35,630 nt of DNA from Bacillota bacterium (GTDB lineage Bacteria > Bacillota > Limnochordia > Darwinibacteriales > DTU012). Under the pieces are notes generated by a model, which did not search any database, was not told the origin of the DNA, and saw only the letters and a program-made list of their open reading frames with translations. The position numbers were made by a program, and so were the translations under genes. The stretch spans positions 1 through 35,630 of the forward strand of contig JAAYNP010000037.1 in NCBI GenBank assembly GCA_012520795.1, given 5' to 3'. Shown piece by piece: positions 1-35,630 of the stretch (within the stretch, counting starts at the first letter, position 1; every line of letters begins with the position of its first letter).

Positions 1-3000
1 ACCGGGACCATGAAAGTACTCGCCGTCAAACTGGCACAGGGGGATACCGTGATTGGCCCTGCAGCCATGGAGGTTTACAGTGCCGGTTCGGCAGCAGACG
101 TCAGTGAAATGCAAAGTTACGGCCTGACTACAAATGATCTGCAAACCAGGTACATCCCACTGGATATCAAAGCCTCGAATACAGCGGTGGAGCTTACAGT
201 GAGCGGAGTGACCGTAAGCAACTATCTGCAAGGTTTGATGGCTCCACAGGGCTGGCAGTTTGTCAGTGTCGGCGCTTCTTTGCAGAATATCCTGGAAGCG
301 CAGGAAGTGATTGTAGATACCAAAGGCAGCAGCCACCCTGCCAGCTGGATGGGGGGCGGCGGAGCTTCCGGCAAAAAAGAATACAAGGTTCCAGACTACC
401 TGATTCCCAGTTTAAGTTCCCATTTATATCTCGGCTGGAACAACAACAGCATGTATCCTGTGTCCAGAGCAAGCTGGCTGGCTGCAGACAGCTTGCTGAT
501 CCCCGGTGAGATGAGCCTGACCGTCAAGCCGAGTGAGCCCCTTACCGGATCGCTGGTGTTTTTGGTTGAGGACCAGTATCTATCCCAAGCTTCGCTGCAT
601 TTTTATGACACAGCTTATGGGCATTTCGCCCTTGACTTGATCGGCACCAGCCGCCATCCTGAGTTTGCCTTGGAAACATACCCGGCTGAAGCGCTGATGC
701 GCCTGTCGGATGCATTCGAGATCCGCATTACCGTTCTTGACGACCTGGATCAGATCGGATCTGTGGCTGCCAATGAGCTCAACGTTTTCCGGGTAGTCGA
801 ACTGGATTTGACATCGAAGGTGCAGGCCCTGTTGGACATTAACCCGCAGGAGGTATTTTCCCTGCGGATCCAGACTGACAAAGGCCATGCCTTCATCCCC
901 ATCAGCCTTGAGGCAACCATGAGCATGCCCTTGGGCTTTGGGGAGGCCAGGATGGTTGCACCGGGATCCTTCAATAAAATGCGTTTTGTCTTCGAAATCC
1001 CGCGGGAGTTTGCAGAGAATCCTTGCGAGTTGTTTGTCGATCTGCGGCAAGATGATCTCTTGCTCCCACTAATCGAGGGTGAAATTGCCCTGGATCTCCA
1101 TGCTGAACCGGTATCTGCCGAAGGGATTGACCTGTACCTGAACCAGGTCGGGTACGTCTCGCATCTTGGCTCGTTAGAGAGCGACCTCGTAGTTGCCGAT
1201 GTAACGTTCGTTGATCACCCAGATGACTTCGGCACCGTCTTGGAAGGCTGTTTCAAGCTCGTCCGGGATGATTTTACCGGTGCCGAGTCAGAATTTGACA
1301 TAGGCAAACTCGTTGCTTCTCAAGGATTGGGCAGCTTTGGCGATCCTGATGACGGGGAAGTATTTTATGTGTTAGCCCCAAGCTCCATTACGGATGAACT
1401 GGTGTTGGGGTTTGGCGATCCGGTTGTTAAAGACGGGATGGCTCGCCGTGCTGTGGTCGTTTTCGCGATACCATCAGACGGGCAGGATCACGCCTGGTCG
1501 CTCCAATCCGATCTCTTCCCGGGCTTGCATGTACCTGTCCCGGAGACTGGATATACCGAAACAGCCCTGTTGGGGTCCAAGACTCAAACCAAAGCCGAAT
1601 TTGGCATTATGGACTTCGCACAGAAACTCGATGCGGCAATCAATGCGAAAGTCAGGGCATATCAAGAGCGGCAGGCTGCAAAGGGGCAGCTCGCACGGTA
1701 CGATCAGTTTGATCTTGAAGGGGAAGTGGAACAAGAAGAAAGCATCGCTCCACCCCGGGTCAATCTTGCCGGTGCGCTGGAATTTGAGGAGATATCGTCA
1801 GTGGACGGGCTGATGGCGCTGCTGCGAGAGCTGCGGTGGGTGCCGAGCAAAGACAAGCTGGAAACCTGGCAGCCAAGGTACGCCCCTGAGGCTGTATTGA
1901 CGCAGAGATGGGGAACCGAGGCTGACCTGGCCAACCTGGCGATCCTCGTTTTGGATAGATTGGGCTATCAACCGGAACGGACCATCGTTGATCTGCTGGC
2001 CGATGGCCGGGAGGCCTTGGCACGGCTTGCGGGCGTAAGTGTGGACAGCATTCAGCTCGAGCACCTGCCTGCTGTGAAGTATCAAGCAGAAGGTGAGGAC
2101 AAGCTGCTTGTGGTTCCGTTCACAGCTGATGTTGCTGAACTGGAGGATTATGTGGCGATTCCGATTCGCTATGTTCAATTCCAGGACTATCCGATCGCAG
2201 CTCAAATAGAGGTAGTACTCTCGGTGATGCCCAAGGGAAGCGGTTTTAGCGATCAATTCAGTGATTTTGCCACGATCTTGGCTGGTGGTGACGAGGAGGT
2301 TCTTACCGAATCCTATCGGCTCCTCACCACCAGCATGCCGCTTACGGATTTGAGCTTGGACGCAGTTGATCTGGTGTATGCCCCCGCAGGCTACGACGGA
2401 GGCGAGCTGTACACAGTCATTCTGGAATCAGCTTCCGGCAAGGTGATCGGCGATACTATCAATACAGCGGATTATGACATCAAAGCTGTGGAAATAAGGA
2501 TCTCCACCGGTTATGAAGTCTATCGGCACAAGACGGTGCTGCAAGAAAATCAGGCGCTTGATCAAGTCGCCCATACCATTGCCATCAACGCCCCGGATCT
2601 GCCGCCGGCGGCAGCTGAACAGCTGCAGACGGTTGCGGAAGCTTTGCACGGCAGCGCAGCCAATCCCGATTCGCTGTCGGTGTTCAAGTGGTATACCAGA
2701 AGCATCATCAACCGCTTGGTGGCTGAGCAAACACTGATTGAACAGGACTTGGCAGAAAAGCTCGACTTGGTCATCGGCCGCACCTATCAGCCAAGGGTGA
2801 TTATCGTCACAGTGGCTCAGGATCCAGCCAACCAATCACTGAAGACAAGCATCAATCTCGCCGGAGCGGCAAATGACGTCCACAGCGGTGATCCACAGGC
2901 AATCAGCGCCTTCAACGTCGGAACGGGCTTGGCCGCTTCTATGCTGGAGGCCAAAGTTATTGGCGGAATTGGGGTCTTTGAGTTGTGGCAAGGCTTGCCC

Positions 3001-3666
3001 GATGATGTACCGGTGATTTGGATTAGTGGCGACAACAAGTACACAGCGCTGGAAGTCCTGCAGGAGCTGGGGTACAGCAAATCAATCCAGCAGTACGTCG
3101 AGGAGATCAACAACAAAGTGTTGGTCTTCCCGTTGGCCAAATTGATGGTCGACGGCAGCCCAGAAATTGCCTGGCTGGAGATTGACCGTGATACCTACTT
3201 CACTATCGGTGTGCTAGCCAGTGGCGAGCATGGTGCAATGCTTGAATCCGCCGTGCAGAACTACCTGAAGAGCTTCACCAAATACGCGGTCGGCGCGGTC
3301 ATGGGCATGCACTCCATGGTCTGGGGAGTGGCCACATTTTCCTTGGAGTGTGATGATTACGGGGTGGTCCTCGAAGCGGCTGCAGCCCAGGCCATCGACA
3401 TAGCCTATGATATCAAGAATGCCATTGAGGAACTGGCCAAGTGGGACCCGCGCCAGGTGGCGGGCATTATGGAAAAAGTGGAATCAAAAGCCCTGGGATT
3501 AATCAATGATCTGGGCAGCGCAGCCATGGATGAAGCTGTAGAGCGGATTAAAGCCCATTGGGAGGGCATCGTCGACGAGCAGAAGAAAGAGCTGCTTCCC
3601 GATATATCTTTTGTTGGCGGCATGCTGGACGCCATTGAAGTGTATGTGATACTGGCGCAGAAATAG
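1..3666 (+). CDS. Large uncharacterised protein with degenerate transglutaminase-like segment (5' partial)
   Basis: The reading frame is open to the first base of the window. The first Met (base 10) has no visible ribosome binding site or signal peptide behind it, so this is probably the C-terminal ~1220 residues of a larger protein. The first ~500 residues (counted from the Met at base 10) look beta-rich, with repeated hydrophobic strands and acidic turns, as in surface or secreted proteins. Around residues 595-700 the pattern RWGTEADLANLAILVLDRLG, followed ~55 residues later by a KLLVVPFT stretch, resembles the core of transglutaminase-like folds. The position where the catalytic Cys is expected holds Thr/Glu/Ala, so it would be inactive. 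The last ~250 residues look helical. Cysteine is very rare. A strong hairpin terminator follows the stop. I do not recognise a named family; a secreted or envelope role is inference. Confidence 0.6.
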   Translation, partial: TGTMKVLAVKLAQGDTVIGPAAMEVYSAGSAADVSEMQSYGLTTNDLQTRYIPLDIKASNTAVELTVSGVTVSNYLQGLMAPQGWQFVSVGASLQNILEAQEVIVDTKGSSHPASWMGGGGASGKKEYKVPDYLIPSLSSHLYLGWNNNSMYPVSRASWLAADSLLIPGEMSLTVKPSEPLTGSLVFLVEDQYLSQASLHFYDTAYGHFALDLIGTSRHPEFALETYPAEALMRLSDAFEIRITVLDDLDQIGSVAANELNVFRVVELDLTSKVQALLDINPQEVFSLRIQTDKGHAFIPISLEATMSMPLGFGEARMVAPGSFNKMRFVFEIPREFAENPCELFVDLRQDDLLLPLIEGEIALDLHAEPVSAEGIDLYLNQVGYVSHLGSLESDLVVADVTFVDHPDDFGTVLEGCFKLVRDDFTGAESEFDIGKLVASQGLGSFGDPDDGEVFYVLAPSSITDELVLGFGDPVVKDGMARRAVVVFAIPSDGQDHAWSLQSDLFPGLHVPVPETGYTETALLGSKTQTKAEFGIMDFAQKLDAAINAKVRAYQERQAAKGQLARYDQFDLEGEVEQEESIAPPRVNLAGALEFEEISSVDGLMALLRELRWVPSKDKLETWQPRYAPEAVLTQRWGTEADLANLAILVLDRLGYQPERTIVDLLADGREALARLAGVSVDSIQLEHLPAVKYQAEGEDKLLVVPFTADVAELEDYVAIPIRYVQFQDYPIAAQIEVVLSVMPKGSGFSDQFSDFATILAGGDEEVLTESYRLLTTSMPLTDLSLDAVDLVYAPAGYDGGELYTVILESASGKVIGDTINTADYDIKAVEIRISTGYEVYRHKTVLQENQALDQVAHTIAINAPDLPPAAAEQLQTVAEALHGSAANPDSLSVFKWYTRSIINRLVAEQTLIEQDLAEKLDLVIGRTYQPRVIIVTVAQDPANQSLKTSINLAGAANDVHSGDPQAISAFNVGTGLAASMLEAKVIGGIGVFELWQGLPDDVPVIWISGDNKYTALEVLQELGYSKSIQQYVEEINNKVLVFPLAKLMVDGSPEIAWLEIDRDTYFTIGVLASGEHGAMLESAVQNYLKSFTKYAVGAVMGMHSMVWGVATFSLECDDYGVVLEAAAAQAIDIAYDIKNAIEELAKWDPRQVAGIMEKVESKALGLINDLGSAAMDEAVERIKAHWEGIVDEQKKELLPDISFVGGMLDAIEVYVILAQK

Positions 3667-3683
3667 TTTAGCACTTTGGGAAT

Positions 3684-3725
3684 AAACTGCGGGGAAGCCC
3701 GATGCTTCCTTCGCAGTTTTTTCTT
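3684..3725 (+). terminator. Rho-independent terminator (convergent, possibly bidirectional)
   Basis: The arms AAACTGCG and CGCAGTTT pair, and inside them GGAAGC pairs with GCTTCC around a CCGAT loop. A T-run follows on the plus strand. It sits 17 bases after the stop of the large protein. On the minus strand only a weak T-rich tail (TTTATT) follows the stem, so it may also stop the convergent pectate lyase gene, less efficiently. Confidence 0.85.
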
Positions 3726-3728
3726 GCC

Positions 3729-5321
3729 CTAAATCTGCCCGGCTCCTGCTCCAGCCGCTACTATCCGCGGCACATCTTCCACTGCGTCCCAGCTGTAACT
3801 GTATCCAGCCTCGAAATTCATCCTGACCGTTGACGCTGTTGGCTGGCTTCCCCTGCAGCGATCATAGATGTTCCCGCGCAGCTCATACAGCCCACCCGGG
3901 TTTACATCATCAAACCAGAAACCAATGGGGCCGCTTACATTTTCAAAGTAGTTGTTTTCAATCAAGATCTTCGAGCCGGTACGGCAGTTGATACCGGAAC
4001 CATCGCAATTTCTGTAGTAGTTGTTGTAAATATGGCCGTGCCCGCCCCTAAACAGCGGCAGCCTGGAGTTGCAGTTTTCAATCAGGTTGTGATGCATAAT
4101 CACTTTCCGGTCCGGCTGCGCATCCTCGCCATCATTGCTTCCGATTAGGATCGTCTTATGGCTGTTGTAGATATGGTTCCACGACAGGATTACATACTCC
4201 GTATCATTCTTGATGCTGATCAGCTCGTCATATTTGTTTTTGTCCTTATTGACATCCAGCGGCTCATTATACAGAGTGCAGTGGTCGATCATCACATATT
4301 TGGCGTTATTGATCTCAAGCGCATCTCCTCTCCGGACATACCGCACCGTCACATTTTGAACAATGGTATTCCGGCCTTGGATCTTCAGCCCTATGCCGTC
4401 GAACAATCCGTTTGCGCCTACTCCAATTATGGACAGGTTCTCCACTTGGCTGCCGAGCTCAATAGACGGCCGGGCATTTTGTCTGCCGGCAGCAGCCCAA
4501 TACTCGTCGAACGTGATTGTACCGTCAATGTAAATAACCGCAGGTTCAGCCGGCTTCTCGCGTACTTCCTGCAGCGCATTGTAAAACTCAGCTCCGTTTG
4601 CTACATGGAAAACCCGATCCTGCGCCGCACCAGCCCCTCCGTTAATTCTCTCAGCCATATCCGCAAACCCGCGGATCTCGCTTTCCATCCAAAGGAAAAC
4701 GCTTTTGACTGTAATGCTGCCTTGCCAGGGGATTGTCAGCTCCAGGTAGGCGTTGTCCACTGCATTGGTGGTGTAGGTTGGGAAAACTGTGTCAGGTAGG
4801 CTTACACCGGCGCTCTCCCGGTGGTACCTGCCCCTGTCTTGGCCCGCCCGCTTCAACCTGACGTAGAACCCATTGGTTGTATTGGTCAAGTCCAGATCTG
4901 CGAACAAATCCACACCAATTTTCCCGGTCATGTTATCCAAAGCCGTCAGATCCAAAACGCCCCAGCCGTCCTTGTAGCCAAGGCAAACAAAACGGTTCTT
5001 ATCCCCGGCAGTAGTTCCCGGAACCGTGCTGGTAAAGGTGATCCCGTCATCATTGATTTTCACAATGATGTCTTCATCCACATCGAAAAGCTCTATCAAT
5101 TCTGCCGCAGTAATCTTCAGAGCGTTTGCGTATTTTTCTTCAAGCGCAGCTGCCTCCAGGTTGGCTGTATGTTCTGGGGTTACGATTGCCGCCCATCCAG
5201 GAGCAATTGGTTGATCCGGTGCGGCCAATACCCGGCCGGCAAACATCCATCCTGACGCAAAAACAAAAACCAATAGCAAGACAGCAAACCACTTCTTTGT
5301 TACCAATGCGATACCTCCCAT
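3729..5321 (-). CDS. Secreted pectate lyase (PL1, Amb_all type) with N-terminal beta domain
   Basis: Predicted to cleave polygalacturonate by calcium-dependent beta-elimination outside the cell. The C-terminal ~270 residues form a classic PL1 right-handed parallel beta-helix: MIDHCTLYNEPLDVNKDKNK carries the substrate-cleft and calcium-binding acidic residues, HKTILIGSND follows, then HHNLIENCNSRLPLFR with the conserved RLPxxR containing the catalytic and substrate-binding Arg pair, and HIYNNYYRNC. The N-terminus has a signal peptide (positive VTKK, then a hydrophobic FAVLLLVFVFASGWMFAG, cleavage near VLAA). About 200 residues after it form an unrecognised beta-rich module. I chose the ATG at 5321, with AAGGAG 9 bases upstream. 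A TTG at 5306 behind GGGAGG is almost as good and gives MVTKKWF. The frame extends further upstream but codes no sensible protein there. It is divergent from the second pectate lyase. Confidence 0.88.
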   Translation of the reverse strand: MGGIALVTKKWFAVLLLVFVFASGWMFAGRVLAAPDQPIAPGWAAIVTPEHTANLEAAALEEKYANALKITAAELIELFDVDEDIIVKINDDGITFTSTVPGTTAGDKNRFVCLGYKDGWGVLDLTALDNMTGKIGVDLFADLDLTNTTNGFYVRLKRAGQDRGRYHRESAGVSLPDTVFPTYTTNAVDNAYLELTIPWQGSITVKSVFLWMESEIRGFADMAERINGGAGAAQDRVFHVANGAEFYNALQEVREKPAEPAVIYIDGTITFDEYWAAAGRQNARPSIELGSQVENLSIIGVGANGLFDGIGLKIQGRNTIVQNVTVRYVRRGDALEINNAKYVMIDHCTLYNEPLDVNKDKNKYDELISIKNDTEYVILSWNHIYNSHKTILIGSNDGEDAQPDRKVIMHHNLIENCNSRLPLFRGGHGHIYNNYYRNCDGSGINCRTGSKILIENNYFENVSGPIGFWFDDVNPGGLYELRGNIYDRCRGSQPTASTVRMNFEAGYSYSWDAVEDVPRIVAAGAGAGQI

Positions 5322-5341
5322 TTTCAGTTCTCCTTGCAGTG

Positions 5342-5356
5342 ACCGGAAAAGCCGGT
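5342..5356. repeat. Short inverted repeat ACCGG-N5-CCGGT
   Basis: A perfect 5-bp inverted repeat lies just upstream of the minus-strand pectate lyase start, within its likely 5' leader. It could be a small hairpin in the leader or a half-site operator. It is short and may be chance. Confidence 0.3.
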
Positions 5357-5464
5357 ATTTATGGAATTCAACAATTCGCCTGTTGTTCCTGTCATGGGTT
5401 CCAGCTGCGGCTCTACCCCTGCCTATTGGTAGATATTGCCATAGAGGGGTGAAAATATGCAGGT

Positions 5465-5498
5465 AATTGCTGGCAGATGGACGAATATACCAGCAATT
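5465..5498. promoter_or_regulatory. 9-bp inverted repeat upstream of pectate lyase lipoprotein
   Basis: AATTGCTGG at 5465-5473 and CCAGCAATT at 5490-5498 are perfect inverted copies with a 16-base spacer. The repeat ends 24 bases before the ATG of the plus-strand lyase and just before its AGAGGGAG ribosome binding site. The position fits a repressor or activator site, or a leader hairpin close to the ribosome binding site. No regulator gene is adjacent. Confidence 0.45.
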
Positions 5499-5521
5499 GA
5501 GGATAGAGGGAGCATTTGTCA

Positions 5522-6964
5522 ATGAAATCGGCGAGGTACTTGGCTGTAGTACTGATTGCTGCTCTGCTTTTGTCAGGCTGTTTTATCTGGCAGAAAGAGC
5601 CTTTGATCCCCGGCAATGGAGGAGATGAAAACGGTGAAGGCTCTGATCCGCCGGATGACAACGATGATCATGACCCGATACCTCCGGCTGAAGTGCCTGC
5701 TTTTCCAGGTGCGGAAGGTTTTGGCGCAGAGGCGACTGGAGGCCGCGGTGGTAGGGTCATCTTTGTTACCAATTTGAACGACAGCAGCCCCGGCAGCCTG
5801 CGGGCAGCCATTGAGGCGAGCGGTCCGAGGATAGTGGTCTTTAAGGTTTCAGGGATCATCGAGTTGAACAAACCTTTGGAAATAAAGAACGGAGACATTA
5901 CCATTGCCGGACAGACTTCACCTGAGGGAATCACCATTGCCAACAGGGCTTTTAGAGTCAAGGCAGAAAACGTGATTGTCCGCCATATCCGTGTCCGCTT
6001 GGGTGATATCAAAGAGGTAGAAGAGGACGCTGTCGAGCTTGATGGAGCGTACAATGTTGTCTTAGATCATGTGACTGCAAGTTGGGGCATAGATGAGACA
6101 CTTTCAATCAGAAACAGTGACCTGGTGACAATTCAGTGGTGTATCGTCAGCGAAGCCCTCAATGACTCAATTCACGGGAAAGGGGAACATGGCTACGGCT
6201 CATTAATCCGAGGCAGTTTTGGGCAGCAGGTTAGCCTTCACCACAATCTCTATGCCCATAACCGCGGCCGCAATCCCCGCCCAGGCAATTACGAGCCGCT
6301 CGATAAAGATCCTATCGGGTTTGTGGTGGATTGGCGCAACAACGTAATCTATAATTGGGGCGGTGGAAGCGCCGGCAACAATGAAGACAAAGATACAATC
6401 ACCTTCTACAACTTTGTCGGCAACTACTACAAAAGAGGGCCGAATTCGACAGGTGCAAAAGCGTTTAAGGACAACGCCCCCTACGCCCAGGCCTACTGGT
6501 ATGGAAACGCCATGGATGGAAATGTCCCGTCAAATCAATGGGATCTGGTAAGCGGCACCGGCCCGGAGAAGTCCAGTTATATCAAACACACCAGCGAGAT
6601 CCCGGTGGCGTATGTTGAGACTCATTCTGCAAAAGAAGCCTATGATCTGGTGCTGGCCTCTGCCGGTGCTTTTCCCCGGGACGCGATTGATTACCGCGTA
6701 GTCAATACAGTTCAAAGTCCGACCGATCGGGGCAAAATCATTGATTCCCAGAGTGAGGTGGTAAGCAGCTGGCCTGCAAAACAGGCGATCAAGACTAAAC
6801 AGGTAGTGGATCCCACCTGGAAAGATGACAACAACAACGGCATCCCGGACTGGTGGGAACAGGAAAAGGGAGTCAAAAACGGCAACCACAACCAAGTTAT
6901 GCCCAGCGGTTATACAGCCATTGAAGAGTATATCAACTGGGTGGCAGATGAGCTGGTTAAATAA
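5522..6964 (+). CDS. Pectate lyase-like lipoprotein (PL1) with C-terminal calcium-binding motif
   Basis: A 480-residue exported polysaccharide lyase. The signal peptide ends in a lipobox (LLSGC, Cys20), so it should be lipid-anchored outside the membrane. A Gly/Asp/Pro-rich linker (about residues 26-58) leads to the lyase domain, which opens with AFPGAEGFGAEATGGRGG and VTNLNDSSPGSLRAAI, the hallmark of the PelA-like PL1 group common in gut and soil saprophytes. The beta-helix continues with VVLDHVTASWGIDETLSI and HHNLYAHNRGRNPRPGN, which contains the conserved Arg-rich active-site segment. The C-terminus has DDNNNGIPDWWEQ, a thrombospondin-type-3-like calcium-binding motif. The ATG at 5522 sits 9 bases after AGAGGGAG; an in-frame TTG at 5516 is too close to that site. 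Its stop abuts the convergent degV-family stop with no gap. Confidence 0.85.
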   Translation: MKSARYLAVVLIAALLLSGCFIWQKEPLIPGNGGDENGEGSDPPDDNDDHDPIPPAEVPAFPGAEGFGAEATGGRGGRVIFVTNLNDSSPGSLRAAIEASGPRIVVFKVSGIIELNKPLEIKNGDITIAGQTSPEGITIANRAFRVKAENVIVRHIRVRLGDIKEVEEDAVELDGAYNVVLDHVTASWGIDETLSIRNSDLVTIQWCIVSEALNDSIHGKGEHGYGSLIRGSFGQQVSLHHNLYAHNRGRNPRPGNYEPLDKDPIGFVVDWRNNVIYNWGGGSAGNNEDKDTITFYNFVGNYYKRGPNSTGAKAFKDNAPYAQAYWYGNAMDGNVPSNQWDLVSGTGPEKSSYIKHTSEIPVAYVETHSAKEAYDLVLASAGAFPRDAIDYRVVNTVQSPTDRGKIIDSQSEVVSSWPAKQAIKTKQVVDPTWKDDNNNGIPDWWEQEKGVKNGNHNQVMPSGYTAIEEYINWVADELVK

Positions 6965-7813
6965 CTACTCCCCCTGCAAAACCGCAAACCCCACAGTCCC
7001 AGGCCCGGAGTGGACTCCCAGCACAGGGCTGAGTGTTGACGTGATCAATTCCTTGACATTGGCCAGCTGCCCGATCTGCTTGATAACATAAGCTCCTTCT
7101 TCCTGGGCCCCTCCATAGCAGACAGCTATCTGGTTGGCAGCCGTGGCCAGATGGCCTTTTGCGATTCCCACCAAACGGTCCAAGGCCTGCTTATGCCCGC
7201 GCACCTTGGCATAAGTCATGAGAATGCCTTCGGTACTAATGGTGATAATCGGCTTGATGTTCAAGAACTCGCCGATTGTTGCCGAAACTTTGCCAATCCG
7301 GCCGCCCCTTTTCAGATATTCCAACGTTCCCACGACAAAGTAGACATGCAGCCGTTCCCTGAGGCTGCCCACCAATTTGCAGACATTGTCGAAACTCATA
7401 TTGGCTTTGACAGCCCGGGCTGCTTCGATTACAATGTATCCCAGGCCCATGGAGACAGATCTGGAATCAAATACCTTCACAGTCAGGTCATTGATCCGCT
7501 GTGCTGCGGATTCGATCATCTGATAAGTCCCGCTTAAGCGCGATGACAGATGGATCATCAGCACATGGGTATAACCCTGCTCCTTCATGGCCGACAGCGT
7601 TTTCTCCACATCATGCATGCTGGGGAGCGAAGTTGTGGGAACTTCTTTGTCCATATTGGCGTAAATCTCTTCAGCAGTGATGTCAATTCCATCGCGAAAC
7701 TCCCGGGTTTTGTACATAACCCGCAGCGGTACCACGGAAATACCCAGCTCATCGATGAGTTCCTGAGGAATGTCGCAGGTGCTGTCAGTGATAATCCCAA
7801 TTTTTTCTTTCAC
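6965..7813 (-). CDS. DegV family fatty-acid-binding protein
   Basis: A 282-residue protein of normal DegV length. It opens with KIGIITDSTCDIPQELIDEL and continues with the family's conserved blocks: VPLRV, FRDGIDIT, PTTSLPS, MIHLSSRLSGTYQ, TLEYLKRGGRIGK and the final SPVLGVHSGPGTVGFAVL. DegV proteins bind a fatty acid in a cleft, and FakB-type members present it to the kinase FakA for phosphorylation and phospholipid synthesis. No fakA is visible here. I chose the GTG at 7813 behind GAGGTGG; an upstream in-frame GTG at 7846 has no good ribosome binding site. It is divergent from the glutaminyl cyclase gene. Confidence 0.9.
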   Translation of the reverse strand: MKEKIGIITDSTCDIPQELIDELGISVVPLRVMYKTREFRDGIDITAEEIYANMDKEVPTTSLPSMHDVEKTLSAMKEQGYTHVLMIHLSSRLSGTYQMIESAAQRINDLTVKVFDSRSVSMGLGYIVIEAARAVKANMSFDNVCKLVGSLRERLHVYFVVGTLEYLKRGGRIGKVSATIGEFLNIKPIITISTEGILMTYAKVRGHKQALDRLVGIAKGHLATAANQIAVCYGGAQEEGAYVIKQIGQLANVKELITSTLSPVLGVHSGPGTVGFAVLQGE

Positions 7814-7974
7814 AGCTCCACCTCTTTCATATGGATACAATTTCACTTTCTCTTTAAAAAGGCCGATTTCCTGTATGAAATTGATCTTCTTTCCCGGCTG
7901 CTTCCCAGCAGATGGAGGTATCGGTTTTGTTGTGCCGAAATTATAAATATGACGTTTTAAGGAGGTTGTTAACC

Positions 7975-8829
7975 ATTAACCGCGGGATAACTCGGATAAT
8001 CAAGGTTTTCCTCTGGTTCTTGGTGTTGATAGGGATTGTAGTTGGCTATCATACAAGGGGTATAAACGATCGGGCCATAATCGAACCTTTCTACAGCTAT
8101 AAAATTGCCGCCGTCTATCCCCACGATTCTTCAGCCTTTACCCAAGGCCTGGTTTATTATAACAACTATTTGTACGAAGGCACCGGATTATACGGCAATT
8201 CCACTCTCAGGCAGGTAAGGCTGGAGGACGGGTTGATCCGCCAGGTTGTTACTATGCCGGATCAGTACTTTGGTGAAGGTATCGCCATAGTCGATCAAAG
8301 CGTCGTGCAGTTAACCTGGAAGGAAAACACTGGCTTTGTTTACGATTTAACCACATTTGCCCTCACCGGCACTTTCACCTATCCCGGCGAAGGATGGGGT
8401 TTGGCCTACGACGGCCGGCATCTAATCATGAGTGATGGGTCTTCCAAGCTCACATTTCTTGATCCCCACACCTACCAGCCGGTTAAACAGGTGGATGTGC
8501 AGAGCATTACTGGCCCTGTGGAAAATCTCAACGAATTGGAATACATTGATGGTGTAATTTATGCTAATATATGGCTGGAGGATGTAATTGCCCTCATCGA
8601 TCCAGAAACCGGCTTTGTGATCGGCTGGATCGATTTGTCCGGGCTCGGCTCCTATCTCGAAGGCCGGTTCGGCCCGGAGGTTTTACAGCGGATCGATGTC
8701 TTAAACGGCATCGCCTATCATCCTGGTACGGGGCATTTGCTGGTCACTGGGAAACTATGGCCATTAATCTTTGCCATCGAAGTAGGAGAACCGGGATCAA
8801 ATCTAGAAGGAAGATCGCAAGGTTTGTGA
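7975..8829 (+). CDS. Glutaminyl-peptide cyclotransferase, membrane-anchored
   Basis: Belongs to the plant/bacterial-type glutamine cyclotransferase family (beta-propeller, PF05096), which converts N-terminal Gln to pyroglutamate on exported peptides. Diagnostic segments are YPHDSSAFTQGLVYYNNYLY, EGTGLYGNSTLRQV, WKENTGFVYD, GEGWGLAYDG, LNELEYIDGVIYANIW and DVLNGIAYHPGTGHLLVTGK. An N-terminal hydrophobic segment (IIKVFLWFLVLIGIVVGY) is an uncleaved anchor or signal, placing the catalytic part outside the membrane. The start is unusual: a perfect AAGGAGG (7959-7965) is 9 bases before an in-frame ATT (7975), which gives a compact N-terminus of MNRGITRIIK type. A canonical alternative is the TTG at 7927 behind GGAGG (7914-7918). 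The next gene starts 14 bases after its stop, so it may be transcribed with the redox operon. Confidence 0.8.
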   Translation: MNRGITRIIKVFLWFLVLIGIVVGYHTRGINDRAIIEPFYSYKIAAVYPHDSSAFTQGLVYYNNYLYEGTGLYGNSTLRQVRLEDGLIRQVVTMPDQYFGEGIAIVDQSVVQLTWKENTGFVYDLTTFALTGTFTYPGEGWGLAYDGRHLIMSDGSSKLTFLDPHTYQPVKQVDVQSITGPVENLNELEYIDGVIYANIWLEDVIALIDPETGFVIGWIDLSGLGSYLEGRFGPEVLQRIDVLNGIAYHPGTGHLLVTGKLWPLIFAIEVGEPGSNLEGRSQGL

Positions 8830-8843
8830 AAGGAGTTGCAAAC

Positions 8844-9308
8844 GTGCAGGTATCATCGGAGCAATTGCTCGCAATTGAACAGATTGTCAATAAATACCGT
8901 GATTTCTCAGGAGCAGCGATTCCGATTTTGCAAGAGATTCAAAACCAATTGGGCTATGTATCACCGCAGTTTATTGACAAGGTATCCGAATTGACTGAGA
9001 TCCCAGCCAGCGAGCTGTACGGTATAGTCACGTTTTATTCTCAATTCAGGCTCGAACCAATTGGCGAGCACCATATTCAGATCTGCCACGGCACTGCCTG
9101 CCATTTGGCGGGGGCAGATAAAATCATCGAGGCGTTTGAGTCCTCCACAGGCACGAAATGCGGCGCTACCAGCAAGGATGGTAAGTTCACACTGGACAAG
9201 GTGGCTTGTATCGGCTGCTGCAGCCTGGCTCCTGTGATCAGTGTCAACGGCAAGATCTACGGCAGAATGACTGCAGAGAAGGCACAAAAACTAGTCCGCG
9301 AATTATAA
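8844..9308 (+). CDS. NuoE-like [2Fe-2S] thioredoxin-fold subunit
   Basis: A 154-residue protein matching the 24-kDa NuoE / HydC / HndA family, which carries one [2Fe-2S] cluster and passes electrons to or from the flavin subunit. The ligands are visible: Cys81 and Cys86 (CHGTAC), then Cys122 and Cys126 (CIGCC) followed by SLAPVISVNGKIYGRMT. The N-terminal helical domain (PILQEIQNQLGYVS) and YGIVTFYSQF are typical. The GTG at 8844 lies 8 bases after AAAGGAG; the longer open frame upstream overlaps the cyclotransferase gene and is not coding. It is the first gene of a three-gene unit, 13 bases before the flavoprotein start. Confidence 0.92.
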   Translation: MQVSSEQLLAIEQIVNKYRDFSGAAIPILQEIQNQLGYVSPQFIDKVSELTEIPASELYGIVTFYSQFRLEPIGEHHIQICHGTACHLAGADKIIEAFESSTGTKCGATSKDGKFTLDKVACIGCCSLAPVISVNGKIYGRMTAEKAQKLVREL

Positions 9309-9321
9309 GGTGGTGACAGCC

Positions 9322-11145
9322 GTGGCAAATAAGCAGTATACAATCAAAGTCGGCTTGGCAAGCTGCGGTATTGCAGCCGGGGCCCAGCAGGTTTACGATG
9401 AGTTTCTCAGTAAGTTATCGCAGCAGGAAGCGGCTCTAGACGCAGCTCTCATTCTGACAGGATGTTTGGGGATGTGTTATTGCGAACCGCTTGTGGAAGT
9501 AAGTACAAAAGGACACGAGCGGTATTTATATGGCAATGTTGCCCCGGAAGATGTTGAGTTAATCATTAATCAGCACCTGTTCGGAGGTGAACCTGTCAAA
9601 GAGCTTCTGGTGTACGCTCCAAACCTGGATCCGGAGATGGACCGCTATATGGAAAAGCAGGTGCGGATCGCCCTGCAGAACTGCGGCGTTGTTAATCCGG
9701 AAGATATCGCCAGCTACATGGCTGCCGGCGGCTACCAAGGCCTGCAAAAGGCTCTGCGGCTTGGCTCCGAGGGAGTTATTGCCGAACTGAAGGCCTCTGG
9801 CTTGAGGGGCAGGGGCGGGGCTGGGTTTCCAACCCACTTGAAATGGTCTTTGACCCGCCAAGCCCCAGGCAGTGTCAAGTATGTGATCTGCAACGCCGAT
9901 GAGGGAGATCCCGGCGCCTTTATGGACCGGAGCATTTTGGAAAGCGATCCCCATTCGGTGATCGAAGGGATGCTGATCGCCGGTTACGCCATCGGCGCCG
10001 GCAAAGGTTACATTTACTGCCGTGCTGAATACCCGCTGGCGATCAAACGGCTGAAGCTCGCAATTGAGCAGGCCAAGGCCCACAAATTGCTGGGTGAAAG
10101 CATAATGGATAGCGGTTTTGCGTTTACCCTGGAGATCAGGGAGGGGGCCGGGGCCTTCGTCTGCGGGGAAGAGACAGCACTGATCATGTCCGTAGAAGGG
10201 AAAAGGGGAATGCCCCGTTTCCGCCCGCCTTATCCCAGTGAAAAGGGATTGTTTGACGCGCCGACGTCCATCAACAACGTGGAGACACTGGCCAATGTGC
10301 CCCGGATCCTCCAGTGCGGTGCCGCTGAGTACAGCAAATACGGCACTGAGAAGAGCAAGGGCACCAAGGTGTTTGCCCTTGCCGGGAAGGTCAGGCGGGG
10401 CGGACTGGTGGAGATCCCAATGGGCATGACCATAAATGAAATCGTCTTTGATATCGGCGGCGGCATTTCAACCGGCAAGCCGTTTAAAGCCATCCAGACA
10501 GGCGGTCCTTCAGGAGGATGCATCCCGGCAAGCCTGGGCGACACTCCCGTGGACTATGAAAGCCTCGATCGGATCGGAGCGATCATGGGCTCCGGCGGCC
10601 TTTTGGTCATGGATGAAGACACCTGCATGGTAGATGTGGCCAAATACTTCCTTACTTTCGCCCGGGGAGAGTCCTGCGGCAAATGCTCTTTCTGCCGGAT
10701 CGGTTCCGAGAAAATGCTGGAGATTTTGGAGCGGATTACCCAGGGCAGGGGCACTGAAGAGGATGTGGCTCTGATCAAAAATCTGGGCGAAGCGGTTAAA
10801 ACCGGTTCCATGTGCGGGTTGGGGCAGACCATGCCCAACCCGGTTTTGACAACTCTTAAGTATTTTGCCAATGAATATCAGGCGCATATCGCGGAAGAGT
10901 ACTGCCCGGCCAAGCAGTGCAAAGCACTCATTTCCTATGTTATTGATGCGGAGCTCTGCCGCGGCTGTTCCCTGTGTGAACGGGCCTGCCCGGCCAATGC
11001 CATCAGCGGCGAGCTGAGGAAACCCTACACGATCGATCCAGAGATCTGCATCCGCTGCGGCTTGTGCACCAGCACCTGCCGGTTCGATGCCATCCACGTG
11101 GAGAGCAAACCGAAGTCAAGCACAGTCATGGAGGTGGCACAGTAA
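9322..11145 (+). CDS. NuoF-like FMN/Fe-S NAD(P)H-oxidising subunit
   Basis: A 607-residue flavoprotein of the HydB/HndC/NuoF type. In order: an N-terminal thioredoxin-like [2Fe-2S] domain (residues ~8-85, Cys15 and TGCLGMCYC near 47-54); the FMN/NADH-binding region RGRGGAGFP (162-170) and CNADEGDPGAF (190-200); an SLBB domain; a [4Fe-4S] site ESCGKCSFCRIG (~448-459); and a C-terminal two-cluster ferredoxin domain (CRGCSLCERAC and CIRCGLCTSTC, ~548-590). The extra N- and C-terminal domains are characteristic of soluble, often electron-bifurcating hydrogenases and formate dehydrogenases rather than membrane Complex I. The GTG at 9322 follows GGTGG by 8 bases; GTGs at 9310 and 9313 overlap that site. 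The stop TAA shares a base with the next ATG, implying translational coupling. Confidence 0.92.
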   Translation: MANKQYTIKVGLASCGIAAGAQQVYDEFLSKLSQQEAALDAALILTGCLGMCYCEPLVEVSTKGHERYLYGNVAPEDVELIINQHLFGGEPVKELLVYAPNLDPEMDRYMEKQVRIALQNCGVVNPEDIASYMAAGGYQGLQKALRLGSEGVIAELKASGLRGRGGAGFPTHLKWSLTRQAPGSVKYVICNADEGDPGAFMDRSILESDPHSVIEGMLIAGYAIGAGKGYIYCRAEYPLAIKRLKLAIEQAKAHKLLGESIMDSGFAFTLEIREGAGAFVCGEETALIMSVEGKRGMPRFRPPYPSEKGLFDAPTSINNVETLANVPRILQCGAAEYSKYGTEKSKGTKVFALAGKVRRGGLVEIPMGMTINEIVFDIGGGISTGKPFKAIQTGGPSGGCIPASLGDTPVDYESLDRIGAIMGSGGLLVMDEDTCMVDVAKYFLTFARGESCGKCSFCRIGSEKMLEILERITQGRGTEEDVALIKNLGEAVKTGSMCGLGQTMPNPVLTTLKYFANEYQAHIAEEYCPAKQCKALISYVIDAELCRGCSLCERACPANAISGELRKPYTIDPEICIRCGLCTSTCRFDAIHVESKPKSSTVMEVAQ

Positions 11146-14100
11146 TGGCAGAAGTTAAGATTATAATCGACGGCACATCATACCTGGCGGCAGAGGGCGG
11201 AAACCTCCTTGCTGAAGCACTCGCTTTGGGAATAGACATCCCACACCTGTGCTACGATCCCCGTATTGAACCGTTTGGTGCCTGCCGCTTGTGTTTTGTG
11301 GAAGTACGAGGCCGCCCGGTGCCTGCCTGTTCTGTAAAGGTTGCCGAGGGGATGGAGGTTGTCACCAACAGTGCCCAGATCCTGCAGCTGCGGAAAATGG
11401 CGCTGGAGCTGTTAATGGCGGAACACTGCGGCGACTGCGTCGCGCCCTGCCAAAGCGCATGCCCTGCAGGAGTCGACATTCAAGGCTTTATTGCCCATAT
11501 TAATAACGAAGATTTTATCAGTGCGGCAAAACTGATCCGGGAACGGATGCCGCTGCCTTCAGTGTGCGGCCGTGTCTGCCCCCGTTTCTGCGAAGATGCC
11601 TGCCGCCGCAACCTGGTTGACCAGCCAGTGGACATCTGCGGCTTGAAGCGCTTTGCCGGCGATGCCTGGTTGGAAAAGCTCGGCGATCATACTGCTGAAG
11701 CCCAGCCTGATACTGGTTTTAAGGTGGCGGTCGTCGGCGGTGGGCCCGCAGGCCTTACCACAGCATATTACCTGGCTCTTGCCGGGCATCAGGTTACTTT
11801 GTATGATACCGGGCCGGAACTTGGCGGCATGCTCCGCTACGGCATTCCTGAATACCGGCTGCCAAAAGCAATCCTAGATCGGGAGATCAGTGTCATTGCC
11901 CGGCTCTGCAGCGAAGTGATCATCGGCAAAGAGCTCGGCCGGGATTTTACCCTTGATGAGCTTCAGGATAAATATGACGCGGTCTTTATCGGGATCGGCT
12001 GCCAGGAGGCCTCATTGCCCGGTTTTGAGAAACAGGATCTGCCGGGCGTTTACAGCGGCATAGGTTTCTTGAGGGATGTGGCCCTGGGCAAGCCGGTGGC
12101 TCTGGGCAAACGGGTCGCAGTGGTCGGCGGCGGCAATACGGCCATGGATGCGGCCCGGACCGCAGTCCGCCTTGGTGCTGAAGAGGTCAGCGTCATTTAC
12201 CGCCGTTCCCGGGAAGAAATGCCGGCACAGCCCATCGAAGTGGAAGAAGCCATGGAAGAAGGGGTCAAGTTCTTGTTTTTGACCAACCCCACAGGCTTTA
12301 TCGGTGAGGATCGTGTGGAGGCCCTGCAGTTGGTAAAAATGGAGCTGGGCCCTGCCGACAGTTCAGGCAGGCGCCGGCCTGTTGAAATTGAGGGCAGCGG
12401 TTTTACCATCCCCATCGACACAGTGATTCTGGCTCTGGGCCAAAAAGTGGATCAAGAACTCATTGCCAAGCTGGATGTCGACCAAACCAGGTGGGGTACC
12501 TTTACAGAATCACCGAAAGCCGGCGTGTTTGCCGCCGGAGATTGTGTGACCGGTGCTGCCACAGTGGTGGAGGCTATTGGCAGCGCCCGCAAAACCGCGC
12601 TGGAAATCGATGCGTACCTCACGGGCAAAGCGAAGGGCAAAGCGATCAGCTTTGCCATCAGCAGGGGCGATCTGGAAGAACTTGATCCGGCAGAGTTTGC
12701 CGGCAAGGCGAAGATAGCCCGGTCAATACCCAGGCATTTGAGTGCTGCCCAGCGCATCGACAATTTTACTGAATACTGCCTTGGTTATACAGCGGAGCAA
12801 GCCCGGGAAGAAGCCGAGCGCTGTTTGGCCTGCGGCTGCCTCGATGCTGAAACCTGCGGCCTGCGGAAGCTCGCCGATCAGTTCGAGGTGGAGCTGAAAG
12901 CCTTCAGCCCCACACCGAAACGCTACGAGCTTGACCAATCTCACCCGTTCATTCACCGCGATCCCAACAAGTGCATCCTGTGCGGCAGGTGCGTCCTTGC
13001 CTGCCGTGAACTTGCAGGCCATGGCGTGCTGGGCTTTGTCGATCGGGGTTTCGGCACAACTGTCCAGCCGTCGCTGGAGCGGCCCCTCATGGAGGTATGC
13101 CAGTCCTGCGGCTTATGCACTGCTGTTTGCCCCACGGCGGCGATCACCGTCAATTATCCGTGGGTTACACGGGGACCGTGGGAGGTGGAACGGAAGGTTG
13201 ACACCACCTGCCTCCAGTGTGATCTTGGCTGTGGGCTGGAGATTTCTCTCGTTGGCGATAAGATTGTCGGTGTCGGATCTGATCTGGCTCATCCCGTCAG
13301 CGGCGGTATTTTGTGCCAAAAAGGCTATTTCAACTACAGCTTCCTTTATGACGATCGGATTACGGAGCCGCTGGTTAAAACCGATGCCGGCCTGAAGCCT
13401 GCAGCATGGGGAGAAGCCGTTGGCCTGGCTGGAGATCGGCTGCAGCAGATTGGCGCCAAATATGGGCCTGACAGCATCGGGATCCTGGCGCCGCCGCGGC
13501 TGACCAATGAGGAGTACCGGCAGATCATGAGCTTGGCTGCGGGCTTGGGCACCAGTGTTGTCCGCAGTACCCTTGCGGGTTACCCGGATCTGGCTTCCCA
13601 TAGACCATCATTGGCAGCGATTGATGGAGCGGATCTCGTTATTGTGCTCAACACCGAACTGCGCCGGGATTACCTCCCTGTGGCAAGCAGGATCGATCGC
13701 CGGATCAAAAACGGCTGCACAGCTTTTGTCCTTGGTGAAGGCAGCGATGGGTTTACGGCAAGAGCCGCGTCCCATATCAAGCTGGATCAAGCAGAAATTG
13801 AAAAGCTTTTAGAGGCCCTTGCCGCTGGTTTGGAGATAAGCGCGGCGGAGATCAGGGCCTTAGTCGATGTCTATCTTGAAGCCAAAAACCCGGTCGTGAT
13901 CACAGCGGAAAACAGCTTGTCCCGTCAGGCACTGAGAAATCTCCATAAGCATGCCAAGTCCAGTGGGAAGGCTAAACTGATTGTGCTTCATGACCACGGC
14001 AACCTCTACGGGCAGCTGGCGGCCGGGATTCCAAAAGCAGAATTGGACTTTCAGGGAATCCGGGGCCTTGTGGTGATTGGAGACGATTTGACTCCCCTGG

Positions 14101-14396
14101 CCAAGGCCGGCGGCTTAGAGTTCGCAGTGGCTGTTACGCCCAACAAGGCGCCCGGACTGGAACACGCCGATGTTGTCCTGCCCGGATCCCATTTCCTGGA
14201 GACAAACGGGACGGCATTCAACCTTGAAGGAAGGCAGCAGAGCCTTACTGCCGTCAACCCGCCGCCGGGGGGAAAGGACACTCTGGAGGTACTGGGCCTC
14301 CTGGCCGGTACAAAAGGCCAGGGCCGGAAAACAGGCCGGCGGGAAGCGGAAAGGCGGAGGGCAGGCAACCCGCAAGAGGCGGCCGGCTTAAGCTAA
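11145..14396 (+). CDS. NuoG-like Fe-S subunit fused to a GltD-type FAD/NAD(P) oxidoreductase module
   Basis: A 1083-residue multidomain protein. Residues 1-75 are a NuoG-type [2Fe-2S] ferredoxin (Cys36, 47, 50, 62). Residues ~93-550 are a glutamate-synthase-beta/NfnB-like module: a Cys-rich helical domain (HCGDCVAPCQSACPAG, CGRVCPRFCEDACRR), an FAD site VAVVGGGPAG (~194), an NAD(P)H site VAVVGGGNTAMDAA (~324) and VFAAGDCVTGA. Next come two [4Fe-4S] sites (CILCGRCVLAC ~609, CQSCGLCTAVC ~651), the molybdopterin-type [4Fe-4S] motif CLQCDLGC (~688), and a molybdopterin-oxidoreductase-like domain ending as in NuoG. The Cys/Sec ligand of formate dehydrogenases is not seen where expected (near NEEYRQIMSLAAG...SVVRS), and no H-cluster motif is present. 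It therefore looks like an electron hub, not a molybdenum catalyst. The ATG overlaps the upstream stop. The extreme C-terminus is a basic low-complexity tail. Confidence 0.88.
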   Translation: MAEVKIIIDGTSYLAAEGGNLLAEALALGIDIPHLCYDPRIEPFGACRLCFVEVRGRPVPACSVKVAEGMEVVTNSAQILQLRKMALELLMAEHCGDCVAPCQSACPAGVDIQGFIAHINNEDFISAAKLIRERMPLPSVCGRVCPRFCEDACRRNLVDQPVDICGLKRFAGDAWLEKLGDHTAEAQPDTGFKVAVVGGGPAGLTTAYYLALAGHQVTLYDTGPELGGMLRYGIPEYRLPKAILDREISVIARLCSEVIIGKELGRDFTLDELQDKYDAVFIGIGCQEASLPGFEKQDLPGVYSGIGFLRDVALGKPVALGKRVAVVGGGNTAMDAARTAVRLGAEEVSVIYRRSREEMPAQPIEVEEAMEEGVKFLFLTNPTGFIGEDRVEALQLVKMELGPADSSGRRRPVEIEGSGFTIPIDTVILALGQKVDQELIAKLDVDQTRWGTFTESPKAGVFAAGDCVTGAATVVEAIGSARKTALEIDAYLTGKAKGKAISFAISRGDLEELDPAEFAGKAKIARSIPRHLSAAQRIDNFTEYCLGYTAEQAREEAERCLACGCLDAETCGLRKLADQFEVELKAFSPTPKRYELDQSHPFIHRDPNKCILCGRCVLACRELAGHGVLGFVDRGFGTTVQPSLERPLMEVCQSCGLCTAVCPTAAITVNYPWVTRGPWEVERKVDTTCLQCDLGCGLEISLVGDKIVGVGSDLAHPVSGGILCQKGYFNYSFLYDDRITEPLVKTDAGLKPAAWGEAVGLAGDRLQQIGAKYGPDSIGILAPPRLTNEEYRQIMSLAAGLGTSVVRSTLAGYPDLASHRPSLAAIDGADLVIVLNTELRRDYLPVASRIDRRIKNGCTAFVLGEGSDGFTARAASHIKLDQAEIEKLLEALAAGLEISAAEIRALVDVYLEAKNPVVITAENSLSRQALRNLHKHAKSSGKAKLIVLHDHGNLYGQLAAGIPKAELDFQGIRGLVVIGDDLTPLAKAGGLEFAVAVTPNKAPGLEHADVVLPGSHFLETNGTAFNLEGRQQSLTAVNPPPGGKDTLEVLGLLAGTKGQGRKTGRREAERRRAGNPQEAAGLS

Positions 14397-14418
14397 AGCA
14401 AAAGCAAAAGCAAAAGCA
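14395..14418. repeat. Tandem hexanucleotide repeat (AAAGCA x4)
   Basis: Four exact copies of AAAGCA begin inside the stop codon region of the NuoG-like gene and run into the spacer before its terminator. Such short arrays are prone to slippage. Copy-number change here would lie almost wholly outside the coding region. Confidence 0.85.
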
Positions 14419-14427
14419 GCATTACAG

Positions 14428-14469
14428 CTGACACTATTCCAGGCTAAAAGTGGGGCAGTGTCAGTTTTT
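14428..14469 (+). terminator. Rho-independent terminator of the nuo-like operon
   Basis: CTGACACT (14428-14435) pairs with AGTGTCAG (14457-14464) across a 21-base loop and is followed by TTTTT. It closes the three-gene redox operon and separates it from the arabinanase gene. Confidence 0.8.
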
Positions 14470-14511
14470 ATCTTAAAGGAAACTTGCCTTGAAGCACGAA
14501 TTGTATGTTTA

Positions 14512-14525
14512 GGAAAACGTTTCCG
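14512..14525. promoter_or_regulatory. LacI/CcpA-like operator (cre-like site)
   Basis: GGAAAACGTTTCCG matches the core of the cre/LacI-family consensus (TGNAANCGNTTNCA) at every specified base except the two outermost. It is a near-palindrome centred on CG, 50 bases upstream of the endo-arabinanase ATG, where a repressor could block transcription. A sugar-responsive LacI-type regulator or CcpA is plausible. Confidence 0.55.
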
Positions 14526-14575
14526 GCGAGGTATTCCCCAACAAGAGTCTCAATGGAGAGGAGTGGGCAATCCAA

Positions 14576-16084
14576 ATGCTGCGATCCATTTTTGCGAAAG
14601 CTTCAGCAGTACTGCTGCTCGTTTTCGTCAGTTTCATGGTTTTAGGCCTGGTTGGCTGCATCAGCGTTTTTTCCCAAGGCGGGGCAGAACCGGGCACCGG
14701 CGGTCCTGTCGCGCAGGATCCAATCCACCGGCCGCTTTTTACGAAAAATGCGTCCGTACACGACCCTTCGGTAATCCGAGTCGGTGATACATATTATGTC
14801 TTTGGCTCGCACCTGGCAGCTGCCAAAAGTGACAATTTGATGACATGGACTCAGATTTCCACCAACACCCGTCGAAATACGCTTATTTCCAATGTCTTTG
14901 AAGAGATGGAAGAAGCTCTGGAATGGGCCCAGACGAACACCTTTTGGGCGCCTGATGTAATCCAGCTGGAGGATGGGCGGTTTTATTTCTACTATTGTAC
15001 CTGTGAAGGATCCAAGCCGCTGTCCGCCTTGGGAGTGGCGGTTTCCGACAGCATCGAAGGGCCTTATGAGAATCTGGGTGTGTTTCTCAAATCCGGTATG
15101 AGCGGGATCAGCCCCGACGGCACACCGTATAACGCAAACCGCCATCCCAATGCCATTGACCCTCATGTATTCTTTGACGAAGACGGCCTGCTGTGGATGG
15201 TGTACGGGTCCTATTCCGGGGGCATCTTCATCTTGAGGATGGATCCGGAAACCGGGTTTCCCCTGCCGGGCCAAGGCTACGGCAAAAAGCTGATGGGAGG
15301 CAGGCACAGCCGGATCGAAGGGCCTTATATCCTTTACAGTCCCGACAGCGATTACTACTATCTCTTTGTTTCCTTTGGCGGTTTGGGATCAAACGACGGC
15401 TACAACATCCGGGTGGCCAGGTCGCAAAACCCCGATGGACCCTACCATGACGCCAAAGGGACCAACATGGAAATTGTGGTGGGAACAGGTTCGCTGTCCA
15501 ACGATTCCACAATTGCCCCCCATGGCGTGAAGCTGATGGGGAATTACCAGTTTGTGCATGTGGACGGTGAAATCCGGAACAAGAGCCGCGGCTACAAATC
15601 GCCAGGCCACAACTCCGCCTATTACGATCCCGATACCGGCAAGTATTTCGTATTCTTCCACACCCGCTTTGTCGGCAGCGGTGAGCACCATGAAGTGAGA
15701 GTACATCAGATGTTTATCAACGAGAACGGCTGGCCGGTGATCGCCCCGCACCGCTATGCCGGCGAGACCATCCGGGAGTATGCAAAGGAAGAGGTGGTTG
15801 GTTCATACAAGCTGATCAACCATGGAAAAGACGTATCAGGGGCAGTTAAAGAATCGGTAGTGGTTAAACTGGAGGAAAATGGGCAGGTGACCGGTGCCCG
15901 CATAGGCAGCTGGAGCCTTGACGGCCGCAATCTTGTCCTCACGATAGACGGAACAGCATACAAAGGCGTTTTCATCCGCCAGTGGGATGACGACAACACC
16001 GTGTGGCTGATGGCCTTTACCGCTTTGTCTGATGATGGCACTGCTGTTTGGGGCAGCAAAGTCGCCTGGCCTGACAATATCTAG
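14576..16084 (+). CDS. GH43 endo-alpha-1,5-L-arabinanase lipoprotein
   Basis: A 502-residue exported glycoside hydrolase expected to cut the alpha-1,5-arabinan side chains of pectin. A lipobox LGLVGC (Cys28) ends the signal peptide. The five-bladed beta-propeller shows the GH43 catalytic triad: Asp63 in HDPSVIRVGDTYYVFGSH (general base), Asp195 in NAIDPHVFFDEDG (pKa modulator) and Glu248 in SRIEGPYIL (general acid). FWAPDVIQLEDGRFYFYY, GHNSAYYDPDTGKYFVFFHTR and VRVHQMFINENGWPV are also typical of Abn2/AbnA-type enzymes. After residue ~405 a lipocalin-like C-terminal domain of the GH43_C type follows (VGSYKLINHG to WGSKVAW). The ATG lies 12 bases after AGGAG, a slightly long spacing. It is preceded by the terminator of the redox operon and a cre-like site, so it is probably separately and sugar-responsively regulated. 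Confidence 0.9.
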   Translation: MLRSIFAKASAVLLLVFVSFMVLGLVGCISVFSQGGAEPGTGGPVAQDPIHRPLFTKNASVHDPSVIRVGDTYYVFGSHLAAAKSDNLMTWTQISTNTRRNTLISNVFEEMEEALEWAQTNTFWAPDVIQLEDGRFYFYYCTCEGSKPLSALGVAVSDSIEGPYENLGVFLKSGMSGISPDGTPYNANRHPNAIDPHVFFDEDGLLWMVYGSYSGGIFILRMDPETGFPLPGQGYGKKLMGGRHSRIEGPYILYSPDSDYYYLFVSFGGLGSNDGYNIRVARSQNPDGPYHDAKGTNMEIVVGTGSLSNDSTIAPHGVKLMGNYQFVHVDGEIRNKSRGYKSPGHNSAYYDPDTGKYFVFFHTRFVGSGEHHEVRVHQMFINENGWPVIAPHRYAGETIREYAKEEVVGSYKLINHGKDVSGAVKESVVVKLEENGQVTGARIGSWSLDGRNLVLTIDGTAYKGVFIRQWDDDNTVWLMAFTALSDDGTAVWGSKVAWPDNI

Positions 16085-16175
16085 CCTGACATTTGGTTGG
16101 AGGAAATTGGCCATAAATCCAGAATAGATCACATTACACTTGACATAACTTGGATGTAGGAGAGGAGGAATAACC

Positions 16176-16520
16176 CTGTATCTACTCTTGGCCATTCTAG
16201 CCGATCCCGACCAAGTCCCCTACGTTCTGGAAGGGTTCTTGCAGGTGGGGATCGACAGGGCGACTATTGTGGACAGTATCGGCATGGCCCATTTAATGGC
16301 GGATCGGGTCCCGGTTTTTTCCAGCTTTGCTACATTAGGAGTGAGTGAGCGCTATAACCGCATGATCTTTGTACTGCTCAAGTCCAACGAACAGGTGGAC
16401 GGAGCGATCAATGTGATTCAACAAGTAGTAGGTGACCTGAGCCAGCCGAGGACAGGTGTGGTCTGCGTCATACCTGTTGAAAGGGCTTTGGGACTAGATG
16501 AAAAGCTGAACTCTGGATAA
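16176..16520 (+). CDS. Small PII-like protein
   Basis: 114 residues. The N-terminus (YLLLAILADPDQVPYVLEGF then VGIDRATIVDSIGMAH) and the C-terminus (INVIQQVVGDLSQPRTGVVCVIPVERALGL) follow the beta-alpha-beta ferredoxin-like pattern of PII and PII-like signalling proteins, which form trimers that bind nucleotides or small ligands. The classical PII T-loop tyrosine region is replaced by ADRVPVFSSFATLGVSERYNR, so it is not GlnB. The only good ribosome binding site (GGAGG, 16164-16168) lies 7 bases before an in-frame CTG at 16176; the first canonical start, TTG at 16188, is 19 bases away and would delete the first strand. The stop lies in the loop of the following terminator. No ligand or target is implied by the neighbours. 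Confidence 0.6.
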   Translation: MYLLLAILADPDQVPYVLEGFLQVGIDRATIVDSIGMAHLMADRVPVFSSFATLGVSERYNRMIFVLLKSNEQVDGAINVIQQVVGDLSQPRTGVVCVIPVERALGLDEKLNSG

Positions 16521-16536
16521 AGGAGTTCAGCTTTTT
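16501..16536. terminator. Bidirectional Rho-independent terminator
   Basis: AAAAGCTGAACTC pairs perfectly with GAGTTCAGCTTTT around a 9-base loop that contains the stop codon of the PII-like gene. Both strands read into a T-run, so it can also end the long minus-strand operon that stops at 16570. Confidence 0.9.
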
Positions 16537-16569
16537 CATTAAAAATACCAGTCTGTGAACGTTACTGCT

Positions 16570-17862
16570 CTATGAACGTTTTTGCCCAACAGCCTTATAG
16601 GCCTCGATCCGCTCCGCCAGATCCGGATATTTCGCCGCCGTTTCCGGAGCGAAAAACGCCTGCTTGAGATCTTCCGTTGCGGCGATCTCATGGCCGATCA
16701 AAGCCCAGGTGGAATCCACCAGGTTGCGGAATTCCGGCCTGGCCAGGGCTTCGCAGATGAAAGACTGCCGCGGAGTGTTGATATCTTCCCCGCTGATTTC
16801 CAACAAATTGTGCCGCCGGCACAGGGCCTTGACCCTCAACAGCTGTGCTAAAGTATTCCGGGACGGCATATAGGTCACGGCATGGAACCCAAGTCCTGTG
16901 ATCACCTCAAAGAGCTGCTCCAGATATTCATCCTCGAATTTCTGCGCTTTTTTGTCGCCTGTTACCGATTCACCCACATCGCCGAGGTAGGCATAGGCAA
17001 GGATGCAGCCGATCGCATTGGCCAGCGAGACAACTTCGGCAATGGGCGGGCACTCGTCGGCGGCGGGCAGGTAAAACTGCTCCACCAAATCGCTTTTCAG
17101 CACCCCCAACAGGTCGTATGTGTAGTAGGGGTTTTCGGCATCCAGCAGATAGCCTTCCAGCTTGGTGCTGAAGTTGAGCTTCAGCTTGGATTTCAGGAAA
17201 TCCACCAGCTTTTCCCCTTTGCCAAAACGCTCGATCAGCTTCAGGGACAAGGCATACAGAATATGCCGCTCTGTAATGCTCCCGCCTTCCCTAGCCTGGG
17301 ATAGGGGGACAATGTCATTGGCAAAATCAAGGTTGATCCCGTATTTGGCCAGCATGATGTTGAGCCGCGCTGTCATCGCCACATTGCGGCGGTTGCGTTT
17401 TTTCCGGTAGGGGGCGAGATACTGCGCCACCTTGTCAATCTGGGTATGGGGTATCCCGTGCAGTGCCACATAGGCAGCGGAAACCTGGTCCGGGTTGTTG
17501 ATCCGCTTCCCTTTTAAAGGCGTTTCGGACAAATCAGCGCGGCATTCGACTCCGATCGTCGTTGCCAGCCCGAGGATTCTGCCCGCTTCAATAAACTCCC
17601 TCGCTCCGCTGATAGAGTCGTGATCCATGATCCCTGCTGTGGTTAAGCCGGCATTATATGCCATCCACACAGCCTTTGTGGGTGAGTAGGGCGAAAAGGA
17701 ATAGGTGGTATGAATATGGTTGTTGACAAAACCGCCGGGCACGGGCTTTTCCAGCTTGCCCTGCCTGATCAGAGCCTGGAGCTTCTCCAGGTTCTGAAGG
17801 CGGTTCTGGCGCTGAACATGGTTCAGGTCTTCGATTAGACGGTCTATCGGGTTCTGCTCCAC
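16570..17862 (-). CDS. PHP-domain metal-dependent phosphoesterase-like protein
   Basis: A 430-residue protein with PHP signatures: NNHIHTTYSFSPYSP (His49, His51), TTAGIMDHDSISGAREF (Asp80, His81, Asp82) and GVECRADL (Glu106), which supply metal ligands in PHP phosphoesterases. The later EISGEDINTPRQSF and AYAYLGDVGES segments probably complete the metal site. The exact substrate is unknown; related large PHP proteins are not the histidinol phosphatase or polymerase types. I chose the GTG at 17862. Upstream GGAG sequences occur twice in a 12-base tandem duplication (17870-17893), so the start could instead be the GTG at 17874. It is the last gene of the lipB-lipA-dehydrogenase operon, 31 bases after the fused E1 gene, suggesting a role connected to that pathway. 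Confidence 0.72.
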   Translation of the reverse strand: MEQNPIDRLIEDLNHVQRQNRLQNLEKLQALIRQGKLEKPVPGGFVNNHIHTTYSFSPYSPTKAVWMAYNAGLTTAGIMDHDSISGAREFIEAGRILGLATTIGVECRADLSETPLKGKRINNPDQVSAAYVALHGIPHTQIDKVAQYLAPYRKKRNRRNVAMTARLNIMLAKYGINLDFANDIVPLSQAREGGSITERHILYALSLKLIERFGKGEKLVDFLKSKLKLNFSTKLEGYLLDAENPYYTYDLLGVLKSDLVEQFYLPAADECPPIAEVVSLANAIGCILAYAYLGDVGESVTGDKKAQKFEDEYLEQLFEVITGLGFHAVTYMPSRNTLAQLLRVKALCRRHNLLEISGEDINTPRQSFICEALARPEFRNLVDSTWALIGHEIAATEDLKQAFFAPETAAKYPDLAERIEAYKAVGQKRS

Positions 17863-17869
17863 GTTTTTA

Positions 17870-17893
17870 TACACTCCAAAACACACTCCAAAA
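17870..17893. repeat. 12-bp tandem duplication carrying two GGAG boxes
   Basis: ACACTCCAAAAC is present twice in tandem in the short gap between the E1 and PHP genes (the last base of the second copy differs). On the transcribed strand each copy contains GGAG, so it duplicates the putative ribosome binding site of the PHP gene. Confidence 0.6.
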
Positions 17894-20365
17894 TCACACA
17901 CCGTATTTTTGCCGGCGCAGCTGTTCGTTCCTGGTCCAGTTGGTTGCCGCCGTATGCCCGTCCAGAGGCAGGATCTTCTCATGGATGGCATCGATGATCC
18001 ATTCCGGCTGTGGGAAGAAGTACTTCTCGTACTCATGGGCCGGCGTGATCCAGTTCCGTGCCCCGACCACAACGGGAGGCGCATCCAGGTAGTCGAAGGC
18101 CAGTTCGCTGATGGTTTGGGCCATGTCCTTCAGGTGCGATCCCCGCTCGCAGGCGTCGCTGGAAAGGAGAATCCGGCCGGTTTTCTTCACCGATTCCAGC
18201 ACTTTTTCATAGTTGAACGGGACAATTGTCCGGGCGTCGATTACCTCGGCGGACAATCCCCATTTTTCTTCCAGGATCTTGGCGGCATCCAAAGCCCTGT
18301 ACAAGGTTGCCCCCACAGTCAAAATGGTGATGTCCTTGCCTTGCTTTTTAATATCCGGCTCACCAATCGGTACTTCGTAGTAACCTTCTGGAACACCTTC
18401 GAGGTGGAACATCTCGCCGATATCATAGATCCGCTGGCTTTCAAAGAAGACCACCGGGTCAGTCCCGGAAAGGGCCGCGTTCATCAAACCCTTGGCATCA
18501 TACGGCGTAACCGGGAAGACTACTTTCAACCCCGGGATATGGGCGCACAGGCTGGTCCAGTCTTGGGAGTGCTGGGCACCGTATTTGGAGCCTACCGATA
18601 CCCGGAGTACTACAGGCATCTTCAGAAGCCCGCCGCTCATGGACTGCCACTTGGACATCTGGTTGAATACTTCATCTCCGGCGCGGCCTAGGAAATCGCA
18701 GTACATCAGCTCTGCAATCACCCTGCCGCCGCAGAGGCCGTACCCTACCGCTGATCCGGCAATTGCTGCCTCCGAAATCGGTGCATTGAAGAAGCGGTGA
18801 TAGGGCAGTGATTCAGTCAAACCTCTGTAGACAGCGAAAGCGCCGCCCCAGTCGCGGTTATCCTCACCATAGGCAATCAGGGTCGGATCGGTGTAGAACT
18901 TGTTCAGGATTGCCTCAAAAAGGGCATCCCGAAGCTGCAGCGCCCTGGCTTTGGATACGGGCTTGCCGTCCTCAACCCCCACCCGTACTTTCTTTTGGAT
19001 CTGCTGGATGCGCGGGTTCTCTTCCTTCGGAATCAGGACATCACAGGGGCGGTCGTCAAACTTCTCCACTTTTGCATTGGAGAACATCATATCGCCGATG
19101 AAGTCGGGGTTCTTGTCCAAATCCGCCCGGGGCGAGATTTCAGGATCAATGGCCAGTTTGTAAATCTTGAACATGGTTGCTTTGATTTTCTCATCAATCT
19201 CCGCAAAAGCAGCTTCATCCGCAATCTTGGCATCCACCAGTTTCTGCCGGTAACCGACAATCGGATCCGCCGCCATCCAGGCATCCAGCTCTTCCTTGGT
19301 CCGGTAGCTCGACGCATCAGAGGGTGAGTGGCCGGAGAAGCGGTAAGTGATCACATCCAGGAAGACGGGGCCGTCCTTTTGTTCAGTGATAACCGACAGT
19401 TTGCGCCGGTAGGCATCAATCACGGCCAATGGATCATAACCGTCGACCCTTTCGGCATGCATCTGATTGACAGCCACTCCCGCAGCCACCCGGGCCAGCT
19501 CCCGATAGCCCATGGTCTCGCCGAAAGTCTGGCCGCCCATGCCGTAGAAGTTGTTGAAGAAGTTGAAGATAATCGGCAGGCCGCCCTTGAATTCGTCATC
19601 CCAGAGCTCCCGGTACTGCTCCATGGCGGCAAAGTTCAATGATTCCCAGACCGGGCCGCAGCCCATGGAACCGTCGCCCAGGTTGGCAATGACGACACCC
19701 TTTTTCCGGTTGGCTTTCTTAAACAGGGCAGCTCCTGTGGCAATCGGGCCTGAGCCGCCCACAATGGCGTTGTTGGGATAGATACCGAAGGGCAGGAAAA
19801 AGGCGTGCATCGAGCCGCCCATCCCTAAGTTAAACCCGGTGACTCGGCCGAAGATCTCCGCCAATGCTCCGTAGAGGAGGAAATCAACAGCCAGTTCCTT
19901 TACAGATGCATTGGGGTTGGCTTTCTCCACAACTGCAAAGGTGGACCCGCCCCAGTATTCCTTCATGATCTCGAGCAGTTCATCTTCGGAAAGTTTATGG
20001 ATTGCCGACAAACCTTTGGCAATGATCTCGCCGTGGTTCCGGTGAGACCCGAAGATGTAGTCCTCCACACCCAAAAGATAGGCCTGGCCGACGGCGGAAG
20101 CCTCCTGCCCAATGGACAGGTGGGCCGGGCCTGGGTAATTATACTCCACCTCGTTGTAGGCGCCGGTGGTCTTGATGAGGTTCAGCATCGTTTCAAATTC
20201 CCGGATGTAAACCATGTCCCGGTATATGCGGAGAAAATCCTCTTTGGAATAGTTGGCCTTCTCTTCCTTGATTGTCTTGTTGTATTGGTTTACCGGAATG
20301 TCTTGAAACTTGATAAAATCCTTTTGCCGTACTTCCTCCGGGCTGACAAATTGGCTTTTTGGCAT
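17894..20365 (-). CDS. Fused E1 alpha-beta of a lipoate-dependent 2-oxoacid/acetoin dehydrogenase
   Basis: An 823-residue thiamine-diphosphate enzyme in which E1-alpha (~40-400) and E1-beta (~475-820) are one chain. The TPP/Mg motif is GDGSMG (230) through FFNN (~269-272). [16 protein letters not shown] and [14 protein letters not shown] belong to E1-alpha. [58 protein letters not shown] and [10 protein letters not shown] belong to E1-beta. Relative to typical E1-alpha there is an extra acidic/helical stretch of about 45 residues (about 122-175) before the [11 protein letters not shown] loop. It decarboxylates a 2-oxoacid (or cleaves acetoin) and transfers the acyl group to lipoyl-E2. Which substrate is used cannot be read from the sequence. 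The ATG follows AAAGGAGAG, 23 bases after the lpd stop. Confidence 0.9.
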
Positions 20366-20388
20366 AGCTTCTCTCTCCTTTGCTCAAG

Positions 20389-21753
20389 TTAGAATTCGAA
20401 GATTGCTTCGCGAATGATTTCCGCAACAGTTGGATGTGGGAAGACCAGTTCTTTGACATCTTCAAGGCGCATCTCTGATTCAATCAGCATGGCTGCGCCG
20501 TAGATTATTTCACTGGCAGGGTTGCCGATCATATGGACACCAATCACGCTGCGGTACTTCTTATTAATCAGTACTTTGCAAATACCGTCGCCACCCTCGT
20601 TTTCCGCAACATAGCGGCCGGAATAGCGCATTGAGAGGTTGACCACTTCGCAGTCAATCCCTTTTGCCCGGCAAGTCGCTTCTGTTTCGCCCACCCCTGC
20701 CACTTCCGGGTTGGTGTAGATCACTGCCGGGATGGCGTTGTAGCGCATGGTGTCCCGCCTGCCCAGCATGTTGTTGATGCAGACTTCCGCCTCCCGGTAG
20801 GCAGTATGGGCCAGCATGGAGTACCCATTCACATCCCCGGCGGCATAGACCTCCGGGACATTTGTTTTCCCGTACTCGTCGACTTTGACGGCATTGCCCT
20901 CAAGTTCCACACCGATGGTTTCCAGGCCGATGCCGGAAGTGTTCGGCCTGCGGCCCACACTTATCAGCACTTTGTCAGCGGCGATAAACTCCTGCCTGCC
21001 GCCGGCTTCAAAGACAACGCCGTCGCTTTTGACCTCAGTGCACTTGGCGCTGAGGTGGAAGGTAATGCCTTTTTTCTGGTAATTCTTCAAAAGGATGCCG
21101 GCAATATCCCCATCGGTTTGCCCGGCAATGTGATCGAGCATTTCGATTACAGTGACCTTGCTGCCGGCGGAATTGAAATATGAAGCCATTTCCAGGCCGA
21201 CGACACCGCCGCCGATTACCACCAAGGATTTGGGCACTTCTTCCAGGTCAAGGATTTCCCGGTTTGTGACCACAAAGCCCGCCTCGAAGCCTTCCTTTGC
21301 CCCGGGGATGGGTGGGATGATCGCCGATGAACCGGTGGCGATCAGAAGGCGTTTTCCGGTATAAATCTGATCACCGGCAGCGACTTGATAACCTTCGCTG
21401 CTGCGGCCTAAAATTTGCCCGGTGGCTTTCACCACATCAACTTTGTAGGCTTTCAACTTGGCATTAATCCCGCCTACCAAGGTTTTGACCACTTTGTTCT
21501 TGCGCTTGATTACCTTGGCGTGGTCATAGGCCACATTCTCAGCTGTGACCCCGTATTTCTCACTGAAACGGGCATAATCATAGATTTTGGCGGAATGGAG
21601 CAGTGTTTTCGAAGGGATGCAGCCTTCGTTGAGGCAAACGCCGCCAAGAAAACGCTCCTCGACCACCAGGGTTTTCAATCCGGCGGCTCCAGCCCGTTCA
21701 CCGGCCAGGTACCCTGCAGGGCCGCCGCCGATTACGATCAGATCGTAACTCAT
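20389..21753 (-). CDS. lpdA: Dihydrolipoyl dehydrogenase (E3)
   Basis: A 454-residue FAD disulfide oxidoreductase that reoxidises dihydrolipoamide on E2 with NAD+. It shows the FAD site VIGGGPAGYLAGERA, the redox disulfide CLNEGC (Cys40, Cys45), the NAD-binding VVIGGGVVGLEMASYF, VYAAGDVNGYSMLAHTAYRE, and the C-terminal active-site HPTVAEIIREA with the His/Glu pair. Length and layout are normal. The ribosome binding site is weak (AGGCGATACT before the ATG), so it may depend on coupling to the E2 gene 33 bases upstream. Confidence 0.93.
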   Translation of the reverse strand: MSYDLIVIGGGPAGYLAGERAGAAGLKTLVVEERFLGGVCLNEGCIPSKTLLHSAKIYDYARFSEKYGVTAENVAYDHAKVIKRKNKVVKTLVGGINAKLKAYKVDVVKATGQILGRSSEGYQVAAGDQIYTGKRLLIATGSSAIIPPIPGAKEGFEAGFVVTNREILDLEEVPKSLVVIGGGVVGLEMASYFNSAGSKVTVIEMLDHIAGQTDGDIAGILLKNYQKKGITFHLSAKCTEVKSDGVVFEAGGRQEFIAADKVLISVGRRPNTSGIGLETIGVELEGNAVKVDEYGKTNVPEVYAAGDVNGYSMLAHTAYREAEVCINNMLGRRDTMRYNAIPAVIYTNPEVAGVGETEATCRAKGIDCEVVNLSMRYSGRYVAENEGGDGICKVLINKKYRSVIGVHMIGNPASEIIYGAAMLIESEMRLEDVKELVFPHPTVAEIIREAIFEF

Positions 21754-21786
21754 AGTATCGCCTGCCTTCAGGTATTTGTGCTCATC

Positions 21787-23184
21787 TTACTTAGCCAGCA
21801 AGAGCGGGAAATTCTCCAGGTTTTGCTTCAGCTCCTGCAGGAACTGTGCCGCCGGAGCCCCGTCAACAGCACGATGGTCAATTGTCAGCGACAGTGTCAT
21901 GGCCGGGTAATGGGCATACCCACTTTCAGCCGGCCTTACTTTATACTCAATGGCACAGACACCAAGAATCCCTGTTTGGGGCGGGTTTAGAATTGGTGTA
22001 AAGGACTCGATTCCCAATGTGCCCAGGTTGGTCACGGTAAATGTCCCGCCCTGGAGCTCATCGGGGCTGATTGAACCGGCTTTGGCCTGGCTGATCAGCC
22101 TTTTTGCCTGTTTGGCCAGCTGGTTCAGGGATTTGAGGTTGGCGTCAAACAGAGTCGGCACCATCAAGCCCCGGTCAGTATCCACGGCTATGCCCAGATG
22201 GACATTCTTGAACACTCGCAGCGTGTCATCGAAAAAATGGGCATTCAATGCCGGATAGCTAACCAAAGTCCGGGCAACGGCAAAGAGGATCAGATCGTTG
22301 ATGGTGATGTTCTCCAAACCCAGCCCTTCCTGGCCCGCTTTCAGCTGCTTGCGGTATTCCAAAATGGCCGTGGCGTCAAAACTGGCGTTCAGGGTCAGCT
22401 GGGCTGAGTTGACCAGAGATTGGTGCATCGCCTTGGCAATCAGCTTGCGGATATTGCTCAGCGGCTGATCTTGGTACTCAATGACTGCCGGGATCTGCGG
22501 CCCTTCGGCAGTTGCTCCGCCAGGGGCAAAGTCCACTGCTGCGCCAGGGCCGGCAGCTGCTTTCTGCAGATCTTCCGTGGTAACCCTGCCGCCAATACCG
22601 GTACCGGCTACAGGCCGGTCGAGGACAGCATATTCCGCCTCGGCTGCCGCGGTTACCTTCGGCCCGGTTTCAACCAGTTTATGGACATCCCTTTCAATAA
22701 TCCGCCCTTCCGGGCCGGTTGGCACTGCGGAGCGCAGATCGACATGGTGTTTTTTGGCAAGGTTCCGGGCCCGGGGCGAAATCTTGATTTCCCCGGCGGA
22801 TAGTACCTGGGCTGGTGAAGCCCCGGCACCTGCCGCAGCACCTGCATCAGCCGCAGGATCAGCGCCTCCGGCACCACCTGGAGCGGCTGCATCTGCAGCT
22901 TGGCCTTGAGCCATGTTTTCAGGCAGAAACGGCGTAATGTCTTCACCAGGCTCACCGATCACCCCTATTGGAATTAAAACCGGCACTTCCTGATCCGCTT
23001 CGAAAAAGATCTCCAGCAGCACACCGGCTTCCTTGGCTTCCTCTTCAAAGCTGGCTTTGTCCGTTTCATAGGAAAACAGCACATCGCCCACTTCCACGCG
23101 GTCACCCTTCTTTTTATGCCATTCGGTAATGATACAGGTTTCCACGGAAATCCCCTGCCGTGGCATAATGATTGGTGTTGCCAT
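21787..23184 (-). CDS. Dihydrolipoamide acyltransferase (E2)
   Basis: A 465-residue E2 core. A single N-terminal lipoyl domain carries the lipoylation site ETDKAS (Lys43). An Ala/Pro/Gly-rich linker follows, then a peripheral subunit-binding domain (ISPRARNLAKKHHVDL to GRIIERDV, ~133-170). A shorter second GTGIGGRVTTEDL motif (~200) looks like a remnant of another binding domain. The catalytic acyltransferase domain ends with DHRAVDGAPAAQFL (His437, Asp441). It receives the acyl group from E1 and passes it to CoA. I chose the ATG at 23184, 7 bases after GGAGG, rather than the TTG just before it. The operon supplies its own LipA and LipB. Confidence 0.92.
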   Translation of the reverse strand: MATPIIMPRQGISVETCIITEWHKKKGDRVEVGDVLFSYETDKASFEEEAKEAGVLLEIFFEADQEVPVLIPIGVIGEPGEDITPFLPENMAQGQAADAAAPGGAGGADPAADAGAAAGAGASPAQVLSAGEIKISPRARNLAKKHHVDLRSAVPTGPEGRIIERDVHKLVETGPKVTAAAEAEYAVLDRPVAGTGIGGRVTTEDLQKAAAGPGAAVDFAPGGATAEGPQIPAVIEYQDQPLSNIRKLIAKAMHQSLVNSAQLTLNASFDATAILEYRKQLKAGQEGLGLENITINDLILFAVARTLVSYPALNAHFFDDTLRVFKNVHLGIAVDTDRGLMVPTLFDANLKSLNQLAKQAKRLISQAKAGSISPDELQGGTFTVTNLGTLGIESFTPILNPPQTGILGVCAIEYKVRPAESGYAHYPAMTLSLTIDHRAVDGAPAAQFLQELKQNLENFPLLLAK

Positions 23185-23216
23185 CAAATCGCCTCCAATA
23201 TGTAAAATATGTAATC

Positions 23217-24077
23217 TTATGATTTAAGGGCATTTGCTGCGGCTTCGGCCTGATAGGAACTGCGAACCAACGGTCCTGATTCCACATGCGTGAACCCGAG
23301 CTCCAAACCGATTTCCTTGTAGGCTTGGAACGTGTCGGGATGAATGTATTCAACCACGGGATGGTGGTTTTTGCTGGGGGCAAGGTACTGGCCGATGGTG
23401 AGGAGATCGCAGCCTGCAGCCCGCAGATCTTCCATCACCGCCTTGACCTCATCCACAGTTTCACCCAAACCAACCATCATCCCTGATTTGGTAATCATCT
23501 TTGGATCCAGCTTCTTGGCATTGGCCAAAAGCTCAAGCGAACGCTCATACCGCGCCTGAGGCCGTACCTGTGGGTATAAGCGGGGGACTGTTTCCACATT
23601 GTGGTTGAGCACACTCGGCTTGGCAGCGACAACCTTGGCCAAAGCCTCAACGTCCCCTTTGAAGTCCGGGATCAAAACCTCAATTTCCACGTGGGGGTTT
23701 TGTTCCCGCACTTTGGTGATCACAGCGGCAAAATGGAACGCCCCGCCGTCGGGCAGGTCATCGCGGGTTACAGAAGTGATCACCACATGCTTCAGGCCGA
23801 GTTCAGACACGGCGGAAGCAACGTGATCCCCTTCCTTTGGGTCGACGGGCTGGGGATGGTTTGACTCCACATTGCAAAAAGTGCAGCTGCGGGTGCAGTA
23901 CCTGCCGAGAATCATGAAAGTCGCAGTCCGGCGCCCAAAGCACTCCAGAAGGTTGGGGCAGCCTGCTTCCTCGCAGACAGTATGCAGATCCAAGTTATGG
24001 ATTAAACGCTGTACTTCCATCACTTGGTCGGAGCTTCGGTATTTGATTTTCAGCCATTCAGGCTTCCGCTTGTGCAT
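23217..24077 (-). CDS. lipA: Lipoyl synthase
   Basis: A 286-residue radical-SAM enzyme that inserts two sulfurs into octanoyl-lysine on lipoyl domains. Both Fe-S sites are visible: the auxiliary cluster Cys35-x4-Cys40-x5-Cys46 ([12 protein letters not shown]), and the radical-SAM CTRSCTFC (Cys61, 65, 68). The C-terminal VRSSYQA supplies the conserved Ser ligand. The ATG is behind GAGGAG and overlaps the 3' end of lipB by 20 bases, implying coupled translation. It lies directly upstream of the E2 gene whose Lys it should modify. Confidence 0.95.
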
Positions 24078-24765
24078 CAGGGTTACTCCTCAAGTATGAA
24101 TATAACTGCTCTTCGCCGATGTGGCGGGGGTGATAGCTAAAAATCTCACAAAATGTGCCGGCCACTTGTGCCGCCACTGCTGCCATGTCCACTTCGGCAC
24201 CGAGCAGGGCATTCAGGGATGAGACGCTTTTGTCCGTTATCCCGCAGGGGATGATCCACCGGAAGTGTTCCAGATTGGTGCTGACATTAAACGCAAAGCC
24301 GTGCATCGTAACCCAGCGTTTGATGGCCAGGCCGATCGCGGAGATTTTGCCCTGCCCAACCCAGACCCCGGTATGTTCGGGATCCCGGAAGGACTCAATC
24401 TGGTAATACTTATGTAATAAAGTGATAAAAACCTGTTCCAAATTGTGTACAAACCTGCGGATATCCCGCCCGTGGCTGCGCAAGTCAATAAACATGTAGC
24501 CGATCAGCTGCCCCGGCCCGTGGTATGTGACCTCGCCGCCGCGGTCCGTGGTGTGGACTTCGACCTGGTGCTCCTCAAGCCATGCTTTGGGGGCCAAGAC
24601 ATGTTCCATCTTACCCCTTTTTCCCAGCGTGATGACGGGCGGGTGTTCGAGAAGAAGGAGCAGATCACCGATCTGCTGCCCCTGCCTTAAGGCCAGCAGC
24701 TGTTCCTGCATGGCCAAGGCTCTGCCGTAGGGTATCAAACCTAATTGACATACTTCGAGATCCAT
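24058..24765 (-). CDS. lipB: Octanoyl-ACP:protein N-octanoyltransferase
   Basis: A 235-residue cysteine/lysine dyad acyltransferase that moves octanoate from ACP to lipoyl domains, the step before LipA. It has [16 protein letters not shown], the catalytic Lys140 in [20 protein letters not shown] and Cys174 in [13 protein letters not shown]. The ATG at 24765 is 8 bases behind AAGGAG; the frame extends upstream only into the neighbouring gene's tail. It starts 38 bases after the zinc dehydrogenase stop with no terminator between them. Confidence 0.94.
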
Positions 24766-24803
24766 CGCAACTGCTCCTTCAAGATCACAGACTGATTGCC
24801 TCG

Positions 24804-26066
24804 CTAAATTGGCCGAGCATGCCTCAAGAGGTGCCGCTCTGCCTCTACACACCACAGCCCGTTGTTTTTCGCCACAATTGCTGCCAGTTCCGCAAACAGC
24901 GGATCAGTCTTGCCCTTTGCGGCAAAATCATCGATGGCGGTCAATTCCATTTCAATGTTTGTATAGATCAATTTCTTGCCGCCGGGAATGTTGGGCAGGT
25001 TCAAAGTGGTTTCCACAACACTGTTCAAACCGCCCACATGGGTGATCATTGCCGATGGGTCGATAATCCCTTTTTCCATCAGCTGCAGCGATTCAATCAA
25101 ATCATCGGTATTGCCGCCGCTGGTCCCCACAATATGAGTTGAGTTGTAATGGACGTTGTAGAAGTTGAGCCCGGCTGTAAAACCCGGGTCAGTGGGGCCG
25201 GCAAAGAAATTGAGGCAGCCGTCCCGCGCCAGCATCTGATCGCCCATTTCCACAACAGCCCGCACAGGTGCAAAGACAAAGACATCGTTATAGCCTCGGC
25301 CGTCGGTCAGGGATATGATGCGTCCTAACGGATCGTCCACACTGTTGGTGTTTAAGTACACCAACCGGACCCCATTAGCGGCAGCGTCTTCCACGGTGTA
25401 TATGGAAGCAGCCCGGTCAAGCCGTTCCTGGTTGATATCTGTGACAACCAAGAGCCCGGGCTTCCGGTCCCGGTGGATGGCATAGTCGATTGCACCCAGG
25501 CCCATTGGGCCGGCTCCCGCCAGGATGGCCATGTTTCCACCCTCGACAACATCCATTTCATGTACGTAGCTGCCGCTTTTGGTGTGGTACTGGGCATGGA
25601 AGGCTCCGACGATGCAGGACATGGGTTCGGCAAGGGAACCATGGAAAAAGGCTTCCCCGTTGTACGGCAGCAGGCAGTTCATCTCCATCACTTCGTTGGG
25701 GATAATGATATATGTGGCTGCACCGCCAATGTAGGGGTAAGAATACCCGGGAGCTGCCAATGAACCTTTGTAGTTCAGGGCCGGCTGAATCGCAAATCGC
25801 TGTCCCGGTTTGAACTGGTGCTGCCACTTGCCGCCCACTTCCAAAATCTCACCACAAAACTCGTGGCCGACGATCACCGGGTTTTCCGCAATGTCCTTGG
25901 GGACTCGTTTATGATCAGGCCCTTGAATGGCGGCCTTGTAAGACGACATGCAAACACTGTCCGATACAATATGAGCAAGGATTTCATCATCCTTGATCGG
26001 GGGCAGTTCAAACTCTTCCAGGCGCAGATCCTGCTTCCCATACAACCGGACTGCTTTAGTACGCAT
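24804..26066 (-). CDS. Zinc-type medium-chain dehydrogenase, L-sorbose-1-phosphate reductase-like
   Basis: A 420-residue MDR-family NAD(P)-dependent dehydrogenase. The catalytic zinc ligands are Cys39 (SVCMSSYKAAIQG), His68 and Glu69 (GHEFCGE). The nucleotide-binding glycines are in AGAGPMGLGAIDYA. No structural-zinc cysteine cluster is present. The segments MRTKAVRLYGKQDLRLEEFE and AENPVIVGHEFCGEILEVG, and NYKGSLAAPGYSYPYIGG resemble SorE-type L-sorbose-1-phosphate reductases, which interconvert sorbose-1-P and a hexitol phosphate. The exact substrate is uncertain, as no PTS is seen here. The ATG is 7 bases behind GGAGG. It is the first gene of the long minus operon and is divergent from a sorbitol-6-phosphate-dehydrogenase-like SDR. 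Confidence 0.82.
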   Translation of the reverse strand: MRTKAVRLYGKQDLRLEEFELPPIKDDEILAHIVSDSVCMSSYKAAIQGPDHKRVPKDIAENPVIVGHEFCGEILEVGGKWQHQFKPGQRFAIQPALNYKGSLAAPGYSYPYIGGAATYIIIPNEVMEMNCLLPYNGEAFFHGSLAEPMSCIVGAFHAQYHTKSGSYVHEMDVVEGGNMAILAGAGPMGLGAIDYAIHRDRKPGLLVVTDINQERLDRAASIYTVEDAAANGVRLVYLNTNSVDDPLGRIISLTDGRGYNDVFVFAPVRAVVEMGDQMLARDGCLNFFAGPTDPGFTAGLNFYNVHYNSTHIVGTSGGNTDDLIESLQLMEKGIIDPSAMITHVGGLNSVVETTLNLPNIPGGKKLIYTNIEMELTAIDDFAAKGKTDPLFAELAAIVAKNNGLWCVEAERHLLRHARPI

Positions 26067-26113
26067 GTTAACGCCTCCTTTACTGCTGTTTTAGTGCTTT
26101 TGCATTCATAAGC

Positions 26114-26119
26114 ATTATA
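26114..26119 (-). promoter_or_regulatory. Extended -10 promoter of the minus-strand dehydrogenase/lipoate operon
   Basis: On the minus strand the sequence reads TGGTATAATG, a perfect extended -10 element (TGnTATAAT), 48 bases upstream of the SorE-like ATG. No good -35 is seen, as is usual for this class. It probably drives the seven-gene operon down to 16570. Confidence 0.7.
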
Positions 26120-26124
26120 CCATA

Positions 26125-26137
26125 TTATCCAGGATAA
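26125..26137. promoter_or_regulatory. Perfect 13-bp palindrome (TTATCC-A-GGATAA) overlapping the promoter
   Basis: The perfect palindrome TTATCCAGGATAA lies 5 bases upstream of the minus-strand extended -10 element, in the -10/-35 spacer. A protein bound there would be expected to compete with RNA polymerase. No regulator gene is adjacent, so its ligand is unknown. Confidence 0.55.
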
Positions 26138-26196
26138 AGCGCCCTGATTTGTGAACTCGAAGTTAATAAACGGCAATAACTGAAAACAATTGGGCA

Positions 26197-26230
26197 GGCT
26201 TTACCGAAAAGCCGAGAATTGTGCTATAAT
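26197..26230 (+). promoter_or_regulatory. Promoter of the SDR gene with overlapping inverted repeat
   Basis: A perfect TATAAT (26225-26230) is preceded 18 bases upstream by a weak -35 (TTACCG, 26201-26206). A perfect 6-bp inverted repeat GGCTTT-N5-AAAGCC (26197-26213) covers that -35 and could be an operator. The start codon is 54 bases downstream of the -10. Confidence 0.55.
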
Positions 26231-26284
26231 CCATAATGACAGACTCATGGAATAATTGATTTAAATAGGGAAAGGATGACCGTT

Positions 26285-27076
26285 ATGAGTGAGGTTCGTG
26301 TGCAGCCGCTTCAGGGGCAGGTGGCGATTGTTACCGGCGGAGCCCAGGGCTTGGGGGAAGCTTTGGCGGAACGGCTGGTGAAGGAAGGGGCCAAAACCCT
26401 CATTGCCGATTTGAATTACGAAGCGGCACAGGCAGCAGCTGGAAGGCTTGGCGAAAATGCTGCGGCGGTCAAGGCCGATGTCACCGATTACGCCCAATGT
26501 GAACAAATGGCGAAGACAGCGCTGGATCGCTGGGGAAGAATCGACCTGTTGGTGGCCAATGCAGCTGTTTTGATTGCCAAACCTACGGAAGAGTTTCCAC
26601 CGGAACAGTGGCGCAAGGTGATTGAGGTCAACCTGGTGGGTTATTTCAATGCGGCAAAAGCGGTAATCCCGGCAATGCTGGCCCAGGGCAAGGGCAATAT
26701 CATTCAAATCAACAGCAAGTCGGGGAAGAAAGGATCGGCGAAGAATTCAGCCTATGCAGCGTCGAAATTCGGCGGAATCGGGCTTACTCAAAGCCTGGCG
26801 TTGGAGTATGCGGAGAAAAATATCAGGGTCAACTCCATCTGCCCGGGCAACCTGCTTGATTCGCCATTGTGGGTGAACAGTCTGTATGAGCAGTACGCCC
26901 GCAATCAAGGGATTACCCCGGAAGAAGTGCGGCAGAAATACTTGAACCAGGTGCCCATGAAACGGGGATGTACCTATGACGATGTTGCCAATGTGATGGT
27001 GTTTCTGGCCTCTGATCAATCCAGCTATATGACCGGCCAGGCGATCAATGTCACCGGCGGGCAGCAGATGGATTAG
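26285..27076 (+). CDS. Short-chain dehydrogenase, sorbitol-6-phosphate 2-dehydrogenase-like
   Basis: A 263-residue classical SDR. It has the NAD-binding TGGAQGLG (17-24), the NAA motif, the active-site Tyr157-x3-Lys161 (SAYAASKFG) and GQAINVTGGQQMD at the C-terminus. The stretch GLTQSLALEYAEKNIRVNSI, followed by CPGNLLDSPLW and VPMKRGCTYDDVANVMVFLA, resembles SrlD-type sorbitol-6-phosphate dehydrogenases, which convert sorbitol-6-P to fructose-6-P with NAD+. I chose the ATG at 26285, 8 bases after AAAGGA, over the ATG at 26276 that overlaps that site. It is transcribed divergently from the SorE-like gene and probably shares its regulation. Its stop overlaps the convergent exchanger gene's stop by 4 bases. 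Confidence 0.85.
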   Translation: MSEVRVQPLQGQVAIVTGGAQGLGEALAERLVKEGAKTLIADLNYEAAQAAAGRLGENAAAVKADVTDYAQCEQMAKTALDRWGRIDLLVANAAVLIAKPTEEFPPEQWRKVIEVNLVGYFNAAKAVIPAMLAQGKGNIIQINSKSGKKGSAKNSAYAASKFGGIGLTQSLALEYAEKNIRVNSICPGNLLDSPLWVNSLYEQYARNQGITPEEVRQKYLNQVPMKRGCTYDDVANVMVFLASDQSSYMTGQAINVTGGQQMD

Positions 27077-28197
27077 ATATTTGCCAACAAACGGCGGATT
27101 TTCCCTGCCAAAACCGGGGATTCTTTCTCAACTTCCCCAAGGTAGGCTTCCATGTTTCCGGTAAAGGGCAGGGTTTTGTCAAAACAGATTTTTTCCAAAA
27201 CCATGCGGGTTTGATTCAAGATACAGTTTTCCCGGTGCTGCGGGCTGCAGTTTTGGCAGGCGGCCGCAGCCAGGCAGAACGCTTCCCGGGCCTTGCCGAG
27301 ATCAAACTTGCGGCGATCAATCTGCAGTTGTCCCAACCAATCGGAAACAGGGGCAACTGCTTTTTGATGCAAATAGTTATCAATATTCTGCTTGGCCCGG
27401 TCGAGCAAACAGCGGCCGCAGCCCCAGCCTTGGCAAAGCTCCGGATTGAGGCACAAATCATCAATCAAGGCCTTGATCCCCACCAGGTGTTTCCGCAGGC
27501 GCTCCGCCTTTGCTTTATAGGGGGTTAAGTCTTTGCTGTTGTGGATCGTCCAGCCACGCCAGGTTAACAACACCACGATACTGCTCAAAACCATGCCTGC
27601 AAAGAACACGTTGCTCAGTGTCAGCCACGATGGGGGTAGATTCTGGTACAGCGCGGCGAGGCCGAAGAACAAAAAGACAAGTGCTGAGGCCACTTTCATG
27701 GCAAATTCGGGGATCTTTGCACCCATCCGGCTGCCGACAAAAATGCCGATGGCACTGGTGATCACCATGCCCGAGACTGTTCCCGCCAGCACAAAAAGGG
27801 GGTATTGGGAGCTGCCGGCAAGGGTGATGGTGGCCAGCTGAGTCTTGTCCCCCAATTCACTAATAAAAACGGCCATCGCCACTGTGACAACGGGGCCGCC
27901 CCGGTGTGTGCCGGTGGACTCCCAGTCTTGGCCGTTCATCTTGACCAAGGTCAACAAGGCGAAGCCGACAAAGACAATGCCGGTCAGCACCCGCACGATA
28001 TCCAAAGAAACGATGCGGGAGAGGGAGGACCCAAGGGCAACTGCTATACCATGATTCATCAAAATCCCAAAAAAAACACCGAGCATTACCTGTCTGATAC
28101 TGTATCTGGTGGCGAAAGTCATTGCCAAGATCTGTGATTTATCTCCCATCTCAGCTGCCAAAATCAAGAAACAGGAGGTCACGAATTCCTGCAGCAA
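27073..28197 (-). CDS. TMEM165/GDT1 (UPF0016) family cation exchanger with Cys-rich C-terminal domain
   Basis: A 374-residue membrane protein. Two copies of the family's signature E-x-G-D-(K/R)-(T/S) are present, AAEMGDKSQ (Glu15) and ISELGDKTQ (Glu113), each in a three-helix repeat, making ~6-7 transmembrane segments over the first ~215 residues. Family members exchange Mn2+ or Ca2+ for protons (MneA-like manganese export in bacteria). After the membrane part an extra ~150-residue cytosolic domain carries nine cysteines, arranged C-x5-C-x4-C-x2-C, then C-x5-C-x2-C-x7-C plus one more. This arrangement could bind zinc or an Fe-S cluster, and is not usual for the family. The start is a TTG at 28197, 7 bases after AAAGGAGG; the longer frame upstream covers that ribosome binding site. 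It lies 62 bases downstream of pheA on the same strand. Confidence 0.85.
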   Translation of the reverse strand: MLQEFVTSCFLILAAEMGDKSQILAMTFATRYSIRQVMLGVFFGILMNHGIAVALGSSLSRIVSLDIVRVLTGIVFVGFALLTLVKMNGQDWESTGTHRGGPVVTVAMAVFISELGDKTQLATITLAGSSQYPLFVLAGTVSGMVITSAIGIFVGSRMGAKIPEFAMKVASALVFLFFGLAALYQNLPPSWLTLSNVFFAGMVLSSIVVLLTWRGWTIHNSKDLTPYKAKAERLRKHLVGIKALIDDLCLNPELCQGWGCGRCLLDRAKQNIDNYLHQKAVAPVSDWLGQLQIDRRKFDLGKAREAFCLAAAACQNCSPQHRENCILNQTRMVLEKICFDKTLPFTGNMEAYLGEVEKESPVLAGKIRRLLANI

Positions 28198-28259
28198 AAC
28201 TGGTCCTCCTTTCTCCCAACTTTTATAGTCTAACAAACACCTTCATCTTCGGCAAGTGG

Positions 28260-29138
28260 TTATTGCTGCCGGGTTTTATCCCTAGGGGTGTGGTTGTTTT
28301 GCCCGGGATAACTGCCGAGCACCTTCTTCCAGCCATTGGATGCCCGCACGGCCTGCTCTATTTTCTGCAGCGCTGATTTGAGTTCCGGATCTGATTTGTG
28401 CCCGATCATTTCAAACAGCAGCACATATTCCTGGGGCCGCACTTTATACGGGCGGGACTGGACGAATGTCAAGTCAATGCCGCATCCCGCAAAATAGCCG
28501 GTAATCTCATGGAGCTGGCCCGGTCTATTCTCGCCGAAGCGGACCGCCAGCAGAGTCCGGTCATTACCCGTCGGGGGGCTGTCGGTCAAACCGCACACAA
28601 AAAAGCGGGTTTGGTTGTTGGGATAGTCCGCCAAGTTTGCATGGAGGATGTTCAGTCCGTACTCTTCCGCTGTCCTTGGCGAACATAAAGCTGCGGCACT
28701 GGGCTCCTCAACGGCTTTGACCGCCGCTTCCGCCGTGGAACTGGCGGGGATTTGGGGCCTGGAAGGGAGCAGCTTCTCCAGGTTGTGCACGCACTGGTTG
28801 AGGGCAGACGGGTGGGAATAGATTTTTTCCACCTCACCCAGGCTTTTGATCCCGCCTGCCAAGACATATTTGATCTGGACATGCACTTCATCGCAGACTT
28901 TGACAAAGTCATGGAACTCAATCAGCGAATCAAAAGTAATGCCGATGATCCCGTCCACCATGTTTTCCGCAGGGAGGACTGCCCGATCTGCCTTGTAAGA
29001 TTCCACCTGCTGCAGGCATTCGGGGATGCTGAAGAACTTGATTCTCCCCGGTTCGGCCCGGCCGGTGGTTCTTTGCTGGTAGACTAGGGCAGCTTCTTCT
29101 GAAAATGTGCCTTTCGGCCCTAAGGTTGCGATCCGCAC
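28260..29138 (-). CDS. pheA: Prephenate dehydratase
   Basis: A 292-residue monofunctional enzyme converting prephenate to phenylpyruvate in phenylalanine biosynthesis. The catalytic part begins RIATLGPKGTFSEEAALVY and includes AVLPAENMVDGII, HPSALNQC and the NNQTRFFV motif, with the catalytic Thr. A C-terminal ACT domain (PGQLHEITGYFAGCGIDLT, QSRPYKVRPQEYVLLFE) binds phenylalanine for feedback control. The GTG start lies 8 bases behind GGAGG. The C-terminal ~15 residues are a polar tail. No other aromatic pathway genes are in the window. Confidence 0.92.
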   Translation of the reverse strand: MRIATLGPKGTFSEEAALVYQQRTTGRAEPGRIKFFSIPECLQQVESYKADRAVLPAENMVDGIIGITFDSLIEFHDFVKVCDEVHVQIKYVLAGGIKSLGEVEKIYSHPSALNQCVHNLEKLLPSRPQIPASSTAEAAVKAVEEPSAAALCSPRTAEEYGLNILHANLADYPNNQTRFFVCGLTDSPPTGNDRTLLAVRFGENRPGQLHEITGYFAGCGIDLTFVQSRPYKVRPQEYVLLFEMIGHKSDPELKSALQKIEQAVRASNGWKKVLGSYPGQNNHTPRDKTRQQ

Positions 29139-29173
29139 TGCTGTTTCCTCCTACATTCAGTTTTTCTCCATTG

Positions 29174-29197
29174 TATGGTTTCATGTTATTTACCATA
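29174..29197. repeat. Inverted repeat TATGGT-N12-ACCATA in pheA/yeiH-like intergenic region
   Basis: A perfect 6-bp inverted repeat 36-59 bases upstream of the pheA GTG, in a 162-base divergent intergenic region. It could be an operator or chance. Confidence 0.3.
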
Positions 29198-29231
29198 GGA
29201 AAGCCGCTTTTTCCTTCTGCGTTCGGGAATT

Positions 29232-29262
29232 TTGGCACACACTCTTTTCCCTCCTGCATAAT
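29232..29262 (+). promoter_or_regulatory. Possible promoter of the YeiH-like gene
   Basis: TTGGCA (29232-29237) and CATAAT (29257-29262) are separated by 19 bases, slightly long, and lie ~40 bases before the GTG start. The boxes are imperfect and the call is tentative. Confidence 0.35.
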
Positions 29263-29300
29263 ATAGAGCAAAATAGCACTCGCGTACTGGAGGTAATTAG

Positions 29301-30635
29301 GTGTTGAGTGAGGATACCGCAGCAAAAAAAGGATTCAGCATTGGGTTCTTGTTCCGTACAGAAGACTGGTGGACTGTATGGCTGGGGACACTGCTTCTGG
29401 TTCTGTCAAGCACCGGTGTTATCAAAACAGTACCGCGGCTTAAGGGCTGGACAGACAACATCGCCAGTGCACTGCCTGCAGATTTGATTCCGGGGCTGCT
29501 GGCCTTGGGTGCCTTTCTGGCGGTCATCTGCGGCATAGCCTACGGTGTGGTTAAGCGCAGCAGCACCGAAACTGGGCGGTTTTTGCTTGGTTACCCAGTT
29601 GTGTTCCTGCTGGCGGTGCTGGCCTATGCAATCGGCAATCAGGAGACATTGAAGCAATACGGTTTCAACGACGTAATCTGGGCATTGGCTTTGGGGTTAG
29701 TGATATCAAATGTATTTGGCAAGCCAAAATGGCTGGTGCCGGCCCTGCAGACGGAGCTGTTTATCAAAACCGGATTGGTAGTAATGGGTGCCGAACTCTT
29801 GTTCAACCGGATCCTGGTCCTTGGCGGCTACGGGTTGGGAGTGGCTTGGCTTGGCTGTCCCTTAGTGTTGTTTCTGATGTACCAATATGGGATCCGGATC
29901 CTGAAAATGAAGGATAAATCACTGGTAGCTACGATTGCAGCCTGCACGTCTGTCTGTGGTGTTTCAGCGGCGGTGGCAACCGGGGCAGCCACAAAGGCCA
30001 AAAAAGAGGAAATCAGCATGGCCATTTCCATCTCGTTAATCTTTACGGTAGTGATGATGATTTTAGAACCATTATTCATCAAGTGGCTGGGCTTAAGCGA
30101 TGTGGTTGGCGGAGCCTGGATCGGCGGTACAGTGGACTCCACCGGTGCAGTGGTCGTCGCCGGCAGCATGGTCAGTGAGCTGGCCATGGAAGTTGCAGCG
30201 GTGATCAAAATGCTCCAGAACTTATTGATCGGGGCAGTGGCTTTCGTCTTTGCTCTAGTCTTTGTAGCGCAGGAAGGGGCAGAAGCAGGAGCCGTCCGGC
30301 AGCGCCCCCGTGTCAGCGAAATCTGGCGCAGGATGCCCAAGTTTATCTTCGGTTTCGTGCTGGCATCACTGGTCTTTTCGTTTATCTTAATCCCTTGGCT
30401 TGGCCAGGCAAAAGTCGACGGGATTGTGTCGGTAACCAAAAACCTGAAGAATTGGCTCTTTACCCTGGCGTTTGTTTCGATTGGCCTTGACTCCCGCTTC
30501 AGCGACATGGCCAAAATGTACCAGGGCGGCAAACCGGTTAAGCTCTATATAGTCGGGCAGACCCTGAATATAATTGTGACCTTGATCGCAGCCCTGATCT
30601 TCTTTGGAGGCTATTTCTTCCCGGTGGTCGCCTAA
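29301..30635 (+). CDS. YeiH family putative sulfate/anion exporter
   Basis: A 444-residue polytopic membrane protein of the conserved YeiH family (PF03601), with ~11-12 hydrophobic segments. Family landmarks are ALALGLVISNVFG, FIKTGLVVMGAELLF, CTSVCGVSAAVATGAATKAK, GGAWIGGTVDSTGAVVVAGS, KMLQNLLIGAVAF and LAFVSIGLDSRF. Family members are annotated as putative sulfate exporters on limited evidence, so the substrate is not known. The GTG start lies 7 bases after GGAGG. Gene order gives no functional hint: pheA is divergent and the ger operon convergent. Confidence 0.85.
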   Translation: MLSEDTAAKKGFSIGFLFRTEDWWTVWLGTLLLVLSSTGVIKTVPRLKGWTDNIASALPADLIPGLLALGAFLAVICGIAYGVVKRSSTETGRFLLGYPVVFLLAVLAYAIGNQETLKQYGFNDVIWALALGLVISNVFGKPKWLVPALQTELFIKTGLVVMGAELLFNRILVLGGYGLGVAWLGCPLVLFLMYQYGIRILKMKDKSLVATIAACTSVCGVSAAVATGAATKAKKEEISMAISISLIFTVVMMILEPLFIKWLGLSDVVGGAWIGGTVDSTGAVVVAGSMVSELAMEVAAVIKMLQNLLIGAVAFVFALVFVAQEGAEAGAVRQRPRVSEIWRRMPKFIFGFVLASLVFSFILIPWLGQAKVDGIVSVTKNLKNWLFTLAFVSIGLDSRFSDMAKMYQGGKPVKLYIVGQTLNIIVTLIAALIFFGGYFFPVVA

Positions 30636-30682
30636 CCAGCCGTGGGCAGCGTCCGCCCCGGCACCGTGCAGCATAGTCCGCA

Positions 30683-30731
30683 AGCAAACTTCGGAGAGTG
30701 CCGCAATGGCAGTCTCACGGGTTTGCTTTTC
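30683..30731. terminator. Hairpin terminator between yeiH-like and gerAB
   Basis: AGCAAAC (30683-30689) pairs with GTTTGCT (30721-30727), and inside them GAGAGTGCC pairs with GGCAGTCTC with one mismatch. TTTT follows on the plus strand. The stem overlaps the last bases of the convergent gerAB gene. Confidence 0.65.
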
Positions 30732-31848
30732 TGTTCTTTTTCTGCGGCTGCTGCATTTGCTTTTTCGCCCCTTTGGGATTGCGGATTTTAGACAGGACCA
30801 GCAGCAGAGGCACTAAACCAAAGGTCAGGGCAAGCCAGGCGGCGCCCAGCATGATGTTGAAGGCCAGGACTTCATTTTCGTTTTTGGGGATTAATGCCAA
30901 GAAGTAAACAACCGCTGCCAGTGGAAAGACAAAACCTTTGCCATTGTCAAGTTTAAAGATTTCAGCCACGTGATGGCTTGCAGTAAACAAGCCGATGACA
31001 AGAGTCGAATAAGTGGCTGCAATCCAAACGGTGTAGAAGGAGATATCAATCCGTTCAAGGATTGAATACGGCACCGGGACGTACTTGATCATTTCAAAAA
31101 GGGGGTCGGTCAGTTTGGCGGTCTGGTCAACCGATAAGCTGCCAAACGCCAGAACGACCGCAATCAAAATCATTGTAAGCACTATTGCGACGCCGATCAA
31201 AGCTGGGCGCATCAGCCGTTTGGAGTTTTCGGAATGAGAGCCGAGTACCAACATGATCTCCACACCGGTTAGGGAGAAAATGGAATTATATGCTGCTTTG
31301 GCAATAACGGCCGGTTTCTCTTGAAACAGCGGCAAAAACTCACCGGTATCGAATACAGATACAAACAAGGGTATTACCAGAAAGGGGATAAAGAAAACGT
31401 ACAGGATGATCTGACAAGCCCTGGCGATGGGCTGGAGCCCGTTGCGAGCCAGTATTGATGTGGTAAACAGCATGGAGAGCATGATGGCTTCAATCGGGGT
31501 GCGGGGGAGCAGAAAGAATTTTGTCACTTCAGCAAATGCCCTCATCACAGCGCTGACAAGGAAAATCAAGTACAAGGTAAACAATAAATTGACTGCGAAC
31601 CCGGGAACAGTGCCCAAAAGCATGGGGCTGTAATCCGCTAGGCCATGGTTGGGAAACCGCTGCACAAGCAAGATGATCAGCACAGTCCCGATAATATAGA
31701 CTGCCACAGCGGCCAGATAGGCGATAATCCCATCGGGGCCGGCGCTCCTGGCAAGCAGTGATGGGAGCGTAATTGTTCCGATTCCATAGATCATGTTGAT
31801 AATAATTACGGGGACTTCCTGTGTCAGAAGCTTATCCCTGGCGCTCAT
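30715..31848 (-). CDS. gerAB: Spore germinant receptor permease subunit GerAB/GerKB family
   Basis: A 377-residue, ~10-helix membrane protein of the Spore_permease family (PF03845, APC superfamily). It begins SARDKLLTQEVPVIIINMIYG and has the expected TSILARNGLQPIARACQIIL, FSLTGVEIMLVLG and VPVPYSILERIDISFYTVWI stretches. In spores the B subunit contributes the germinant-binding pocket in the inner membrane. The C-terminus is a basic tail (KKQMQQPQKKNRKANP). The ATG follows GAGGTG and overlaps the gerAC 3' end by 17 bases. A terminator hairpin closes the operon. Confidence 0.9.
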   Translation of the reverse strand: MSARDKLLTQEVPVIIINMIYGIGTITLPSLLARSAGPDGIIAYLAAVAVYIIGTVLIILLVQRFPNHGLADYSPMLLGTVPGFAVNLLFTLYLIFLVSAVMRAFAEVTKFFLLPRTPIEAIMLSMLFTTSILARNGLQPIARACQIILYVFFIPFLVIPLFVSVFDTGEFLPLFQEKPAVIAKAAYNSIFSLTGVEIMLVLGSHSENSKRLMRPALIGVAIVLTMILIAVVLAFGSLSVDQTAKLTDPLFEMIKYVPVPYSILERIDISFYTVWIAATYSTLVIGLFTASHHVAEIFKLDNGKGFVFPLAAVVYFLALIPKNENEVLAFNIMLGAAWLALTFGLVPLLLVLSKIRNPKGAKKQMQQPQKKNRKANP

Positions 31849-32980
31849 AGATGGTCACCTCTTTCAGGATGCCGGTGCGGCGGATGTTGAAATCTGCGGT
31901 TACCTCAAATTTCGCCTGCGGCCATGCCTGCTCTTTCCAATTCTCTTTGTGCTGATTCCAGAATTTAGGGTAATGGCGGTATACCAACCGGTCAAAACCT
32001 ATGGGATCGGTCCTCAAATCCTGCAGTTTTGTAAGCAGATGAAGGATTTCGTCAGTAATTTCCTGGTTGAGCTTGCTTTGGATTCCGGGTATGTCAAATT
32101 CGATTGCACCTCCCGGGCCGCGGTAGAAGGCCTCAATAATCTCCCCTTCCGTCTTTACATTGATTCTGAATGTCAACTGGCCATCCTTAAGCACAGGCTT
32201 AATGTCAGTTGAGGCACTGCGGATCGCGTATGTGTAGAGGATGTCCTCAAGATTGACAGTAAGCACCCCTCCGGAGATGCGGTTGTACAAAAACGCTACG
32301 GCACGGGTTTCGTTTTCCCCCAGCCAGGCAATGAACTTGTAATCCTTGATCAGGGCACCGCCGGCAATGGTCAATTCCGTGTCCGTGCTGCGGACCCGCG
32401 GCAGGACTGTATCTCCATTGCTTTCCAAATCCCTGAGGTTATCTTGAAAATTGCGCTTCACAACCCGGGTGGTGTTTGTAAGTGTATTCAGGATTTGGTT
32501 CAGATGAACTGAGACCAAAGGTTGAAGAGGGTTTTTGATATGCAGGACTTCGTCAGCCTTACCCTGGGCGACAAAAAGTGCCAAGCGCCGGTCAATCCGG
32601 GGATTGCGGTCAAAAAAGTCGATAATCGGCAGAATGCTTTCCCGAGCCAGGTCTTCTCCCAGAATGATACACTGAGTGTGGCCGAAAAACATTTCCCGCC
32701 AAGTGCGGGTTTCAATTCGCGCCGCCATTTGAGCTACCGAGGTCCCTGTGGTGGCGGCAACAAACGCTCTGGTATCAGCAATTCTGTGGGTTTGGGTGGC
32801 AAAACTGGTCAATACCGGGACCTCAATAGTCATGACCAGTTGGTCCTCGGTATCGCTCAAGTCAAAAGCCACACCCATGACAAAAGTACGCCGATCAATA
32901 TCCTTGGCATCCCAGCAACCGGATGCAGCAAAGCTTGCTATAATCAATATCCACAGTGGGTAAAAGCGGCTGCGTCTCAT
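31832..32980 (-). CDS. gerAC: Spore germinant receptor lipoprotein GerAC family
   Basis: A 382-residue Ger(x)C lipoprotein. The signal peptide ends with the lipobox AASGC (Cys22) followed by WDAKDIDRRTFVMGVAFDL, the conserved start of the mature C subunit. TWREMFFGHTQCIILGEDLA and the C-terminal domain with HYPKFWNQHKENW are typical. The C subunit is anchored on the outer face of the spore inner membrane. The ATG overlaps the gerAA stop (ATGA), with GAGGGAAG upstream. Confidence 0.92.
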   Translation of the reverse strand: MRRSRFYPLWILIIASFAASGCWDAKDIDRRTFVMGVAFDLSDTEDQLVMTIEVPVLTSFATQTHRIADTRAFVAATTGTSVAQMAARIETRTWREMFFGHTQCIILGEDLARESILPIIDFFDRNPRIDRRLALFVAQGKADEVLHIKNPLQPLVSVHLNQILNTLTNTTRVVKRNFQDNLRDLESNGDTVLPRVRSTDTELTIAGGALIKDYKFIAWLGENETRAVAFLYNRISGGVLTVNLEDILYTYAIRSASTDIKPVLKDGQLTFRINVKTEGEIIEAFYRGPGGAIEFDIPGIQSKLNQEITDEILHLLTKLQDLRTDPIGFDRLVYRHYPKFWNQHKENWKEQAWPQAKFEVTADFNIRRTGILKEVTIYERQG

Positions 32981-34506
32981 TGTTTTTGCTTCCCTCTGTT
33001 CTGTTTCTTTTTACTCTTCTTGGGCATTCGCTGTCCCTGGCGAGTCGGATCATCGGCCTTGGTATAACTGGGCCTTTTTTTCAGCCCATGCCATGGGCTG
33101 CGGATCACCGAATCATGGAGATCTTTGAGGCTTAAGGGGGCCCACGGCGAGAGGTAACTGACACCAAAACTCGTAAGTGTTGCCATATGGCCTAATACAA
33201 CCAGAATACCCAGAGTCAAGCCGTACAAACCCAAGATACTGGTCACAAACATCAAGAAGAACCGAGAGATCCTCACCCCGAAACTTAGTGTATAGGTAGG
33301 GATGATAAAACCAGCAATGGCCGTCATGGCCACGACAATGACCATGATCGGGCTGACAATGCCGGCGTTGACAGCAGCCTCGCCGATGATCAAGCCTCCC
33401 ACGATGCCGACGGTTTGCCCGATCGGGCCCGGCAGCCGGATTCCCGCCTCCCGCAGCAGTTCCAAAGAGAGTTCCATAATCAAGGCCTCAATAATGGACG
33501 GAAAGGGGAGGCCTTCCCTGGAGGCGGCAATTGACAAGGACAGTTGGGTCGGGATCATCTCCGGGTGGAATGAGATCAAGGCAATGTATAAAGAAGGGGT
33601 TAAAAAAGCGACAAAAGCAGCGATAAAGCGGATCAGGCGCACAAAATTCGCCGCCGGCCAGCGCACATAGTAGTCCTCGGGGGACAGCATTTGCGAATTG
33701 AACGTGGAGGGCACCAACAGGGCAAAAGGCGAATTGTCCACCAAAACTGCCACACGCCCTTCCACCAAGCCCGCAACCACTTCATCGGGGCGCTCTGTAT
33801 CCTGTACCGTATTGAACAGGGACCACCAATCATCCTCAATCATCTGTTCAACATACCCAGAATCGAGAATCACGTCCATATCAATTTTGTTCAAGCGTTT
33901 GCGCACTTCATTGACGAGTTCTTCATTGGCAATATCTTTGACATAAGCAATTACAACATCATTCTGGCCCCGGTTTCCAATTTGGATCCGTTCAAATACC
34001 AGGCTCGGATCGCGTAAGCGGCGCCGGATCAGCATCAAGTTTCGGTTGATGGCTTCTACAAAACTGTCCCGGGGGCCGCGGACCACCCCTTCGGACTCGG
34101 GTGATTGGATCGCACGGTGTTCCCAGTCCTGGACAGCAATGGTCAGGCAAGCGTTGTACCCGTCCACCAACAATGCGGCTTCTCCCATCATGATTGCCAG
34201 GACAACCTTGTTGGCGTCATTGGTTTCACTGTGCTCTGCATTTGTCAGCACCGATTCTTTGAGGAACGAGAGGATGTCAGCATCAATCGGCTGCTGGAAC
34301 CGGCTGGCTTCATGCAAAATAGGATCCAAAACTGCATTGGTAATCAAATGGCTGGATATCAGGCCTTCGAAAAAGATCAAAGCCCCAGCAATCTCCCGGA
34401 TCCCGGGGATACTGATGCTGAACTGGCGGACAACCAGATCGGTACTGTCGTTGAACTGCTGCTTGAAAAACTGAACGTTGTGGTGAATGCGCTTCGACAA
34501 CTTCAA
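32977..34506 (-). CDS. gerAA: Spore germinant receptor subunit GerAA family
   Basis: The A subunit of the germinant receptor (PF03323), which forms the ion-release channel. The N-terminal soluble domain begins HHNVQFFKQQFNDSTDLVVR. VVRGPRDSFVEAINRNLMLI, RVAVLVDNSPFALLVPSTF, SFHPEMIPTQLSLSIAASRE, GLPFPSIIEALIMELSLELL and REAGIRLPGPIGQTVGIVGG are highly conserved. About five membrane segments and a very basic tail (KKSKKKQNRGKQKQ) follow. The start is unclear. The frame is open up to 34659, with an ATG at 34560, but a terminator hairpin spans 34505-34552 and homologous N-termini begin near HHNVQ. A TTG at 34506 sits 7 bases after a GAGG that lies in the hairpin's 3' arm. I use that TTG; the TTG at 34500 or the ATG at 34560 are alternatives. 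Confidence 0.88.
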   Translation of the reverse strand: MKLSKRIHHNVQFFKQQFNDSTDLVVRQFSISIPGIREIAGALIFFEGLISSHLITNAVLDPILHEASRFQQPIDADILSFLKESVLTNAEHSETNDANKVVLAIMMGEAALLVDGYNACLTIAVQDWEHRAIQSPESEGVVRGPRDSFVEAINRNLMLIRRRLRDPSLVFERIQIGNRGQNDVVIAYVKDIANEELVNEVRKRLNKIDMDVILDSGYVEQMIEDDWWSLFNTVQDTERPDEVVAGLVEGRVAVLVDNSPFALLVPSTFNSQMLSPEDYYVRWPAANFVRLIRFIAAFVAFLTPSLYIALISFHPEMIPTQLSLSIAASREGLPFPSIIEALIMELSLELLREAGIRLPGPIGQTVGIVGGLIIGEAAVNAGIVSPIMVIVVAMTAIAGFIIPTYTLSFGVRISRFFLMFVTSILGLYGLTLGILVVLGHMATLTSFGVSYLSPWAPLSLKDLHDSVIRSPWHGLKKRPSYTKADDPTRQGQRMPKKSKKKQNRGKQKQ

Positions 34507-34552
34507 AAAAACCGCCTCGCTCTCTAAACATTGTTTGTCGAAAGCGAGGCGG
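34505..34552 (-). terminator. Terminator/attenuator-like hairpin at the 5' end of gerAA
   Basis: On the minus strand CCGCCTCGCT (34552-34543) pairs perfectly with AGCGAGGCGG (34521-34512) around a 21-base loop, followed by seven Ts. By form it is a strong Rho-independent terminator for the NlpC/P60-like gene upstream. It also contains the only GAGG near the apparent gerAA start, so it could act as an attenuator or sequester the ribosome binding site. Confidence 0.8.
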
Positions 34553-34568
34553 ATATACATGCGGCCTG

Positions 34569-34599
34569 ATACACCCAGGCTGGATATTCCTGGGTGTAT
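34569..34599. repeat. Perfect 11-bp inverted repeat between NlpC/P60-like gene and gerAA
   Basis: ATACACCCAGG (34569-34579) and CCTGGGTGTAT (34589-34599) are perfect inverted copies with a 9-base loop, starting 6 bases after the upstream stop. No T-run follows on either strand, so it is not a standard terminator. It may be an mRNA-stabilising hairpin or a protein-binding site. Confidence 0.7.
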
Positions 34600-34604
34600 T
34601 ATCG

Positions 34605-35246
34605 CTATTCTGCTATCGCATACTGTAAGCGCCCGAAACCGGCGAAGCTGCTGGTCCAAAAATCCCCGTTAACGTAGGCATTGGTCCGGACAACCTTTCC
34701 TCGACTGGCCGATGCAGTAACGAAATGAACCACATCCCCTTTAAACTCTGAAAAGATGGCAACGCCGGAAATATTGCCGAAAGCGTCTTTAAAGAAAATC
34801 AGATCGCCTGGGACAAGTTGGTCCCGGCTGATGAGCACACTGTTGTAGTTGGCGATTAGGCCGCTGGTGGCGTCGGTTACCAGAGCCTTTTGCGTCTCAT
34901 CGAAAAAGAACCGGATGTTTGGTATTACATGACGGTAGGCATTAACAACTACGGCTGATGCATCAGCTCCGATCTCCTCACCGGGGACCTTGCCGTCTGC
35001 AAGAGCTGCCAAATAAGCCTCCACACTTAGTCTGCCGCCGTACAAGTAGGCAACTTCATTGCTGACATACTGCAGTGCATAATCATGGGCTTGATTTGCT
35101 TGCTCGATTGTGATAAGATACTTTTCGGCGGCCAATACCGGCTCGTAATCTGCAGTGAATGCTGCTGTGATGCTTACAAGCACAAGCATTATAAACAACC
35201 GCGCTGCCAGGTTCAAATGGTAAAACTGGCCATAAGTGGTTTTCAT
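34605..35246 (-). CDS. Secreted NlpC/P60-like protein lacking catalytic Cys
   Basis: 213 residues with a signal peptide (hydrophobic LFIMLVLVSITAAF, cleavage near VLAAEK). The body follows the NlpC/P60 layout: AYLYGGR corresponds to the usual PYxWGG; GADASAVVVNAYRHV corresponds to GxDCSGLVxxxY; LVPGDLIFFKD is the conserved PGDLVFF; and SGVAIF stands where HVGIY is expected. The catalytic Cys is Ala and the His position is Ser, so peptidoglycan hydrolysis is unlikely. A binding or structural role is inferred. The ATG is 7 bases behind GGGAGG. It lies just upstream of the ger operon in the same direction but is separated by a terminator. Assignment to the fold rests on pattern only. Confidence 0.68.
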   Translation of the reverse strand: MKTTYGQFYHLNLAARLFIMLVLVSITAAFTADYEPVLAAEKYLITIEQANQAHDYALQYVSNEVAYLYGGRLSVEAYLAALADGKVPGEEIGADASAVVVNAYRHVIPNIRFFFDETQKALVTDATSGLIANYNSVLISRDQLVPGDLIFFKDAFGNISGVAIFSEFKGDVVHFVTASASRGKVVRTNAYVNGDFWTSSFAGFGRLQYAIAE

Positions 35247-35284
35247 AGACTGACCTCCCTGTTATACAAGACTTGTCCATGTCT

Positions 35285-35314
35285 ATTATAATATAATTGA
35301 CGGCAAACAGGCAA
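35285..35314 (-). promoter_or_regulatory. Promoter of the NlpC/P60-like gene
   Basis: On the minus strand a TTGCCT (-35, 35314-35309) and a perfect TATAAT (-10, 35290-35285) are separated by 18 bases. The ATG is 38 bases after the -10 element. It resembles a vegetative sigma-A promoter, not a forespore promoter. Confidence 0.6.
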
Positions 35315-35349
35315 TCGGAGCTGAGAGGTCCAAAATAATCAAATATGGA

Positions 35350-35378
35350 TTGACAATCAGGGTTCTCGCTGGTATAAT
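35350..35378 (+). promoter_or_regulatory. Consensus promoter of the tRNA cluster
   Basis: TTGACA (35350-35355) and TATAAT (35373-35378) match the vegetative consensus exactly with the ideal 17-base spacer, 32 bases before the first tRNA. This is what is expected of a strong stable-RNA promoter. Confidence 0.93.
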
Positions 35379-35410
35379 TTAAGATGCTCTACGGTGGCGA
35401 ATGCAATCGT

Positions 35411-35486
35411 GGGCGAATAGCTCAGCTGGGAGAGCACCTGCCTTACAAGCAGGGGGTCACAGGTTCGAGCCCTGTTTCGCCCACCA
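35411..35486 (+). tRNA. tRNA-Val (TAC)
   Basis: A complete cloverleaf of 76 bases: acceptor GGGCGAA/TTCGCCC, D-arm GCTC/GAGC, anticodon stem CCTGC/GCAGG with loop CTTACAA (anticodon TAC), T-arm ACAGG/CCTGT with TTCGAGC, discriminator A and encoded CCA. Confidence 0.97.
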
Positions 35487-35506
35487 TTCATTTGAGTGGT
35501 ATACAT

Positions 35507-35582
35507 GCGGTAGTAGCTCAATTGGTAGAGCATCGCGTTGCCATCGCGAAGGTTGCGAGTTCGAGTCTCGTCTACCGCTCCA
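35507..35582 (+). tRNA. tRNA-Gly (GCC)
   Basis: A complete cloverleaf of 76 bases: acceptor GCGGTAG/CTACCGC, D-arm GCTC/GAGC, anticodon stem TCGCG/CGCGA with loop TTGCCAT (anticodon GCC), T-arm GCGAG/CTCGT with TTCGAGT, discriminator T and encoded CCA. Confidence 0.97.
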
Positions 35583-35590
35583 GATTTCGA

Positions 35591-35630
35591 GGAGCCGTGG
35601 TGTAGCTGGTTAACACGCCGGCCTGTCACG
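35591..35630 (+). tRNA. tRNA-Asp (GTC), 3' truncated by window edge
   Basis: The 5' half only: acceptor strand GGAGCCG, a D-arm region GTGTAGCTGGTTAACAC, and anticodon stem GCCGG with loop CTGTCAC (anticodon GTC). The 3' half lies beyond the window. Confidence 0.9.

Follow-up and report, generated by a model that had tools for sequence, protein, structure and literature searches.

The window, by which we mean the whole 35,630-nucleotide stretch of DNA that was analyzed, contains a gene for a member of a real, fixed and selected family of NlpC/P60 pseudoenzymes, a family with a clear precedent in RipD of Mycobacterium tuberculosis. By analogy with RipD, the protein would be a periplasmic, non-hydrolyzing protein that binds the stem peptides of peptidoglycan and serves general envelope upkeep, a reading to which we give a probability of roughly 0.55.

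The open reading frame is intact and encodes a single-domain protein, whose sole Pfam match, NLPC_P60, lies narrowly above the cut-off (Table 1). When folded as a single sequence the window protein gave a poor model (pLDDT 52.9, pTM 0.44), which was replaced by an AlphaFold2 model from a 15-row alignment of the window protein and L002 (the two pseudoenzyme members) with 13 NlpC/P60 relatives from IMG/VR (pLDDT 94.0, pTM 0.90). The best structural match of this model was the NlpC/P60 endopeptidase 7cfl_A (Z 15.9, 2.0 Å over 123 residues), and the Foldseek values were moderate (best E 3.5e-6; TMq 0.54-0.56 in the top three). The model and its structural matches show a papain-like NlpC/P60 fold in the window protein. 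An earlier sequence-only reading of this DNA had proposed the NlpC/P60 assignment with structure prediction and a fold search as checks; both were run, and profile and predicted fold agree with it. Judging solely from the N-terminus, where a putative signal peptide can be read, the protein is probably exported.

Table 1. Features of the window around the pseudo-NlpC/P60 gene, and a gene set found downstream of its relatives
Feature	Position	Strand	Basis
Pseudo-NlpC/P60 coding sequence, 213 aa	34605..35246	-	ORF; Pfam NLPC_P60 23.6 bits (cut-off 23); model; fold matches
Putative signal peptide, residues 1-40, hydrophobic stretch ending in VLAA	35127..35246	-	read from sequence
D95-A96-S97, ex-catalytic Cys site (Ala96), Asp and Ser flanks retained	34956..34964	-	alignment
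Gly161, ex-catalytic His site	34764..34766	-	alignment: Gly 39/39; paralogue His 14/14, outgroup His 5/5
Thr177, ex-third catalytic site	34716..34718	-	alignment
Sigma-A-like promoter of pseudo-NlpC gene, TTGCCT-18-TATAAT	35285..35314	-	promoter scan, genus comparison
gerA leader and hairpin (stem 34512-34552), directly upstream of probable gerA TTG start at 34506	34506..34560	-	
gerA-type spore germination protein	32977..34506	-	start codon inferred by comparison with L002
Ger(x)C family spore germination protein	31832..32980	-	TIGR02887 286.7 bits
GerB-type endospore germination permease	30715..31848	-	TIGR00912 183.8 bits
PTS_EIIC_2 / 142-aa protein / Na/Ca exchanger set, downstream of pseudo-NlpC gene	L037 3311-5933; L041 2427-5179; L043 1603-4256		

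The triad of C40 peptidases (Cys, His and a polar third residue) is missing from the window protein, which has Ala96, Gly161 and Thr177 at these sites, and the loss of all three catalytic residues extends to every one of the 39 aligned family members. The Cys column holds Ala in 36 rows and Ser in three, a count that is partly definitional because members were called pseudoenzymes by this very column; in the paralogues it holds Cys (14/14). That assignment does not enter into the His and third columns, the E-values or a tree made without the catalytic columns. The His column is Gly throughout the family (Table 1; the outgroup there consists of canonical domains). The third column is occupied by Val (20), Thr (18) or Ile (1), as against Asn (12), Glu (1) or His (1) in the 14 paralogues and His in all five outgroup domains. 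The Ser found at the Cys position in 3/39 members could be taken to mean that the family retains enzymatic activity through an unusual nucleophile or other chemistry, but with Ala in the remaining 36, Gly in place of His and Thr, Val or Ile as third residue in every row we consider this very unlikely.

The 39 rows represent 36 genomes of the relatives set (own genome included; G071, whose copy is cut off, left out) together with G095, G175 and G261. Outside these counts and the tree are L066 of G071, whose start is cut off and whose dead site is readable, L004 (from the genome of L002), L129 (a fragment) and L130 and L132-L134 (other NlpC-like proteins). Rows with long upstream extensions were trimmed to their last 215-240 residues, the C-terminus of L072 was shortened and L128 was represented by its first 230 residues.

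The sequence-only reading had placed Ala at the catalytic Cys and Ser at the catalytic His. The former was right (Ala96 in GADASAVV), and the loss of the Cys proved to be fixed in the orthologues. The latter was off by one, the His column being Gly161 and Ser160 lying in the variable column before it (19/19 His align on the Gly). The wider description as an inactive and probably secreted wall-hydrolase relative holds up, since we found neither a different fold nor an intact Cys/His pair in the orthologues. Its suggestion that the protein could bind wall peptides is plausible.

Around the dead site, Asp95 and Ser97 are both retained in 39/39 members of the pseudo group, and both are equally fixed in the active paralogues (14/14). 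Fixed in the pseudo group only are Ser128, Phe152 and Gly161 (39/39 each) and Trp197 (38/39), each of them present in 0/14 paralogues; Asn102 occurs in 34/39 pseudo rows, and at that column the paralogues have Trp (14/14). The family has therefore gained constraints besides losing the triad, and the residues fixed in it alone point to a new constrained function. The intact, lipoprotein-like paralogues (L067-L072, L122-L128 and L131) have the same domain, with LY-x-YN and AS...VV stretches in common with the pseudo group, but keep FDCSG and the His, their third residue being mostly Asn (FDCSG, THGGLF and FINASS types). A Cys at the lipobox column was seen in 12/14 of them and also in 7/39 pseudo rows, in a column that is poorly aligned.

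Among the five genomes of the genus, dN/dS of the pseudo-NlpC gene was 0.083-0.169 in the 8/10 congener pairs with finite dS, values that are rough because dS was 0.96-3.09; gerA gave 0.028-0.064 (4/10 usable pairs). The gene is kept under purifying selection, and with 39/39 members affected and congener dN/dS well below 1 the loss of the triad is beyond chance. Lost catalytic residues would also be expected of a decaying pseudogene, but given these ratios, and the finding that no row read as a member has an in-match stop codon, decay is extremely improbable.

The tree was built on an alignment from which the three catalytic columns had been removed, and in it the intact paralogues formed a single group (100/100). 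When distant canonical outgroups were included, the root of the free tree fell inside the pseudo group, and the active group was joined to members of the window's order (92/85). A tree constrained to keep the pseudo group together was 4.4 log units worse and was not rejected (AU p 0.395), the AU test rejecting neither tree. Read literally, the topology of the free tree would require the triad to have been lost several times or to have been regained; we take it as a long-branch effect. A single early loss of the triad in this class is the simplest reading, though not a proven one, and is probably what took place.

To follow the distribution of the family, 80 genomes including the window's own were searched with the window protein (E up to 1e-3). 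Matches were obtained in 39, two of which (G051 and G055) hold only an intact paralogue; the remaining 37 carriers span 11 of the 16 sampled families of the class. Pseudo and intact matches were separated by E-value, the weakest pseudo match having 1.7e-17 and the strongest intact one 2.3e-6, and seven genomes have both forms (G040, G044, G056, G059, G070, G095 and G175). When 398 genomes of the phylum were searched with a profile, 23 gave a match at E 1e-10. Outside the class the pseudo form was seen only in G095, G175 and G261, all of one other family (G172 was left unread). One relative turned up when contigs were scanned with the window protein. Two IMG/VR scans returned 15 and 35 loci, and the 7 and 16 of these that were translated were NlpC/P60 relatives with a Cys, with no pseudo member among them.

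In the window genome (99% complete) no intact paralogue was found, nor any second PF00877 match at E up to 10, in a search that could miss a very divergent one; as a positive control, 12 of 14 control genomes gave a PF00877 match, above the cut-off in nine. All nine genomes of f1, the family of the window genome, had a single PF00877 match (E up to 1e-3), located at the pseudoenzyme's place. For some genomes, among them the window genome and all sampled members of its family, no NlpC/P60 protein other than the dead one was found. The pseudoenzyme family is retained in much of a diderm, spore-forming class that has been little studied, and the intact paralogues of sister genomes are natural active controls. 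We regard the cells as diderm because Omp85 is present in the window genome and in 72/80 genomes overall (70 of the 72 genomes of the class and two of the eight outside it); in one account Limnochordia are described as diderm (PMC7924749). The outer membrane was considered as an explanation for the presence of the protein and rejected: Omp85 also occurs in most genomes without the protein and therefore does not discriminate.

As the sequence-only reading had stated, a germinant receptor operon adjoins the gene: gerA, gerC and gerB follow directly downstream on the same strand. That reading had also suggested a possible role in spore-envelope assembly or germinant sensing. gerA directly adjoins the gene in G000-G004, that is in 5/5 genus genomes with the window's own among them, and is separated from it by two or three genes in G006-G008. 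Within the 6-18 kb searched around the gene (less at contig ends, and too little in G005 to judge), a GerA of the window's kind was near it in 8/37 carriers, all of one family. A protein that assists the germinant receptor or the assembly of the spore envelope would account for this gene order, with the position directly upstream of gerA on the same strand throughout the genus and the nearby gerA in three further genomes of the family. The wider survey makes such a role unlikely. SpoIVA was found in 74/80 genomes and GerA in 76/80, and all six genomes without SpoIVA carry the pseudoenzyme (G009, G012, G014, G016, G054 and G057). Four of them, G009, G012, G014 and G016 (completeness 86%, 98%, 95% and 79%), have neither SpoIVA nor GerA; SASP was absent from G009 and G012, the two of these four that were searched. 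Conversely, the sister family f3 has SpoIVA and GerA in 22/22 genomes and the pseudoenzyme in 0/22. With carriers that lack spore genes and f3 spore genomes that lack the pseudoenzyme, its presence is therefore uncoupled from sporulation in both directions. The four carriers without SpoIVA and GerA belong to the same order and have apparently lost sporulation.

Putative regulatory elements speak against a germination link, and against a transcript shared with the ger genes, as well. The pseudo-NlpC gene has its own promoter-like site, with 10/12 consensus matches; the whole stretch has four such sigma-A-like sites where 1.5 would be expected. All five genus genomes share TTGCCTG without change and, by reading, each has TATAAT downstream of it. 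The stretch that separates the gene from gerA contains a hairpin (-26.7 kcal/mol, z -7.1) that is conserved in the five genus genomes and whose 3' arm holds a GAGG ribosome-site-like stretch, followed by a T-run. By reading and alignment, a similar element precedes gerA in G006 and G007, and in weaker form in G008, despite other preceding genes; the leader hairpin therefore belongs to gerA and not to the pseudo-NlpC gene. In G008 a stem and then a T-run can be read between the preceding gene and gerA. The pseudo-NlpC gene and gerA thus look like separate transcription units, and with linkage seen in one family only, the adjacency of gerABC looks like a coincidence of local gene order. A gene next to a ger operon need not belong to germination.

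RipD (Rv1566c; PDB 4jxb and 4lj1) is the closest known parallel in kind. It likewise has an NlpC/P60 domain with a dead triad and a Cys to Ala change, and 4jxb was a structural match of the window model (Z 13.2). Its triad is given as Ala83-Ser132-Glu144, to be compared with Ala-Gly-Thr in the window protein, and its dead domain is described as able to bind peptidoglycan (both PMC12067865). RipD carries C-terminal pentapeptide repeats, whereas the window protein ends with the domain. The window protein had no match to the NCBIfam model NlpC_inact_RipD at E up to 10. Of 36 family members, 13 matched that model weakly (best E 5.9e-7), 22 matched the active model MepS/Spr and 13 the active model RipB; in NCBIfam terms the family is at least as close to active models as to RipD. 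MepS/Spr, LytE, Clostridioides difficile Acd24020 and other NlpC/P60 endopeptidases have the same fold (best Z as given for the top match above) but are Cys enzymes. Another structural match, MagC of Pseudomonas aeruginosa (PDB 7bk8, Z 12.4), which we take to be the DUF1175 protein, differs in family and context, and no sequence match to it was seen. DUF1175 is described as an inactive family that binds peptidoglycan (PMC10318531). In literature searches that mostly covered journals outside subscription, we found no paper combining NlpC with pseudoenzyme and none combining Limnochordia with NlpC.

What the dead cleft might bind is suggested by RipA. According to PMC6628586, its motif Asp, D382, makes contact with gamma-D-Glu, and S384 is one of the residues touching the muropeptide. 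By motif, D382 and S384 would correspond to Asp95 and Ser97. Since the triad is lost and the gene nevertheless selected, the protein probably binds the wall rather than cutting it, and the retained Asp and Ser, the RipA contacts and the RipD precedent make stem-peptide binding our best guess. Asp95 and Ser97 may instead serve the fold, because they are equally kept in the active paralogues. We propose that in this class of diderm spore-forming Firmicutes an NlpC/P60-fold protein lost Cys, His and third residue alike, probably in a single early event, and that the triad-less family was then retained by selection. The exported domain would most likely reside in the periplasm, where the cleft that once took the substrate, its Asp and Ser retained on either side of the nucleophile position, may bind stem peptides around gamma-D-Glu-diaminopimelate and leave them uncut, in a role in general envelope upkeep rather than in sporulation. 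Here we infer export, peptidoglycan binding, the periplasmic site of action and vegetative expression. If stem peptides are bound, the family would join RipD as an example of a wall hydrolase that has become a protein binding the wall. More tentatively, one might see in it a non-cutting muropeptide-recognition module, that is an ancient, class-wide family rebuilt from an NlpC/P60 hydrolase to act as a periplasmic stem-peptide sensor or tether.

The same dead hydrolase could have become a scaffold or regulator for other proteins, its cleft no longer binding wall peptides and its role being to position or restrain envelope enzymes. Ser128, Phe152 and Trp197, which are fixed in the pseudo group only, and the invariant Gly at the His position would suit such a role, as would the set of neighbors common to part of the order (PTS_EIIC_2 membrane protein, secreted C11, Na/Ca exchanger). 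A PTS_EIIC_2 membrane protein gene follows the pseudo-NlpC gene in six genomes (G006, G007, G008, G012, G014 and G016). After it come a secreted 142-aa protein, for which no Pfam family was found above the cut-off, and a Na/Ca exchanger in G006, G007, G012 and G014; G008 has the 142-aa protein and no exchanger, and in G016 the contig ends after PTS_EIIC_2. However, no one neighbor is common to all lineages compared, and no active NlpC/P60 protein that it could regulate was found in the window genome, so that we regard a scaffold as possible and rather doubtful. Nor does any partner confirm a function, because the neighbors differ between lineages. The 142-aa family also occurs in f3 genomes without the pseudoenzyme, and it was not found in the window genome. 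In another family (L119-L121) the pseudo-NlpC gene precedes, by reading, membrane hydrogenase- or complex-I-like genes.

Several observations concern the non-coding DNA on either side of the gene. Just past the pseudo-NlpC stop codon lies a perfect inverted repeat with 11-bp arms (34569-34599) and no T-run; among the other genus genomes a shorter version was seen in L032 only. An Rfam search of 30600-35630 returned two tRNAs and nothing else, and the leader hairpin was missing from the output of a terminator scan whose loop limit is 8. Allowing up to 8 substitutions, a fuzzy search for the genus leader retrieved the genus genomes and one chance place and left G006-G008 unmatched. A forespore-type gerA promoter was suspected because one pattern, which we take to resemble the forespore-type consensus, is shared by the leaders and has a single occurrence in window and genome. 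The form was absent upstream of the readable SASP genes (15/21 loci, some of them the same gene twice, with starts located by a protein motif), which leaves a forespore type no more than possible. A by-product of the work is the conserved gerA leader hairpin itself. Across eight sequences 88.5% of the stem cells pair, compared with 46-54% in a slid control, and three pairs are changed on both sides, compared with 0-2 when slid; the hairpin may control the translation or transcription of gerA.
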